Made by a program: the position numbers and the translations under genes. A stretch of DNA of 64,000 bases, from positions 62,001-126,000 of the forward strand of contig NZ_JAMXFC010000010.1 of NCBI RefSeq assembly GCF_025370755.1, in the 5' to 3' direction. A model generated the notes under the pieces. The model worked only from the letters and a program-made list of their open reading frames with translations. It did no database searches and was not told where the DNA came from. Each line of letters begins with the position of its first letter. Positions within the stretch are counted from its first letter, which is position 1. Shown one piece after another: positions 1-64,000 of the stretch. Origin of the DNA: Laspinema sp. D2d. GTDB lineage: Bacteria > Cyanobacteriota > Cyanobacteriia > Cyanobacteriales > Laspinemataceae.

Positions 1-2310
1 GATCGCCGGAAATTGTTGGCGAATTTTTTCGCAGACTTCATATCCCGTCATGCGAGGCATCATGACATCCAGCAGGATTAAGTCGGGCTTAAATCCATTT
101 TCAATAATTTCTAAGGCTTTTGGACCATTTGCGGCGCGGGTAATGGCGTAATTTTGCAGGGAGAGAGTATTGGCGAGAACTTGCAGATTAATCGGTTCAT
201 CATCGACAATTAAAATTTTGAATTCTGCACCTTCAGCAATGTGAATTTCGGTGGCAAGAACAGGGGGATTTGTCGATTGCAGTTGACTCGCGGGGGTCGA
301 GGTACGGATGAGGGTTTCGCGATGAACAACGGGGGGTTTTGCAGGGGTGAGGGGGGCGGTTGTTCGGGGTAAGGTAAAGGTAAAGCGTGACCCTTTGCCG
401 ACTTCGGATTCAACCTCAATCGTTCCCTGATGTAATTCAATCAGTTGCTTGGCGATCGCCAATCCCAATCCAGTTCCGCCATATTCTCGGGCGGTGGAAC
501 CATCCGCTTGTTCAAAGGATTCAAAAATGCGACTGATTTTGTCGTGGGGAATGCCAATTCCAGTATCCGTGACGGTAATGGCAACAAAATCTTCTACAAT
601 TTTAGCTGAAACTTCGACGAAGCCGGATTCAGTAAATTTGATGCCATTTCCCACTAAGTTATGTAGGATTTGCTGAACGCGATTTTCATCGGCATTGACC
701 CCGGAAAAATCCGGGGGAATGGCATTGATTAATTCTAGGGTTTTATCCCCAATTAGGGGTTTACTCAGGTTAAGGACGACTTGGGCGATCGCCCGCAAAT
801 CCAAGGGTTTGAGTTGCAGTTCAATATTTTTATGTTTGAGTTGAGAAAAATCTAGGATATCATTAACTAAATGAGATAACCGGCGACCGCTGCTGGTGAT
901 GGTTTCTAAGTTAAAAATAGTCGGTTCTGATAAAGGTCCGGTTACGCCATCAATTAAGGAATCGGCAATGCCAATAATGCCATTGAGGGGGGTTCGCAGT
1001 TCATGGGAGGTATTGGCTAGAAATTCATCTTTGAGTCCATCCAGCCGTTTGAGTTCTTGATTTTTTTCTTCTAAAGTTTTGGCATAGTCTGCTAATTGCT
1101 GATAGGATAATTTAAGATTACTCCAAAGCGTGTAACCGATACTCAATACTCCCGCACTGATGAGGGCTAAGACAGGGGTGAAAACGGGAATTAACCAACC
1201 GAATAGAAAGGCACTATAAGAACTCCCAATGATGACTCCAGCCCCGAGGAGAATTCCGGGTCCAGACCAGCGGGTTTTCAGCCAGAGGGAACCGAGGAGG
1301 GCGCTATATCCAGAACTCAGAAAAATTAACCCCCATTTGAAGGGTTTGGGGGTGGCATAAAGCATCGGACGATTATCGAGGGCACTACTTAAAATTTGGC
1401 TGGTTAAATTGGCATGAATGACCACTCCCGGCATTAATTCGGGATTGCCCAAAAGGGTATTGGTATAGGGGGTTTGAAAGGAATCATTCAGACTGGGGGC
1501 TTGGGCACCGATGAAGATGATGCGATCGCGGAAAAAATCCGGGGGAATGCGATTTTCCAGCACTTCGGTGAGGGAAATGTGAGGAAAGCGGTCGAGTCCC
1601 CCGCGATAGTTGACTAATATTTGATAGCCACCCCCGTCTCGTTTACTATATTCTCCCTCCTTGCCGGTGAGGGGAATAAATTTAGCTTGACCCAATTGAT
1701 AAATAGACTGGGATTCATCAGCAACGGTCAATTCAATGCCATCGGTTTCTAAATATTTTAACGCTAAAAGGGTGGCAATTCCTTCAATTAATGTTCCATC
1801 CGGTTTACCGACTAACACCATGCCCCGGCGGATTTTGCCATCGCGATCAAGTAACATATCGTTAGAGGCTACTTGCCCGAGTTCGGCTAATCGGGGGGGA
1901 GGCGCAATCGGATTTCCGGCCACTTTTTCCACCCCAATTAGATTAGGGGTGATTTGAAAGAGGGCATTTAATTGGTCATGACCCGGTTCTACGGGCAAAT
2001 CCCGATAAATATCTAATCCAATGATTCGCGGATTTTGAGCCGTGATATTTTGGATTAATTGGGTCATAATGCGATCGCTCATCGGCCATTGTTGGACATA
2101 TTTAATGTCCGATTCATTAATGGTAACGATCGCAATGCGCGAGTCTACAGGTTCTTGGGGACGCAGGCGAAACCAAGTATCTAAAACAGCCCATTCAAAT
2201 AGGTGCAGAAAACCGGCACTACTCAAAGCAACAATCACCCCGGTGACTGCCGGAGTGATGAAGAGTGGGCCACGCCACAAGCCGATTCTCTGTTGTAACT
2301 GTTGCCACAT
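1..2310 (-). CDS. CHASE2 hybrid sensor histidine kinase/response regulator (3' end outside window)
   Basis: Membrane sensor kinase, open to the left edge: 770 codons are seen and the stop lies outside. I read it by reverse-complementing the start of the window. It starts MWQQLQQRIG, followed by a hydrophobic segment and a CHASE2-type extracellular region (about residues 45-330, including 'NPRIIGLDIYRD' and 'RIIFIGAQAPSLND'). Three closely spaced membrane helices follow (about 335-405). The HisKA box is 'NTSHELRTPLNG' (His near 435); the HATPase N and G boxes are 'NLVGNGIKFTE', 'DTGIGIP' and 'GGTGLGLAIAKQL'. The receiver domain has 'LIVDDEP' and 'LLDVMMPRMTGYE' (Asp near 745). This is the standard cyanobacterial CHASE2 hybrid layout. 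It is the last gene of the minus-strand run exoprotein-CHAT-DUF928-CHASE2, 94 bp after the DUF928 stop, so it probably senses or controls the surface system. No strong ribosome binding site is seen before the ATG. Confidence 0.88.
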   Translation of the reverse strand, partial: MWQQLQQRIGLWRGPLFITPAVTGVIVALSSAGFLHLFEWAVLDTWFRLRPQEPVDSRIAIVTINESDIKYVQQWPMSDRIMTQLIQNITAQNPRIIGLDIYRDLPVEPGHDQLNALFQITPNLIGVEKVAGNPIAPPPRLAELGQVASNDMLLDRDGKIRRGMVLVGKPDGTLIEGIATLLALKYLETDGIELTVADESQSIYQLGQAKFIPLTGKEGEYSKRDGGGYQILVNYRGGLDRFPHISLTEVLENRIPPDFFRDRIIFIGAQAPSLNDSFQTPYTNTLLGNPELMPGVVIHANLTSQILSSALDNRPMLYATPKPFKWGLIFLSSGYSALLGSLWLKTRWSGPGILLGAGVIIGSSYSAFLFGWLIPVFTPVLALISAGVLSIGYTLWSNLKLSYQQLADYAKTLEEKNQELKRLDGLKDEFLANTSHELRTPLNGIIGIADSLIDGVTGPLSEPTIFNLETITSSGRRLSHLVNDILDFSQLKHKNIELQLKPLDLRAIAQVVLNLSKPLIGDKTLELINAIPPDFSGVNADENRVQQILHNLVGNGIKFTESGFVEVSAKIVEDFVAITVTDTGIGIPHDKISRIFESFEQADGSTAREYGGTGLGLAIAKQLIELHQGTIEVESEVGKGSRFTFTLPRTTAPLTPAKPPVVHRETLIRTSTPASQLQSTNPPVLATEIHIAEGAEFKILIVDDEPINLQVLANTLSLQNYAITRAANGPKALEIIENGFKPDLILLDVMMPRMTGYEVCEKIRQQFPAI

Positions 2311-2404
2311 AGTTTGCTCGAACCCTGTCCTGTTTTCAGAGAAAGATAGATGCACCCGTTGGAAATTGCCCCTCAATATCTTATTCGCACAAGGAAAGAG
2401 AGAC

Positions 2405-3286
2405 TTAGGGTGAAGGTGGCATCATCAGAGGAGTCGCCGCGATCGCTTCTAGTCCAACTTGTCCGAGGAGATTGCGCCACTCTTCAGCTAAAGTGAGATT
2501 CTCCGGCTGATTGACTCGGGCGATCGCTAAAGTTGTGAGAGTATCATACCAGACCCCCGCTTCTGCATAAGCCGTCGCTAAGGAGAGGGCTTCTAGGTTG
2601 GGTTCTGTGGGGATAGCTGCAACGCGCTTCACCCATCCCGTGACGCTGTAACTATCGGGCTGTAGCCTGCCACTGGCATCTAAGGGGACGAAGAACCAGA
2701 GATAGTCCCGGTCCAGTTCCAGTTCGGGGGCCGTTTCGGGTAGGGTGAAACTGACAATTGACCCACCCCCCTTGATTTCCAACGTGGTTTGGTAGTGATG
2801 ATTCCCGTCTTGATCTTGGATGCTAAAAAATACTTGTTCGGTGGCAGTGGGTGGCACATACACAAAGAAAGTCGGACGGGCCGACATGGTGCGCCCATGT
2901 TCCGTGGGGGGTAGCAAGGCGATCGCTTCTAGCCCCGGATCCTCCTGAGTGAGAGACCCCTCATCCCCCCGGCTGCCCCCACTGACACTGGTCACCGGGG
3001 CCGCTTCCCCAGGCGGGGCAAATCTCACGTTACCCCGAGTACCTCCTCCCACGCTGGTTGTGGGGGCAGTTTCCCCCGGAGGAGCAAATCTCACGTTACC
3101 CCGAGTGCCTCCCCCCACGCTGGTTGTGGGTACAGGGTCACCAGGGGGCTTAAATTGCAGGCTAATCAAGGCCGGGACTTTGACCCCTTCCGCTTGGACA
3201 GGCTGGATTAAAGCGGATAGGGCCACTGTCCCGGCTAAGGTAACAAACATGAAGCTAGGAATAACAATGCTTGGCCTGTGGTTCAT
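2405..3286 (-). CDS. DUF928 domain protein with signal peptide and tandem Gly/Pro repeats
   Basis: Exported protein of unknown function, 293 residues. The N-terminus carries a hydrophobic signal segment ending near 'IQPVQA'. A low-complexity stretch (about residues 43-110) follows, built of three 22-residue units with the core 'PPGE..P.TSVGGGTRG'. The DUF928 signature comes next: 'LLPPTEHGRTMSARPTFFVYVP' region (about 124-146), a beta-rich middle with 'GSIVSFTLPE', and an alpha-helical tail 'AYAEAGVWYDTLTTLA'. DUF928 proteins often sit beside CHAT-TPR and haemagglutinin-type exoproteins in filamentous cyanobacteria; their role is unknown and periplasmic or surface location is inferred. A GAGG sequence about 7 bases before the ATG supports this start. 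It lies 49 bp after the CHAT gene in the same direction. Confidence 0.85.
   Translation of the reverse strand: MNHRPSIVIPSFMFVTLAGTVALSALIQPVQAEGVKVPALISLQFKPPGDPVPTTSVGGGTRGNVRFAPPGETAPTTSVGGGTRGNVRFAPPGEAAPVTSVSGGSRGDEGSLTQEDPGLEAIALLPPTEHGRTMSARPTFFVYVPPTATEQVFFSIQDQDGNHHYQTTLEIKGGGSIVSFTLPETAPELELDRDYLWFFVPLDASGRLQPDSYSVTGWVKRVAAIPTEPNLEALSLATAYAEAGVWYDTLTTLAIARVNQPENLTLAEEWRNLLGQVGLEAIAATPLMMPPSP
2962..3160 (-). repeat. Three 66-bp tandem repeats inside the DUF928 gene
   Basis: Three in-frame copies of a 66-bp unit encode 22-residue Pro/Gly/Thr/Ser blocks. Copies 1 and 2 are nearly identical; the third is more diverged ('VTSVSGGSRG'). The usual DUF928 Gly-rich linker appears once in the relatives I recall, so this looks like local duplication. 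Confidence 0.8.
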
Positions 3287-3335
3287 AGGGAGACCTCATC
3301 AGTTTGGGGAAAACATAGAACAGTAGAAACCCAGT

Positions 3336-5972
3336 TCATAACCAATTTCCCACTAAAATAAACGCCGACCAATAATAGGGATGTTTGTGCAAAGGGTCGT
3401 TTAATAGGGCCAATTGTGCTTGGCGCAACGCCTCGCTTTTTGTCATTCCGGCCTCGGATCGGGTTAATTGGCGATAAAACTCGCTCATTAAATCAGCGGT
3501 GGATTGGTCGTGAACGGACCAGAGACTAGCCAGGGTGCTGCGGGCTCCGGAACGGAGTGCAAATCCGGCTAGACCGAGTGTAGCACGTTTATCTCCAGTT
3601 GCTGTTTGACAAGCACTCATCACTAATAATTCAATGGGTTTGAGAATCCCTAAGCGCTGCTTATTGAAAAACTGATCGAAATCTTTAATGGAAATTCGAC
3701 CCTCCCAGGTTAGCAGAAAGGTTTCCTCGGGATTAGAACTAAATTGTCCGTGGGTGGCGAGGTGAATAATCGGGTAAGATTTGCGATTGAGTTGGACTGC
3801 AAATTGGTCCCGGGTAAATTGGCGATCCAGCAATGTATCCCCGGGCACTTCCTGGGTAATTTGTTGGAATTCTTGGGCGACTCCCGGGAGGGGGGAAAAT
3901 CCTTGTCGCCCTTCGGTTAACCCAGCGGTGAGGGCGGTGAGTTTTTCTTGGGTGAGACCTTGGGGAAACAGTTGTAACCCGGGACTGAGGGCGGTACTAT
4001 AGGTTTCCATCAAATAGCGGCTGCCGTCATACAGGGCGGCGAGGGGAATGGATGCGAAGCCACCATCGGGGATAAAAACGAGGGTAGTAATCTCACTTTT
4101 AGCTAAATCGGCGGCGGCGGGGCGAATCAGCCAGTCATAGACTTGGGCGGATAGGCGCAAGCGTTCTGGGGAGGAATAGCCGGGGTGCATGGCCGATCGC
4201 AGGTCTTCGAGGGTGGCTTCGATGCGACTGCCACTTAGGGGAGTCGTATAGTGGCGCAAGGGTTGACCGGGCAGGGAGAGAATCACTTCCAGGCGATCGG
4301 GTAAGACAATCGGATAAATGGCGGCAGCGTGGGTATCAATTTCCTCTAATTGCACCGGCTGCACATCTAAACAAGCCTCCCGGAAAAAGTTGTCTAATTC
4401 CGCAATTTGTAAGGCTTCCATGACTTGTCTGGCCTGTTCAATCTCTTCCGGGGTGGCATCGGGTTGGAGGAGTAAACTCACCAATTCGCGATAGACGGGT
4501 TCTACACTTTCTTTGAAATCAAATTGCAGGTCCGGAGAAATAGCTACTAAGTCCCGGCGCAAGTTTTTCAAGGTTTCAAAGGCGATATGATACGCCGTGA
4601 GAGCCGGTTGGAGTTGCTGCTGGTGGGTGAGAATCTGACCCAGTTGCCAAGCCGCAGGGGCAATAATTTCATCGGCTTGAATGGATTGGGCGATTTGAAG
4701 CGCTTCTTCCGTCAGGGTTTTGGCCTCTTGCCACTGTTCGGCTTGGCGGTAAAGCTGGCCCAGTTGTGTGAGGGCGTAGGCTTGCGATCGCCCATCTTGC
4801 AGGTCCTTGGCGATCGCAAGGGTTTCGGCTAACCCTTGGGCAATTTCGGGCAAATCTTCCCCCATTTTACTCCAACTGGCGGCAAAATTGACCCGGGCAT
4901 AGATAGCACCTTGACTGGGGGGAAGGGTAGCCAGGTGAGATTCGAGTTGGGGGCGTAATCTATGGGCGGCTTCCCAGTCCCCAAGGGCGACGAATAGGCT
5001 AAACTGGTTGAGTTGGGCTTGCGATCGCGTCAGGGGGTCCGTGGCTAATTGTTCTGCTTGTTGATAGTAGGCGATGGCGATATCATTGCGGTCTAAATAC
5101 CGGGCAATATTCCCGATATTGAGTAAGGTGGCGCTACTATCCCCAGGGGATTTGAGGCGATCGCTAACTCGCCAACTTTGTTCTAAAACCGCCTGGGATT
5201 GTTCTAAATCTCCGATGGTTTGGAGGGCAACTCCCAAACTCCGCAATCCATCGGCTTTCAAGAGGGTATCTGGTTTCTGATCTAATTCAACAATCCATTC
5301 TTCTAACAAAGTGCGAGCGCGGCGATATTGACCCAAGGCTTGCAGGGCTTGGGCTTGGTTAATCAAACTCCCTAACTTACCCAGGTCATCTCCAGCCCGA
5401 GTATAAGTGGCTGCGGCTTGTCTCCAGGTATCTAAGGCCGCTTGATTTTGTCCCGCAGCAAGTTCCAGAATGCCTCGGGTATTCAGGGCTTGGGCGAAAA
5501 TCGCCAACCCTGGTGAGGGCAGGGGATTAAGCTGTTGCAAGAGTTCCAAACTCTGGGCGATGGCGGTAGATGCTTGGGGGCGGCGGCCTAACTTATGATA
5601 GGCCAAGGCCAGATAAGTGAGAGTTTGGGCTTGGTTTAACGGGGCGAGGCGATCGGCATAAAGGTCCGCTGCCTCTTCCCATAGCTTGGTTGCCTCTAGG
5701 AATTGTCCCTCTTGATAGTGAGTAGTGCCGCGTTGGACTAATTCGGTTGGATCGGGGTTTTGGGAGATGGGGGAGATGGGGGAGATGGGGGAGATAGGGG
5801 GGATGGGGGAGATGGGGGGGATGGGGGAGATGGGGGGGATGGGGGGGATGGGGGTGGAGGGATGGGGGTGGAGGATGAGGATGAGGATGATTGTGAGAAG
5901 GGTGAGGATAGGGAGTAGTAGGAATTGTCGGATTGGACGGGACTTTAGATAGGGGGTGATGGGTTTGACCAT
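3336..5972 (-). CDS. TPR-CHAT domain protein (caspase-like peptidase fold), membrane anchored
   Basis: Protein of 878 residues. It has an N-terminal membrane anchor (about 14-36, Leu/Ile-rich), then a Pro-Ile-Ser low-complexity stalk (about 38-72), then TPR helices (about 75-480; repeats such as 'YQEGQFLEATKLWEEAADLY'). The C-terminal CHAT domain spans about 560-878. The expected caspase-like dyad is present: His741 in 'HLATHGQF' and Cys788 in 'LLVMSACQT'. CHAT (Caspase HetF Associated with TPRs) proteins are proteases or scaffolds; HetF and TPR-CHAT/gRAMP are characterised examples. It starts 5 bp after the exoprotein stop, implying an operon and perhaps translational coupling. The short gap suggests that this putative peptidase acts with, or on, the exported partner, but that is inference. 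The stalk is encoded by a G/C-rich repeat that could slip. Confidence 0.9.
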   Translation of the reverse strand: MVKPITPYLKSRPIRQFLLLPILTLLTIILILILHPHPSTPIPPIPPISPIPPISPIPPISPISPISPISQNPDPTELVQRGTTHYQEGQFLEATKLWEEAADLYADRLAPLNQAQTLTYLALAYHKLGRRPQASTAIAQSLELLQQLNPLPSPGLAIFAQALNTRGILELAAGQNQAALDTWRQAAATYTRAGDDLGKLGSLINQAQALQALGQYRRARTLLEEWIVELDQKPDTLLKADGLRSLGVALQTIGDLEQSQAVLEQSWRVSDRLKSPGDSSATLLNIGNIARYLDRNDIAIAYYQQAEQLATDPLTRSQAQLNQFSLFVALGDWEAAHRLRPQLESHLATLPPSQGAIYARVNFAASWSKMGEDLPEIAQGLAETLAIAKDLQDGRSQAYALTQLGQLYRQAEQWQEAKTLTEEALQIAQSIQADEIIAPAAWQLGQILTHQQQLQPALTAYHIAFETLKNLRRDLVAISPDLQFDFKESVEPVYRELVSLLLQPDATPEEIEQARQVMEALQIAELDNFFREACLDVQPVQLEEIDTHAAAIYPIVLPDRLEVILSLPGQPLRHYTTPLSGSRIEATLEDLRSAMHPGYSSPERLRLSAQVYDWLIRPAAADLAKSEITTLVFIPDGGFASIPLAALYDGSRYLMETYSTALSPGLQLFPQGLTQEKLTALTAGLTEGRQGFSPLPGVAQEFQQITQEVPGDTLLDRQFTRDQFAVQLNRKSYPIIHLATHGQFSSNPEETFLLTWEGRISIKDFDQFFNKQRLGILKPIELLVMSACQTATGDKRATLGLAGFALRSGARSTLASLWSVHDQSTADLMSEFYRQLTRSEAGMTKSEALRQAQLALLNDPLHKHPYYWSAFILVGNWL
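5761..5874 (-). repeat. G-run microsatellite (about 9-bp unit) coding the Pro/Ile/Ser stalk
   Basis: On the + strand the unit GGGGGAGAT and its variant GGGGGGGAT repeat about a dozen times. On the coding strand this is C-rich and encodes alternating PISPISPIPP residues between the membrane anchor and the TPR region of the CHAT protein. Runs of five to seven G are slippage-prone and could form G-quadruplexes. Whole-unit changes would keep the frame; single-G changes would not. Confidence 0.85.
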
Positions 5973-5977
5973 GATTA

Positions 5978-8900
5978 TTATGGCTGCCTTATGGGTTCAG
6001 TGGGTGAGGAAGAACAGGGCGGGAGGCGATCGCCTAGGGTGGCGGGTATTGTTGCAACTAAGGCGATGTTCCCCTCCGGATTCAGGGTCCAGCCGGTGGC
6101 TTCTATCAAGGTTTGCGATCGCCCCTGGGCTACAATCTCGGTCTGGGTTGTGAGATTGTGAGGAAATTGGCGCAAATCCTCCCAGAGGGTTTGACCCCGG
6201 ATGGTCTCCTTGGGGTCTTCTGGTAATCCCCCCCGTCCAACAATGGTAAACGAATTTCCCTGATCGGCGACACAACCGACGGTGACTTGGTTGGCAATGT
6301 CCGAAAGCTGCTGAGGCAAATCCACCAATCCTGAACCCGGGGTGACTTCGGGGGTGGAGAGGGTAACATTGCCCGAGACTCCCAATTGAGAACTCGCCGT
6401 GATATCACTTCGGGAGGTGGGTTGGGCTCTAAATTCTAATCCGAGAATCCCTTCAGCGGTAAGTTGAATATTGCCGCCATCCCCTTCAAAAGCATTGGCT
6501 GTAATATCACTATTTTCTGTGGGAAAGGCGAGAATAACTGGGGCGGAAATCTTGATATTTCCCCCATCGCCCCCGGCCCCAGCGGTTCCCGCTGTAGCGG
6601 TAATTTGACTGCCTCGCCGCATCAGCAGTCCACCGCTTAATTCTAATTGCAAATTTCCCCCTTGGGAGGAGGTGGTTTCTCCCGTAATAAAGGACTGATT
6701 CTCTAACAGTAAACTCCCCGCTTGAAGTTGTACATTTCCTCCAATGCCCTCGGTGGCGCTACTGGTAGTAATTATACTATTATCTAGGCTAATTCTATCC
6801 TGAACTTGAATCCTTACTTGCCCTCCATCCCCTTCTCCCTCAGTTTTAGCACTGATTTGAGAAGCGTTCAGTAACGAAAGGACGCTGGCATTAATATTAA
6901 CCTCCCCCCCATCCCCCACAGCGGTTGATTCTACACTACTATCAATTGAACCCTCAGATACTACTATCTCTCCGGCCTGAATATTCACGCTCCCAGCATT
7001 GCCAATGCCTTGGGTAAAACTGGAAATTGCTGCCCCATCATCCATCAAAATTCGAGGAGTAATGAGGGTGATATTTCCGGCATTTCCTCGCCCAGTTCCT
7101 CGGATGCGACTCCAGATGAACGAACCCCGTTCATTCGGTCCTAATCGGGTTAAAGTCACTCCTTCTCTGGCCTGAATTGTAATCGGTCCCGCATCGCCTT
7201 CGCCATAGCTGGTCGAATTAATTCCTCCCCCATCTCCTACAATCAATTCTCCTGTATTTAACTCAATTCCAGCCCCATTGCCGACGGAGGAAGGGCCACC
7301 GACTAAATTTAAAATCCGACTTTCAATATTGTCTAAATTTCCCGTAATGACCAGGCGATCGCGCGCATTAATAGTCACCTTGCCCGCATTTCCCCTCAAA
7401 TAAGTGCTATTATTAATAATGCTCCCATTCAGTAAATTAACCCTTTCTGCCTCAATTTGAATATCTCCCGTATGCCCTGAGCCAAAATTACTGAGATTGA
7501 GAATTCCGTTATTATTCAGGGTAAAAGATTCAGCCACCGCAAAAATGCTCCCGGCACTGCCACTGCCTCGGGTAATATTGGCAACATTCGCCCGATTTAG
7601 GTCTACGGAATTAGCCACTAACCTAATATCTCCCGCCTGTCCGCTTCCGAAGGTTGTAGATAGAATTTGTCCCGGGGAACCTCCCCATAAACTCCCGGTA
7701 TTCATTCGGATATCCCCACTGTTTCCCCCAGTCCGCGTTAGGGAAACAATCCCACTACTGCCGCCATAATTGGGATTAAAATTGCCCACAGCGACAGTTT
7801 CTTGAAGCAACGCCGTATTTATTCCCGGATATTCTAAGGAAATTTGCAATCGATAGGTATCTCCCCTATCAATTTTATCCCCTTCCAGCAGTTCGACGGG
7901 ATGAGGAATTGTATCAAATTCCCCAATCCCAATTACATAAGTCCCGGGATCTAACCTATCAAGGGAAAGATAAGAATCTTGCTCTACCGTACTCCCGATC
8001 GCCCCATCGTTAATGCTAGAGTCATCATTCAGGGCAATAATTGCTCCAGTAGCGCGGTCAAATAGGACCATTTCCGTATCTAAACTGCCGGGAATATCTT
8101 GATATCCATCCCCGCCATCAATATCAAAAATTCCCCGTCCTGGTGCAGTAACTGTAAATGAAAAATAGTCAAAACTTTCGGTTGCTGGACCTAATTCAGT
8201 ATTGGCACTCCTGATTTGCTCGGGAGTCCGTTCTACAGTAACAGCCGGAATCCCTCCCAGTCCTGATGCCTCGATTTCTGGATTAAAATTTTGGGTGAAT
8301 TCTAAGTCATGCAAATTAAAAACAGTTGGCGCTTTTTGGTCAAAAGGAGAGTCCAAAAAACGCCGACTGTTCCCCTCAATCGTTACGCTTTCCGTTGCGG
8401 TTACGGTGATGCTTCCTCCAGTTCCGGTATGAGTAGCAATGGTAATGATTTGCCCTCCAGTTTTTAGGAATAAAGTATTAACATTCACTTCAATATTACC
8501 CCCGGCTTGATCACTCTCTGTCACGGTAGCAATAAATCCGCGATCGCTCAACCGAACCGCCCCTAATGGATGATTGGCCTCATTAATTTTAATCGGTCCA
8601 CTTCCCCCACTCTCCATCCCTTCAGATTGAGAAAGAATTCCACTAAACAACCCATCGGGGCTAAATCCGGAAATCTCTAAAACAGGAGTATTAATTTGAA
8701 TCTCTCCCGCCGTTCCTATCCCCGAGGTAGCAGTAGTAATTCTCCCGCCATTCGTCAAACTCACCGAATTCCCAGTAACCTGAATATTTCCCCCCCTTGC
8801 TAATGCTCCCAATGGGACTAAATTGCTGATAAAACTGCGGTCACTCAGGCGGAGATCTCCCCCTGCATGAACCCGAATATCCCCGGCCCTGGACCCAATT

Positions 8901-9793
8901 TCACCCCCATTCAGCGGCATTCCGGCCTGTAATTGGGAACCCCCGATTAGGGTGATCTGATTCCCCTGGACTTGAATACTTCCATTGCTGCCTGTAACAT
9001 CCACCCTCGCCCCATTGGTAAGGGTAACATCCGCCCCACGGATAAGTTGAGAAAACTGGGGAATAGTATTTTCTAAAGTGATGTCTCCTGAACCCATTCC
9101 CGCTAATGTAATGTTACCGAACGGGGCAAGTAGCTGTCCCCCATTGATGACAACATTCCCGCCTAAAATAGCTAAATTGCGCCCTTGTGCCACTTCTAAG
9201 CGAGACCCTTCTAGGGTGATATTTCCACCTGTTAGACCATATTGCAATCCAATGGGAACGGCCAAGGTGAGTAGGGGGGATTCGGGGGGATTTGTAGCAC
9301 TAAAAAGATAGCGATCGCTAAACTGTATTGCCTCTGCTGTAGAGAGTACCACCGAGCCGCCAATATTCAAGGTAGCATTCGGACCCAAAACAATTCCATT
9401 AGGATTGAGTAAGAAAAAATTGCTATTTCCATTCGCCCGAATTAATCCATCAATCGTAGAAAGATTACTTCCGGTAATTCGACTAATAATATTAATAATA
9501 TTCGGAGCATTATTAAAATAAGCTTGCCCCCCGGTGGGAACAGAAAATTCAGTAAAACTATGAAATAGATTACCCCCGGCAGGGGTTCCCCCTTCAATCA
9601 CCAAACCCGACCCTTGATTGATAACTTGAGAGGGATTAGGTAAGGTGCGATCGGGGACAATTTGCCCCTGGACGGGATTGATCACACCGCCTCCAGAAAA
9701 GGCCAAGAATAGCGCGGTGACCCCGGTCCTGTACCACCGAGATTTTAGGATTACTCCGGCTCGTTTTGCCTTTAACATTGTTTTGATAAACAC
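5978..9793 (-). CDS. Filamentous haemagglutinin-type two-partner secretion exoprotein (TpsA)
   Basis: Large exported protein of 1271 residues. The signal peptide has its hydrophobic core at about 25-40 and probably ends at 'NPVQG'. The TPS domain (about 45-280) has the family hallmarks 'FHSFTEFSVP', 'GLIRANGNSNFFLLNPNGI' and 'GGSVVLSTAEAIQF'. A long right-handed beta-helix follows, made of degenerate 'GGNI.....L.L..G..I' repeats (about 200-1190). At about 540-635 a separate domain ('FDYFSFTVTAPGRGIFDIDGG', 'DPGTYVIGIGEF') looks like a PPC/DVUA0089-type beta sandwich inserted in the helix. The C-terminus (about 1195-1271) is typical of cyanobacterial members ('CVADQGNSFTIVGRGGLPEDP'). Export should need a TpsB (FhaC/ShlB) outer-membrane pore, which is not visible in this window. 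It is first in the minus-strand operon with the CHAT, DUF928 and CHASE2 genes. Confidence 0.92.
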   Translation of the reverse strand: MFIKTMLKAKRAGVILKSRWYRTGVTALFLAFSGGGVINPVQGQIVPDRTLPNPSQVINQGSGLVIEGGTPAGGNLFHSFTEFSVPTGGQAYFNNAPNIINIISRITGSNLSTIDGLIRANGNSNFFLLNPNGIVLGPNATLNIGGSVVLSTAEAIQFSDRYLFSATNPPESPLLTLAVPIGLQYGLTGGNITLEGSRLEVAQGRNLAILGGNVVINGGQLLAPFGNITLAGMGSGDITLENTIPQFSQLIRGADVTLTNGARVDVTGSNGSIQVQGNQITLIGGSQLQAGMPLNGGEIGSRAGDIRVHAGGDLRLSDRSFISNLVPLGALARGGNIQVTGNSVSLTNGGRITTATSGIGTAGEIQINTPVLEISGFSPDGLFSGILSQSEGMESGGSGPIKINEANHPLGAVRLSDRGFIATVTESDQAGGNIEVNVNTLFLKTGGQIITIATHTGTGGSITVTATESVTIEGNSRRFLDSPFDQKAPTVFNLHDLEFTQNFNPEIEASGLGGIPAVTVERTPEQIRSANTELGPATESFDYFSFTVTAPGRGIFDIDGGDGYQDIPGSLDTEMVLFDRATGAIIALNDDSSINDGAIGSTVEQDSYLSLDRLDPGTYVIGIGEFDTIPHPVELLEGDKIDRGDTYRLQISLEYPGINTALLQETVAVGNFNPNYGGSSGIVSLTRTGGNSGDIRMNTGSLWGGSPGQILSTTFGSGQAGDIRLVANSVDLNRANVANITRGSGSAGSIFAVAESFTLNNNGILNLSNFGSGHTGDIQIEAERVNLLNGSIINNSTYLRGNAGKVTINARDRLVITGNLDNIESRILNLVGGPSSVGNGAGIELNTGELIVGDGGGINSTSYGEGDAGPITIQAREGVTLTRLGPNERGSFIWSRIRGTGRGNAGNITLITPRILMDDGAAISSFTQGIGNAGSVNIQAGEIVVSEGSIDSSVESTAVGDGGEVNINASVLSLLNASQISAKTEGEGDGGQVRIQVQDRISLDNSIITTSSATEGIGGNVQLQAGSLLLENQSFITGETTSSQGGNLQLELSGGLLMRRGSQITATAGTAGAGGDGGNIKISAPVILAFPTENSDITANAFEGDGGNIQLTAEGILGLEFRAQPTSRSDITASSQLGVSGNVTLSTPEVTPGSGLVDLPQQLSDIANQVTVGCVADQGNSFTIVGRGGLPEDPKETIRGQTLWEDLRQFPHNLTTQTEIVAQGRSQTLIEATGWTLNPEGNIALVATIPATLGDRLPPCSSSPTEPIRQP

Positions 9794-10250
9794 TATCGGT
9801 TAGCTGGAATTTTACACCCTATTCTCAGAGATTTTTGGACCCTTATGGCACTCAAAAAAGTTGAAGTGAGACCCTCTGCCGAACTCAAAGACCTTCAACC
9901 TTTCCACTTCCTCAACTATGATACAGCAACAGCGCCCAAAACAGCTTTTTGACGCCGACCGATTGCCACCATCCGGACGCCACTCTCTGTTGCTAATAAC
10001 AAGCCCCGCCGCTTCGGTTTTACGGGTTCGGTTTCAGCTAAAGCCAACTCCGTGCGAGATAGAATCGTCGCTAACACTAACTTCATTTCATACTGCGCTT
10101 GCGGCGATCGCCTCAGTTTATAGTCGCCCAAAGTAGAACTGATGGACTTGAACAACCAAAAGGTTGCGAAACCTGTAAACCCGGGGGTAAATTTGTGAAA
10201 TAATTGTAAAAAGGCAAGGATTACCGTTTCATAGAGGTTAAAACATCGGC
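9794..10250. other. Divergent intergenic region with a P450 relic
   Basis: About 457 bp between the exoprotein gene (leftward) and the ThDP-enzyme gene (rightward). It must hold both promoters. Apart from the P450 C-terminal relic described separately I see no coding sequence. I could not place -35/-10 boxes confidently. Confidence 0.6.
9949..10092 (-). pseudogene. Cytochrome P450 (CYP110-like) C-terminal fragment
   Basis: On the minus strand an open frame (full frame 9916-10155, 79 codons) contains 'EMKLVLATILSR', 'LALAETEPVKPKRRG' and 'GVRMVAIG', in that order. This matches my memory of the last ~50 residues of cyanobacterial CYP110-type P450s: the helix following the haem Cys loop, then the 'P..RRG....GGVRM' C-terminal strand. 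The haem-binding FxxGxRxCxG loop that should come just upstream is absent; the frame instead runs into unrelated sequence. I read it as the decayed 3' end of a deleted P450 gene. It could be misread as a small gene. Confidence 0.6.
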
Positions 10251-12461
10251 ATGACTACAAAGATTCCATCTGCACCAGCAAAGACGCCTGCGTTTTGTGA
10301 GGGGATTCAATATTTTGGCGAACAGTGGCCGGATTTTGACCGTTACGGCAAAGAACCCGCGATCGCCTCGGGGAAAACGGCGATCGCCTCACCTCCGGAT
10401 CACGCCGCTGCTTACCAGACCCTCCTCGCTGCGGACGCCCTGCGCTACCTGATCCTCCAAGTCACCGCCTCTAAAGCCTCCGGACACCCAGGCGGATTTG
10501 CCAGCGTTGCCGAAGGAATCGCCGCCCTTGTGATGTTGGGTCACAAACACATTATCACCGAAGTGGGACACCATGCCCCAGGCTTTTACAGTAATATGTT
10601 CCTCGATCGCTCCTTAGAGGAAATGGGCATTCATACCGTCCAACAAATGCGCGATCGCTTCCGAGAGCACAAAGGACTCCTCGGACACCTCTCCGGACAA
10701 ATTCCCGGACTCCTCAACCCTGCTGGACCCCTAGGACAAGGGCAGCATTTCGCAATGGCAGGGGCACTCCTCCATCCCGATATCCTCTTCCCCGTCACCA
10801 TCGGCGATGGCGGCATCGGCGAACCCTACGTCATGAGTAGCATGGCGCATTTCCATACCGCCTATCCCGAAGTGACTAATTTCCTCCCCATCCTGGTTTG
10901 GAACGGCTATTCCCAGGAACATCACAGCATGGTGTCCACCAAACCTAACCAAGAGATGATTGAATACTGGGAAGGCAATGGTTTCCAGGAAATCATCCTC
11001 GTCAACGCCAAAGACTATGACGACGCCAACCAACCCGGGGAATATGTCGATAGCACCGCCTTTTCCTTCGAGAAACGGCTAGAATTTGCCCAAGCCGTGA
11101 TTGAAGCGACAGACAAAGCCGCTAAATCCGCCTTGGGAGGCAAACTCACCGTCCTGATTATCAAACAACTCAAAGGGGCTGGCGTCCATGCCCTGGGGGC
11201 CAAATCCCATAACCTGTATGGACATCACACCCTGGATAACGAAGAAATCATCAGCGCCCTGGAAACCCGTGCCCTGAGTCCCGAAGCGTGGGAACTGGTT
11301 CGGACCAACTTTGAACGGGCTGCTGGGGGACCTGCCGCCAGTATGGTCAAAACTGAATTTGAGTTAGCCTTACCCGAGTTGGGTCAACTTCCCCTCGTGG
11401 AATATGCGATCGCAGACAACCAAATCGCCACCACCGCAATGGGGGAACTCGTCGCCTACGTCGGTAAAAAAGACCCCAAATTTGTGATCACCAACGCCGA
11501 TGGTAACGCCGCCTCGGGTATCAACAATATCAACGTTGCCCTCAAAATTATTCACCCCACCGCTGACGACACCTATTTTCAAGGCCCCAAGGGACAAGTT
11601 TATGAACCCTTAAGTGAAGATGCCTGCGCCGGATTAGCCGCAGCTTTAGCCTTATTTGGGGCACGCACCCTCTGGTGTTCCTACGAATCCTTTGCCATTA
11701 ACGGAGTCCCCGTCTGGCAAACCGTCACCCAAGCAATGGCCGAATTACGCCGTCCCACTCCCAGCACCATCACATTATATACCGCAGGAGCCTTAGAACA
11801 AGGACGCAACGGATGGACTCACCAACGTCCAGAAATTGAAAACTACTTTGCCGCCATGATGCGCAACGGCAATGTTTTCCCCTTGTTCCCCCCGGATTCC
11901 AACAGCATCCAAGTCTGTTACGATTGGGCACTCAAGACCCAAAATAAAGGGATTGTGATTACGGCGAGTAAAACCCCCTTACCCATTCGCACAACTTTTG
12001 AGCAAACCCAACAAGCCCTACAAGATGGGGCAGTCGTTCTCCAAGAGATTCCCGGCAATAAAACTGTTGTGTTTGCAGTGATTGGGGATATGACCTTGAT
12101 TCCCGTGTATAACGCCGCAGAGCAATTACAAGCCCAAGGGATTGGCTCAAAAATTGTATCAGTTGTGAGCCCGCGCCGGTTGTATCGTCCCCATGATGTG
12201 GCATGGGAAACCTGTTCCCAAGCTGATGGGGCATTCTTAGATGATGCTCGGTTTGAGAAGTTCTTTGGTGGGGATGCCTTAATCGGGGTAACCGGGGGTG
12301 CATCGGGAATGCTAGAACCCATTATGTTACGCAGTACCGCCAAGCGAGATGTGTTTGCCTGGAAGCGAGGGGAAACAACAGCCAGTGCAACGCAAATCAT
12401 GGAGTTCAACGGGTTAACTCCGGAGGCATTAGCTAAGCGGGGGGCTGAGTTGGTGGGTTAA
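10251..12461 (+). CDS. Transketolase/phosphoketolase-like ThDP-dependent enzyme
   Basis: Protein of 736 residues with the three-part layout of transketolase and phosphoketolase. The N-terminal ThDP region (about 65-330) has 'SKASGHPGGFASVAEG', a 'GHLSGQIPGL' loop and the diphosphate-binding 'IGDGGIGEPYVMSS...WNGYSQEHHSM'. The pyrimidine-binding region (about 385-560) has 'AMGELVAYVGKKDPKFVITNADG', 'EDACAGLAAALALFGARTLWCSYESFAING' and 'ELRRPTPS'. The C-terminal domain includes 'KTVVFAVIGDMTLIPVYNAAEQL'. It resembles the second, divergent phosphoketolase-like protein of cyanobacteria (the Synechocystis sll0529 type) more than canonical Xfp, from memory. Phosphoketolases split xylulose 5-phosphate or fructose 6-phosphate to acetyl phosphate; whether this branch does so is uncertain. 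A strong terminator hairpin follows directly. Confidence 0.8.
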   Translation: MTTKIPSAPAKTPAFCEGIQYFGEQWPDFDRYGKEPAIASGKTAIASPPDHAAAYQTLLAADALRYLILQVTASKASGHPGGFASVAEGIAALVMLGHKHIITEVGHHAPGFYSNMFLDRSLEEMGIHTVQQMRDRFREHKGLLGHLSGQIPGLLNPAGPLGQGQHFAMAGALLHPDILFPVTIGDGGIGEPYVMSSMAHFHTAYPEVTNFLPILVWNGYSQEHHSMVSTKPNQEMIEYWEGNGFQEIILVNAKDYDDANQPGEYVDSTAFSFEKRLEFAQAVIEATDKAAKSALGGKLTVLIIKQLKGAGVHALGAKSHNLYGHHTLDNEEIISALETRALSPEAWELVRTNFERAAGGPAASMVKTEFELALPELGQLPLVEYAIADNQIATTAMGELVAYVGKKDPKFVITNADGNAASGINNINVALKIIHPTADDTYFQGPKGQVYEPLSEDACAGLAAALALFGARTLWCSYESFAINGVPVWQTVTQAMAELRRPTPSTITLYTAGALEQGRNGWTHQRPEIENYFAAMMRNGNVFPLFPPDSNSIQVCYDWALKTQNKGIVITASKTPLPIRTTFEQTQQALQDGAVVLQEIPGNKTVVFAVIGDMTLIPVYNAAEQLQAQGIGSKIVSVVSPRRLYRPHDVAWETCSQADGAFLDDARFEKFFGGDALIGVTGGASGMLEPIMLRSTAKRDVFAWKRGETTASATQIMEFNGLTPEALAKRGAELVG

Positions 12462-12472
12462 GGGTGATTTGG

Positions 12473-12501
12473 CCCCCAGCCTGAAGGCTGGGGGTTATTT
12501 T
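12473..12501 (+). terminator. Intrinsic terminator after the ThDP enzyme
   Basis: A perfect 9-bp stem (CCCCCAGCC / GGCTGGGGG) with a TGAA loop, followed by TTATTTTT, starts 12 bases after the stop codon. Confidence 0.85.
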
Positions 12502-12559
12502 TAGCTATTCAGTGCCAATAACGAGAACCAATGGATAAAATAGACTGAAACCAGAGGTA

Positions 12560-13162
12560 ATGGCGATGACAACACAACTCGCAGAAAAAATTATCCCCTT
12601 GCCCGAACAGCGGTTGATTCTGCCTGGGTATCAGAGTTGGCAAGAATTCAAGGCGATTCAAGCCTTGATGGAGTCGGTGGCGGGGGTGCGAATTTCTTAT
12701 TTAGATGGGTGTGTGGAACTGATGACAACGGGGGAGCAACATGAGACTATCAAAACAATTATCGGCTTTTTACTAGAGCTTTATTTTTGCGAAATAGGGA
12801 TTGAATATATCCCCGTGGGAAATGCCACGCGGGAGTCGGAAACTAAAGGGGTGTCCTTTGAACCGGATGAATCCTATTATATTGGCGATCGCAAATCTCA
12901 TCCTGATTTAGCCATTGAAGTAGTCATCACCAGTGGCAATCCTAAAAAACTGGAAAAATATAAGCGATTTGAAATTACGGAAGTCTGGTTTTGGGAAAAT
13001 AATCAGCTTGCTCTCTACCGCTTTCGCGGGGAAGACTATGAGCAAATTTCTACCAGCGAATTGTTCCCAGATTTAGATATCGAATTGCTGGTCCGTTGTG
13101 TGCAAATGCCTTCCCGGATTCAGGCTAGAACTGAATTTATGCAAGGGATTCACCGACAATAA
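12560..13162 (+). CDS. Uma2 family (DUF820) endonuclease-like protein
   Basis: Protein of 200 residues of the Uma2 family, which is hugely expanded in cyanobacteria. The PD-(D/E)XK-type core is visible: 'RISYLDGCVELM' (about 44-55), 'SHPDLAIEVV' (Asp116, Glu120) and 'KKLEKYKRFEITEVWFWE' (about 129-146), then 'LFPDLDIELL'. Members are predicted nucleases, often linked to mobile DNA, but the cellular role is unknown. The ATG follows an 'agaggtaATGGCGATG' context; a second ATG two codons later is possible. It lies upstream of the kinase-FGE gene in the same direction with a 51-bp gap. Confidence 0.85.
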   Translation: MAMTTQLAEKIIPLPEQRLILPGYQSWQEFKAIQALMESVAGVRISYLDGCVELMTTGEQHETIKTIIGFLLELYFCEIGIEYIPVGNATRESETKGVSFEPDESYYIGDRKSHPDLAIEVVITSGNPKKLEKYKRFEITEVWFWENNQLALYRFRGEDYEQISTSELFPDLDIELLVRCVQMPSRIQARTEFMQGIHRQ

Positions 13163-13213
13163 TGATTAAGCGGTTGATTCTGATAAACTGGGGGCAGTCT
13201 TTCGTTGTGTTCT

Positions 13214-14977
13214 ATGGTTTGGCAACCGGGTACGAAAATATTTGGCGATCGCTACACCATCGAAAAGCCGCTCAAAGTCGGCGGTTTTGGCATCACCTAC
13301 TTGGTCAAAGACCGTCAGGGTCAACAGTTTGTACTCAAAACCCTCAAAGATGAGCTGATGACCGAGACACAGTACATCCCCTACCGGGACAAGTTTATGC
13401 GGGACTTTGACCGGGAAACCGCTAGAATCGCCATCTGTCGTCATCGGCATATTGTCCAAGTGGAGAATCTATTCACCCATGAAGGGCTGCCCTGTATGGT
13501 GATGGAATATATTCAGGGGCAGGATTTATCTGATCGGGTGCGCGGGGGGGCGTTGCCGGAGGCGGTGGCATTGCGCTATATCCGGCAGGTGGGGGAAGCC
13601 TTGAGCGTGATGCATGATAAGGGTTGGCTCCATCGGGATATTAAGCCCCAAAACATTATGGTCCGGTTGCCCGAGGATGAAGCAGTGCTGATTGATTTTG
13701 GCATTGCCCGGGAGTTTATCCCCAACTTGACCCAAATCCACACCACTTTCCTTACGCACCATTTTGCGCCGATTGAGCAGTATGAGGAGGAGGAACACCG
13801 GGGAGAATTTACCGATGTGTATGCCTTGGCAGCAACGCTCTACTATTTGCTGACGGCAACGTTACCGCCCATTGCCACCAAGCGGCTGCGCCAGGATCGC
13901 CTCGCTATTCCTAGCCATTGGTCGCCAGAACTACAAAATGCCATTAAGCAGGGGATGGCAGTGGAACCAGAAGACCGCCCTCAAACCGTGGCGGCCTGGT
14001 TGGGACTTTTGCCTAACGGTGGTGGGGGTTTACCGTCCTTTAGTTTTGAGACAGTGCGGGTCAACCGTCAGGGGAAAATTATTGAGAAAATACCGGGTCA
14101 GGCGCGGTTTTATCCCCAGGATTTGGGTCAGGGGGTGCAGTTGGACATGGTGCAAATCCCCGGAGGAACATTTTTGATGGGGACAGAGGAAGCAGAAATC
14201 GAGCGGTTGTGTAAAAAGTATGATGACGAATGGTTTAAGGAATGGTTGAGGCGAGAAAGTCCTCAGCATTCTGTGCAGGTTTCGTCCTTTTTCATGGGAA
14301 AAACCCCCGTCACCCAAGACCAATGGCGCACTGTGGTGACGCAAGTGGGGACAATTGTCCGAGATCTTGACCCCGATCCCTCTAACTTCAAAGGCGGGAA
14401 TCGTCCGGTTGACTGGGTATCTTGGTCTGATGCGGTGGAGTGGTGCGCTCGACTGAGCAAGCTGACGGGCAAAGAATATCGCCTCCCCAGCGAAGCGGAA
14501 TGGGAATATGCTTGCCGCGCCGGAACGACAACTCCCTTTGCCTTTGGGGAAGCTATCACCACCGACCTGGCAAATTATAATGGCAACTACACCGTTGCTG
14601 AGGAAGCGAAGGGGCAATATCGAGAAGAAACCACCCCAGTGGCGAGCTTTCCCCCTAATAGCTTTGGGTTGTATGATTTACATGGTAATGTTTGGGAATG
14701 GTGTTTCGACCCCTTTCATGAGAATTATCAGGGTGCGCCTAGGGATGGTAGCGTATGGGATGAGACTATAAAAGAGAATGAGAATCGTTATCAAAATCCC
14801 TCGGCAAATTTGAAGGTTTTGTTAGCGGAAAGTGATAAAACATACGTACTGCGGGGCGGTTCTTGGTTAATCAACTCGCTTTTCTGCCGTTCCGCCTTCC
14901 GCGACGACAACGCGCGCGGCTACTTCTACGACAACCTGGGGTTTCGGGTCTGTCTGGTTGGCGCAGGACTCTTATAG
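13214..14977 (+). CDS. Ser/Thr protein kinase fused to a formylglycine-generating-enzyme-like (C-lectin fold) domain; candidate DGR target
   Basis: Protein of 587 residues. The kinase domain is N-terminal (about 12-280), with Gly loop 'LKVGGFGITYLV', the Lys of 'FVLKTLK', catalytic loop 'HRDIKPQN', 'DFGIA' and 'APIEQY'. The FGE-sulfatase/SUMF1-like domain (about 307-587) has 'MVQIPGGTFLMGT', 'PVTQDQW', 'PVDWVSWSDAVEWC', 'YRLPSEAEWEYACRAGT', 'GLYDLHGNVWEWC' and the terminal 'LRGGSW...CRSA.R....GFRV'. I chose ATG 13214 (MVWQPG), the usual start of these fusions; a TTG three codons upstream also opens the frame. The last ~34 codons have the AAC-derived pattern of a diversity-generating-retroelement variable region (see findings). 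True FGE activity is unlikely because such fusions use the fold for ligand binding. The downstream Pyr-rich 'CCCTTTACCCTTT' tract ends the gene. Confidence 0.9.
   Translation: MVWQPGTKIFGDRYTIEKPLKVGGFGITYLVKDRQGQQFVLKTLKDELMTETQYIPYRDKFMRDFDRETARIAICRHRHIVQVENLFTHEGLPCMVMEYIQGQDLSDRVRGGALPEAVALRYIRQVGEALSVMHDKGWLHRDIKPQNIMVRLPEDEAVLIDFGIAREFIPNLTQIHTTFLTHHFAPIEQYEEEEHRGEFTDVYALAATLYYLLTATLPPIATKRLRQDRLAIPSHWSPELQNAIKQGMAVEPEDRPQTVAAWLGLLPNGGGGLPSFSFETVRVNRQGKIIEKIPGQARFYPQDLGQGVQLDMVQIPGGTFLMGTEEAEIERLCKKYDDEWFKEWLRRESPQHSVQVSSFFMGKTPVTQDQWRTVVTQVGTIVRDLDPDPSNFKGGNRPVDWVSWSDAVEWCARLSKLTGKEYRLPSEAEWEYACRAGTTTPFAFGEAITTDLANYNGNYTVAEEAKGQYREETTPVASFPPNSFGLYDLHGNVWEWCFDPFHENYQGAPRDGSVWDETIKENENRYQNPSANLKVLLAESDKTYVLRGGSWLINSLFCRSAFRDDNARGYFYDNLGFRVCLVGAGLL
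14849..14950 (+). other. Candidate DGR variable region (VR)
   Basis: These 3'-terminal codons of the kinase-FGE gene encode L-R-G-G-S-W-(variable)-C-R-S-A-(variable)-G-F-R-V. The invariant residues are those of known FGE-type DGR targets. Between them lie codons such as TTC, GAC, GAC, AAC, GGC, TAC, TTC, TAC, GAC and AAC, which are what adenine-specific mutagenesis of AAC codons would yield. No template repeat or reverse transcriptase is seen within the window, so the retroelement would act in trans or be lost. Confidence 0.6.
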
Positions 14978-15199
14978 CCCTTTACCCTTTAGCACTTTTG
15001 CACTCTGCTCTTTTTTCCCCTTTACCCTCTTTTCGATTTCTTTGCGGGTTAAGAAACCGGGTTTCTGGGAGAGACTAGAGGGAGCAGGGAGAGATGCAAG
15101 AAACCCAGTTTTTAGAGAAATTTTCAACCCGGACCCCTCCAGCATAGGAACCCAATTGTTTTAGCTAAAGGCCGCCCGATAAAGTCGTGAGGATAAACT

Positions 15200-15469
15200 A
15201 TGGTTTCTCATCAATTATTAGAACTTGAACAATCTATTCACAACTTGTCATTAGAGGATAAGTTATGGTTGCTTGATAAAATTTTTGAGCAAGTGCGAGG
15301 GACTGCTGAAAATGAGGAAGAAAGCAATCATCAACAAAACCTCGAATATGATGAGAGGGCAAAGCCGATTTGGGAAATTGCCGTAGAAATTGGGGCTAAA
15401 ATCTCGGATTCTGAATGGGAAAAAGTACCGAGTGATTTGTCGAAAAACTTTGATTTATATCAAGGTTAG
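15200..15469 (+). CDS. Small putative antitoxin
   Basis: Acidic helical protein of 89 residues ('LLELEQSIHNLSLEDKLWLLDKIFEQ', about residues 6-31). I recognise no named antitoxin domain, but a short acidic protein ending four bases before a PIN-domain gene is the classic VapBC-like arrangement. The N-terminal 'LEQSI..LSLEDKLWLLDKI' resembles the start of small cyanobacterial antitoxin-type proteins. It would neutralise the downstream PIN protein and probably autoregulate the pair. An AGGA sequence lies just upstream of the ATG. Confidence 0.65.
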   Translation: MVSHQLLELEQSIHNLSLEDKLWLLDKIFEQVRGTAENEEESNHQQNLEYDERAKPIWEIAVEIGAKISDSEWEKVPSDLSKNFDLYQG

Positions 15470-15473
15470 GGGA

Positions 15474-15887
15474 ATGAGACGAGTTTTTGCAGATACAGGT
15501 TATTGGGTGGCTTTACTCAATCCCAGAGATCAATTGCATCAAAAAGCCCGAGATTTGTCCCAAACAATGGGTTTGCTCTATATTTTTACCAGTGAAATGG
15601 TCTTGGCTGAGGTGTTGAATGATTTTTCTAAACGGGGTAAATTTTTTCGCGAGGTGGCGATCTCGTTAATTGAAAGTCTCTATAACCATCCGAATGTAAC
15701 AGTGATTCAGCAAAGTAGCCAGCAGTTTAAAGAAGGATTATTGTTGTACAAGCAAAGACCAGACAAAGAATGGAGTCTGACGGATTGCGTTTCTTTTAAG
15801 ATTATGGAAGAATATGCGATTACAGAAGCTCTCGCTTACGACAAACATTTTGAGCAAGCTGGTTTTATTCCTTTATTACGCGATTAA
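15474..15887 (+). CDS. PIN domain ribonuclease toxin (VapC-like)
   Basis: Protein of 137 residues with a PIN fold. The acidic metal ligands are in the expected places: Asp7 in 'VFADTGYWVALL', the Glu of 'SEMVLAEVLNDF' and Asp in 'WSLTDCVSFKIM', followed by 'ALAYDKHFEQAGF'. PIN toxins cleave RNA. The frame is open further upstream (to 15390), but ATG 15474 with AGGGGA directly before it gives a PIN-standard N-terminus and a 4-base gap to the antitoxin gene, so I take it as the start. Likely co-transcribed with the antitoxin. Confidence 0.85.
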   Translation: MRRVFADTGYWVALLNPRDQLHQKARDLSQTMGLLYIFTSEMVLAEVLNDFSKRGKFFREVAISLIESLYNHPNVTVIQQSSQQFKEGLLLYKQRPDKEWSLTDCVSFKIMEEYAITEALAYDKHFEQAGFIPLLRD

Positions 15888-16021
15888 TTGTGAGCGGTTT
15901 GACTGGGGACAACCTGGGCATGGGCGATGGGTGAGAGGTACCGATTTTGTCTGTAGGCCAGATTTAGGCGTTATCTAACCCCCTGCTATCCCTACCTTTG
16001 TTCTGAGGAGATCTACAAAGA

Positions 16022-17263
16022 ATGAGTGTTTCAACGGTTTCTGCAAAAGGGCGAGAACAACAAGACAAGCAGATTGCCCGGTTTATTAAATTTAGTGTGA
16101 TGGGGTCAGCGGTGGTGCATCTGGCGGCCCTGGCATTTGTGGTGCCTATGATTAATTTAAAATCGGAGGAAACGGAGGATCCGATTGAATTTATCGTGTT
16201 GGAAGAGTCTACACCAACCCCGGAAGAGTTGATGCCGGAATCGGAGACGATCGCATCTGCCACCCCCGAGGCGATCGCCCCACCGGAAACCCTAGAATCT
16301 GCCACCCCAGAACCCATTGAGGAAGTGACATCCGAACCGGAAACCTTAGAATCTGCCACCCCAGAACCCATTCAGCAACTGACGCCGGAAGCAGAAACCC
16401 TAGAATCTGCCACCCCAGAACCCCTTGAGGAAGTGATGCCTGAACCGGAGGTCCTCGAATCAGCGACTCCGGAACCCACGCTGGAACCCGAACCCCTGGA
16501 TGGAGGGCAGGAAACCCTAAGTGCCGAAGTACCAGAACCCATAGAAACGCCGCCATCGGATATCCAAGCAGAACCGTTACCGGGACAGAGGCCCCCGGAA
16601 GCGATTCCCGACCCAGCCCCCATGCCGCCCCAGGAGATGTCTCCCTTGACGAATTCTTCCCCTTTGGACCCTGGGCATAATTCCCGAATTACTAATTCTA
16701 ATAATATCCCACCGGGTTCAACGCCGACGGAATCCGTTACTCCAGAACGATTGCCGCAGGTCCCCGATGTGAAGATTGTCACGGAAACCCAGGGACTGCC
16801 CTCGCCGGTTAGATATGAGTCGCCGTTCAATCCTGGGGTGATTGTCTCGGGGGAATCCGAGGACCCTTGGGAGTCGAATCTCGATCGCCTATCGGAACCC
16901 TCGAAGGAGACTGGGGGGACTCCCGAGGAAAACGAGGGTCAATTCCCGGAGGGTGAAGCAGATTCCACCCCAAGCGAGACTAGAGATTTGGAAAATGAAT
17001 CCGAACTCGATGGGACGATCGCCTGTCGTCGTTGCGATCCGCCCCCCTATCCGGAAATTGCCCTAGCTAATGCCTGGGAAGGAACGGTCATTCTGATCGC
17101 CGATATTGCCCCAGATGGGACGGTGATTTCATTGGACATTCAGCACCCCAGTAGTTATCCGATCCTGGATAATGCAGCTAAAGAGCAAGTTAAAACTTGG
17201 ATATTCGACCCTTCAGAAGGGGGTCAACAGGGGCTGGTGATTCCAGTCCTGTTTGCACTTTAA
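16022..17263 (+). CDS. TonB family energy-transducer-like protein with Pro/Glu repeats
   Basis: Protein of 413 residues. One N-terminal membrane helix (about 21-43, 'FSVMGSAVVHLAALAFVVPM') is followed by a long acidic Pro/Glu-rich periplasmic stretch (about 50-330) and a C-terminal TonB domain (about 335-413) with 'PYPEIALANAWEGTVILIADIAPDGTV' (about 340-366) and 'LDNAAKEQVKTWIFDP'. TonB proteins carry proton-motive energy from ExbB-ExbD to outer-membrane transporters. exbB/exbD are 35 kb away in this window, so if they partner it is in trans. The linker includes four 18-residue repeats with 'ESATPEP'. A GGAG ribosome site precedes the ATG. Confidence 0.85.
   Translation: MSVSTVSAKGREQQDKQIARFIKFSVMGSAVVHLAALAFVVPMINLKSEETEDPIEFIVLEESTPTPEELMPESETIASATPEAIAPPETLESATPEPIEEVTSEPETLESATPEPIQQLTPEAETLESATPEPLEEVMPEPEVLESATPEPTLEPEPLDGGQETLSAEVPEPIETPPSDIQAEPLPGQRPPEAIPDPAPMPPQEMSPLTNSSPLDPGHNSRITNSNNIPPGSTPTESVTPERLPQVPDVKIVTETQGLPSPVRYESPFNPGVIVSGESEDPWESNLDRLSEPSKETGGTPEENEGQFPEGEADSTPSETRDLENESELDGTIACRRCDPPPYPEIALANAWEGTVILIADIAPDGTVISLDIQHPSSYPILDNAAKEQVKTWIFDPSEGGQQGLVIPVLFAL
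16286..16501 (+). repeat. Four 54-bp tandem repeats in the TonB-like gene
   Basis: Units beginning GAAACCCTAGAATCTGCC recur at 16286, 16340 and 16394, with a diverged fourth copy at 16448; the spacing is exactly 54 bp. They encode 18-residue blocks with 'LESATPEP' that lengthen the acidic periplasm-spanning linker. Slippage or unequal exchange could change linker length without breaking the frame. Confidence 0.85.
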
Positions 17264-17296
17264 AGCGGTGATGTTGCTGAAAATAGAGGAACAGGA

Positions 17297-17398
17297 ATGA
17301 TGGAGAGTGGAAATTGGCAGGAATGGGTAACCGTTTGGGGTTATTTGGGCTTTACCTTGTTCATTATGGGCTGCATTTGGGTGGCAGGGAAACGATAG
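17297..17398 (+). CDS. Small single-pass membrane peptide (33 residues)
   Basis: A 33-codon frame beginning ATGATGGAG behind 'AGAGGAACAGGA' encodes MMESGNWQEW followed by a hydrophobic helix 'VWGYLGFTLFIMGCIWVAG' and ends KR-stop. It sits 33 bases after the TonB-like gene in the same direction. The good ribosome site, single predicted helix and positive C-terminus suggest a real small membrane protein, but I recognise no family. Confidence 0.5.
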   Translation: MMESGNWQEWVTVWGYLGFTLFIMGCIWVAGKR

Positions 17399-17474
17399 GC
17401 GATCGCATCGCGATGATCGCTGATGGGTGCGTTTGAAGAAATCGCAAAAGTCTCCACCCAGACTGGGGAAGACA

Positions 17475-20400
17475 ATGCCAAAATTGAAGTTAGAGACAGG
17501 CTTACTCATTCGACCCTATTCTGCTATGAAACACAATCAAGAAGCCCTGGACGGCAGCGAAGGGCGATCTCATCAACTTCTGGCAGCCCTGCCCGTGGGG
17601 GTGGCCCTGATTAACCCCGAGGGCAACCTCGCTTATACCAATCCTTATTTCCAGCAGTTGCTGGGGCCAGAGGACTGGGGCGGGGAGGACCACCCAGAAC
17701 CGAGGAGGGCTTCCTGGGGAGGTCCTCACCCTTGGCGGCGATCGCTCTTAGGAGAACCCCTGACCATTGAGACGCTCTACCATCATCACAAAGGTGAAAA
17801 AATTGCCCTAGAACTGCGATCGGTGCCGGTTTGGGATGACCGGGGCGCAATTACGGGCGCACTGATGACGGTGGTTGAAAGGGGCGATCGCCTCGACGCC
17901 GGGGATGAGGGTCTTAACCCGAACTTCTTTGAGGAGATAGAGACTACAGCCCCGGATCAGCTTAGTTGTAATAAGTTTTGTACCACGGTTCTGGAACATC
18001 CCGATACGTTGATCTACTGTGCTAAGGTCTCTCATCGTCATCCTTGGCAGTATCAATATTGTTCTCCTAGTGCCGAGGCGGTTTTTGGTTATACATCAAT
18101 GGAATTGTTAACTCAACCAAGTTTATGGGAGTCACACATCGACCCCCAAGACCGCGCCGCAGTGGTTCAACCGGCGATCGCACAACTTACGGGGGGAGTT
18201 CAACTCACATTAGAGTATCGATTTCAGCATAAAAATGGCAATTGGCGCTGGATTTCCCAGACCTTTAAAGTGCAACCCGAGGCGACGATTGATGCCTGGG
18301 GAGTGACGGGAATTGCCTTAGATATAACCGAACGCAAACAGGCAGAGGAAGCCCTTCGGGACAGTAAACAGCGCTATGCGGCACTAGCTAACGCTTCGCC
18401 CGTCGGCATTTTTCGCACCGATCTCCAGGGCAATTGCCTCTATGGAAACGATCGCAGTTTTGAAATGATTGGCTTATCGGAACAAGAGTCAATGGGACTC
18501 GGGTGGATGAAAACCTTACATCCCCAAGACTCGGATCTCGTGATAACAAGTTGGTTAAAATTTGTCCAGCAGGGGATTCCGTTTAATTGTGAGTATCGCT
18601 TTCTGCGACCCAATGGTACTCTCGTTTGGGTCGTCGGACAAGCGGGAGTGGAAAAAGATGCAGAAGGCAGGCCCGTAGGGTATGTCGGCACGGTTACAGA
18701 TATTACAGAACGTAAACAAGTCCAAGCAGCACTACAAGTATCAGAGGAACGACTCAAAGCCTTGTTGGAGAACGTATCAGTGCTGATTTCGAGTATCCGG
18801 GTGGCTCAAGACCGCACTTGGGAGTATGAGTATATCTCCCCTGGGGCGGCGGCTTTGGTTGGATTCACGGCGTCAGAACTGTTAGCGGAACCGGACCTCT
18901 GGCGATCGCGGTTACCCAAGGAGGATTTAGATACTCTTCTGGTTAATTTAGAACGGGTCTTTGTGGAAAAGGCGATCGAAGTTGAATATCGATTTTGGCA
19001 TAAAAACGGCGAGTTGCGATGGTTATTACAAACCCTGATTTCCCGCTGGGATGAAACCGCCAACTGCTGGATAATTACCGGCGTTACCCGAGATATTACG
19101 GAACGAAAACAAGCCGAACAACTGTTGGCGGATTACAATCGCACCTTAGAAATGCAAGTGCGCGATCGCACCGATGAACTCGCCCAAATCAATCAACGTT
19201 TAGAGCAAGAAATCCGCGATCGCCAAGAAATTGAAGTTTCTCTGCGCAAAAGCGAACAGACATTATCCGCCATTGTGGAAAATGTGGGGGCCTGCATTTA
19301 CATCAAAAATTTAAACAGTCAATATATTTATATTAATCGGTTAGGGGTGGAATTACTAGGCGGAGTCAAGGAAGAAATTATTGGATTTGATGATTTCAAA
19401 TTTTTCTCTTCGGAAATGGCTCACCTTGTGCAAAAAAAAGACCGAGAAGTGATAGAAACGGGCAGCATTATCCAGTCTTATGATATCGGGGTGATTAAAC
19501 AGAGCCAAGAATTGCACCACTATTTAACCCGCAAAGTTCCCCTGAAAAATCCCGATGGCACCCTCTATGCCATCTGTGGAATTTCTACAGATATTACGGA
19601 ACTCAAACAAACGGAAACCGCCCTGCGTTTAAGCGAAGAACGGATACAAGCCCTTTTGAATGCGATTCCTGATATGATGTTCCGGCAACGGATTGATGGA
19701 ACCTATCTGGATGTCCAATGTCAAGACAAGATTTTCAATCTCCCCCCAAAAGAGCTAATTGGCAGAAATTTGCGCGAATTTCCCATCCCTGAATCCATCA
19801 AAATGAATTTGTTTGAACGGTTCCAACGGGCAGTGCAAACCGGAACCTTGCAAACCTATGAGCATCAAATGGAACAATCAGATGGGATACATCACTACGA
19901 AGCCCGCATTGTCAAAAGCGGGGTAGACGAAGTGGTTTGTATTGTCCGGAATGTCACAGAACGCAAGCGTGCAGAAGCCGCTTTACATGAAAGCGAAGAA
20001 CGGTATCGATCGGTCATTGCCGCAATGGCGGAGGGAGTTGTCTTACAGGAGGCCACCGGAGAAATTCGCACTTGTAATGCAAGTGCCGAACGGATTCTCG
20101 GGTTATCTCAAGAACAAATGATGGGAAAAACCTCCCTAGACATCGGCTGGCGGGCAATTCGCGAAGATGGTTCTCCGTTCCCGGGACCTGAACATCCCGC
20201 AATGGTGACCCTAGCCACGGGGGAACCTTGTACGAATGTCGTCATGGGGGTGCATAAACCCGATGGTAGCTTAACTTGGATTTCTATCAACTCTCAACCG
20301 TTATTTCACTGGGGAGAAGACCGTCCAAGGGCGGTGGTGGCTTCGTTTTCTGACATTACCGATCGCTTTGAGGTGCAACAAGTCCTGCGCCATAATGAGG

Positions 20401-22664
20401 CCCGCTATCGGGCGATTTTAGAGGATCAGACTGAGTTGATTGTGCGATTTATGCCCGATGGCATGGTCACCTTTGTCAATGAAGCCTTTTGCCGATTTTT
20501 TGGGGTGACCCAAGACGAGGCGATCGCCCATCACTATGAACCGGCGATCAAAGCAGAGGACCGGGAATCCGTGGCCCAGGTCCTCGACGAAATCTCACCT
20601 CAAAATCCAGTAGTAACCTTTGAAAATCGGGCGATCGCCCGGGGAGAACTCCGCTGGACTCAGTGGGTAACTCGCGGCATCTTTGATGAATTGGGTCGGA
20701 TTCTGGAATACCAAGCAGTTGGACGGGATATCAGCGATCGCAAACAAATCGAAGAGGCGTTAAGCACGAGTCAGCATTTTCTCCAAAAAGTCGCTGATGC
20801 CATTCCACATATTTTATATTTGCGCGACCTTTCTACCAACACCAGCGTTTATCTCAATCAGCAATCCCTTTATATTTTAGGCTACTCTGCTGCTGAACTA
20901 GGGAATGCCACCCCTGAATGGTCTCTCGAACGGTATCATCCCGAGGATCAATCTTTATTTTCCCAGGGAACTGCTCGCTTTCTCTCACTTCAAGATAGTG
21001 ACGTCCTGTCTACAGAATACCGATTCCGGCACAAAAAGGGCGATTGGCGGTGGTTGAATACCCGAGAAGTGGTCTTTTCCCGCAATCCTCAAGGAATCCC
21101 TACGCACATCCTGGGTTCCGTTGAAGATATTACCCCCCGTAAACTTGCCGAAACGCAACTCGAACGGGCCAAAGATGCGGCAGAAGCAGCCAATCGGGCT
21201 AAAAGTGCTTTCCTCGCCAACATGAGTCATGAATTAAGAACGCCCCTCACCGCTATTTTAGGCTTTTCTCAACTGATTAGTATGGGTGCAAATCTCACCC
21301 AACAACAGCAAGAACACCTCACCATTGTTCGCAAAAGTGGGGAACATCTCCTCGATCTGATTGAACGGGTCCTTGACCTTTCCAAAATTGAGGCAGGGAC
21401 CATGACCCTTAGTGAAAATGATTTTGACCTATACAGGTTATTAATCGATGTCCAGAATATGTTTTCTTTAAAAGCGAAAGAAAAAGGATTACTTCTCCTG
21501 ATGAATTCCGAGGTAAATGTTCCCCAATATATTAGAACCGATGAAGTAAAATTGCGTCAAATCTTAATTAATTTACTGGGAAATGCCATTAAATTTACTG
21601 CTGAAGGTGAGGTATCGTTACGAGTTAGCCGTTTGGAAAAAGAATCCGACAATAGTTCAGGTTCGGATAAACATCAATTGACCATTTGCTTTGAAGTCTC
21701 TGATACAGGAATCGGTATTGATCCTTGGTACTTTGAACATCTTTTTAAACCCTTTGTTCAAACTGAAGCGGGGATGTATTGCCAAGAAGGAACCGGTTTG
21801 GGACTCAATATTAGCGCTCAATTTATTAGATTAATGGGAGGGAATATCTCCGTCCAAAGCGGTGGAAAATCCTATACAGAAGGGGAGTCATCTTGTGAAC
21901 TGATACTAGACTCACCCTCACCGTTTGGGTCAATTACAACCTTTAAATTTGAGATTCCTGTCCGGGTTGTACCGGGGAGTGACCTTTTAAGAATTAATCA
22001 CTCCTCCCGGGGTCGCTCTATCCCGCCCCAACGACCGGGCTACCGAATGATTGTAGTTGACGATCACGATTATAATAGCCAACTTTTGATGGAAATTCTC
22101 CAACCTTTTGGGTTTGAACTAAAACGAGCGTTGAATGGGGAAGAAGTGCTGGAAATGTGGCCTCAGTTTTTACCCCATTTAATTTGGATGGATATGCGAA
22201 TGCCTAAAATAGATGGGTATGAAGCCACCCGTCGGATTAAAGCTTATTGTCGGAATAATCCTGAAATTCCGGTTCCGGCGATAGTCGCTATTACGGCGAG
22301 TGGTTGGCATTTTGATAAAGCAGAAATTTTGGCAGCCGGTTGTGATGGGTTGATTCGTAAACCCTTTCGAGAAGTCGATATTTTTGAAGCGATCGCCACT
22401 CATTTAGGACTTCCTTTAATTGACTCCAATAGAACCTCTGAGTCTTCGGTTCTCGGAGAGGAACTCATCTCTTTGAAACCATCGGACCTCGCCCATATTC
22501 CCCGCGAACTTCTTGATAATTTATGGAATGGGTTGATTCAAGGGGATTTAGAACTGATTGCTTCAGCGATCGAACAAGTGGGGTTACAAGACGCCGCTTT
22601 AGCGGATGCCCTCCAATCTTTAGCCAATCAGTATCAATTTGAAAAATTGCTGGCCCTGATTTAA
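17475..22664 (+). CDS. Multi-PAS hybrid sensor histidine kinase with C-terminal receiver
   Basis: About 1729 residues, no clear membrane helix. It has about nine PAS/PAC units, each ending in a variant of 'DITERKQ.E.AL' (for example 'ITERKQAEEAL', 'ITELKQTETAL', 'VTERKRAEAAL', 'ISDRKQIEEAL', 'ITPRKLAETQL'). A coiled coil follows the fourth ('EMQVRDRTDELAQINQRLEQE'). The HisKA box is 'NMSHELRTPLTA' (His about 1252); the HATPase has 'NLLGNAIKFT', 'DTGIGI' and 'GTGLGLNIS'. The receiver has 'WMDMRMPKIDGYE' (Asp about 1573) and 'RKPFRE'. A short helical tail closes it. Soluble redox/light/ligand sensing through PAS domains and a phosphorelay is expected; the ligand is unknown. I prefer ATG 17475 behind GGGGA; a GTG at 17427 opens the frame 16 codons earlier without a ribosome site. 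Confidence 0.92.
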   Translation: MPKLKLETGLLIRPYSAMKHNQEALDGSEGRSHQLLAALPVGVALINPEGNLAYTNPYFQQLLGPEDWGGEDHPEPRRASWGGPHPWRRSLLGEPLTIETLYHHHKGEKIALELRSVPVWDDRGAITGALMTVVERGDRLDAGDEGLNPNFFEEIETTAPDQLSCNKFCTTVLEHPDTLIYCAKVSHRHPWQYQYCSPSAEAVFGYTSMELLTQPSLWESHIDPQDRAAVVQPAIAQLTGGVQLTLEYRFQHKNGNWRWISQTFKVQPEATIDAWGVTGIALDITERKQAEEALRDSKQRYAALANASPVGIFRTDLQGNCLYGNDRSFEMIGLSEQESMGLGWMKTLHPQDSDLVITSWLKFVQQGIPFNCEYRFLRPNGTLVWVVGQAGVEKDAEGRPVGYVGTVTDITERKQVQAALQVSEERLKALLENVSVLISSIRVAQDRTWEYEYISPGAAALVGFTASELLAEPDLWRSRLPKEDLDTLLVNLERVFVEKAIEVEYRFWHKNGELRWLLQTLISRWDETANCWIITGVTRDITERKQAEQLLADYNRTLEMQVRDRTDELAQINQRLEQEIRDRQEIEVSLRKSEQTLSAIVENVGACIYIKNLNSQYIYINRLGVELLGGVKEEIIGFDDFKFFSSEMAHLVQKKDREVIETGSIIQSYDIGVIKQSQELHHYLTRKVPLKNPDGTLYAICGISTDITELKQTETALRLSEERIQALLNAIPDMMFRQRIDGTYLDVQCQDKIFNLPPKELIGRNLREFPIPESIKMNLFERFQRAVQTGTLQTYEHQMEQSDGIHHYEARIVKSGVDEVVCIVRNVTERKRAEAALHESEERYRSVIAAMAEGVVLQEATGEIRTCNASAERILGLSQEQMMGKTSLDIGWRAIREDGSPFPGPEHPAMVTLATGEPCTNVVMGVHKPDGSLTWISINSQPLFHWGEDRPRAVVASFSDITDRFEVQQVLRHNEARYRAILEDQTELIVRFMPDGMVTFVNEAFCRFFGVTQDEAIAHHYEPAIKAEDRESVAQVLDEISPQNPVVTFENRAIARGELRWTQWVTRGIFDELGRILEYQAVGRDISDRKQIEEALSTSQHFLQKVADAIPHILYLRDLSTNTSVYLNQQSLYILGYSAAELGNATPEWSLERYHPEDQSLFSQGTARFLSLQDSDVLSTEYRFRHKKGDWRWLNTREVVFSRNPQGIPTHILGSVEDITPRKLAETQLERAKDAAEAANRAKSAFLANMSHELRTPLTAILGFSQLISMGANLTQQQQEHLTIVRKSGEHLLDLIERVLDLSKIEAGTMTLSENDFDLYRLLIDVQNMFSLKAKEKGLLLLMNSEVNVPQYIRTDEVKLRQILINLLGNAIKFTAEGEVSLRVSRLEKESDNSSGSDKHQLTICFEVSDTGIGIDPWYFEHLFKPFVQTEAGMYCQEGTGLGLNISAQFIRLMGGNISVQSGGKSYTEGESSCELILDSPSPFGSITTFKFEIPVRVVPGSDLLRINHSSRGRSIPPQRPGYRMIVVDDHDYNSQLLMEILQPFGFELKRALNGEEVLEMWPQFLPHLIWMDMRMPKIDGYEATRRIKAYCRNNPEIPVPAIVAITASGWHFDKAEILAAGCDGLIRKPFREVDIFEAIATHLGLPLIDSNRTSESSVLGEELISLKPSDLAHIPRELLDNLWNGLIQGDLELIASAIEQVGLQDAALADALQSLANQYQFEKLLALI

Positions 22665-23691
22665 AGTTAAAGTTATCTCAAGAGATGCTCGCCCACTATT
22701 CTATCTAGGAAACTGTTCCGATATAATAATACAAGCCTTTTTAATACCCAATTTAGTGGTTAAAACCCTGTTTCCTCCAGCGCAGACTAAGTCAGGATTT
22801 GTCCCTGTAGCCCACCCTAAATGGTGTAATTTGTAGAGAGTTTTAAAACCTAGACTTTGCTTCAATTGATTTTGATTAATCAGCGGCATTTGAATAAGAA
22901 CAATCTAGCTCAATCTCCCTTTTTAACCCAGATTAAAGGGGGTAATATTCGGGGAATCCTCAAGTGAACTTGTAGAAAAGGAAACGGTATCCAAAAGGGA
23001 GTGCGGGTAGACTTTGGGGAAGGAAAGTGGTAATGTTAAAATAGGGTTGACAAAGCCGGGAAAATCATCCAGTTGCGCTCAGATCACGCGACGGTTGCTG
23101 AAGAGGGAAATAAGGGGCGATCGCCTCTTTCAAACCCTAACCCTGACTGAGTGTAATCCTTTCATCCTACTCACGAGGGGGTTCATTGAAACTTCGTCGG
23201 GTTAACGAAAGGCATCTGGAATCGGAGAATATCCCCTCTATCTTAAGATAGAGGATAGGGGGAGAGGATGAGATAAATAGGACAAGAAACCCTCTGACCC
23301 TAATCGGTTACGGATTAGCCGAATCTTGTGAAGAAATCCGATTTGTCTTCCCATGACTGAAGCGAACTCGTAGAACCTTTGAGTAGAGCACCGGAGATTC
23401 AAAAAAAGGGATGGAAAAGTTAGGGATAAAAACTTTGATTGATTTTTCAAGCCCCCAAATCTGCTATCATTAAAGAAAAACCCCAATTAACCCCCTGATT
23501 TTTTGATGAATCCCTGTTAGAATTATTCAAATTTGCAATAATTGCTCCCCCCATCCCGGGAAAGCAGGAGAGGCTCGGTTTTTGAAACAGATTGAAAGGA
23601 TAGAAAATTAAAATAAAATTATTCAACCTAACATCTCACAAAAATTCAGGAGAATAGTCCTTATTCTCAAAAGACAGGAGTGACTCAATCA
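22665..23691. other. Gap of about 1 kb between two signalling genes
   Basis: Only short, unconvincing open frames are present. It contains a perfect 20-bp palindrome at 23235-23254 (CCTCTATCTTAAGATAGAGG) and several degenerate GGGG-rich stretches like the dispersed repeats elsewhere in the window. The promoter of the downstream diguanylate cyclase should lie in its right part. Confidence 0.5.
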
Positions 23692-25212
23692 ATGATGAAT
23701 CAGCGGTTTGCATCCAACCCCAACCCCAAAGCTAATGTATTAGTAGTTGACGATACCCCCGTCAACCTTTTGCTTTTGAATCAAATCCTTTGCCGAAACA
23801 ATTATAAAATTAGAGTTGCTCCGAATGGAAAAATGGCATTAAAATCGGTTTTAGCCAACCCCCCAGATTTGATTTTGTTAGATATTAAAATGCCAGATAT
23901 GGACGGGTATGAAGTGTGTCAAAAACTCAAATCCGATCCCCGAACCGAAGAAATTCCTATCATTTTTATTAGTGCTTTAGATGGGGCAATTGATAAAGTA
24001 ACGGCTTTTAACTTAGGGGGAGTAGACTATATCACAAAACCCTTTGAGCCGGTGGAAGTGTTGGCGCGGATTGAACATCAATTACGCCTGCGCGAATTGA
24101 TGGTAGAACTCAAGTCTAAAAATGCTCAATTACAACTCCTATTAACCACCACCCAATCCATTAGTGAAGCGGTGGATATAGACTCAGCTTTATCCATTAT
24201 TTTAGAAAAAGTTTGTCTAACCCTAGGTTGGGACTTTGGTGAAGCTTGGATGCCTGATGAATCAGCCACTAAACTGGTATATGGGCAGGCGTGGTATGGG
24301 AATGATACCAAACTTGCTGAATTTCATGATTACAGCAAAACCCAGGATATTTTTCAAGGGCGGGGATTTGCAGCCCAGATTTGGCAGGAGCAAGATTTAA
24401 AATGGATTGCTGATGCCTCTCAGGAAGAGTCTGAGATGTTTTCTCGGGCCGATATGGCCGCAACCGCTGGACTAAAAGGAATGCTTGGTATTCCTATTTT
24501 GCTACAGGATAGTACCACGGGGGATCACTCAGAAGTGTTAGCCGTGTTGGTATTTTTTCAAAAAAATGAAATGGAACCGGACCGGCGATCGCTGGAATTG
24601 CTCCAAGCGGTTGCCAGTCAGTTAGGGTCAATGATTCAGCGTAAAAAAACCGAGGCTGCGTTAAAAAAAGCCAATTTAGAATTAGAACGCCTAGCTAATT
24701 TAGATAGTTTAACCCAAGTCGCTAATCGCCGTCGCTTTGATGAATATCTCGATTGTGAATGGAATCGCGCCCAACGGGAAAAACATCCGCTTTCTTTAAT
24801 TTTATTTGACCTGGACTATTTTAAATCCTATAACGATTACTACGGACACCAAGCAGGCGATCGCTGTTTGCAACAAGTGGCCCAATCCGCAGGGAGTGCA
24901 GTTACCCACAAAACCGATTTACTTGCTCGTTATGGGGGCGAAGAGTTTGTTATCATTTTACCCAATACCCAGGGTTCCGGGGCGCTTAAGGTGGCTGAAA
25001 CCATTCGAGATCGCCTCAAACAGTTGCAAATCCCTCACTTAGATTCCCAAGTCAGTCCTTGGGTCACCGTCAGTCTGGGGATCGCTACCACCATTCCCAC
25101 GGACTCGGAGAGACCCGAATTGTTAATTGCTGCCGCTGATGCCGCCCTCTATGAAGCCAAATCGGAAGGGCGCGATCGGGCTATTCTCAAAGCACTCCCC
25201 CTAGACCCTTGA
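23692..25212 (+). CDS. Response regulator: REC-GAF-GGDEF diguanylate cyclase
   Basis: About 506 residues. The receiver domain (about 16-130) has 'VLVVDDTPVNLLLL', phospho-acceptor Asp64 in 'LILLDIKMPDMDGYE' and 'GGVDYITKPFEP'. A short coiled coil leads to a GAF domain (about 165-320). The GGDEF domain (about 345-500) has 'DSLTQVANRRRFDEYL' and the active motif 'RYGGEEFVIILPN' (about 413-425). The inhibitory RxxD site five residues before GGEEF reads HKTD, so product feedback inhibition is probably weak or absent. It would make c-di-GMP in response to phosphorylation, perhaps by the hybrid kinase upstream. I prefer ATG 23692, 11 bases after AGGAG; a GTG at 23680 overlaps that ribosome site. 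Confidence 0.9.
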   Translation: MMNQRFASNPNPKANVLVVDDTPVNLLLLNQILCRNNYKIRVAPNGKMALKSVLANPPDLILLDIKMPDMDGYEVCQKLKSDPRTEEIPIIFISALDGAIDKVTAFNLGGVDYITKPFEPVEVLARIEHQLRLRELMVELKSKNAQLQLLLTTTQSISEAVDIDSALSIILEKVCLTLGWDFGEAWMPDESATKLVYGQAWYGNDTKLAEFHDYSKTQDIFQGRGFAAQIWQEQDLKWIADASQEESEMFSRADMAATAGLKGMLGIPILLQDSTTGDHSEVLAVLVFFQKNEMEPDRRSLELLQAVASQLGSMIQRKKTEAALKKANLELERLANLDSLTQVANRRRFDEYLDCEWNRAQREKHPLSLILFDLDYFKSYNDYYGHQAGDRCLQQVAQSAGSAVTHKTDLLARYGGEEFVIILPNTQGSGALKVAETIRDRLKQLQIPHLDSQVSPWVTVSLGIATTIPTDSERPELLIAAADAALYEAKSEGRDRAILKALPLDP

Positions 25213-25342
25213 CGGCTCAATCTGTGTCAGCGCTAACCCCCAGAATAGCCTTCCCCAGGCATTTTCCAACTCATGCCTCTCAGTTGGCACAAATTGCGAT
25301 AAAGTAGTCCTGGGGTCTCACCCGTTACCGGGTTCACCCCAG

Positions 25343-25372
25343 AAAAAATCCCGACTGCGGAGGCGGGTTTTT
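25343..25372 (+). terminator. Probable terminator after the diguanylate cyclase
   Basis: An A-rich left arm AAAAAATCCCG and a right arm CGGGTTTTT pair across a ~10-base loop, ending in a T run. It lies 130 bp after the stop and ahead of the GTPase gene. Confidence 0.5.
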
Positions 25373-25410
25373 AATCCAAGCATCATCGATTCGTCGTTTT
25401 TATACAACAG

Positions 25411-26760
25411 ATGAGTGAGCAACGCGAGACTGATTCCCCCAGAACCGATTCCCATCCGTCCCTCGAACCGACGGAGAATCTCACCTTGGAATCGCCCGAA
25501 TCAGCAGAATCAGCCCCAAAATCGTGGACCGATCGCCTTTCTGACGTCTGGAATCAGGCCACAGACCGGCTCAAACAACTCGCCCTAGGCGATCGCCTAC
25601 CCCAATATTTTCAGGATTGGTTCAGCGTCAGCGAAGACCGAGTTGCTGAAATTTTGACGGCAGTTCGCGCCCAATTGCCCACCACCGAGGCCCTATTAAT
25701 TGGCAAACCCCAGGCGGGCAAAAGTTCCATCGTCCGGGGACTCACCGGGGTTTCAGCGGAAATTGTCGGTCAAGGATTTCGTCCCCACACCCAACATACC
25801 GAACGCTATGCCTACCCCTCTAGTGAGTTGCCGTTACTGATTTTTACCGATACCGTTGGACTCGGGGATGTCAACCAAGATACAGCGGCGATCGTCCAAG
25901 AGTTGGTCGAGGATTTGCAAGAAGAAACGGGTCGGGCCAAAATCCTCATTCTCACAGTAAAAATCAACGATTTTGCCACAGATTCCCTCCGCCAAATTGC
26001 CCAACAGTTACGCGCCGCCTCTCCTCACATACCTTGTTTACTGGCGGTAACCTGTTTGCATGAAGTCTATCCCCCGAATACCGAGGATCATCCCCCCTAC
26101 CCACCGGATTATCCTTCGGTGAATCGGGCGTTTGAGTCAATTAAAGCAGGATTTGCCGACATTTGCGATCGCGCTGTTGCCCTTGATTTTACCCTCGAAG
26201 AAGATGGTTATACTCCGGTTTTTTATGGCTTAGAGGCCCTCAGCGATGCCCTGGCCGACCTCCTCCCAGAAGCAGAATCTAGCGCTATTTATCAACTGTT
26301 AGACCAAGGCGCGGGTGAGAAAATTGGTACTTTGTATCGTGATGTCGCCCGACGGTATATTTTAGCCTTTTCCATCATGGCTGCCACCCTCGCGGCGGTT
26401 CCCCTGCCCTTTGCCACCATGCCCGTTTTGACAGCGTTACAAGTCTCCCTGGTGGGATTATTGGGCCGACTCTACGGACAGACCCTCACTCCGTCCCAAG
26501 CCGGAGGAGTCGTCAGTGCGATCGCCGGTGGATTTGCCGCCCAGGCGATTGGGCGGGAATTAGTCAAATTTGTGCCCATTTTCGGCAGTGCGATCGCTGC
26601 CTCCTGGGCCGCCGCCTATACTTGGGCCCTGGGTGAAGGAGCCTGTGTCTATTTCGGTGATTTAATGGGTGGTAAAAAACCCGACCCGGATAAAATTCAA
26701 GCGGCCATGCAAGATGCTTTTAACTTGGCTAAAGAACGGTTTAAAGGTATTAACCGTTAA
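25411..26760 (+). CDS. Membrane-associated dynamin/Era-type GTPase with DUF697-like tail
   Basis: Protein of 449 residues. An acidic, disordered N-terminus (1-45) precedes a GTPase domain: P-loop 'LIGKPQAGKSSIV' (about 95-108), 'TDTVGLGD' (G3, about 148-155), and beta strands 'KILILTVKINDF' and 'IPCLLAVTCLHEV'. The usual N/TKxD motif is not obvious. The C-terminal part (about 310-440) holds hydrophobic helices ('YILAFSIMAATLAAVPLPFATMPVL', 'GGVVSAIAGGFAAQAIGRELVKFVPIFGSAIAASWAAAYTWALGEG'-type sequence), matching the DUF697/YcjF-like domain. Such proteins sit on the cytoplasmic membrane; the function is unknown. Confidence 0.8.
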   Translation: MSEQRETDSPRTDSHPSLEPTENLTLESPESAESAPKSWTDRLSDVWNQATDRLKQLALGDRLPQYFQDWFSVSEDRVAEILTAVRAQLPTTEALLIGKPQAGKSSIVRGLTGVSAEIVGQGFRPHTQHTERYAYPSSELPLLIFTDTVGLGDVNQDTAAIVQELVEDLQEETGRAKILILTVKINDFATDSLRQIAQQLRAASPHIPCLLAVTCLHEVYPPNTEDHPPYPPDYPSVNRAFESIKAGFADICDRAVALDFTLEEDGYTPVFYGLEALSDALADLLPEAESSAIYQLLDQGAGEKIGTLYRDVARRYILAFSIMAATLAAVPLPFATMPVLTALQVSLVGLLGRLYGQTLTPSQAGGVVSAIAGGFAAQAIGRELVKFVPIFGSAIAASWAAAYTWALGEGACVYFGDLMGGKKPDPDKIQAAMQDAFNLAKERFKGINR

Positions 26761-26894
26761 GGGGTTGGAGGACCTATATAAAGAGCAAAATGCTCTCACT
26801 CTCTGGACCTTTTTAACCGGCGATGTGGGGGCGGGGGCCCCAAAACCCCCCCCTATTTTACAAAAAGCTCCACCCGGTGTTTTTGTTAGGCAAT

Positions 26895-28184
26895 TTAAGC
26901 CAGAGACCGCTTAACTTTGTTAATCCAACCTTGATTCAGACGCAGGACTTCTGAATAGCTTATATCTGTATCTAAGACTAAATCAAAAACGAAAGGTTTC
27001 ATCTGTTGGGGAAACCAACGATGCAACAATCGCCCGAGTTGTAAGCGGAAGAAAAACTCGAAGATTAATCGCTTATTTCGGGGAAAAGAATAATCAGATA
27101 AGTCTTGCAAGGCATGAGCATCGGGAATTCTTTGCTGAGAAAATTGGGGTAAAACTTGACTCCAATCATCTTGATAGCGGTCCAACACCTGATCCAAAAT
27201 AAAGATATCTTCTAAAGCCGAATTGCACCCTTGACCAATGGAAGGAGAGACCGCATGAGCCGCATCTCCAATGAATAGAATGCTATCTCCTTCATGGAAG
27301 CGATCGCAGCGGACTGTGAGGATTCTTGCTATTTGACGTTTCAGAACAGTATCGGCTTCTTCTAGGGTCATTAATTCGCCGCAAAGGGGAAACTTTTCTT
27401 GGAAGAACGCCAGCACTTCTTCTGGAGTTGAAAACCCTTCTAGCGGGTTATTTTCTGCATTAAAAATCAAAGTTCCTTGCAAGCGATCGCCCGGTTGCGG
27501 GACTAACAGCAACCGGGTGTTATTATCCAAAGTCCAGGCATGAACGAGATCCGGTTCCGCACTTAGCCCCTTCTCGGGATTAATGCGGCTCACACTCAAA
27601 GACTTATAGGCATCGGGAATATAGTGCTGTTCGCACTCTAACCCGGTATTTTGCACTAAAAATTCCCGCACTGGGGATTTTGCACCATCTGCTCCGATTA
27701 GCACATCGTAAGACGTGGTAAACTGTTCTTCTGTATTTGACTCAAAGGAAACCGTTTTCGCCGTAGCATCGACCTGAGTGCAGGTACAGTCAAATTGGAT
27801 TTTCAGGCGATCGCTGCTGTAGCGTTGGGTCAACTCTTGTAATAGAATACTCACCAACTCATTGCGATCGGTGCAGAGAATCTTATTTTTCCGAGGAATC
27901 CGCCTCGGTTTGCTCTTGGGTCGATAAATCATCGTTCCCTGACAAAAGACCGATTGAGCGGCGATCGCCTCCTCTAGTCCCGGAATTGCTCGAATTGCCT
28001 TGCGTCCCCGTTCCTGAAGCGAAATCGGAAAAGTCCGCGCTTTGGACATCTCCCCTTGACGCGGATCCGGACGTCGTTCGTAGAGTTCAACGCAATACCG
28101 ATCCCCCCGACGTAACAAATAGTGAGCCAATAACAGTCCCGCTGGACCCGCCCCAATTATAATCGCTTTTTGTGCAACTGCCAT
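26895..28184 (-). CDS. FAD-dependent monooxygenase, kynurenine 3-monooxygenase-like
   Basis: Protein of 429 residues of the aromatic hydroxylase fold. The FAD-binding Rossmann motif is 'AIIIGAGPAGLLLAHYLL' (about 7-24); the second FAD/NADPH motif is 'YDVLIGADGAKSPVRE' (about 158-172); the third is 'ILFIGDAAHAVSPSIGQGCNSALED' (starting near 297). The N-terminal 'FPISLQERGRKAIRAI' and the C-terminal membrane-associating region ('FFFRLQLGRLLHRWFP') resemble kynurenine 3-monooxygenase more than p-hydroxybenzoate hydroxylase. No other kynurenine-pathway gene is nearby, so the substrate stays open. Converges with the GTPase gene 134 bp away. Confidence 0.8.
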   Translation of the reverse strand: MAVAQKAIIIGAGPAGLLLAHYLLRRGDRYCVELYERRPDPRQGEMSKARTFPISLQERGRKAIRAIPGLEEAIAAQSVFCQGTMIYRPKSKPRRIPRKNKILCTDRNELVSILLQELTQRYSSDRLKIQFDCTCTQVDATAKTVSFESNTEEQFTTSYDVLIGADGAKSPVREFLVQNTGLECEQHYIPDAYKSLSVSRINPEKGLSAEPDLVHAWTLDNNTRLLLVPQPGDRLQGTLIFNAENNPLEGFSTPEEVLAFFQEKFPLCGELMTLEEADTVLKRQIARILTVRCDRFHEGDSILFIGDAAHAVSPSIGQGCNSALEDIFILDQVLDRYQDDWSQVLPQFSQQRIPDAHALQDLSDYSFPRNKRLIFEFFFRLQLGRLLHRWFPQQMKPFVFDLVLDTDISYSEVLRLNQGWINKVKRSLA

Positions 28185-28373
28185 AGGATGAAAATTGAGA
28201 AAAGCTTACTTTTTATTCCTCCAGATTATACCCAATTAAGTTAACAGGTTGCCAGTGTTTAGATCGTTCTCAATCAGTTGGTCCTAGAGAAAGCGAAGCT
28301 TGATGCTTGCACTCCTCTAAATATCTCTACCTGATAAGTCCACCGAATCGCTATATGGCTGTGATACCATCGT

Positions 28374-29837
28374 TTATTGATTACCAAAGCACACTTGTAG
28401 AGACCCTCCATTGTCACCCAGTGAATTGTCCGCATCATTGATTCGCATCTCAACAGTATTAAACGAATCTGTGAAAGATCCAGAGCCTGGGAGCCAAAAA
28501 AAATGTTCCCCATTACCCATTAATAAAGCACCGAAAGGAAATCTCTGGTCATATTTATACTGACTGTATGGACTGAGATCTTCAGCATCTCGTCCACTAT
28601 GTCCAAAAGAACCAACAGGTGAATAGTTTCGAGTATCCACACTCCAACCTCCGCTCGTGCTGACTACTTGAGAAAAACTACGCGGCAAATTAAATTTCTG
28701 CCAGCCTTTCCTTGAATCTACTGCTACACAGTAGGGTCGAGAGCTTTCTGGTACGCTAACGGGAGGTTGGTAAGCAGAAGGTGAAGTAGTTTGCTCTTCT
28801 AAGGTTGTTAAGAGTGAGCGAGGTGGCGTAGATTTGTTCAGAGCAAACCCCAGCAGGATAGATGCACCAATTAATCCTCCCGCAATTGCACTACTCATCA
28901 AGATTGTTTTAGATGAATCTTGGGAACTAACAAGCGGCGTTTGCGAGTTACTCCCACGGGGAGATTGCGCTTCTTGGGGGTTGTCTGACAAGGGTAAGTT
29001 AGTCAAGGTAGAAGCGTTGGAAACTGGGTTAGCGATCGCTGCGAGCATTTCTTGAGCGCTATGAAAGCGATCGCGGGGATGATACCGAATTGCCTTGTCC
29101 AGAACCGTTGCCAAAGTTGGACTAATTCGCGGCGCATATTGTCGCCAAATCACCTCCCCCGTCTGTGGATCCGATGGCAATTCTTGAGGCCATTTTTCCG
29201 TAAACAAATAAATCGCCGTTAACGCCAAACTATACAAATCACTAGAATACAACGGGCGACCTGCTGCTTGTTCTGCTGGCATAAATCCCGGAGTGCCAAT
29301 CACAATCGAACTGGTCTTTTTGCCCGAGGAATTTATCACCGTTCCCATTGTTTCTTTGACCGCGCCAAAATCAATTAATATCGGTATTCCATCGATCTGA
29401 CGCAACATAATATTATCCGGGTTAATATCTTGATGAACAATCCCATGACTATGTACAAACTTTAATACGGGCAGCAAACTCAGCAGGATTTTGTAGACCA
29501 AATTTTCGCTCATTTTCCCCTGATTTGCCACCCGATTGGTCAGGGTTTCCCCTTCTATCCATTCTTGGACTAGATAAAAGTTAGTCTGTTCTTCAAAATA
29601 GGCATACAACCGAGGGATTTGTCGGTTCCCTTCTCCTAATGCTTCTAGGATTGCTGCTTCTCGTGCAAATCGTTCATTGATGAGTTGAAAGATTTGAGGA
29701 TTGGCCGTAACAGGCTTAAGTTGCTTGACCACGCAGGGACGTTCTGACGGCATTCGGGTATCTTCCGCGAGGAAGATGTCCCCAAATCCTCCGGCCCCAA
29801 GTTCACGAATAATCCGATAGCGATTGTTGATTAGCAT
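28374..29837 (-). CDS. Transmembrane Ser/Thr protein kinase with extracytoplasmic PA-IL (LecA)-like domain
   Basis: Protein of 487 residues. The kinase domain (1-270) has 'LGAGGFGDIFLAED', Lys38, catalytic loop 'HQDINPDN' (Asp137; Gln replaces the usual Arg), 'DFGAVKE' (Asp156) and 'GTPGFMPAEQ'. A Ser/Pro-rich linker leads to one membrane helix (about 311-333), then a Thr/Pro stalk and a C-terminal domain (about 373-485) outside the membrane. That domain matches my memory of the galactose lectin LecA (PA-IL): 'GWSV...NYSP', 'FGALLMGNGEHFFWLPG', and 'INDADNSLGDNGGSLQV' aligned with LecA 'YNDVPGTYGNNSGSFSV', keeping residues at the Ca2+-ligand positions (Asp, Ser for Thr, Asp for Asn, Asn). Kinase inside and lectin outside suggests a sugar-sensing receptor kinase, which is inference. 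It starts ATGCTAATCAAC; the next leftward gene lies far off. Confidence 0.85.
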   Translation of the reverse strand: MLINNRYRIIRELGAGGFGDIFLAEDTRMPSERPCVVKQLKPVTANPQIFQLINERFAREAAILEALGEGNRQIPRLYAYFEEQTNFYLVQEWIEGETLTNRVANQGKMSENLVYKILLSLLPVLKFVHSHGIVHQDINPDNIMLRQIDGIPILIDFGAVKETMGTVINSSGKKTSSIVIGTPGFMPAEQAAGRPLYSSDLYSLALTAIYLFTEKWPQELPSDPQTGEVIWRQYAPRISPTLATVLDKAIRYHPRDRFHSAQEMLAAIANPVSNASTLTNLPLSDNPQEAQSPRGSNSQTPLVSSQDSSKTILMSSAIAGGLIGASILLGFALNKSTPPRSLLTTLEEQTTSPSAYQPPVSVPESSRPYCVAVDSRKGWQKFNLPRSFSQVVSTSGGWSVDTRNYSPVGSFGHSGRDAEDLSPYSQYKYDQRFPFGALLMGNGEHFFWLPGSGSFTDSFNTVEMRINDADNSLGDNGGSLQVCFGNQ

Positions 29838-30231
29838 TATTTTTCACTATTTATTAACGCTTTTTTAAGGAGAGATCGTGCACTAGGGGTTTATCCTTTG
29901 AAAGGACGGCCCGAGAGGACCGGCAACCTGCTCATGGAAGAGGTTCTGTCGCTTCCGCAAGGCCGGGATGAGTTCAACAATCTGCCAGGTAGATGCAGTC
30001 ATGGTTTTACTATAACCTGAACCAGGGATATAACATCCTTAATATTTTATTAAAATCCCAGACTTTCGCGCTGAGGGTATTGCAAAAAATAAATCATCCA
30101 AATGTTTGTAGTAACCCCTTTAGGGGTTTCTTTAAAGATGACTCCTGAAGGAGTCACTACGAACGTTTTGCTGGTTTTATTTTTTGAGTTCCCTGAGAGA
30201 CTTACAAACACCGAAACCCAGTTTCTGAGTT
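29838..30231. other. Gap with a dispersed double-hairpin repeat
   Basis: About 394 bp between two leftward genes. It holds the promoter of the lectin-kinase gene and the repeat at 30105-30165. No coding sequence is seen. Confidence 0.55.
30105..30165. repeat. Dispersed palindromic repeat with two nested hairpins
   Basis: Two short hairpins, AACCCC-TTTA-GGGGTT and GACTCC-TGAA-GGAGTC, lie inside an outer GTAGT/ACTAC pairing, a three-way-junction shape. It lies 3' of the NACHT gene (leftward) and may also stop transcription. The form is typical of REP/MITE-like repeats of filamentous cyanobacteria. Confidence 0.6.
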
Positions 30232-33200
30232 CTACTGCTCGATCGCCCCTAATGCTTTGAGAGTGGCTTTTTGAGCCTCGGTTAATCCCGTCGTCCCGGT
30301 AATATTCATCCCGGCGTAGGGTTTATTAACGATCGCCTGTAGACAGTTTCCTGACTCTAACTCCCACACTTTAATTGTTTCATCATAACTCCCAGAAACA
30401 AGGGTTTTTCCCTCGGGATGAAACACCAGGGATAACACGGCACTTCCATGTCCGTCTAAGGTTTTGAGACAGTCTCCGGTTTCGATATCCCAGAGACTGA
30501 CGATGCCATCTTCTGCGCCAGAGGCGAGGGTTTGTCCATCCGGGGAAACGGCCACCGCCCAGACGTAATTGCCTTGCCCCTGTAAGCTTTTCAGGCATTC
30601 GCCAGTCCGGAAATCCCACAAGTTCATTGTGCCATCAGCGGTGCCGGATACGAGAGTTGTGCTATTGCTACAGAAAGAGAGAGAAACGACTCGACTGGTG
30701 TGCCCTTGTAACGGTTTCATCCCCTGTTCCGTTGGCAAATTCCAGAGTTTCACGGTGCAGTCCGCACTCCCGCAGGCCAAGGTTTTACCATCTGGGGCCA
30801 AGGCCATCACTTCCCCAGAACTGGGGGGTTTCCATTGAGTTGTGAGATACTCACCTGTCTGCATTTCCCAACGGTGAAGCGTGCCGTCATCGCTGAGGCT
30901 TGTGAGGTGGTCTCCGGTGGGGGGAATGGCGACCGATAGCACTTTGCTGGGATGCCCCTGCCAAGTCTTCAAACATTCGCCGCTGGTTAAATCCCAGAGT
31001 TTGACGCGGCGATCGGCACTGCCGGAGGCGAGGGTGTTGCCATCGGGGGCGATCGCCAAGGACCAAACTGCACTCGCATATCCTTGTAATGTTGTGAGAG
31101 ATTCTCCTCGAACGATATCCCACAGTTTCACCGTTTCGTCATCGCTGCCGGAGACCAATGTGCGGCCATCGGGAGCAATGGCAACGGTTCCTACCCGACT
31201 ATTATGCTCGGGTAATCGATGTAAACAGTCCCCATTTGTCATATCCCAGACTTTGACTGCCCCATCAGCACTCCCTCCGATCAGGGTTTTTCCATCGGGG
31301 GCGACTACTAAGGACCAAACGGAACTACTTTGTTCCTCTAAGGTTTTTTGACAGTTGCCAGTAGTTAAATCCCAGAGTTTGATGGTTCCCCCTGCACTGC
31401 CGGAGGCGAGGGTTGTACCATCGGGGGTGACTGCCACGGATAAAACCCACTCCGTATGTCCTTCTAAGGTTTTGCGACAAACGCCGGTTTCCACATCCCA
31501 GAGTTTCACCGTTTGATCAGCACTCCCCGAGGCGATGGTTTTGCCATCGGGGGTGATGGCGACGGACCAAATGATGCTACCATGTCCATATAACGTTGTA
31601 TGACAGAGGCCGGTTTCTAAATCCCAGAGTTTGACGGTGCGATCGTTACTCCCAGAAACGAGGGTTTTGCCATCGGGGGTGACGGCGAGCGATCGCACAA
31701 AATGGCTATGACCCTCTAAGGTTTTCAGACAGTTCCCCGTCCGCACATCCCAGGTTTTGACGGTCCCATCATCGCTACCCGAAACGAGGGTTTTGCCATC
31801 GGGGGTGACTGCCACGGACCAGACTGCGGCAGAATGTCCTTGACACAAAACCAAGGGTTTTCCTTCCACTTGCCATACATAAATTTCCCCATTGGCATCT
31901 CCCGTGGCAAACCACTCGCCATCAGGACTAAATGCCGCTGATAAAACTGTGCCAAATACGGTTGTAAAAGTACAATGTTTTAAATTAGCTTGCGCTAAAT
32001 TGACGTTTCTTAAATTAGCGGAAGTAAAATCAGCGCCTAGGATTACCGTATCTTGAAGGTCGCTATTATCCAAAGCATTCGGGTCAAGTTTTAACAGCAA
32101 GGTGACCGCATTTCCGCCCAGGTATGCCGCTACATTTTCACATTGACCTTGAGTGGATTGAACTAATTGTAATAATCGGGTTTTGGTCGCTTCCCCAGGG
32201 TCAACGGTGGGTAATAAAAGCTTTAACACCGCTGGGGTTAAAGGTGCTTTGCCAAAGGTTTGGGAGAGTTCGGACGGCGGGGGAAAGTGTTTGAGGTCGG
32301 CAAATTCAGCAAAATCCGGGGCTAAAATGCCCAATTCTACGGCAAATTTGTAGGCAACAAAAAACTCTAATAGGGAGCGATGGGCGGGAGTATAATCCCC
32401 TTCAGCATTACGAATCAGCATGGTTTGAGCCATCATGTCATAATGCCAATGGTCTAAATCTTTTTGTTGTTGGACTACGGTACTGAACAGGCGACGCAGA
32501 CGATTGGGAAATTCCCGGAAATTGAGACTCATCTGGTCAGTGGAAAGCATTTCCCAGGAGAGTTCACAGAGGAAATATAATTTATCCGCCATTGAGGTAA
32601 AAGTGCGCTCGGTTTTGATATCCCGTTCCATCTTGCGGCGCACGGCATAAAAGTAAATTCGAGATAAATCAATGGGTTTCCCTGACTCAATTTCTGGAAG
32701 GGCTTCCAAAATCAACTCAATCATCACGGGACGTTTTGCCAAATCCAATAATTTGGCATTTTGCATCACTTTTTCCACGGTGGCGGCTGTGGCCCGTTTG
32801 CTAATCACATCGCGGATTTGGGTGGAATTAAGCTTTTCAATTTCTAGCACTTCAAACTGAGGGGTTGCCCCAATTAAATTGGCGGTAGAAGCTTTTAATT
32901 CTGCATTTAAAAGGGCGCGTCCTTCTTGAGCTTCGGGAAAATGTTCTGTTCTACAAGTTAGGATAACTTTGGCACCAGGAACAACCACTTTGGCGAGTTC
33001 CCAAAAGTTATTAATCATTTGTTGGCGATCGACTTTGGCGGCCATTTCATCAAAGCCATCAAAAATTAATAACAATTTCCCCATGCGATTCAATTGCTCA
33101 AAGGCAGAATAACCGGGTAAGCCAATTTCATGCTGACGGAAGAAGAATTCTGAAAATAAGGATTCGACGCTGACTGCTTTGGCATAATCCCGTAAGGGAA

Positions 33201-34464
33201 TGACTAAAGGCAGGCGAGGACGCGGTAATCCTTCTTCTTTAGCTGCGCGATATTTCTTAACAGTTTCCCAGGAATAATGAAGGGCAAACCAGGTTTTTCC
33301 CGTGCCAAATTCCCCTAAAATTGAGATATGTTCTTTTGCTGGATCATCCACCCAACGGTTGATATAGCGATCGATCCAGCCGTTGCGTTCATCGTACCGA
33401 CTTTTGGCAATTCGTTGGTGAGTAATCGGGTCTAGTTCTTCTTTGGTGCAGGCAAGCGGCACATATAAACGTTCAATGTCGCGCTGCATGACTTCGGTTT
33501 CTAACCAGTCGATATATCGACTAAAATCTGCTACTTCGTCGATGAGTTCATCAAAGGTGTAGCAAAATAAAATATCATCATTTTCAACACTATCTACCGC
33601 TGCTTGACTAATCCGTCTCGGGGCAACTAACCAGCCTTCATCGGCTTTTTGAACCTCGACAGATTGCCGTAAATGATTGACATCACTAATCGTAACTTCT
33701 CCTTCAATGCCTCGGACTACAATGCGATCAAACCCACGACGGGCGCGGATATTAATAATCCATTCAAAATAAGTCGGGGTTTGAACATCATAAGACTCAA
33801 AGTCATATAAAGCTTCTAACCAGTTGCGTAATTGCCGAGCAAATTCTGATTTAAGCTTGGGTTCCTTCCCGGCAGCCGGAAGAATGGGGTCAGGTTCAGT
33901 AGCGGTTAATTTAGCAATTTCTTGGCGAAGGTCTTCCAGGGCATTGAGATTTTCCAGGCGCTCTAAAATTTGGCTGGTATTATACCGCAAATCTTCAATT
34001 TTGCGAAATTCCAAGACTTCCGCAGGAGTGCGGGTGCGGTTGGCAATTTCCATAAAAATGCTGCTAAATTTCGCCAACTCCCGTTGATAATCAATCCGAC
34101 TTGCCCGAATTTTATCTCCCAATGCAAAGCCATCGATATAAGATTCGGCTTCGGTGAGGAGGGTATAAGGGTCGTTGCGATCGAAGGCTTTGCGAAAGCC
34201 TTGATAAATTTCGTTTTGGCGGAAGAGTTCGAGGACGAGTTGGAGTTGGTCAAAATCGAAGTTATCGAGGTTTTGAATGCCATATTCAACTAAGGCATAC
34301 CGATAAACTCCGGTAAAATCTGCCGGAGGATGGTCGGTATCAATTTGAAATTTTTGGAGTAATTTAATAACTAATTCGTTGCGTCTAGCGGTATTAATGA
34401 TGACGGGAGTGGCAACGCGAGCGATCGCCAGAATCGCCCGAACGATCTCGTCAATTCCTACCAT
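30232..34464 (-). CDS. NACHT STAND NTPase with WD40 repeats
   Basis: Protein of 1410 residues. The N-terminal helical domain (about 1-200) is one I do not recognise. A region at about 215-330 ('FDRIVVRGIEGEVTISDVNHLRQS' vicinity, 'VEVQKADEGWLVAPRRIS') looks like a degenerate restriction-endonuclease-like fold. The NACHT ATPase has Walker A 'LGEFGTGKTWFALHY' (about 383) and Walker B 'LLLIFDGFDEM' (about 462), then 'TCRTEHFPEAQEG'. Winged-helix and helical parts follow ('PAHRSLLEFFVAYKF'), then a short pentapeptide-like strip ('GADFTSANLRNVNLAQANL', about 805-825) and 13 WD40 repeats (about 830-1380). The conserved cyanobacterial tail 'GMNITGTTGLTEAQKATLKALGA' closes it. STAND proteins oligomerise after sensing a ligand; bacterial NACHT proteins include phage-defence members, but no defence role is shown here. 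Confidence 0.92.
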   Translation of the reverse strand: MVGIDEIVRAILAIARVATPVIINTARRNELVIKLLQKFQIDTDHPPADFTGVYRYALVEYGIQNLDNFDFDQLQLVLELFRQNEIYQGFRKAFDRNDPYTLLTEAESYIDGFALGDKIRASRIDYQRELAKFSSIFMEIANRTRTPAEVLEFRKIEDLRYNTSQILERLENLNALEDLRQEIAKLTATEPDPILPAAGKEPKLKSEFARQLRNWLEALYDFESYDVQTPTYFEWIINIRARRGFDRIVVRGIEGEVTISDVNHLRQSVEVQKADEGWLVAPRRISQAAVDSVENDDILFCYTFDELIDEVADFSRYIDWLETEVMQRDIERLYVPLACTKEELDPITHQRIAKSRYDERNGWIDRYINRWVDDPAKEHISILGEFGTGKTWFALHYSWETVKKYRAAKEEGLPRPRLPLVIPLRDYAKAVSVESLFSEFFFRQHEIGLPGYSAFEQLNRMGKLLLIFDGFDEMAAKVDRQQMINNFWELAKVVVPGAKVILTCRTEHFPEAQEGRALLNAELKASTANLIGATPQFEVLEIEKLNSTQIRDVISKRATAATVEKVMQNAKLLDLAKRPVMIELILEALPEIESGKPIDLSRIYFYAVRRKMERDIKTERTFTSMADKLYFLCELSWEMLSTDQMSLNFREFPNRLRRLFSTVVQQQKDLDHWHYDMMAQTMLIRNAEGDYTPAHRSLLEFFVAYKFAVELGILAPDFAEFADLKHFPPPSELSQTFGKAPLTPAVLKLLLPTVDPGEATKTRLLQLVQSTQGQCENVAAYLGGNAVTLLLKLDPNALDNSDLQDTVILGADFTSANLRNVNLAQANLKHCTFTTVFGTVLSAAFSPDGEWFATGDANGEIYVWQVEGKPLVLCQGHSAAVWSVAVTPDGKTLVSGSDDGTVKTWDVRTGNCLKTLEGHSHFVRSLAVTPDGKTLVSGSNDRTVKLWDLETGLCHTTLYGHGSIIWSVAITPDGKTIASGSADQTVKLWDVETGVCRKTLEGHTEWVLSVAVTPDGTTLASGSAGGTIKLWDLTTGNCQKTLEEQSSSVWSLVVAPDGKTLIGGSADGAVKVWDMTNGDCLHRLPEHNSRVGTVAIAPDGRTLVSGSDDETVKLWDIVRGESLTTLQGYASAVWSLAIAPDGNTLASGSADRRVKLWDLTSGECLKTWQGHPSKVLSVAIPPTGDHLTSLSDDGTLHRWEMQTGEYLTTQWKPPSSGEVMALAPDGKTLACGSADCTVKLWNLPTEQGMKPLQGHTSRVVSLSFCSNSTTLVSGTADGTMNLWDFRTGECLKSLQGQGNYVWAVAVSPDGQTLASGAEDGIVSLWDIETGDCLKTLDGHGSAVLSLVFHPEGKTLVSGSYDETIKVWELESGNCLQAIVNKPYAGMNITGTTGLTEAQKATLKALGAIEQ

Positions 34465-35121
34465 AGTTTTTTCCTCGATCTGCGATGGCTAATAACCTCT
34501 ATCTGGGACAGTAATAGCTATTTAGGGGTTCGGGGTTGGGTTCTGGTTTCAAACCCTTAACCCGTCGTGAGTGGGGTCGGTGGTTGGTTGCGATCGCGGC
34601 TATGCTCATGACTGGGGGTAAATGAGGTTATGGTGGAGTCCCTCATCAAACGTAACGCAATTTTCCCCAGTTAGCCTAGGGTGGGTAACCCGCACTCGAT
34701 TGGAAAGTGGGGGAGATGAGTGCACAGCCTTCTTTAATTATTCTATTCTGTCCTGAAAAACCCTGACTTGACTTCCTGTCCCCTCGCCTGTGTTTTGACT
34801 GGGTTGGCAAGGGGAGAAGTCTCTTTGTGCAATTCCCTAACCGAGTCCAGACTCAGGAGAGGGCGATCGCATCACCCCAAACCTCAGCGCACCCAGCCGC
34901 TTTTAAAAACTATGAAACCCTTGCCCTAAAAGCTTTTTACTCCCCTAAAGCCGACTAAACTTATACGCAACAGGTGGGAATGGAGGGGCAAACCATGCCA
35001 GTCTGGGGGACCTGTGGTTTGAGACCCCCATCGGTAATCTCTCCCATTAGGGCCGATATGGGATGTTTCAGATTAGCGAACCAAGATTTAACATAGAAAT
35101 AACCGCTTGGGAAACTTGTTG
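34465..35121. other. Divergent promoter region between NACHT-WD40 and kinase-WD40 genes
   Basis: About 657 bp without a convincing gene. It must drive the leftward NACHT gene and the rightward kinase gene. I found no clear repeats, operators or RNA gene in it. Confidence 0.5.
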
Positions 35122-36990
35122 ATGAGTTACTGTCCGAATCCCGATTGTCCGAATCCGATAAATCCTGACCTGACGATGTTTTGTCGTGCCTGTGGTACCA
35201 AGCTGGTGTTGGCACAACGGTATCGTTTGGTCAAACTCATCGGGACGGGAGGGTTCGGCAGAACGCTATTGGCACTGGATGAGTTCAAACCGTCAAAACC
35301 CCAATGTGTGGTTAAGCAATTTTATCCCCAATCCCAACAGAATGCGGAGAAGGCCAATCAATTATTTCAGCAAGAGGCAATTCGCCTGGAACAATTGGGC
35401 AAACATTCGCAAATTCCCGAACTGTTTGCTCATTTTGAACAAGAAAATCGGCAATATATTGTCCAGGAATTTATTGATGGACAAAATTTAACCGAAGAAC
35501 TTGCCGAACAAGGGCGATTTTCTGAATCAGCAATTGTTAGTCTCTTGGAAGATTTATTGCCGGTTTTAGATTTTGTCCATAAAGGTAAGGTAATTCATCG
35601 GGATATCAAACCAGAAAATATTATTCGGCGTCGTCACGATCGCAAGTTAGTTTTAGTTGATTTTGGGGCGGCGAAATATGCTACCGGAACCACCCTGAAT
35701 CAAACGGGGACAACGATTGGCACCAAGGGTTATGCGGCCCCGGAACAAACCTTTGGCAAGGCCGTATTTGCCAGTGATATCTACAGTTTGGGGGTGACTT
35801 GTATTCACTTATTGACGACCCGAGAACCGTTTGAGATGTATGATGCGATGGAAAGTACCTTTGTTTGGCGCGAGTATTTAGGCATCAACAAAGTGAGCGA
35901 TCGCCTTGCCACGGTCCTAGACAAAGCGATTGAGGGGAGTGTGAGACGGCGCTATCAATCCGCTGAGGAATTCATTGAAGGGTTGAAGGCCACCCCTGCC
36001 AAAGTGAGTAGGACCATCACCCCCCAATCGCGATCGCCTGCACCGACTCCCCAACGGGCGATCGCCACGGTGCGCGTGAGCACCCCTCCGGTTACGGTTT
36101 CTGAAATTGGCAGTTTGAGGGGACATGGTGCGCCGGTCAAAGCGGTGGCAATTAGTGCGAATGGTCAGTTGTTAGTCAGTGGCAGTCGTTCCGGGATTAA
36201 ATGGTGGCAACTCCATGAGGGGCAAGAATTACCCACCCTGCGCAGCAGTTGGCCCGAGGAACCCTTTGCGGGGGTCAGTGCGGTTGCTTTTTCCCCGGAT
36301 GGCCGCCTGTTGGCCGCAGGTAGTGGCGGGGGGGCGATCGCCTTATGGGATGTGACGTTGCGGCGAATTCTGCGCCTGCTGAAAGCGCCATCGGGGGTCA
36401 AATCCGTGGCTTTTTCCCCGGATGGGGGACTGTTGGCTGCTGGGGGAACTGATGGGGCGATCGCCCTCTGGGAGACGGCTTCTTGGCGGCAATTTCGCCC
36501 TTTGGAGGGTCATTCTGCTGCGGTCAACTCGGTAGCTTTTTCTCCTGATCGCCGCACATTAGTCTCCGGAAGTGAGGATACTTCCATTGTGTTCTGGGAT
36601 GCCACGACTCAGGAGGATAAACAGACGGGATGGGGACGATCAGGGGCCGTGAATGCGATCGCGATTTCTCCCTGTGGTCGCTTCCTCGCCAGTGGTTGTG
36701 CGAATCGCATGATTTTGTTGTGGGAACTGCCCTCGGGACAGCAAATTGGCACGCTTACCGGACATTCCACCGGGGTCAATTCCGTAGCTTTTTCCCCCGA
36801 TGGCGCAACCCTCGCTTCCGGCAGTGATGATACATCCATTGTGCTATGGGATGTAAAAACAGGCCAGGAAAAGCGCACTTGCTGGGGGCGATCGGGGGTC
36901 GTCTATGCCGTCGCTTTTACTCCCGATGGCAATACCCTCGTCAGTGGAACTGAGGATACCACGGTGAAAATTTGGCAGTTGCGGGGATAA
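35122..36990 (+). CDS. Ser/Thr protein kinase with zinc ribbon and seven WD40 repeats
   Basis: Protein of 622 residues from ATG 35122 (MSYCPNPDC); a TTG five codons earlier also opens the frame. The N-terminal zinc ribbon has cysteines in 'YCPNPDCPNPINP' and 'FCRACGTKL' (1-32). The kinase domain (about 37-290) has 'LIGTGGFGRTLLALD', 'CVVKQF', 'HRDIKPEN', 'VDFGAAKY' and 'GTKGYAAPEQ'. After a Thr/Pro-rich linker, seven WD40 repeats (about 330-622) form one complete propeller, with cores such as 'VNSVAFSPDGATLASGSDD'. No membrane helix is seen, so it is a cytosolic kinase with a protein-interaction platform. It is divergent from the NACHT-WD40 gene. Confidence 0.92.
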   Translation: MSYCPNPDCPNPINPDLTMFCRACGTKLVLAQRYRLVKLIGTGGFGRTLLALDEFKPSKPQCVVKQFYPQSQQNAEKANQLFQQEAIRLEQLGKHSQIPELFAHFEQENRQYIVQEFIDGQNLTEELAEQGRFSESAIVSLLEDLLPVLDFVHKGKVIHRDIKPENIIRRRHDRKLVLVDFGAAKYATGTTLNQTGTTIGTKGYAAPEQTFGKAVFASDIYSLGVTCIHLLTTREPFEMYDAMESTFVWREYLGINKVSDRLATVLDKAIEGSVRRRYQSAEEFIEGLKATPAKVSRTITPQSRSPAPTPQRAIATVRVSTPPVTVSEIGSLRGHGAPVKAVAISANGQLLVSGSRSGIKWWQLHEGQELPTLRSSWPEEPFAGVSAVAFSPDGRLLAAGSGGGAIALWDVTLRRILRLLKAPSGVKSVAFSPDGGLLAAGGTDGAIALWETASWRQFRPLEGHSAAVNSVAFSPDRRTLVSGSEDTSIVFWDATTQEDKQTGWGRSGAVNAIAISPCGRFLASGCANRMILLWELPSGQQIGTLTGHSTGVNSVAFSPDGATLASGSDDTSIVLWDVKTGQEKRTCWGRSGVVYAVAFTPDGNTLVSGTEDTTVKIWQLRG

Positions 36991-37013
36991 TCTTCAGCAG
37001 ATTCAAACGGTTT

Positions 37014-38396
37014 TTATTCCTCATTGCTAGTTAACTCCCTATCAGTTTTTCGGTCTAAGGGCAAGATGATTTCAAATTCAGTGCCTATTCCCTCTTGGGA
37101 GTTGAGATTGAGTTGACCCTTATGCTTATCTCGGACAATTTCATGACTAATCGCTAATCCTAATCCCGTCCCTTTCCCCACAGGTTTTGTAGTGAAAAAA
37201 GTCTCAAAAATTCGCTGTTGAATTTGAGCGGGAATTCCAATCCCATTATCGGCAATTCGGATAATTACCGCTGATTGGTCTTCGCGGTTGATTAGTTCCG
37301 TGGCGATCGCCAACTGGGGTTTCCAAGTTGGATTTTTATTCAAATTTCGGGATTCTTGCTCTTTCCGTTCTAATATGGCATCAATGGCATTTCCCAGCAA
37401 ATTCATAAAGACTTGACTCAACTGCCCCGAATAGCAGTCCACTAAGGGCAAGTCTCCATAATTTTTGACCAGTTCAATATCATACTTAATTTGATTGTTT
37501 AAAATCAACAGGGTACTATCCAAACATTCATGTAAATCCGCTGGTTTACGTGACGTTTCATCCAAATGGGAAAAGTTTTGTAACCCCCCAACAATTTTTG
37601 TAAGTCGGTCTGAACTGACTACCAAAGATTGCACCAGCTTGGGTAAATCTTTCCGTAAAAACTCTAAATCAATATTCTCGATGGTTTCGACAACTTTTGC
37701 CGAAGGTGTCTCTACTTCTTCCTCATACACTGACACCAGTTCTAGCAAATCTTGACAGTAGTTGGCTAAAAATCCCATATTTCCAGAAATACAATTCACG
37801 GGATTTTTAATTTCATGGGCAATTCCCGCCACCATCCGCCCTAACGATGCCATTTTTTCCGTTTGAATGGTATGAGAACGGGTTTGCTCTTGCAGCATCT
37901 GGGTGGTGAGTTCATAGATTTGGGATTGGGCGATGAGTAACTGATGAACGTCTAAGAGACGATAGACATCCGGTTCCATCTCAATCACAATCGGTTCATA
38001 GAGAAACTCGGGCGATCGGCTTAAAGATTGCCTTGCCGCCATGCCAATGGGTAGATAGCTAGGAAAGGTGAGAGGTTCTATTTTTGTAAAGTTATGTAAG
38101 GCTTTTAAGGGTCTTCTGGAGAATAATTCTAACCCATAAGGACGGCTCAAATGCTCCAAAAATTTACGCCGAGAAATCGTGCCAACAAACTTACCCGAGT
38201 CGGTTAAAATAGCCCCGGGAAGTAGTGGGTTTTCGGCTAAAGCTTTGGCTAGGTCGGATCCGGGACAGGTCACTTCTATTTCAAAATCAAACAGGGTTAG
38301 ATCCGCAAGGGTGGAGTCTAATGTAAGTTTACCAGCTAGTCGGTCTGGGGTAACTGGAAGGAATTGTTCTAAATTTTCCACAGATGTTGCAAGCAT
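37014..38396 (-). CDS. Sensor histidine kinase with CBS-like N-terminal input domain
   Basis: Protein of 460 residues. N-terminal domain (about 1-160) with 'PGAILTDSGKFVGTISRRKF', 'LSRPYGLELFSRRP', 'SRSPEFLYEPIVIE' and 'YRLLDVHQLL'. The next gene leftward in transcription order carries the same domain. The phospho-acceptor box is 'GIAHEIKNPVNCI' (His194). The HATPase has 'NLLGNAIDAILER', 'IADNGIGIP' and 'KGTGLGLAISHEIV'. No membrane helix, no receiver. I prefer ATG 38396 behind GAGGA; a TTG eight codons upstream opens the frame. The shared input domain looks like a tandem CBS-like ligand-binding unit; the ligand is unknown. The stop is 23 bp from the end of the convergent kinase-WD40 gene. 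Confidence 0.88.
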   Translation of the reverse strand: MLATSVENLEQFLPVTPDRLAGKLTLDSTLADLTLFDFEIEVTCPGSDLAKALAENPLLPGAILTDSGKFVGTISRRKFLEHLSRPYGLELFSRRPLKALHNFTKIEPLTFPSYLPIGMAARQSLSRSPEFLYEPIVIEMEPDVYRLLDVHQLLIAQSQIYELTTQMLQEQTRSHTIQTEKMASLGRMVAGIAHEIKNPVNCISGNMGFLANYCQDLLELVSVYEEEVETPSAKVVETIENIDLEFLRKDLPKLVQSLVVSSDRLTKIVGGLQNFSHLDETSRKPADLHECLDSTLLILNNQIKYDIELVKNYGDLPLVDCYSGQLSQVFMNLLGNAIDAILERKEQESRNLNKNPTWKPQLAIATELINREDQSAVIIRIADNGIGIPAQIQQRIFETFFTTKPVGKGTGLGLAISHEIVRDKHKGQLNLNSQEGIGTEFEIILPLDRKTDRELTSNEE

Positions 38397-38801
38397 TACG
38401 GGGTTCCTCGGGATGGGCAATGGGGAGCATGGAGAATTTAAAAGTTATTTATTTTACAGACTTTCATTATTTTACAATAAATCTCTCCTATAGGTTAATT
38501 CCTTAAAAAAGTTTAAATTAAAATTAACCTGGGATTAACCTAGGGTATCAACAAGAGCGGTCAAGAATTAAAAACCAAAACCTCCTGGGTCTAAGGGGTT
38601 ATACTGACGCCAAAAGTTTTTAAAATACGGGGTTAGCCCTCACTCTATTATACCCAATTTCTCGGGGTCGGTGTGATAGCCCGATGAAACAAAGGAAGGG
38701 GATGAATTGAGGAATACCTATTTAAACCGGAGAGACTGGTAAATCCCCGGATTCCGACTCGTCCCCAGACCGACGAGGTGGGGTTTAAGCTGGCGAATCT
38801 G
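38397..38801. other. Gap between the paired input-domain genes
   Basis: About 405 bp holding the promoter of the histidine kinase gene and the 3' flank of the diguanylate cyclase gene. No coding sequence is seen. Confidence 0.45.
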
Positions 38802-39902
38802 TTAATTTTCGTGACAAATTGAGCAGTCACGACCCCTTTGCTTGGCCCGATAGAGGGCCTGATCTGAGGAGGCAATGAGATGTTCTAAGGAGTCATGTTT
38901 TGTAGGGATGACTGTAGCAATACCTATACTGAGGGTAATCCAATCGCAGACTGGAGAGTTCCGATGGGGGAGATGGAGGGTGGCGAGGGCCTTACGAATG
39001 CGATCAGCAACGGCGATCGCCCCATCGGCGAAGGTATTGGGCAAAATTACCGCAAATTCCTCCCCGCCATATCGCGCTACTAAATCCTCCCGACGACTGC
39101 CACAGTCCTTTAAAACTCGTGCCACTTCTTGCAAACAGTGATCGCCTGCTTGGTGTCCGTAAGCGTCATTATACCCCTTAAAAAAATCAATATCACATAA
39201 CAGCAAAGATAGGGGTTTGTTCTCCTCAGTTAGCCGATCCCATTGTTGAGATAAATAGCGATCAAACATTCGCCGGTTTGCGACTTGGGTTAATCCATCT
39301 AAAGTTGCCTGTCGGTGTAACTCTTGATTGGCGACTTCTAGTTGTTGATACAGGTTTTGAAGTAATTCTGTGGCTAATTCATGAATGTGGGCATGGGCGA
39401 GTAATAATTGATGTACGTCCAACAAGCGATAAGTTCCCGGGTTGATTTCTACCACAATCGGTTCATAAAGTAAATCCGGCGATCGCGATAAAACCCCCTG
39501 GACTGCTGCAACAATGGTCACGGAACTTTTAAACCGTAAATATTCGATTTGAGTGAACCGATATAAAACCTGAATTGGCCGTTTAAAAAATAATTCTAAC
39601 CCGTAAGGTCGAGAAAGCTGCTCAAAAAATCTCCCCCGAGAAATCATCCCTAACAGTTCACCTTCTGCCAGCAAAATCACCCCAGGCAACACCGGATTTG
39701 CATTAAAAGTTTCTGCTACCTCCCGCCCCATCACCCCTACATTCACCTGATAATCATAAAGGGAGAGTGCGGATAGCGTTGACTCTAAATGCAAGGTTTT
39801 CATACAGACCCGATCGGAAAGTAAGAAAGATGAATCGGGGGGAGACTGATTCAAGATAGAAGCATTCCCCAGATCCATTGAACTTGATGTATAAACTTTC
39901 AT
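38802..39902 (-). CDS. Diguanylate cyclase with the same CBS-like N-terminal domain as the neighbouring histidine kinase
   Basis: Protein of 366 residues. The N-terminal domain (about 30-185) mirrors the neighbouring kinase: 'PGVILLAEGELLGMISRGRF', 'LSRPYGLELFFKRP', 'SRSPDLLYEPIVVE', 'YRLLDVHQLLLAHAHIHELATELLQ'-type ending. The GGDEF domain (about 205-366) has 'DGLTQVANRRMFDRYL' and active 'ARYGGEEFAVILPN', with an inhibitory RxxD site ('RRED') before it, so c-di-GMP synthesis with product feedback is expected. I chose ATG 39902 (MKVYTSS), preceded by GGATGGAGAAG; a further ATG ten codons upstream lacks such a site. No membrane helix. Confidence 0.9.
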   Translation of the reverse strand: MKVYTSSSMDLGNASILNQSPPDSSFLLSDRVCMKTLHLESTLSALSLYDYQVNVGVMGREVAETFNANPVLPGVILLAEGELLGMISRGRFFEQLSRPYGLELFFKRPIQVLYRFTQIEYLRFKSSVTIVAAVQGVLSRSPDLLYEPIVVEINPGTYRLLDVHQLLLAHAHIHELATELLQNLYQQLEVANQELHRQATLDGLTQVANRRMFDRYLSQQWDRLTEENKPLSLLLCDIDFFKGYNDAYGHQAGDHCLQEVARVLKDCGSRREDLVARYGGEEFAVILPNTFADGAIAVADRIRKALATLHLPHRNSPVCDWITLSIGIATVIPTKHDSLEHLIASSDQALYRAKQRGRDCSICHEN

Positions 39903-40574
39903 ATCTTCTCCATCCTTTAGAAGGTTTAGCATTATGGCCTATTTCAGGGGTGAGTTAGCCCTGGGGATTGTTGAGTCGCCAGGGTTCACCGGGATTGACT
40001 AGGGTCTGCCCGTGGATTTCCGGTCAATAATACCCGGCGATCGGGTACAAAAGGGGAAAATTTTGAATAAGCATATCGTAAACCGATTTAGGAGATTTCT
40101 GGGCAATCCCACAGATTTTTTAATGTTTTGATACAATTACTGAGGCTGATACTGATTGGGAAGTAAATTTTTTTGAATCATTCATGAATTGGATAAAATT
40201 AAATTAAATTTTATTTAATGTTTTGTTAAAAATTAAATAGTTTAACCCCGGTTTCAATCATCCATTACCCCGGCGATCGCCCGGGGTGGTCCCGGAAAAG
40301 TCGATCGCCCGGGGGGACTGTACCCTAGAAAACAGGGACTGAGGATCAGCCCCAGGTTTTCCCTCGCACCCTGTAATATAGTGAGGATGGTTTGCACTTG
40401 GCTTCAATCTCAAAGGCATCCAAAGTTTCTTCTGGATTCATTGCCGTTCCTTGCCTGGGAGGATTGACAGCAAATGGCGACCCCACCCTGTAAACAATTT
40501 GGACTGATCAGGGGACTTCCCCCCCGGGTTAATTGATATCGAAGCTCCTCACTGCGAAAAATAAGCCGAACCGC
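39903..40574. other. Gap of about 670 bp
   Basis: Divergent region between the diguanylate cyclase and the permease genes. It contains AT-rich sequence (40170-40250) and two GC-rich GGCGATCGCCCGGGG-like palindromes near 40270-40315. No gene is supported. Confidence 0.45.
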
Positions 40575-41663
40575 ATGATGAATCAAGTACACAACGCCTT
40601 TACCCTGTTTATGAGTCTGCTTGTAGAGGCTCTACCCTTTTTGCTCCTCGGGGTGTTGTTTTCTAGTGCACTGTTGTTGTTCGTCGATGAAACAAAACTC
40701 ATTTCTTCCATCCCGCGCAACCCGGTCCTCGGGGCGTTAATCGGGAGTTCCATCGGGTTTCTGTTTCCTGTCTGCGAGTGTGGAAATGTCCCCGTAGCGC
40801 GAAGATTACTGATGCAGGGGGCCTCTCCCTCGGTGGCAATTGGGTTTTTACTGGCGGCTCCCACGGTGAATCCGATTGTGATTTGGTCCACTTGGACGGC
40901 ATTTCGGGACCAACCTGAACTGGTGGTGTTGCGGGTGGTTTTTTCCCTGGCGATCGCCACGATTATTGGGTCAATTTTTAGTTTTCAAAAAGATTTAACC
41001 CCCTTCGTCCAACCAATGGTAGCCCGGGCGATCGCTCAATCCTCCGGCGCAAAATTCTCCGGGACCCGCACATCCCCGGATTTGTCCTCGGATTCGGAAA
41101 ATATCTCTCCCCTGTTGCAGTCAGGAACGTTTTTATTAGGCACTCCAGGCAGTCCCCAGCGCCTCGATGCCACCACAATGGAAACGGTGTTATTGGCATC
41201 GAAAGCCGGAAATTTGGGGGGTGCAGGGGCGGTCCTACCCGGCGATCGCCTGTTTTCCCAGCGCCTACGCTTGTTTGTCGAGAATGTCATGGCTGAACTG
41301 CGGGAACTTGGCGGGGTCCTTGTCTTCGGCAGTGCGATCGCCGCTATCATTCAAGTTGCCGCCCCTCGGGACCTAATTCTCAGCTTAGGACAAGGCCCCA
41401 TCACTTCCATTATTGCCATGCTGGTCCTCGGCGCTGTCGTCTCAATTTGTTCCACCGTGGATGCCTTTTTTGCCCTCTCCTTTGCCTCCACGTTTACCAC
41501 CGGCTCCCTATTAGCCTTTTTAGTCTTTGGACCGATGATTGACATCAAAAGTATCGGACTGATGATGTCGATTTTTAAAGCAAAACCCCTGGTTTACTTG
41601 TTCTTAATTTCCGGGCAGTTAACCTTTTTACTCACCCTGGCTTATAACTTGAAATTTAGCTAG
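40575..41663 (+). CDS. ArsP-type (UPF0718/YcgR-like) permease
   Basis: Integral membrane protein of 362 residues with about eight helices in two halves separated by a hydrophilic loop (about 150-225). Each half holds a family motif: 'FPVCECGNVPVARRLL' (about 64-79) and 'VSICSTVDAFFALSFA' (about 293-308). These mark the PF03773 (ArsP_1) permeases; ArsP proper exports trivalent organoarsenicals, but many members have unknown substrates. The downstream TIGR03943 protein is its usual partner (YcgR/YcgQ in Bacillus). I chose ATG 40575 (MMNQVHN); a TTG at 40533 would add 14 residues. No clear ribosome site is seen. Confidence 0.85.
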   Translation: MMNQVHNAFTLFMSLLVEALPFLLLGVLFSSALLLFVDETKLISSIPRNPVLGALIGSSIGFLFPVCECGNVPVARRLLMQGASPSVAIGFLLAAPTVNPIVIWSTWTAFRDQPELVVLRVVFSLAIATIIGSIFSFQKDLTPFVQPMVARAIAQSSGAKFSGTRTSPDLSSDSENISPLLQSGTFLLGTPGSPQRLDATTMETVLLASKAGNLGGAGAVLPGDRLFSQRLRLFVENVMAELRELGGVLVFGSAIAAIIQVAAPRDLILSLGQGPITSIIAMLVLGAVVSICSTVDAFFALSFASTFTTGSLLAFLVFGPMIDIKSIGLMMSIFKAKPLVYLFLISGQLTFLLTLAYNLKFS

Positions 41664-42137
41664 GAGAAATTTAGAATAAAGGGGGAAACAGGCTTAAAAA
41701 GAGGTGGAAATCTCCGCCTCCATTCCCTCTCCTCTCCCCTTACAACGGTAGGTTTTTGATGTTTATGGTGATTTGCCTTACTATTCACTGCATCTCCGGT
41801 CCCCTCCCCTTGGCAAGGGGAGGGTTAGGGTGGGGTCCTCCTGACGTGGCAAAGCCACGTCAGGAAGAATGACTGGCTGGAGGGGTGTCGGCGGTGGGAT
41901 TGGCGATCGCTCGTTACGAACAAAGAGGTTGGCACCCTGTGTTCCATACAGGCGCGATAATCTCAAAGAGTGCGTTATGTGGCAATCGCCCAAGAAGAAG
42001 AACCCCACCCTAACCCTCCCCTTGCCAAGGGGAGGGGACCGGAAGTGCAGTTATGTGTGAAAAACCTACTCTTGTAAGCTCCTATCCTTCCCTCGCCTAT
42101 CCTGTTCCTCTTGCAACTGGAAACCTTCATCTCTAAT
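41664..42137. other. Gap carrying inverted repeats between the permease and its partner
   Basis: About 474 bp. It contains a 50-bp inverted repeat pair and an 11-bp perfect hairpin, described separately. The short frames here merely translate the repeats ('NPTLTLPLPRGGD'). Confidence 0.6.
41787..42051. repeat. Long inverted repeat (50-bp arms) around a 165-bp core
   Basis: The left arm 41787-41836 and right arm 42002-42051 are reverse complements apart from about three differences. Each arm itself contains the palindrome CCCCTCCCCTTGGCAAGGGGAGGG. The core contains an 11-bp hairpin at 41840-41864 (CCTGACGTGGC-AAA-GCCACGTCAGG). The arms resemble a dispersed cyanobacterial repeat; the whole has the shape of a MITE or two head-to-head repeat insertions. 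Confidence 0.8.
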
Positions 42138-42938
42138 ATGGCTGTTCAACTCCCCAAAATTTTCCGATTTTCAAGCTTGGGACCCTGGATCGAAGTCCTC
42201 GCCGTCTTAGCTTGGGGTGTCTTACTCCTCAAATATTGGGTGAGTGGGGAATTGAATATCCTCATTCACCCCAATTTCTTTGCCCTCACCAACGGGACTG
42301 GGGTATTCTTGATTCTGCTGGCCTGCTATAAAGCAGCACAATTGGTCTATCAACAATGGCGATCGCGACGGGTCCGGAATCGAGGGACGAGCACTGGAAC
42401 CCCCGCGACGCAGCATATTACCCTGTTTCCTCCGGGATGGAGTGCGATGTTGCTCTTACTCACGGCACTCCTCGGGTTCCTAATCAGTCCCCGTGTCTTT
42501 GCCAGCGATAAGGCAATGATGCGGAATGTCAATGATTTTTTACCCGTCACCCAATCCCAACCCCAAGCGTTTCGCACCGCCAGAAAACCCGAGGAGCGAT
42601 CGCTGATTGACTGGGTGCGCACGTTAACGGTATATCCTGAACCCGATGCTTACACCGGACAACAGGTCAATGTGCAAGGGTTTGTCATTCATCTCCCGGA
42701 CTTGCCCGAGGAATACTTTTTAATCTCTCGCTTTGTGATTACCTGTTGTGCGGCAGATGCCTATCCCGTGGGGCTGCCGGTGAAATTATCCCAAAGTCGC
42801 ACTGCTTATCCGCCTGATACTTGGTTAGAAATCAAAGGGAAAATGACAACGGAAACTTTGGAAAATCGCCGTCAATTGACGATAGTGGCGAATTCTATTG
42901 AAGAAATTCCCGAACCCCGAAATCCTTATGAATATTAA
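42138..42938 (+). CDS. TIGR03943 family (YcgQ-like) permease-associated membrane protein
   Basis: Protein of 266 residues. It has helices near the N-terminus ('IEVLAVLAWGVLLLKYW', 'NGTGVFLILLACYKAAQLVY') and at about 95-115 ('MLLLLTALLGFLISPRVFA'), then a soluble C-terminal domain (about 140-266) with 'VNVQGFVIHLPDLPEEYFLISRFVITCCAADAYPVGL' (around 185-220, two adjacent Cys) and 'TWLEIKGKMTTE', the OB-fold-like region of this family. It accompanies the ArsP-type permease upstream in the same direction, as in many bacteria; the two presumably form one transporter. ATG 42138 is preferred over TTG 42111. Confidence 0.82.
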   Translation: MAVQLPKIFRFSSLGPWIEVLAVLAWGVLLLKYWVSGELNILIHPNFFALTNGTGVFLILLACYKAAQLVYQQWRSRRVRNRGTSTGTPATQHITLFPPGWSAMLLLLTALLGFLISPRVFASDKAMMRNVNDFLPVTQSQPQAFRTARKPEERSLIDWVRTLTVYPEPDAYTGQQVNVQGFVIHLPDLPEEYFLISRFVITCCAADAYPVGLPVKLSQSRTAYPPDTWLEIKGKMTTETLENRRQLTIVANSIEEIPEPRNPYEY

Positions 42939-42960
42939 GGGATGGGTTTCCTTGAATTAA

Positions 42961-42987
42961 AAACCGGGTCAGTTAAACCCGGTTTTT
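42961..42987 (+). terminator. Intrinsic terminator after the TIGR03943 gene
   Basis: The stem AAACCGGGT / ACCCGGTTT (9 bp, 7-base loop) runs straight into a short T run, 23 bases after the stop. Confidence 0.75.
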
Positions 42988-43082
42988 AGCCTCCATTTTA
43001 TTATATATAGCGGCTGCTGGAATAATGAAGTACAGGGAGTCACAGGAGTGCATCCGCCAATTTCTTTCCCACAATGTAGAAT

Positions 43083-43412
43083 TTAGGATTTTTTTGTGAA
43101 TTTTTGAAACAAAAGTTGCAGTCCCAGACAAAATAAACCCAACGCAGCAAAGCCAAAAACAAAGGTTGCCAGGGTACTCACTCCCGTGACTAAGGTCCGA
43201 ACTGCTGCGGAAATATTAACAGCGATCGGATTATCGGAGTGAATGGGTTTGTTGGCAAAGGTGGAGGCGATCGCACTGGTGAGCATCATACAGGCATAAG
43301 CAAACCCTCCAGAAATCAAGGAACCCATAAAGCAGCGCATCAAGGTGGGTTGAACGGGTTCTTCATGGGTCACTGAAAGCGGGTTGGGTTGAGTCGGTGT
43401 AGGATTAGTCAT
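43083..43412 (-). CDS. DUF3082 membrane protein
   Basis: Protein of 109 residues with two membrane helices ('LISGGFAYACMMLTSAIASTF', about 31-51, and 'LATFVFGFAALGLFCLGLQLLF', about 81-102). It matches the cyanobacterial DUF3082 family, which commonly follows ispE. Function unknown. Third in an rsmA-ispE-DUF3082 run, 70 bp after ispE. Confidence 0.82.
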   Translation of the reverse strand: MTNPTPTQPNPLSVTHEEPVQPTLMRCFMGSLISGGFAYACMMLTSAIASTFANKPIHSDNPIAVNISAAVRTLVTGVSTLATFVFGFAALGLFCLGLQLLFQKFTKKS

Positions 43413-43482
43413 GAGTTTCTCTTGTAAATTGACTGTTTAAATTTTAACGTTTGGATTTGGATATCGAGAGAACCAAATCCCC

Positions 43483-44436
43483 CTAATGGACCCCTGGGGC
43501 TAACTGAATCCCGGTATTAATGAATTGAGCAATCCAAAAATCTAGGTCCGGATTTCCTAGGGTGTTTTGAACTTGTGCGCGGATTTGTTCCGCTTTTTCC
43601 CGGGAGTCGGTGAGGGCAAATACAGTGGGTCCGGAACCAGACATCAGGGTTCCTAAAACATCAAATTGTTCAAAGGTTTGCCGCAGTTTTAACACTTGAG
43701 GATATTCCGGCAACACAACTTTTTCTAAGTCATTGTGCAGACATTCTACCACTTTCATCTCATCCCGAAGAGCGATCGCCTTCACAATGGGTCCCGAATG
43801 GACGCGCTGTTGTCTCGCTGCTAAATCGGTGGATTCTCGAACGTAGGTACTGCCAAATTGCTGGCGATAGGTTTGATACGCCCAAGCGGTAGAAACCCCT
43901 AGACTGCGATATTTTGCCAGAATCACATACAATCCTTCTAAATCCGGCAGGGGTTCGAGTTCGTTTCCCCGTCCCGTTGCCAAGGCGGTCCCCCCGGTGA
44001 TACAAAAGGGAATATCTGAACCCAGTTGACTGGCTAAATCTTGTAATTCCGGTTGGGTTAAGCCCAGGTCCCAGAGCATTTCTAGCCCCACCAACACGGC
44101 GGCAGCATTGCTGGACCCCCCGGCTAATCCGGCAGCGACGGGTATCTGTTTATCGATAAAAATATCAGCACCACCATATTGCTCAAAAGCTTCTGGATAG
44201 TTGGTTTTGAGCAGTTCAGCGGCGCGGTAGGCGAGGTTGGTGCGATCGCAGGGGACCTCGGGATGTTGGCAGTGGATCCGAAATTCCTCGGTGCCATTGG
44301 CGCGAATCTCCAGGCGATCGCCTAAGTCAATGCTTTGCAGGACCATTGATAATTCGTGATACCCATCCGGGCGATCGCCGATAATTTCCAGATATAGATT
44401 GATTTTAGCCGGTGCAAACAAGGAATAAGAGCGCAT
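43483..44436 (-). CDS. ispE: 4-diphosphocytidyl-2-C-methyl-D-erythritol kinase
   Basis: GHMP kinase of 317 residues that phosphorylates CDP-methylerythritol in the plastid-type (MEP) isoprenoid pathway, feeding carotenoids, phytol and quinones. The N-terminal 'LFAPAKINLYLEIIGDRPDGYHEL' holds the substrate-binding start, the ATP-binding loop is 'VAAGLAGGSSNAAAVLVGL' (about 97-115), and the third motif is 'GTLMSGSGPTVFAL' (about 261-274). Length is typical. It begins 10 bp after the rsmA stop, so the two are co-transcribed, a linkage widespread in bacteria. Confidence 0.96.
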   Translation of the reverse strand: MRSYSLFAPAKINLYLEIIGDRPDGYHELSMVLQSIDLGDRLEIRANGTEEFRIHCQHPEVPCDRTNLAYRAAELLKTNYPEAFEQYGGADIFIDKQIPVAAGLAGGSSNAAAVLVGLEMLWDLGLTQPELQDLASQLGSDIPFCITGGTALATGRGNELEPLPDLEGLYVILAKYRSLGVSTAWAYQTYRQQFGSTYVRESTDLAARQQRVHSGPIVKAIALRDEMKVVECLHNDLEKVVLPEYPQVLKLRQTFEQFDVLGTLMSGSGPTVFALTDSREKAEQIRAQVQNTLGNPDLDFWIAQFINTGIQLAPGVH

Positions 44437-44446
44437 GAGGGATATT

Positions 44447-45286
44447 TTAAGGGGTGACGGAAGGTTCTAGGGTTAAAAGGTTACTTAAAGCTACCCACTG
44501 CGATACGCTGAGGTCTTCGGCACGCACTTGGGGGTTAATGTTTAATTGTTCCAGAAACTGGGTCAGTTGATCGCGATCAATCAGTCCTTTTAAATTATTT
44601 CGTAACATTTTGCGCTTGCTGGAAAACCCAACTTTTACTAATGTCTCTAACCATCGGGGGCGATCGGCAGGAATCGCTAAGGGTCGCGGCGACAACCGGA
44701 TCACGGCGGAATCGACTTTAGGTGCGGGGTAGAAGGCTTTCGCGGGAACGGTACAGATATATTCGCACTCCGCGACATACTGCACCCGCACGGATAATGC
44801 CCCATAAGTGCGGGATCCCGGTTCAGCATTGATCCGTTCAGCTACTTCTTTTTGAATGAGTAGGACAATGGACTCATACGACATTCGCGGCGGTTGGGAA
44901 ATCGTGCCCAGGAGTTTTTCCAGAATGGGTCCGGTGATATTATAGGGAATATTGGCAACGACTTTATTGGGATGGTGAAACAGTTCCGGAGTTTGGGTTA
45001 AGACGGACTCTAAATCCAGGTCCAAAAAGTCGGAACATAAGAGTAAGAAATTGGGGATATCTCCCAATTTTTTGGCAAGTTTTTGGGACAAATTTCGGTC
45101 AATTTCTACAGCCACTAGAGATTCAGCTAGGGGCAGTAACTGCCGGGTGAGGATGCCGGTCCCTGGGCCAATCTCTAGGATGCGATCGCCGGGAGATAAT
45201 GCCGCCGCTTTGACAATTTCATTGAGGGCTTTATCGCTTTGCAGCCAGTGTTGAGCAAATTGTTTACGAGGATAAGGCGATGGCAT
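44447..45286 (-). CDS. rsmA: 16S rRNA dimethyladenosine transferase
   Basis: RsmA/KsgA of 279 residues, which dimethylates two adjacent adenines in the 3'-terminal hairpin of 16S rRNA during small-subunit assembly. It starts 'KQFAQHWL' (the family's GQNFL region), has the SAM-binding 'ILEIGPGTGILTRQLL' (about 36-51), the catalytic 'VANIPYNITGPIL' (about 112-124) and the 'FYPAPKVDSAVIRL' signature (about 184-197). First gene of the rsmA-ispE operon. Confidence 0.96.
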   Translation of the reverse strand: MPSPYPRKQFAQHWLQSDKALNEIVKAAALSPGDRILEIGPGTGILTRQLLPLAESLVAVEIDRNLSQKLAKKLGDIPNFLLLCSDFLDLDLESVLTQTPELFHHPNKVVANIPYNITGPILEKLLGTISQPPRMSYESIVLLIQKEVAERINAEPGSRTYGALSVRVQYVAECEYICTVPAKAFYPAPKVDSAVIRLSPRPLAIPADRPRWLETLVKVGFSSKRKMLRNNLKGLIDRDQLTQFLEQLNINPQVRAEDLSVSQWVALSNLLTLEPSVTP

Positions 45287-45546
45287 TTTTATCAGGGGTG
45301 GGTTCGGTGGAAAGTTGAGCTTTTTTATTTTACCGGGTTTTGGAGCGGAAAATTGCCCTCTTTCTCAAGGAAGATTTGAGCTTATTTCTTCAGGAGGAAT
45401 TTTTGCGGATTTGCTGGGGAGACCGACTTTCATCCCCCCACAAAGAAAGAAATTAAAAACGTTCTACCTTAAGGGAGAGGAAAGCTAGAGTAAAAATTAC
45501 TAAAGTTTACCTATCGTGTAAAACACCATAAGGATATACAATTATC

Positions 45547-46056
45547 ATGGCAAATTTAGCAGACAACATCAAACAAGTCAAAGAAAGTCTACCGAATATT
45601 ACCCCGACGCCACCGGATTTAAAACCCCAGGTTACCCCCGGAGAACTTAAGTCGCGTCTGGAATGGGGAGAACCCGGTTTAACCATTATTGATGTGCGCG
45701 ATCGCGAATCTTTCAACTACGAACGCATCACCGGCGCAATCACCATGCCTATGGAGAACCTCGCCGAGACCGTCAGTTCCAGCTTAGAATACAAGCGGGA
45801 TATCTACCTGTATGGAGACAGCGACGAGCAAACCAAACAAGCTGCTACTGAACTGCGTAGCGGTGGTTTCATCAATGTTGCTGAAATTAAAGGCGGTTTA
45901 CCGGCTTGGAAAGCGATCGGCGGTCCCACCGAAGGGATTATTTCCGTGGAAGGTCCTTCCGGTCCTAGTTCTGTGAAGAAAAGTGAAAGTAATGTGGCAG
46001 CTCGTGTCGCCAAGCAAGGCGATTTGGAAGCTAAAAAATCTCAGCAACATCGCTAG
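45547..46056 (+). CDS. Rhodanese-like domain protein without catalytic Cys
   Basis: Protein of 169 residues. Rhodanese fold at about 28-128: 'TIIDVRDRESFNYERITGAITMP' (about 38-60) and 'RSGGFINVAEIKGGLPAWKAIGGP'. The active loop that should carry the sulfur-accepting Cys reads 'IYLYGDSDEQTKQAA', so this is probably a non-catalytic, binding version. The C-terminal Lys/Ser/Gln-rich tail is disordered. Abundant soluble cyanobacterial members are known only as hypothetical proteins. A promoter lies in the 260-bp gap upstream. Confidence 0.85.
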   Translation: MANLADNIKQVKESLPNITPTPPDLKPQVTPGELKSRLEWGEPGLTIIDVRDRESFNYERITGAITMPMENLAETVSSSLEYKRDIYLYGDSDEQTKQAATELRSGGFINVAEIKGGLPAWKAIGGPTEGIISVEGPSGPSSVKKSESNVAARVAKQGDLEAKKSQQHR

Positions 46057-46132
46057 AGTTCACTTCTCAAGTCTAGGATAAATTGGGGAATTAAGCCTAA
46101 ATTTCGATTCTAGGCTGGCCCTGCTTCCAGAT

Positions 46133-46162
46133 AGTAGAGGCGCGATCAATCGCGTCTCTACT
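46133..46162. terminator. Bidirectional terminator hairpin between convergent genes
   Basis: AGTAGAGGCGCGAT and ATCGCGTCTCTACT form a 14-bp stem (one G-T pair) with a CA loop, lying between the convergent rhodanese-like and hydrolase genes. A related AGAGACGC hairpin sits at 50361, so this may also be a dispersed repeat. Confidence 0.7.
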
Positions 46163-46188
46163 CAGGCATTTTTATGGTACTTTTCAGC

Positions 46189-47121
46189 CTATTGAGCGAT
46201 CGCCGTTAAAGAGTCCAAATTAACGACTTTCCAGGTACTTGCTAACGCTTCACTAATTGCCCCTGTAATAAAGTCATCACTCCAATAGGCAACATGAGAG
46301 AGGGGATTCCAACTGGTTAATAAATTCCCCACATTCACCGGCCAATCGGTCGTGACCACCTGATCATATTCTGGACTGAGGGACTTGAGCGGATAAGAAA
46401 TAATATCATTCGGGTCATAAAAATTAACCCATTCCCCGACTAAATCCGGATGATAAGCTGATAACTGCTTCGCCGGAACCTGGATGGGACGATCAAACTT
46501 TTGATGCAAACTCCACAGGGCGATCGGACTGCCGAGACTATAAAATAAAGTCAGAGTTTCCCCCCGTTCTAACGGGGTATTTCCCATCTCATTGGTGACT
46601 GATTCAGGCATCAGCACTTTACTCCCCCGAGTCCGAGTAAATTCCTGAAGATCATAAAAGTAATTGCTGGCAATCACAGTGCCTAGACTATGAGCAATGG
46701 TGCAGAGAGGGGCGGTGGGACCGGCTTTTTCCGCTAAATTTCGCAGACTTTCTGCAACCCTAGCGTGAATCAGATCATACAGACGCCGATCGCGTTCCGA
46801 GGTGACTTGATAGGCGATTGTATCTCCTAACACATTGATGAAAAAAAACCGCAACCATTCAAACCGCAAATTGTCTCCCTTCACTTTTTCCCATAACTCT
46901 TGTTGTTCCGGTTGCAGCAGCGGTGCCCAATAAATATATTCAAAGACTAATCGCTGTTCCGCTTCTTCTGGGGAAATCCCCAACTTCTGGGCAAATGTTT
47001 CGATAATTTGGCGGGATAACTGACTAAAATATTCCGGTTGTTCTAACTTCCCTTCATCCACATCCGGATCTCCCGACCCCATGCCATGAATGACGGCAAC
47101 GGCTATTTTTTGAACTGACAT
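46189..47121 (-). CDS. Alpha/beta-hydrolase fold protein (lipase/esterase-like)
   Basis: Protein of 310 residues. It begins with the oxyanion-type motif 'AVAVIHGMGSGDPD' (about 7-20), has nucleophile elbow 'CTIAHSLGTVIASNYF' (about 140-155, Ser in A-H-S-L-G), and plausible acid and base residues in 'NFYDPNDIISYPLKSL' and 'NPLSHVAYWSDDFI', a layout seen in DDHD/lipase-like hydrolases. No signal peptide or membrane helix. Substrate unknown; phospholipid or ester hydrolysis is a guess from the fold. Confidence 0.7.
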   Translation of the reverse strand: MSVQKIAVAVIHGMGSGDPDVDEGKLEQPEYFSQLSRQIIETFAQKLGISPEEAEQRLVFEYIYWAPLLQPEQQELWEKVKGDNLRFEWLRFFFINVLGDTIAYQVTSERDRRLYDLIHARVAESLRNLAEKAGPTAPLCTIAHSLGTVIASNYFYDLQEFTRTRGSKVLMPESVTNEMGNTPLERGETLTLFYSLGSPIALWSLHQKFDRPIQVPAKQLSAYHPDLVGEWVNFYDPNDIISYPLKSLSPEYDQVVTTDWPVNVGNLLTSWNPLSHVAYWSDDFITGAISEALASTWKVVNLDSLTAIAQ

Positions 47122-47385
47122 GATGCTAACCCTTTTAGAAAAAATTGGTAAACTTGTCCCTATGATAAATGCGATCGCCCTGCTAGGCTGCCTCCTTTTG
47201 GCTGATATTTAGAATCGAGAACAGGTTGGAACCGCACAAAACGCTCAGGAAATCTCGTCATTTCAGCAGGGTTGAGCTTTCAACACCGTATAAAGTCTCA
47301 CAACAATGACGCCGATCGCTCGAACCCGTCCCGTTCTTTTTCCCCTTGCTACTTCAGCCGCAGGGAATGGCGATCGCACTATCGC

Positions 47386-49404
47386 TTACTGTTCAATCTT
47401 TAATTCTGCAACCACTCGCAGCACTTCCGCCACCGTCCAAGCTTGAGCAAAAGCCCCCGTCGGCTTCATCGGCGCATCCCCATCAAAAATCTCACTGAGA
47501 TTACCCAGACAAGCCTCTAACAAATGATTGGCAAGAGAGTCAAGAAATGTAGCCGCAGTTTTACGATCCTTTGTAACCCGCAGATAAGCTGAAATATAAG
47601 GTCCAATCAGCCATCCCCAAACCGTTCCCTGATGGTAAGCCCCATCCCGTTCTAGGAGGGTTCCCCCGTAATGTCCGATATAGTTGGGATCTGTCGCCGC
47701 CAGACTCCTCAAGCCGTAGGAAGTGAGAAGCGATCGCCCACAAACCTCAACTACCGCTCGTTGTTGGTTCCCCGGTAACGGACTATCCGGTAAAGATACA
47801 GCAAAAATCTGATTCGGGCGCAAGGAAGGATCATCTCCATCCGGCGTATCAATCACATCGTAACAATAGCCTAACGCTTCATTCCAAAACCGCTCAAATC
47901 CAGCCCGGGTGCGATCGCCTAACTTCTGATATTCCCCCTCGGGCTTTCCTAACTTCCGCGCAAACACCGTCATAGTTCGCAAGGCATTATACCACAATGC
48001 ATTCACCTCCACCGGCTTACCTTGGCGCGGAGTCACCACCCAGTCCCCTACTTTCGCATCCATCCAAGTCAGTTGCACTCCCGGTTCCCCGGCATAAAGC
48101 AATCCATCGGCTTGATCCATCTGAATGTGATATCTTGTACCTTGTTGATGCCAGTTTATAATCTCTCGCAACACTGGCCATAATTGTTTTAACAGCTTTT
48201 TATCTTTTGTCGCCTGATAGTAAGCCCGGATCGCCTGAAAATACCACAGAGTCGCATCCACCGTATTATAATCCGGGGTTTCTCCCTGATCGGGAAACCG
48301 ATTGGGTAACATTCCTTGATTCACATACTGGGCAAAGGTTTGGAGAATCAATTTTCCAATGTGCGGACGTCCAGTACAGAGGGTTAAACCGGGCAGGGCG
48401 ATCGCCATGTCCCGTCCCCAATCCCCAAACCAAGGATATCCGGCAATAATTGTTTTGCCATCGGGATGGTTTGGGTAAGGGCGATCGACAATAAAGCGAT
48501 CGGCAGCTAACACAAGCTCACGCACCCACTCTGGGGATTTTCGGGACAATTGATATACTTTCCCCGGTTTCCCTTTCAATCCTTTCCCTTTCAGGGCCCG
48601 TTTAATTAACTGTTGATCCCACTGCCGACGAGACTGTAAAGCACGTTCTACCCCTAAACTGGCATGGGAGTCGGTACTCACTGAGATCGCCAACGATTGT
48701 CCCGGTTGTAACTCGCCCTGAACGGTTGCTACTTGCAGTAAATCTTCCACGCAGTCCCCACCCCGACTCTTTTCTACCGCCAAATCAAACCCATAATGCC
48801 ACTGATGCGCCGGACTGACTGCGCCTCCAACGGCATACAAATAGAGCGGAACTGCCCCGGGAAATGCTGTAATACACAGACCCGAACTCACTGACTCCAC
48901 CTGCATCAACCGGCTATTTCCCTGGGTCGTATGATGGCGATCGCGATAGGTTGCAAACCCTTTTATTGTTAAAGTAATGGGCAAACTAGACCGACGCAGG
49001 GTATAATAAATGTAAGTGGTATTTTCCCCTTGCTGCATCCAAATCCGTTTTTCTAACAACGCATCTCCAAACCCATAACTCCACACCGGAATAGAACCCT
49101 CTAAATGAAACCGTTCGAGTACCCGATATCCTTCGGGTTCTACGGTTCCATCGGCCCATCGGTTAGTAAATAGCGGATAGCGATCGCCACCATAACTCGC
49201 GACTTCATCTAACTTAGAAAACAACAGGGTATGACCCAACGGCGGAGCAAGTGCAGCCATTAGTAACCCATGATAGCGGCGTGTTAACAGTCCAGCCACC
49301 GTACCCGAGGCATAGCTGCCTGTCCCATTCGTGACCAGCCATTCGCGAGATTCAGATGTTACCAAATCGCCACAAAGTTCTCGACCCAGTTCAATTTTAC
49401 GCAT
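47386..49404 (-). CDS. Glycogen debranching enzyme (amylo-alpha-1,6-glucosidase type)
   Basis: Protein of 672 residues. The N-terminal GDE domain starts 'EWLVTNGTGSYASGTVAGLLTRRYHGLL' (around 20-47) and runs to about 270. The C-terminal (alpha/alpha)6 catalytic part (about 285-670) has 'IIAGYPWFGDWGRDMAIALPGL', 'NRFPDQGETPDYNTVDATLWYF' and 'LTWMDAKVGDWVVTPRQGKPVEVNALWYNAL', the acidic signatures of the family. It removes alpha-1,6 branches during glycogen use in the cytosol. I chose ATG 49404 (MRKIELGREL); a TTG 14 codons earlier opens the frame. Confidence 0.93.
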   Translation of the reverse strand: MRKIELGRELCGDLVTSESREWLVTNGTGSYASGTVAGLLTRRYHGLLMAALAPPLGHTLLFSKLDEVASYGGDRYPLFTNRWADGTVEPEGYRVLERFHLEGSIPVWSYGFGDALLEKRIWMQQGENTTYIYYTLRRSSLPITLTIKGFATYRDRHHTTQGNSRLMQVESVSSGLCITAFPGAVPLYLYAVGGAVSPAHQWHYGFDLAVEKSRGGDCVEDLLQVATVQGELQPGQSLAISVSTDSHASLGVERALQSRRQWDQQLIKRALKGKGLKGKPGKVYQLSRKSPEWVRELVLAADRFIVDRPYPNHPDGKTIIAGYPWFGDWGRDMAIALPGLTLCTGRPHIGKLILQTFAQYVNQGMLPNRFPDQGETPDYNTVDATLWYFQAIRAYYQATKDKKLLKQLWPVLREIINWHQQGTRYHIQMDQADGLLYAGEPGVQLTWMDAKVGDWVVTPRQGKPVEVNALWYNALRTMTVFARKLGKPEGEYQKLGDRTRAGFERFWNEALGYCYDVIDTPDGDDPSLRPNQIFAVSLPDSPLPGNQQRAVVEVCGRSLLTSYGLRSLAATDPNYIGHYGGTLLERDGAYHQGTVWGWLIGPYISAYLRVTKDRKTAATFLDSLANHLLEACLGNLSEIFDGDAPMKPTGAFAQAWTVAEVLRVVAELKIEQ

Positions 49405-49589
49405 AATTTTCTTCCATTTATTTAGATTAAATGATGTTGATTTCAAGACTGAACTATGACCCCGGATGTCTTAGGGGCAGTCTTAAGCTCCTGCCCCAAA
49501 ACCCCGGATTATTTCCCCCAATTTTTGTTATTTAATCCTCTGTTTTCTACACAAATGTGAGAAAATTATTCTGCAAGAGTCCCCTCTTT

Positions 49590-50051
49590 TCATCCTTCCG
49601 CAGAAACGGGGCTAGATACAGAGTCAGGTTTGGGGAAAAACTTTTCTGTGACTCCTGCAGTGACCAAATGAGATAACAATCCCATTGGACCTGCAAACAA
49701 GCATAACAGCAGAGAGTGAGTCGTCCAAACCCCGGTCTGCTGTCCTTGCCAATAGATCCAGCGACCTACAAACAAATCCATGACTAAATAATGAACCCAC
49801 CCCGTAGCAGCAGCCCCTTCATTGCCAAAAAACCGGGCAATATCTGCCAGGGTGGGATTAGACATGGATTGGGCTGTTTCTGCGTCCACTTGTCCGAAAA
49901 ACAGATAAATATACAAAAGGGCTAGGGGAACAAAGGGCAGATAGGATTCCATCACCTTGCGGCTGACTCCCCAATTGGGTAAGACAATCATCAAGAACCA
50001 GAAGGGCAAGACAAAGAGGTTACCGGCATTAAACAAGAGTTCGAGGTTCAT
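49590..50051 (-). CDS. ABA4-like (DUF4281) membrane protein
   Basis: Protein of 153 residues with four membrane helices. Family features are 'LFNAGNLFVLPFWFLMIVLPNW' at the N-terminus, 'FFGNEGAAATGWVHYLVMDLFVGRWIYW' in the middle, and 'FAGPMGLLSHLV' near the end. Plant ABA4 is needed for neoxanthin formation; the bacterial role is undefined, possibly carotenoid-linked. I chose the ATG at 50051 (MNLELLF); a TTG would add seven residues. Confidence 0.85.
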   Translation of the reverse strand: MNLELLFNAGNLFVLPFWFLMIVLPNWGVSRKVMESYLPFVPLALLYIYLFFGQVDAETAQSMSNPTLADIARFFGNEGAAATGWVHYLVMDLFVGRWIYWQGQQTGVWTTHSLLLCLFAGPMGLLSHLVTAGVTEKFFPKPDSVSSPVSAEG

Positions 50052-50247
50052 GGGTTGCTGTTTTGCTGTCAATTTAACAAAAGGTTACAATAAAACCACT
50101 CCCGCACAAAATCCAGTGCGAGAATTTTGCAGAAGTAATCCCTATGGGGTGGCCTCGGGCCCAGAGTCCGGTACATTCTAGCAACCCGTGCTAAGATTAG
50201 CGAAAACCACCGCTTAACGGTTCCTATCCAATCCCAGGAGAACTCTA

Positions 50248-50343
50248 ATGACTGTTCATGATTTATTAATGCTGGTGCTGTTACTTTCCCCCGGTTTAGC
50301 CCTTTCTGCTTTGGTCATGGTCGCTTTTGCGGCGGGGGGTTGA
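50248..50343 (+). CDS. Small hydrophobic membrane peptide (31 residues)
   Basis: A 31-codon frame with an excellent ribosome site (CCAGGAGAACTCTA-ATG) encodes MTVHDLLMLV followed by a single hydrophobic helix rich in Leu/Ala/Gly and ending in AAGG. A terminator hairpin lies 17 bases after the stop, so this looks like a complete monocistronic gene. The size recalls small photosystem, cytochrome b6f or NDH subunits, but I could not match it to one. Confidence 0.65.
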   Translation: MTVHDLLMLVLLLSPGLALSALVMVAFAAGG

Positions 50344-50360
50344 ACTTCGGTGAATGGCCT

Positions 50361-50396
50361 AGAGACGCGATTGAGATTGCGTCTCTATTTTTTTTT
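50361..50396 (+). terminator. Intrinsic terminator of the small membrane peptide gene
   Basis: The stem AGAGACGC / GCGTCTCT with a short AT-rich loop is followed by ATTTTTTTTT. Confidence 0.85.
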
Positions 50397-50921
50397 CAGG
50401 GAATTTTCTCGGGATAAAAACCGTTCTGGGTTCAACAGAGAATCCTCCAGTTTCCTCGTTCTCACAAGCCACCCTTTGACCTAAGCCTCTGGAGAATAGG
50501 TCACTCCTTTGATCCCGGGGCGATCGCCGAGGATAGGATTACCTACCAGACATTTTGTATTCTTAGTTACAACTTTTGAATCACGCCCAGGCCAACAGCG
50601 AAGAACACCGTTTTTTCTGGGTGCAGCCCAGTCTTAAAGTTGAGGATAAACCAAACATTGATCCGGCTGTACCCCTTGTGGAAGAAGGCTTGTGACCGTA
50701 AACTCTCATCATCGCCACTGATAGGTTCGGGGAGAATGTTAATTTTTGTAAAAAGCCGTTTTAGGGGTTCCCATTTTGACCAAAGCGTGCTAATATGTCT
50801 GTCGAGAGTGAATTCGGTAGTAGCATTTGTTTCTGGTATTGAGTAGGTATTTCCCTTTTCGTATTGGCAGCTTCTCTCCGAAATCTCAAACTCTACAACT
50901 CGTGAATTTTGGAGACATCCC
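50397..50921. other. Long leader/promoter region of the RNA-binding protein gene
   Basis: About 525 bp between a terminator and the RRM-protein ATG. A 118-codon minus-strand frame crosses it but shows no recognisable domain. Cyanobacterial rbp genes tend to be cold-regulated through their leader; a leader of this kind could lie here, but I see no decisive motif. Confidence 0.45.
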
Positions 50922-51236
50922 ATGTCTATTTATGTAGGCAACCTTTCTTACGAAGTAACCCCAGAAGATTTAACTTCTGTTTTTGCCGAATATGGTTCGG
51001 TTCAGCGAGTTCACCTTCCCACAGACCGGGAAACAGGCCGTCCTCGCGGCTTTGCTTTTGTGGAAATGAAGAGTGAGAGTGAAGAAGCTGCGGCAATTGA
51101 AGCACTGGATGGTGCCGAATGGATGGGTCGCGATATGAAGGTTAACAAAGCCAAACCCCGGGAAAACCGGAGTTCCTTCGGTGGTGGAGGCGGTGGTGGT
51201 CGTCGAAACAGCAATTTCTCCTCTAATCGTTACTAA
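50922..51236 (+). CDS. RRM-type RNA-binding protein (cyanobacterial Rbp) with Gly-rich tail
   Basis: Protein of 104 residues. One RRM (1-80) with RNP2 'IYVGNLSY' and RNP1 'RGFAFVEM', then a short Arg/Gly/Ser/Asn tail with eight near-consecutive Gly ('SSFGGGGGGGRRNSN'). Such Rbps bind RNA; in other cyanobacteria members accumulate in the cold and bind thylakoid-protein mRNAs. Monocistronic, with a 12-bp stem terminator 54 bp after the stop. Confidence 0.94.
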   Translation: MSIYVGNLSYEVTPEDLTSVFAEYGSVQRVHLPTDRETGRPRGFAFVEMKSESEEAAAIEALDGAEWMGRDMKVNKAKPRENRSSFGGGGGGGRRNSNFSSNRY

Positions 51237-51289
51237 TCTTGGCGATCGCAGAATACAACAATTCAACCCTTTGAATTCTCTATGAAAGC

Positions 51290-51325
51290 GCTGAGGCACT
51301 TGATGAAGTGCCTCAGCATTTCTTA
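51290..51325 (+). terminator. Intrinsic terminator after the RRM gene
   Basis: A perfect 12-bp stem GCTGAGGCACTT / AAGTGCCTCAGC with a GATG loop, followed by ATTTCTTATAT. Confidence 0.8.
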
Positions 51326-51486
51326 TATTTGTGAGATATATAACCAAGCTTCTAAGTCATCTCTTGAAAATTGCTAATAATTCTCAATAATTTGAGATTA
51401 AAAAATTGTCGCGGCTGATTTCTGGGGAGTAACCCAGTCCCCTATCGGTAAAAATCAGAAATCAGCCCCGAAAAAAGTGGGATGAA

Positions 51487-51891
51487 TTAGGGCTTTTCAG
51501 CAGCGATCGCCAATTTTGCCCCTTCAATGCGACGCACCCGATCCATGACTTCCACCACCTGTCCATGTTCAACGGCTTTATCGGCTTTTAACACCACCAC
51601 GGAAACAGGTTCAGCCTTCATGCGATCGCGTACCGCTTGCTCTAAATCCTCCAAGGCGATCGTCTTTTCATCCAGCATCAACATTCCTTCAGCATCAATA
51701 GAAACCGTCAGTTTCACCGTTTCCGTTTGCACCGCTGCCGTAGAGGCTTGGGGCAAATTCACTGGCAATCCTTCAGATTTCGATAAAAACATTGAAGAAA
51801 TGATAAAAAACGCCAAAATACTAAAAATGACGTCAATCATCGGGACAATATTAATCTGAGCTTGAGTTTCCGGTTCATCGGGTAGACGCAT
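51487..51891 (-). CDS. exbD: ExbD/TolR family proton-channel protein
   Basis: Protein of 134 residues from ATG 51891 (MRLPDEPETQ), preceded by GAGGAGAAC at good spacing; upstream starts at 51918 or 51942 would deepen the overlap with exbB. It has one membrane helix with the essential acidic residue: 'INIVPMIDVIFSILAFFIISSMF' (about 13-35, Asp near 20). The periplasmic C-terminal domain follows ('VSVVVLKADKAVEHGQVVEVMD'). With ExbB it converts proton-motive force for TonB or a Tol-like partner. The start overlaps the end of exbB by 17 bases, typical of coupled translation. Confidence 0.92.
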   Translation of the reverse strand: MRLPDEPETQAQINIVPMIDVIFSILAFFIISSMFLSKSEGLPVNLPQASTAAVQTETVKLTVSIDAEGMLMLDEKTIALEDLEQAVRDRMKAEPVSVVVLKADKAVEHGQVVEVMDRVRRIEGAKLAIAAEKP

Positions 51892-52534
51892 ACTTTTGTT
51901 CTCCTCTGTCTCTTTCATAGCGATGACGATAGAGTAACTCAAGCTGACCCCCGACTTCTTGAATTAACGCAATCTGTCGGACATAAAAACTGCGAAATGT
52001 ATTAGCAAACAGCAGGGTAAAAATTGCCACCACTAATCCCATGACTGTAGAAACAAGGGCCTCACTAATCCCCCCCGTTACCCCAGTGGTATTGCTACCC
52101 CCCACATCCCCGAGTCTGAGGGCTCCAAATGATTGCATCAAGCCTAAAATTGTCCCTAATAACCCCAATAAAGGGGCGACATTAATAATGGTTTCAAACA
52201 CGGTATTGAAGCGCTTGAGCAGGGGAATTTCCGCCTGGGCAGCACTTTCTAGGGCCAGTCGAAACTCTTCCGGATTGGGGTCATCTAGCGCCAATGCCTC
52301 TAAAAAGATTCGGGCGACTGGTAAATCTGCATTGAGTTGGAGCTTTTTCATCGCGAGATCCGGGTCTTGGCGATAGAGTTGCAAGACTTCGCGGACCATT
52401 CTCCCCTGGCGGCGATTTAGCCGAAACCAGAAAAATAGGCGTTCTGCAATCAGCGCTAATGCAAGGATTGAAGCAATCAGGAGCGGTACTGAGACTATCC
52501 CGCCCGCAGCCATTATCTTACCGAAATTACCCAT
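51875..52534 (-). CDS. exbB: ExbB/TolQ/MotA family proton-channel protein
   Basis: Protein of 219 residues. The first helix is 'GIVSVPLLIASILALALIAERLFFW' (about 11-35); after a cytoplasmic domain, two helices surround the conserved 'NVAPLLGLLGTILGLMQSF' (about 124-142) and 'ISEALVSTVMGLVVAIFTLLFANTFRSF' regions. These are MotA/ExbB hallmarks. It forms the inner-membrane pore with ExbD. I chose ATG 52534 (MGNFGKIM); a TTG 8 codons earlier is possible. exbB-exbD form a two-gene operon; a TonB-like gene lies at 16.0 kb. Confidence 0.92.
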   Translation of the reverse strand: MGNFGKIMAAGGIVSVPLLIASILALALIAERLFFWFRLNRRQGRMVREVLQLYRQDPDLAMKKLQLNADLPVARIFLEALALDDPNPEEFRLALESAAQAEIPLLKRFNTVFETIINVAPLLGLLGTILGLMQSFGALRLGDVGGSNTTGVTGGISEALVSTVMGLVVAIFTLLFANTFRSFYVRQIALIQEVGGQLELLYRHRYERDRGEQKYASTR

Positions 52535-52904
52535 GTAGTTTACGTTCCTCGAACCCACAACAGAGACCCGGGCGGGTCCTGCTGCTCTTATTTGATAAAT
52601 TTTCTCAAAAAGCCTAGATCAAATGAGGAGAGTTTGTCAAGAGGGTTTGTAAAATTGAAGAAAAAGAAATTGACCCGGATTCCTATGATCTCAGGGACCC
52701 GAGTTTGAAGGTATTGCAAGGTCTCTCCTGCTTATTTCCCCGTTTAAAATTATTGCAACTTTACCCCAGTTATTGCGATAGACCCTCAAAAGTGCTTCTC
52801 CCGAAGCCTGCTCAAACCCTTGGGTCTATGCCAGAATAAAACAGGCGATCGCCTCATGGCAGATCCATCATCCTAAACTATCAACAAGATAGGGAGATTC
52901 TACC
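52535..52904. other. Divergent gap upstream of exbB and the membrane-protein pair
   Basis: About 370 bp with no gene seen. It should hold the exbB promoter (leftward) and that of the first paralogous membrane protein gene (rightward). Confidence 0.45.
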
Positions 52905-53615
52905 GTGCGCCCGGACCTCAAAGAGTTACCCATCCCCAAAACTGAACTTAAGCGCTTGAGTGGTCTGGATATTGAAGCGGTTAACCACTTTTCTATCCCA
53001 ACCCTCCTCAGTTTAGATCCTGGACCCGATTCACCGGGGTTAATCCGCTATTTACCCTTTCTGTTCGCCTTTGCAGTTGGCTTAACCTACCCCGTGGCGA
53101 TCGCCCTTTTAAATCTCACCTTTCCTTTCGAGTGGTTGTTCCTGAGTACCCAACTGGTTTTGGGATTATTTCTCACAAAGTTGGTGCAGTTTTTCTGGGT
53201 AAAAAAACACGTGGGCCAATCTCTCCCGGGATTGTTGCATGAAGTAGAACGATTTAATGATATCATTCGCGTCATTGATATCAACGATCGCCTTGAAGAA
53301 GTGGGAAATCCTGACGTTCATTTACGCGATCGCGAACAAGTGGTTCAAGCCCTCCAATTAACCAAAGAAGATTTAATTCGCGCTTTAAGAACTGAACGAA
53401 TCCTCCGCAAACATCAAACATTCATCGCCCGAAATCCCGAAATCTTTGCCAACAACTTAACCGCTTTAGCCGCCTTGCAAGTTGCCGACAAAGCCAGTGA
53501 ACATGGACGCCTCCTCAATGAAGCCTTGCAGATTGCCCTTAGTGCCCATGAAGAAATTGGCAAATTATCCCCTAGAACCCGATCCGCGTCTCCTCAAACT
53601 CCCGACTCCACCTAA
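52905..53615 (+). CDS. Unknown two-helix membrane protein, first of a tandem paralogous pair
   Basis: Protein of 236 residues, GTG start behind GATAGGGAG. An N-terminal segment 'RPDLKELPIPKTELKRLSGLD' is followed by two helices ('LPFLFAFAVGLTYPVAIALL', about 50-69, and 'WLFLSTQLVLGLFLTKLVQFF', about 76-96). A long cytosolic helical domain (about 100-225) has 'NDIIRVIDINDRLEEVGNP', 'LTKEDLIRALRTERILR', 'RNPEIFANNL' and 'DKASEHGRLLNEALQIAL'. I do not recognise a named family. The next gene is a clear paralogue, so it arose by tandem duplication. A cytosolic scaffold anchored in a membrane is the plainest reading. Confidence 0.8.
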   Translation: MRPDLKELPIPKTELKRLSGLDIEAVNHFSIPTLLSLDPGPDSPGLIRYLPFLFAFAVGLTYPVAIALLNLTFPFEWLFLSTQLVLGLFLTKLVQFFWVKKHVGQSLPGLLHEVERFNDIIRVIDINDRLEEVGNPDVHLRDREQVVQALQLTKEDLIRALRTERILRKHQTFIARNPEIFANNLTALAALQVADKASEHGRLLNEALQIALSAHEEIGKLSPRTRSASPQTPDST

Positions 53616-53751
53616 AACAATCGGACATCTGGCAGGGAAATCCTATCCCTGAATTTGTTAAAATATCGACCAGTCCAAGGGTACTCTGAACTAAGGGCCT
53701 GGACTGGCATAATCAAGTCAGTGGCAATTCTATTGATAGGAGTATCAAACC

Positions 53752-54471
53752 GTGCGACGAGATTTACAAGGCTTAGAAATTAGCAAAGGAGAACTCAGAC
53801 GCCTCAGCGGGGTGTCCGTAGATGAGTTAATTCGACCTTCGACGATGGAAAATGCAAACAGAAGGTCAAATTTTTTATATAAAGAGACGTTACTCATTAG
53901 TTGTTTAACCATTATTTTATTTATAGCCCTCTTAGCCTTTGGAGATTGGATTGCCTGGGAAATTAGAGGAGTTCCCTTGGATTTAGCTTTTAATAATGCC
54001 CCATCTTGGATTGTTTTGGGAACCCTAGCGAGTACCACTTGTATCAGTGCGATCGCCTCCCGGTTTATCTGGCTGAAAAATAACACCCGGAAGGGGGATT
54101 CTCTTCTGGGTCTTCTCGATGATGTCGAAAATTATAATGATTTAATTAAGGCGATCGAACTGAATGACTCCCTGGAAGATGTGGGAAATCCCGGGGTTCG
54201 ATTGACCAACCGCGATGATATCATTGATGCTTTGAAACTTACCCGGCAAGATTTAATTCGTGCCTTAAGAACCGAACGCATTTTAAGAGAAAATCGCAAC
54301 TTTATCGAACGCAATCCTGAATTATTTGCCAATAATTTAAACGCGATCGAAGCGTTGCAAGTGAGCGATAAAGCCAGTGAACGGGGACGATTGCTCAATG
54401 AAGCTTTACAAATTGCCTTAAACACCCAAGGAGAACTCAGAAAACTGCAAGATAGAGGGCATCATTATTAA
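53752..54471 (+). CDS. Unknown two-helix membrane protein, second of the pair
   Basis: Protein of 239 residues, GTG start behind GATAGGAG, the same signal as its paralogue. It shares the N-terminal 'RRDLQGLEISKGELRRLSG', two helices (about 43-66 and 80-100; the sequence here has diverged), and the strongly conserved cytosolic block 'LLDDVENYNDLIKAIELND', 'DLIRALRTERILR', 'ERNPELFANNL' and 'DKASERGRLLNEALQIAL'. Conservation of the soluble block against divergence of the membrane part points to a partner-binding role for the former. Function unknown. Confidence 0.8.
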   Translation: MRRDLQGLEISKGELRRLSGVSVDELIRPSTMENANRRSNFLYKETLLISCLTIILFIALLAFGDWIAWEIRGVPLDLAFNNAPSWIVLGTLASTTCISAIASRFIWLKNNTRKGDSLLGLLDDVENYNDLIKAIELNDSLEDVGNPGVRLTNRDDIIDALKLTRQDLIRALRTERILRENRNFIERNPELFANNLNAIEALQVSDKASERGRLLNEALQIALNTQGELRKLQDRGHHY

Positions 54472-54654
54472 CCGTTTTTAAAGCCTAATCAAGAGAGTCG
54501 CCCTCCCAAACCCTTTGGGTGGAGTTGTTTTTGCACCGATCGCGTGGGAGGGAGTCGCCAAACTTTCAGCAAAAATTGCATCCAGATGGGGTGCGATCGC
54601 GATCGCCCGTTCCCCGAAGATGAGAAAATGGGAGCAACCGCGTCAAAAGTAACC

Positions 54655-56001
54655 ATGAACACTCAACCGAAAATTATCGTTCTCGATGACGATCCGACGG
54701 GTTCCCAAACCGTACATAGTTGCCTGTTGCTGACTCAATGGGATGTCGAAACCTTGCGCCTGGGATTGCGCGAGGAAGTCCCCATTTTCTTCGTTCTCAC
54801 TAATACGCGATCGCTGACCCCGGATCAAGCGAATGCCACCACTCGCGTTGTCTGCCAGAACCTCAAACAAGCACTCGCGGCAGAAAATATTTCAGATTTC
54901 CTGGTTGTCAGTCGTTCTGACTCCACCCTACGCGGACATTATCCCATCGAAACCGATGCGATCGCCGAAGAACTTGGTCCCTTTGACGCACATTTCCTCG
55001 TCCCCGCCTTTTTTGAAGGGGGACGGATCACCAAAAATAGTACCCATTATTTAATTATTGATGGGGTAGAAACTCCGGTTCATGAAACCGAATTTGCTAA
55101 AGATTCCGTGTTCGGATATCAATATAGTTATCTTCCCGACTATGTAGCAGAAAAAACCAAGGGACGGATTCCCGCCACCGAAGTGGATTGCTTTTTACTC
55201 GCGGATTTGCGTTCCTCTGAAAACCCTACAAACCCTTCTCTTCAAGAACGGTTAATGCAGTTATCGGGTAACCGTTGTTGTGCCGTGGATGCAGAAATTC
55301 AATCGGATTTGGACACCTTTGCGGCGTCGGCGATCGCCGTTGCGAGTCAAGGGAAACGCTTCCTATTTCGGAGTGCAGCCAGTCTTCTCACTTCCCTGGC
55401 GAATCTAGGACCCCAACCTGTTGCGGCGATCGACATGAGTCAATTTGTGCGAGAAGCCAAACCGGGTGCAATCATTGTTGGTTCTCACGTTAAAAAAACA
55501 ACCCAACAATTAGAACGGTTACTATTAGAAACCTCCGTAACCGGCATTGAAATTGATGTCTCGCATTTACTCGAAGAATCACCCACCCAACGGGAAAAAT
55601 TATTACAAACCATTCTGGATCAAGTCCAACAAGCACACCAGGCGGGAAATACTCCGGTAGTTTATACCAGTCGCCAAGAACTTGCTTTTCCCGATGTTCA
55701 AACCCGCTTAGAATTTGGCGTCGCTGTTTCTGCTTTATTAATGGATGTTGTGCGCGGATTGCCTAAAGATATCGGCTTTTTAATTAGCAAGGGTGGGATT
55801 ACCTCCAATGATGTTTTAAGTACGGGATTAGCCTTAACCAGCGCTCGTCTCCTCGGTCAAATTATTGCTGGGTGTTCAATGGTTCAAACGCCGAATCATC
55901 ACCCTTTATTTCCCAATCTACCCGTGGTTTTATTTCCGGGTAATGTCGGCGATGCCGATGGATTAGTGACGGTGTACCGGCGACTTACGCATCGTAATTA
56001 G
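54655..56001 (+). CDS. Four-carbon acid sugar kinase family protein (DUF1537, OtnK-like)
   Basis: Protein of 448 residues from ATG 54655. The N-terminal domain begins 'IIVLDDDPTGSQTVHSCLLL' (about 6-25) and includes 'SRSDSTLRGHYPIETDAIAEEL' (about 88-108). The C-terminal nucleotide-binding domain has 'FLISKGGITSNDVLSTGL' (about 379-396) and 'VVLFPGNVGDADGLVTVYRRL'. Characterised relatives phosphorylate D-erythronate, D-threonate or similar acids; the substrate here is unknown and no partner aldolase or dehydrogenase is adjacent. The frame opens 37 codons earlier, but that extension is not family-like. Confidence 0.85.
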   Translation: MNTQPKIIVLDDDPTGSQTVHSCLLLTQWDVETLRLGLREEVPIFFVLTNTRSLTPDQANATTRVVCQNLKQALAAENISDFLVVSRSDSTLRGHYPIETDAIAEELGPFDAHFLVPAFFEGGRITKNSTHYLIIDGVETPVHETEFAKDSVFGYQYSYLPDYVAEKTKGRIPATEVDCFLLADLRSSENPTNPSLQERLMQLSGNRCCAVDAEIQSDLDTFAASAIAVASQGKRFLFRSAASLLTSLANLGPQPVAAIDMSQFVREAKPGAIIVGSHVKKTTQQLERLLLETSVTGIEIDVSHLLEESPTQREKLLQTILDQVQQAHQAGNTPVVYTSRQELAFPDVQTRLEFGVAVSALLMDVVRGLPKDIGFLISKGGITSNDVLSTGLALTSARLLGQIIAGCSMVQTPNHHPLFPNLPVVLFPGNVGDADGLVTVYRRLTHRN

Positions 56002-56101
56002 AGGGAAATAACGATTAAAATTTTCCGATTCATCACTGCCGGGAGGTAAACTTTCCGGCGGTTTGTACTATTATTTTCCCGTGGGCTAATTTTTCCTTTC
56101 T

Positions 56102-57871
56102 ATGAATCAAATTCAGGCCATCTCTATTCCTAAATTAGGACAACAAGCGGCATCTCTCTATCAAGAAGCTCAGAGGCATCTCCAGGAAGGGAATTCTACC
56201 CAAGCTACGTTACTTTTTCAGGAAATCATCAAACTCCAGCCAGAGTTTGCCTTGAGTTACCAAGGGTTAGGAGATATTTGGCGATCGCAAGGCAAGCTAT
56301 CACCCGCTTTGAGATGCTATCTGAAAGTTTTAGAACTTCAACCGGATTTAATTTCAGCAGATTTCTTTTTAGATTTAGGCAGAGAATTCGTTGAAAAAGA
56401 GGAAATTAACGAGGCAATTTCATGTTATAGTTACTGCTTAAAAATTGACCCAACTTATACCAAATCTTACTTAAATCTGGGAGTAATGTGGCGAAAAAAA
56501 GGGGAGTTAACTAAAGCGATCGCCTTATACCAACAAGCCCTAGCTTTGGAGCCAAGCTTACATTCAGCCTATTTTAACTTAGGCAATATCTTTTTAGAAC
56601 AAGAACGCCTGGATGAGGCAATTATTGCGTATCTCGAAACCTTGCAGATTCAACCCTATTTTGAATCGGCTTATCAGAATTTAGGCCAAGCCTTAATCAA
56701 AAAAGAGCGGATGGAAGAAGCTTTTGCTTGTGCTATTCATCTCCTTCCTAATTCGCTCTTAACAGACTTTGTATCCGGTGTTTTTCCGACTACTATCTCC
56801 TCTAAATTCACCACTTATAAAACGGGAACCTATCTACCCATTAATCTCAAAACCTCAGTCAAGCTCTTTCCCCCAAAGACCTATAATAGCAGTTTTCATT
56901 CTTATTTTAGGTGGGAAGTTTACCGCAATCCCGAAACATTTGTCACCCAGATTCCTTCTGGACGGGCTTGGGGAGATTCCTACTCCACAGCCGTGATCAA
57001 CTCCGAGGGTCTTTTCCTAGATGAACTCTGTCAAGGTAGCGCCTCAACGCTTGCCATTTCCCAAAAATTACCCCCAGCCACTCCCCTAGCTGGAACAACC
57101 GCCTTTTTATCTGTGCGAGGAGGCAATACTTACTATCATTGGATGGCGGATTTGCTACCCCGTATCAAATTATTACAACTGGCAGATCTTCAATTAGAAG
57201 AGATTGATTTTTTTGTCGTCAATAGCTGTCATTTACCATTTCAGCGAGAAACCTTAAATTTGCTGGGAATCCCGACTCATAAAATTATCCAAAATTCGCA
57301 AAATCCCCATATCAAAACCTCAAACTTAGTCGTTCCATCTTTACCGGGAGATGTGGGATTAATGTCTCCCTGGAGTTCTCAGTTTCTCCGAGAATCCTTT
57401 TTAGAAAAAGCCACAGCCCAGGGATTGCAAACCCCCGATCGCATCTATATCAGTCGTCGTAATGCCAGTTATCGCCGCATCCTCAATGAAGAGGAGACGA
57501 TCGCCCGGTTATCTCCCTATGGTTTCGTTCCCATTATCCTAGAATCTCTTTCATTTCTCGAACAAGTCGCCTTATTTGCGAATGCTAAAGCCATTATCGC
57601 CCCTCATGGTGCCGGATTAACCAATACCGTCTTTTGCAACCCGGGCACGCGACTGATAGAAATTTTCTCCCCCGATATGGTGTCAGTGAACTACTGGGTT
57701 GTTAGCAATATTATCGGCTTAGATTATTCTTATTTAATCGGAGAAGACTTAGATGAGTATATAACTCCCATCTCCATCCCCAGACGGTATTACAATCATC
57801 CCCTCTATGAGGATATTGTGGTCAATCTCGATTCCTTGGTACATATCATGCACTTTTCAGGAATGATTTAG
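56102..57871 (+). CDS. TPR-GT61 (DUF563) glycosyltransferase
   Basis: Protein of 589 residues. The N-terminus has about six TPR units (about 12-235; 'ALSYQGLGDIWRSQGKLSPAL', 'SYLNLGVMWRKKGELTKAIALY'). The GT61 domain (about 255-575) has 'GGNTYYHWMADLLPRIKLL' (about 340-358), 'RIYISRRNASYRRILNEEE' (about 449-467) and the nucleotide-sugar-type 'IIAPHGAGLTNTVFCNPGTRLIEIF' (around 498-522). GT61 enzymes transfer xylose- or GlcNAc-type sugars; the substrate is unknown. The TPRs may dock a protein acceptor or the enzyme's partner. Preceded by a short gap after the kinase-family gene. Confidence 0.9.
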   Translation: MNQIQAISIPKLGQQAASLYQEAQRHLQEGNSTQATLLFQEIIKLQPEFALSYQGLGDIWRSQGKLSPALRCYLKVLELQPDLISADFFLDLGREFVEKEEINEAISCYSYCLKIDPTYTKSYLNLGVMWRKKGELTKAIALYQQALALEPSLHSAYFNLGNIFLEQERLDEAIIAYLETLQIQPYFESAYQNLGQALIKKERMEEAFACAIHLLPNSLLTDFVSGVFPTTISSKFTTYKTGTYLPINLKTSVKLFPPKTYNSSFHSYFRWEVYRNPETFVTQIPSGRAWGDSYSTAVINSEGLFLDELCQGSASTLAISQKLPPATPLAGTTAFLSVRGGNTYYHWMADLLPRIKLLQLADLQLEEIDFFVVNSCHLPFQRETLNLLGIPTHKIIQNSQNPHIKTSNLVVPSLPGDVGLMSPWSSQFLRESFLEKATAQGLQTPDRIYISRRNASYRRILNEEETIARLSPYGFVPIILESLSFLEQVALFANAKAIIAPHGAGLTNTVFCNPGTRLIEIFSPDMVSVNYWVVSNIIGLDYSYLIGEDLDEYITPISIPRRYYNHPLYEDIVVNLDSLVHIMHFSGMI

Positions 57872-58072
57872 AATGGTAACCAAAGCGGCGGCGTGGGTCC
57901 CATTGAGCCGCGTAACCCCAAGCCGTAGCGATCGCTCAGAAGGGAAAGCCAACCCAGCACCCCAACCCCACCCAATCATCCCAAGGCCGATTAAGTCCCG
58001 TTAAATATGTTAAAATCCATGCGAATCGAAAGTACAATCCCATTCACGGGATGGCAATAGGCAATATTTGGC

Positions 58073-59032
58073 ATGAGTTCTGATACGTCACTCTCTTCTA
58101 TCGAATCAACCGAATCAAGCGAATCAACGGTTTCCGAGGGGGATCTTTCCGCCAACGCGGACCCGTCCATCCTGTCTGAACAGGTAGAGTCCACAGAAAC
58201 CCCTCCCGATTCCACCGTTTCCGAACAGGGAGAACCGAACGGGACAGACAGTACAGAAAGTGTTGGGATTGCCGAAAAACAGGCGATCGCCCCTAATGCA
58301 CAAGTTCGGTTTAAAACCCAAGAGGATGGCACCCTGTCACTCCTATTGCCCAACGAAAGTAGCAGTCCCGACGCCAACACCACAACCCAGGCGACTTGGA
58401 CCGAAATTTTACAACAAATTCGGCATCGCCTGAATGCAGGCGATCGCTTTTGGCAAGCAGACACCTCCGTGCAATTAATCGCCCAGGACCGCTTATTAGA
58501 TGGTAGACAACTCCAGGCGATCGCTGAAGCCCTAGCCGAATCCAAACTCAGACTAGAACGTATCGAAACCTCTCGTCGTCAAACCGCCGTTGCCGCCGTC
58601 ACCGCCGGATACTCCGTCGAACAACGCACCACCGTTACCCCTTTTAATCCCAACCCCGTTACCACTGGAAAAGCCCTCGCCGACCCCCTGTATTTGGAAA
58701 CCACAGTGCGATCGGGCGTTGATATTCGACATCCCGGTAACGTCGTCCTCGTCGGCGATGTCAACCCCGGGGGATCCATCATTGCTGATGGAGATATTCT
58801 GGTTTGGGGGCGCTTGCGGGGACTCGCGCAAGCCGGTGCCAATGGTAACGAGCAATGTATCGTCATGGCACTCCAAATGGAACCCACCCAAATTCGGATC
58901 GCCGACTGGGTAGCGCGATCGCCCGAACCCCTACCGGAGTTTTATCCGGAAGTCGCCTACGTCTCTCCTGAAGGGATCCGAATTGCCAAAGCCGCTGATT
59001 TTTCTAAAGCTCAGTTGGAATTAAAATCCTAA
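58073..59032 (+). CDS. minC: Septum site-determining protein MinC
   Basis: Protein of 319 residues that blocks FtsZ polymerisation at wrong sites when bound to MinD. A long acidic Ser/Thr/Glu-rich N-terminal extension (1-80) is followed by the MinC N-domain (about 82-180, 'LNAGDRFWQADTSVQLIAQDRLLDG') and the C-terminal beta-helix (about 205-290), with 'RSGVDIRHPGNVVLVGDVNPGGSI' and 'GDILVWGRLRGLAQAG'. The extension is typical in kind for cyanobacterial MinC. First of minC-minD-minE; a 170-bp gap precedes minD. Confidence 0.95.
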   Translation: MSSDTSLSSIESTESSESTVSEGDLSANADPSILSEQVESTETPPDSTVSEQGEPNGTDSTESVGIAEKQAIAPNAQVRFKTQEDGTLSLLLPNESSSPDANTTTQATWTEILQQIRHRLNAGDRFWQADTSVQLIAQDRLLDGRQLQAIAEALAESKLRLERIETSRRQTAVAAVTAGYSVEQRTTVTPFNPNPVTTGKALADPLYLETTVRSGVDIRHPGNVVLVGDVNPGGSIIADGDILVWGRLRGLAQAGANGNEQCIVMALQMEPTQIRIADWVARSPEPLPEFYPEVAYVSPEGIRIAKAADFSKAQLELKS

Positions 59033-59202
59033 AGCGATCGCATTCCACTCAACCAAGGGTTCCGCGATCGTGCTAAATTAAATCGGCTCGTTAGATCGTA
59101 AAAGCCTTCATCAGGTCCGTCACTGTGCCGCTCTTCTTTATCCGGGAGAGTCAGACACACCAACCGATCCAATAGCAGTTAGTTGTAGAGTCTTCTTCTT
59201 AC

Positions 59203-60000
59203 ATGAGTCGCATTATAGTTATCACGTCCGGTAAAGGGGGAGTGGGCAAAACCACAACCACAGCGAATCTAGGTATGGCTCTAGCAAAACGGGGCCGCAA
59301 TGTTGCTGTTGTGGATGCCGATTTCGGTCTACGAAATTTAGACTTGCTTCTGGGATTGGAAAACCGGATCGTCTACACAGCCGTTGAAGTGCTCTCGGGT
59401 CAATGTCGGTTAGAGCAGGCATTAGTCAAAGATAAACGGCAGCCCAACCTATCCTTGTTACCTGCTGCCCAAAACCGCATGAAAGATGTGGTTACCGCCG
59501 ATCAGATGAAGCAAATTGTCGCTCAATTAGTCGGAAAATATGACTACATTGTGATCGACTCTCCCGCTGGGATTGAGATGGGCTTTCAAAATGCGATCGC
59601 CGCCGCCACCGAAGCCATTATCGTCACCACCCCGGAAATCGCCGCCGTTCGAGATGCCGACAGGGTTGTAGGCTTGCTTGAAGCCAATGGGGTCAAGAAA
59701 ATTAACCTCATTGTCAACCGCATCAAACCCGCAATGGTCGAAGCTAATGATATGATGTCCGTCGAGGACGTTCAGGAAATTCTGGCCGTTAACCTCCTCG
59801 GGGTCATTCCCGACGATGAACGAGTCATTGTTTCCACCAATCGCGGCGAACCCTTAGTATTAGCTGATCAGCCCTCCGTGGCTGGAGTTGCCTTCGACAA
59901 CATTGCTCGCCGCTTAGAAGGTGAAAAGGTGGCTTTTCTGGATATGCGCGTTCCTCAAGAGAACTTTTTTAGCCGTCTGCGGAAACGGATTTTCGGGTAA
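59203..60000 (+). CDS. minD: Septum site-determining ATPase MinD
   Basis: ParA/MinD ATPase of 265 residues that binds the membrane with ATP and recruits MinC. Deviant Walker A 'ITSGKGGVGKTTTTANLG' (about 6-23), 'VVDADFGLRNLDLLLGLENR' (about 37-56), 'YDYIVIDSPAGIE' Walker B, and the C-terminal amphipathic membrane-targeting helix 'NFFSRLRKRIFG'. Length is typical. The start ATGAGTCGC lies 33 bases upstream of no other in-frame start of note. minE follows after 33 bp. Confidence 0.97.
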   Translation: MSRIIVITSGKGGVGKTTTTANLGMALAKRGRNVAVVDADFGLRNLDLLLGLENRIVYTAVEVLSGQCRLEQALVKDKRQPNLSLLPAAQNRMKDVVTADQMKQIVAQLVGKYDYIVIDSPAGIEMGFQNAIAAATEAIIVTTPEIAAVRDADRVVGLLEANGVKKINLIVNRIKPAMVEANDMMSVEDVQEILAVNLLGVIPDDERVIVSTNRGEPLVLADQPSVAGVAFDNIARRLEGEKVAFLDMRVPQENFFSRLRKRIFG

Positions 60001-60033
60001 AATAATGTAAGGCTCTACCACACCCCAAGCACC

Positions 60034-60435
60034 ATGATTAGCGAACTTATCGAAAGACTTTTCCCTCGAACTGGCGAAGAAAATAGTCGTGAGGAGGTCA
60101 AGCGTCGTCTGAAACTGGTGCTGGCTCACGATCGCGCTGACCTCGACCCAGACACCGTGGAGGCGATGCGAAAGGAAATACTCCAGGTGGTGTCTCGCTA
60201 CGTCGAACTCGACCTCGAAGGGTTGGATATTTCCCTGGAAAACAATCAGCGTGCCACAGCCTTAATTGCTAATCTCCCTATCCGCAGAGTCAAAGAAGAA
60301 AACCCATCCCCTTCATTTACCCCACCTCCCCCATCTGCGGAATTAACCCCCACTGTAGAAGAATTAACCCCCGCTGTGGAATTAAGCCCCTCTGCGGAAT
60401 TAAGCCCCTCTGCGGAATCAACCTCTCCCTCTTGA
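60034..60435 (+). CDS. minE: Cell division topological specificity factor MinE, long C-terminal tail
   Basis: Protein of 133 residues that stimulates MinD ATPase and drives Min patterning. The MinE core (about 1-92) has '[18 protein letters not shown]' (anti-MinCD segment, about 24-41), '[16 protein letters not shown]' and '[23 protein letters not shown]'. The tail (about 95-133) consists of Pro/Ser/Glu repeats ('[22 protein letters not shown]') that core MinE lacks. Last gene of the min cluster. Confidence 0.95.
60337..60420 (+). repeat. Tandem 18-bp repeats in the minE 3' end
   Basis: GAATTAAGCCCCTCTGCG recurs in perfect tandem (60379-60396, 60397-60414), and degenerate copies precede it. 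They encode the six-residue 'ELSPSA' blocks of the MinE tail. Confidence 0.7.
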
Positions 60436-62049
60436 TTCAAATCGGCGATCGCCTTCTCTCCCAGTTGGCCTCTTTATAAAGACCTGCTTTTTTTTAATCT
60501 CTAAGCTGCTTACCCATTTAAACTAGATAATTTTAGCGGGCGATCAATGCTCCTTAGCGGGTTTCTAACCCATATTCTAGCTCTGACTAGAAGGGCGATC
60601 GGTCGCGGTTCACAACCCCATCCCCATGATTTCAAAAGAGTTTTACCAACCTGGCACCCTATTAGGGGAAAACCCCAGATAAAGATTTATTCCTCTAATA
60701 TCAAGTCCGGTGATTAACCTAAAAATTTCTGTGTTCCTCTTCTCCCCCATCCTTTGCAAGGAAGAGTGTGGAGGGTTAGAGCAGTGTCTGCGATCGAGCA
60801 AACATAATATAACTGCCCCCTTTAGAAGGTCTAGGGGAGGGGAACCGAACTAATATTTATTCCTCTAGCTTCGTCCCTTCCAAGGGTTATGGGAGCAGAA
60901 TCTGAAAAGTCGGAAAAGGAGAGCAAACCATTATTTTCCAACACTTTTATTATCAGGTAGGTTCACAAATCCTTATTTTATTGACCGTTAATCCTCAAAA
61001 TTTACCTCAATTTTATGGACTATAAACAATCAATTGAAATCTGATTGATCCAATGGTTTTAACAATTGCCACAAAATCGGGAAGCAGGGTTTATCTAGCT
61101 CCCCTCTTTTTCCTTTCAGACAACCCTATTTAATCCAAAAACAGTTTGTAACAGAATGCCTAAACTATCCCCATATTCTTTCCCATATTACCCGGATTTT
61201 TTTTAGATTCTGTGAAGATTTTAAATCATACCTTTCATGGGGATAGGCAGACATTAAACTACCGTCAGTGCAACTCACAGAGGCCCACTCTGTCCCATTG
61301 TAAAGTTTTGATGTTGGTATTATATTTTTTCTGTAAAGTTAAACTCGAAAAACCCGGGCGGGCAACTCCGTATTTTTGCGGAAATATAAAGAAACGTAAA
61401 TTTTTCGAGACCAATTTTTCCGGGTCCGGAAAAAGAAACTCCCTCAGAGCCTTCTCACTCCAGGGTTTGAACTGAAATCCCTGAAGTGGGAAGAGTTTGA
61501 GTTACGATCAAAGTGGGAAACAATTCATCCAACCTTTAATTCTCAATCTCAATCCATTAAGGGTGTGTCAACAGGTATCCCAGGTTTCTGTGAGTTGCCA
61601 CACATAACTATCTGATGCTTCCACTTTTACTGTCTACCTGGCTCCTGATGGGTTTGGGGGTAGATGAACCCAACATCAAACTCTGCTGGTCCGATTGGCA
61701 TCAAACCCAACTGGATCACCCCTCATCTTCTCATCACCACGTTGAAAAACCTATTTCCTCCCATTATCGTGGCAGTGCTAGGGATCGCGATTAACTGCCC
61801 TGTTTTGGCCTGTTCCTGCGTCGTTCAATCCGATAGAACTTTCAAAAATCCCATTGGTTAACCCATTCTCCCACTGGCTACATCCCTAAAACGGGACGCT
61901 GAGATCCTGTCACCCTGACATCAGCCCAGATGATAACTGGGTGAAGTTCGCTGACCTTTCTGAATTCTTAAATTTTCAGTATATTTATTGAGTTTGAGCT
62001 ACACTAAAATGAACCCAAACTTGAGTTATCCCTAGCTCCCAATCCGAGT
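60436..62049. other. Long gap of about 1.6 kb without a confident gene
   Basis: AT-rich in places, with degenerate copies of the dispersed CCCCC/GGGG-type repeat (for example near 60735-60785). Short frames at 61212-61475 and 61664-61861 are listed or rejected elsewhere. No RNA gene is recognisable by eye. The right end should hold the promoter of the PEP-CTERM protein gene. Confidence 0.5.
61664..61861 (+). CDS. Doubtful small exported peptide
   Basis: A 65-codon frame behind GGGGGTAG. It has a hydrophilic N-terminus, a hydrophobic stretch 'LFPPIIVAVLGIAINCPVL' and a lipobox-like 'VLAC' followed by a short tail of about 15 residues. It might be a tiny lipoprotein, but no family is recognised and it may be a chance frame. 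Confidence 0.22.
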   Translation: MNPTSNSAGPIGIKPNWITPHLLITTLKNLFPPIIVAVLGIAINCPVLACSCVVQSDRTFKNPIG

Positions 62050-62931
62050 ATGAAACTTTACAAAAACTTTACAATTGGAGCGGTACTTACATCAACCGTT
62101 GCTATCACTCTCTTTAGCCCCTCGGCTATAGCTTTTACTATCACTTCCAACGACGATACAGCCCTGCTGTTAAATGCACTGCTGGGTACAACCTATGGAT
62201 TGAGCAATTTCTCAATGACGCTGGATGGCAATTCCCAAGCCAGCGGGTTATTTAACAACGACCCCTTTGGCTTAGGTTCAGGGATTGTTATGAGCACAGG
62301 TAAAGTGAGCAATATACCAGGCGAAAATAAAACAGATGGGGGGATTGTTGCCGACCTGTTTAATATGCCTAATGACCTGAGTGATTATTTTATCGAGCCA
62401 AACATCTCAGACTCCGTTTCTCTGCAAATTAGCTTTGATGCGGACCAGACCGCGAGTAAGTTATTCTTTCAATATGTGTTTGGTTCTGAGGAATTTGTAG
62501 AATTTGGAGGGAGTCAATACAATGATTCCTTTGAATTGTTGCTCAACGGTACCAATCTCGCCAAGCTGAGTGATGAGCAAACGGTAACCATTAACAATCT
62601 GGTATCTGACCCAGAAGGGCCTTTTCACCCAGACTATATCAACAATCCCAAGGGACCTGACACTTTAACCAAACTGGATGGCTTTACCAAAATATTGACC
62701 TTTGAGGGGCTGCTTCTACAAAATTCCAGGAACACCCTCACGATTGATATCAAAGATGTCGGGGATGGGTACCTGGATTCCGCTGTTTTCTTGAAGGGGG
62801 GGTCTTTGGGAACAGTTCTACCCCCGGACTTGGAGAAAGTGCCGGAACCCGGTTTAGCGATCGCCTCCTGTCTGGTGGGGGGTCTCATCCTCCGCCAGGG
62901 TCGCAAATCCTCCAACCGTTCCCGGGACTAA
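62050..62931 (+). CDS. Choice-of-anchor L domain protein with PEP-CTERM sorting signal
   Basis: Exported protein of 293 residues. The signal peptide (1-28) ends near 'PSAIA'. The choice-of-anchor L domain (about 30-245) has 'GLGSGIVMSTGKVSNI', 'LFFQYVFGSEEFVEFGGSQYNDSFELLLNG' type motifs and 'NTLTIDIKDVGDGYLDSAVFL'. The C-terminus has 'VPEPG', a hydrophobic helix and Arg-rich end ('LRQGRKSSNRSR'), the PEP-CTERM signal processed by exosortase. The protein is probably exported and released or anchored outside. Function unknown. It stands alone between long gaps. Confidence 0.9.
   Translation: MKLYKNFTIGAVLTSTVAITLFSPSAIAFTITSNDDTALLLNALLGTTYGLSNFSMTLDGNSQASGLFNNDPFGLGSGIVMSTGKVSNIPGENKTDGGIVADLFNMPNDLSDYFIEPNISDSVSLQISFDADQTASKLFFQYVFGSEEFVEFGGSQYNDSFELLLNGTNLAKLSDEQTVTINNLVSDPEGPFHPDYINNPKGPDTLTKLDGFTKILTFEGLLLQNSRNTLTIDIKDVGDGYLDSAVFLKGGSLGTVLPPDLEKVPEPGLAIASCLVGGLILRQGRKSSNRSRD

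Positions 62932-64000
<1,069 letters not shown>

Follow-up and report, generated by a model that had tools for sequence, protein, structure and literature searches.

Bacterial PASTA kinases (PknB/PrkC/Stk1) consist of a cytoplasmic kinase, one helix, and an outer ligand-binding domain. In the lectin receptor-like kinases of plants, a lectin is found outside and the kinase inside, and many plant immune receptors have a non-RD catalytic loop. Among cyanobacteria, the recruitment of C-terminal domains by kinases is known, and the accessible text of a 21-genome survey gives 14 types of such added domain, with no lectin named there (PMC2176072). As for the PA-IL lectins, EclA is presented, in the part of its description available to us, as the first case in which a LecA domain is joined to a different domain (PMC11875179). 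Moreover, our search of open-access titles and abstracts returned no fusion of a PA-IL or other lectin to a Ser/Thr kinase, and in the accessible main texts of three kinase surveys (PMC2176072, PMC1262709, and PMC11863333) there is no word beginning with 'lectin'.

Gene architecture and genomic setting

The gene described here lies in the window, that is, the whole 64,000-nucleotide stretch that was analysed, on contig C7 of a 6.6 Mb genome (G000). Its features, given in window coordinates, are as follows.

28374..29837, minus strand: whole gene, encoding a kinase, a transmembrane helix, and a PA-IL-like C-terminal domain, 487 aa (ORF list, ATG start; Pfam)
29046..29819, minus strand: kinase domain, residues 7-264, with the P-loop GAGGFG at 14 and DFG at 156 (PF00069, E 1.2e-30; motif positions)
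29412..29435 (contig C7: 91412-91435), minus strand: catalytic loop HQDINPDN, residues 135-142 (comparison with relatives; DNA pattern search)
28839..28907, minus strand: transmembrane helix, residues about 311-333 (Kyte-Doolittle)
28755..28778, minus strand: junction of chassis and outer domain, residues about 354-361, where homology to the nearest same-genus kinases ends (protein and DNA matches to genome G472)
28377..28736, minus strand: PA-IL-like (LecA-like) domain, residues 368-487, with C370 and C483 conserved (alignments A2 and A3; models and Foldseek)
28407..28439, minus strand: predicted Ca2+-ligand segment N467-D468-A-D-N-S472-L-G-D475-N476-G (register of the LecA profile match; columns of A3 and A5)

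A kinase, one helix, and a C-terminal domain in a single protein had been proposed in an earlier sequence-only reading, and this was borne out by the ORF list (minus strand, 487 aa), the PF00069 match, and the Kyte-Doolittle profile, whose peak of 1.92 falls on the 19-residue window starting at residue 312. A polar linker separates the kinase domain from the helix, and the C-terminal domain comprises about 118 aa. Hanks-type features are present, namely PF00069, the P-loop, the VVK lysine, the catalytic Asp, the Asn, and DFG, and along the protein the motifs HQD, NYSP, NDADN, and DNGG stand at positions 135, 404, 467, and 475, respectively. With the PASTA kinases, the protein shares the layout of kinase, one helix, and (as predicted here) outer ligand-binding domain, and the NCBIfam model that best fits its kinase part is that of a PASTA kinase (NF033483, E 3.9e-37). 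However, this match of 128.5 bits lies below the model's cut-off of 450, and Pfam detected no PASTA domain in the protein.

The kinase gene is adjoined by one for a FAD-binding monooxygenase-like protein (26895-28184, minus strand). Located 394 bases upstream, on the same strand, is the gene for a 1410-aa NACHT-type protein (30232-34464, minus strand) with an NNH5 N-terminus (E 3e-39) and WD40 repeats, and 5.3 kb away a second Ser/Thr kinase has C-terminal WD40 repeats (35107-36990, plus strand). Also upstream of the kinase is an intergenic palindromic repeat (30071-30194), perhaps a small mobile repeat, which is 90% identical to a stretch of the sister genome G493 (L076:12211-12336). Among these neighbours (NACHT-WD40, monooxygenase-like, and WD40 kinase), no obvious functional partner of the kinase was found.

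Predicted structural likeness of the C-terminal domain to PA-IL lectins

Taken alone, the window domain gave no Pfam or NCBIfam match, and its search against the PDB sequences returned only unrelated chains (best E 0.11). We modelled the domain with AlphaFold (pLDDT 79.0, pTM 0.76), along with a relative from Coleofasciculus (pLDDT 81.5, pTM 0.77), each from a 7-row alignment; since both models were built on one set of seven sequences, they are not independent. When the window-domain model was compared with 350,542 PDB chains using Foldseek, ranks 1-5 were all of the PA-IL family (LecA, EclA-N, and PllA), with LecA as the best (E 3.7e-3, TM 0.61). With the model of the relative, ranks 1-9 were PllA, EclA-N, and LecA (E 0.007-0.029, TM 0.45-0.51). 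For the PA-IL matches of both models, the probability was 0.97-1.00, TM 0.45-0.62, and rmsd 4.3-7.5 Å, and among the 350,542 chains no match to either model was at E 0.001 or better. Model confidence is lower at domain residues 31-70 (block means of 64-76), and in block 101-110, which contains the first part of the predicted Ca2+ segment, the mean pLDDT is 63 and 65. The sequence-only reading had likened this domain to PA-IL lectins, naming PF07828 and the LecA structures; the structural part of this stood, with PA-IL lectins filling the top five and top nine ranks for the two models, and the profile part did not, as PF07828 gave no match to the window domain at E 10 and, of the 14 family members, matched a single one (E 0.043).

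A separate sequence-profile search points the same way. Run against 177,635 distinct PDB sequences, our 14-row profile had two LecA sequences as its top hits (1l7l being the best), each with E 0.39, which is not significant alone; the 4-row profile A1 gave nothing at E 10, and LecA is on top only with the 14-row profile. The match covers LecA residues 62-117 and places the N-D of the family on N99-D100 and its D-N on N107-N108, and in this register the Asp/Ser/Asp/Asn of the kinase fall on LecA 100/104/107/108. Here, the register that HMMER gives with the 14-domain profile is the very one that had earlier been drawn by eye.

Moreover, we found families that form a bridge to PF07828. The family profile matches the C-terminal domain of L021, a LamG protein of genome G255, at E 2.3e-6 in a single comparison; L062, whose domain is 49% identical to that of L021, has a match to PF07828 at E 0.0041 that falls short of the cut-off; and L059 (1315-1731 on contig C49 of genome G157, same order) is over the PF07828 cut-off (E 5.5e-8), with PA-IL lectins as its best matches in the PDB sequences (E 2.1e-7). 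The links are uneven, with a weak profile comparison between the family and L059 (probability 9%) and a phmmer search of the PDB with L021 in which PllA ranks after unrelated chains, at E 1.3. In alignment A5, made of 12 chosen domains including L059, seven columns are invariant, and four of these are the N, D, D, and N of the Ca2+ segment. In genome G255, the PA-IL-like C-terminal domain, below the Pfam cut-off, follows LamG in L021 and L062 and another N-terminal part in L020. Across the phylum sample, PF07828 was over its cut-off in 1 of 386 genomes (L059) and sub-threshold in 12 more, of which only L062 was used, the control having matched 1/14 below the cut-off. Over the own genome, PF07828 gave nothing, though with the control also silent in 14/14 genomes this is no proof of absence.

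Alternatively, the domain might be another jelly roll, nucleoplasmin or legume-lectin like, whose likeness to LecA is convergent. Nucleoplasmin-type and concanavalin-type chains do appear at lower Foldseek ranks, and no E-value is as low as 0.001; yet the first five and first nine ranks are all PA-IL chains at the high probabilities given above, the profile match falls separately in the Ca2+ segment, and L021, L062, and L059 lead to PF07828. This alternative we regard as very improbable. Judged by its modelled fold and its sequence relationships, the C-terminal domain is very probably a divergent member of the PA-IL superfamily, and the proposal that a Ser/Thr kinase with one helix carries a PA-IL-fold domain is supported by the fold searches with two models, the profile search, the bridging families, and the conserved Ca2+-ligand residues. 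It shares with the PA-IL/LecA family (PF07828; LecA, PllA, and EclA-N) the predicted fold and a size of about 118 aa. In contrast to that family, it is without a Pfam match, has its own motifs and a terminal cysteine pair, is fused to a membrane kinase, and shows no recognisable galactose contacts. The helix and the signal-like N-termini of most relatives suggest that the LecA-like domain lies outside the membrane.

A family of domains in non-kinase proteins

Searched as a single sequence, the window domain was found in 5 of 386 phylum genomes (4 of them strong); the 4-row profile matched 14 of 388 order genomes (11 strong) and the 14-row profile 7 of 388 class genomes (6 strong), the own genome being included each time and the three samples overlapping. 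A contig search gave 7 loci, several of them from the same genomes. No relative turned up when viral contigs, plasmids, and phages were searched with the single sequence. Left out of the family count were the weak matches L002, L006, L016-L018, L020, L021, and L086 (E 5e-5 to 0.44), although L021 and L086 entered A5 as possible bridges, and a genome present under two ids (e.g. L003/L024, L005/L027, L008/L022, and L012/L026) was counted once.

Besides the window, we read 17 distinct carrier loci (the strong match L083 is not among them), and by this reading all 17 are non-kinases, L028 being seen only as pieces around a stop. Pfam likewise detected no kinase on the open frames of L004, L005, L010, L019, L023, L082, L084, and L085 and most of L015. 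Some carriers are frames of 148-177 aa with little beyond the domain, others have 217-396 aa, and L019 (472 aa) has DUF4189 and a weak phospholipase-A2-like stretch alongside it. Most start with what reads as a signal-like N-terminus and look exported. One copy, L028:4600-5316, in a record titled Uncultured Shimia, is 36% identical and is interrupted by a stop codon. Shimia is an alphaproteobacterium, and this copy may be a transfer beyond the cyanobacteria, a decayed copy, or an error.

In the 14-row alignment A3, two cysteines near the ends are invariant (14/14 rows), as is R-I-N-D-x-D...D-N-x-G-x-L, and the family has its own conserved motifs, GWQ.FNLPG and PYNQYK.DQ.FPFG. The window domain, at most 72% identical to the other 13 rows, differs from them at 1 of 42 conserved columns. 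Only 4 of 15 inner branches of the domain tree are well supported, and the tree is too poorly resolved for a donor to be named. What these searches outline is a cyanobacterial and mostly exported-looking domain family that is covered by no Pfam model.

Calcium and sugar binding

The columns of D468, D475, and N476 are invariant in A3 (14/14 rows) and A5 (12/12 rows). They align with LecA 100, 107, and 108, with a spacing that matches the Ca2+ side-chain ligands, which in LecA are D100, N107, and N108. That Asp, Ser, Asp, and Asn are kept at Ca2+-ligand positions, as the sequence-only reading had it, agrees with this register, which puts D468, S472, D475, and N476 there. PllA is a lectin that holds its sugar at the Ca2+ site. 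For LecA, the accessible text of its description has the sugar at this site, with galactose contacts from Asn107, Thr104, and Asp100 and, via O6, from His50 and Gln53 (PMC9321714). The Ca2+ ligands of EclA-N are given, in the part available, as the side chains of D114, D121, and N122 and the main chains of N54 and Q118 (PMC11875179). Thus, D468, D475, and N476 of the kinase offer the same side chains as D114, D121, and N122 of EclA-N, with the spacing D, +4, D +7, and N +8. The alignment with LecA spans residues 62-117, and His50, Gln53, and Tyr36, the last of which the sequence-only reading had placed near an NY of the kinase, are in the half beyond it.

From these alignments, Ca2+ binding by the outer domain is likely and sugar binding plausible, whereas galactose as the ligand is not supported. 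A 'sugar-sensing' role and a galactose ligand go beyond these results: EclA-N, a crystallised relative, is described in the accessible text as keeping the residue involved only in calcium binding, without the galactose residues and with no ligand found (PMC11875179). This same feature of EclA-N would suit another role for the outer domain, not as a sugar receptor but as an adhesion or structural module, stabilised by Ca2+, that anchors or clusters the kinase at the envelope, the signal being Ca2+ or cell contact. Such a role would also fit the family's own conserved motif around PYNQYKxDQxFPFG and the fact that LecA His50 and Gln53, as given in the accessible text of PMC9321714, could not be matched in the family. 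On the other hand, it is at this Ca2+ site that the sugar of LecA sits (PMC9321714, as accessible), and few columns of our alignments are as conserved as those of the Ca2+ ligands; we see the structural module as rather unlikely, and continue with a ligand-binding domain as the preferred reading.

Catalytic loop and kinase activity

The earlier reading had noted HQD in place of HRD in the catalytic loop. The HQD is present, but the claim was incomplete in that a second change, K139N, had been overlooked: the window loop HQDINPDN has Q136 and N139 where 26/26 related kinases have Arg and Lys. This set came from 29 loci, of which L044, L046, L048, and L050 failed a motif/length filter and L030 gave two rows. 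Among the 31 loops read, window included, there were 29 HRD, one YRD, and one HQD, the last being the window's own. Of 106 conserved columns, 6 are changed in the window kinase and 0 to 13 in the others. It is thus not unusually divergent, yet R136Q and K139N fall in the catalytic loop. Compared with the sisters, the codons changed from CGG to CAA (R136Q) and from AAA to AAC (K139N). A sequencing error here is unlikely, as three base changes would be needed relative to the sister codons. Over the first 272 residues, dN/dS is 0.16-0.23 between the window kinase and five sister kinases and 0.09-0.21 among the sisters; kinase decay is not supported by these values, though the window's lie at the upper side of the sisters'.

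A DNA pattern for HQDI, followed by Asn or part of the Ser codons and then P, was found at 4 places in 3 of 148 genomes, namely in the window kinase, in a 69-aa frame of the own genome that is not kinase-looking, and in one kinase-like protein in each of two other genomes. These two (L087 and L088) read HQDINPKN, with LGCSG near the expected DFG position, and are perhaps pseudokinases.

In protein kinase A, the Lys of the catalytic loop matters for phosphotransfer, and with both Arg and Lys lost, weak or altered activity is a serious possibility. Judged by its loop HQDINPDN, the protein would be no standard kinase but a non-RD one whose phosphotransfer is weak or altered, and the two losses could mean little or no kinase activity. 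Going further, the protein may be a pseudokinase whose HQD...N loop is poor at phosphate transfer and which, as a receptor, answers to the outer domain by binding partners, e.g. other kinases. The change of R136 and K139, so constant in the related kinases, and the LGCSG that accompanies HQDINPKN in L087 and L088 speak for this, while the retained P-loop, VVK lysine, catalytic Asp, Asn, and DFG, together with the low dN/dS, speak against it. We hold the pseudokinase to be possible, at less than even chances, and compatible with our preferred reading of a ligand-binding receptor kinase.

Probable exchange of the outer domain among related kinases

Among the matches listed, kinases at E 1e-50 or better occur in 39/39 genomes, the own included, and the best match outside the own genome, in the sister G472, is 81% identical and ends at residue 361. 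At the DNA level, the match to G472 (1052 bases at 83.65% identity) stops near nucleotide 1061 of the gene, or residue about 354. Beyond this junction, the nearest kinases, those of G472 and G461, carry YARHG (E 6e-23 and 3e-22). Hence, the nearest kinases share a chassis up to about residue 354-361 and then have other ends, which indicates that the outer domain was swapped; the direction and order of these events we can only infer. By Pfam, four of nine related kinases have YARHG, one has GUN4, and four have no C-terminal family, and a further G472 kinase has an ARC6-like_IMS C-terminal part. GC3 (raw values) is 0.43 up to residue 361 and 0.31 after it.

In the sisters G472, G438, and G493, one or more kinases stand between a 465-aa gene and a 786-aa gene (794 in G493). 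G518 has two kinases next to the 465-aa gene, on a short contig, and in G461 one kinase is flanked by the 786-aa gene and the edge of the contig. In G000, the 465-aa and 786-aa genes are direct neighbours with no kinase between them (L077:8349-12260, contig C66), and they are 98-100% and 91-95% identical, respectively, to those of the sisters (four genomes compared each). With its sister site lacking a kinase, G000 thus has the chassis standing elsewhere, with another outer domain. The G472 site also holds a beta-lactamase-like gene.

The fusion of a kinase with a PA-IL-like domain was seen in one genome only across the phylum, order, and class samples. A recent chance event, in which a copy of the chassis recombined with an exported lectin-like gene to give a product without selected function, would account for this single occurrence and for the GC3 difference across the junction. 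Set against such an event are the open frame, the kept cysteines and Ca2+-ligand residues, the near-complete agreement of the window domain with the family's conserved columns despite its limited overall identity, and the dN/dS of the kinase part (0.16-0.23), and we find it unlikely. A domain exchange that gave a ligand-binding receptor remains our preferred reading.

The cbSTKII Hanks-type kinases likewise have an N-terminal kinase and a recruited C-terminal domain, as far as their accessible description goes (PMC2176072), and the related kinases here carry YARHG, ARC6-IMS, and GUN4. Differing from the cbSTKII kinases, with no lectin named among their 14 added domain types in that same text, the window protein has a PA-IL-like domain and the loop HQDIN.

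Proposed model and significance

Directly computed are the architecture, the PA-IL homology (as predicted fold and profile links), the conserved ligand residues, the differing C-termini of the nearest kinases, and the presence of the domain in mostly exported-looking non-kinases. The explanation that we consider somewhat favoured is that domain swapping produced a receptor-type, ligand-binding Ser/Thr kinase whose catalysis is altered or weak. A chassis of kinase plus helix, which in close relatives has a YARHG, ARC6-IMS-like, or other end, would have received a PA-IL-fold domain, probably Ca2+-binding, that faces outwards from the plasma membrane. In the periplasm, this domain might be closed by a C370-C483 disulphide and might bind either Ca2+ alone or a glycan supplied by the sheath of its own cell or by a neighbour. 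Binding would then change how the helix associates, or its conformation, and in this way the kinase. A more specific version is tentative, namely that of a bacterial lectin receptor kinase in which a Ca2+-dependent, glycan-recognising PA-IL-fold domain and one helix are joined to a non-RD, catalytically altered kinase through sensor exchange in a part-shuffling kinase family. In all, the protein is an unusual receptor-type kinase with a strongly supported domain assignment and an inferred sensing function, and the changes in its catalytic loop pose a further puzzle.

The protein resembles the lectin receptor-like kinases of plants in its predicted layout, with a lectin outside and the kinase inside, and many plant immune receptors in its non-RD loop. 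This is an analogy only, as the plant lectins have other folds and the domain order is opposite. What is added here is the swapped outer domain, the non-kinase carriers of the domain, and two changes in the catalytic loop instead of one. Related chassis with different C-terminal parts occur within one genus, and sensor swapping is thus testable with natural variants. The protein may sense sugar or calcium as a receptor whose kinase chemistry is altered. If its outer domain binds glycans, it would be a bacterial kinase that reads extracellular sugars with a LecA fold, and should it be a lectin receptor kinase, it would be a bacterial parallel to those of plants.
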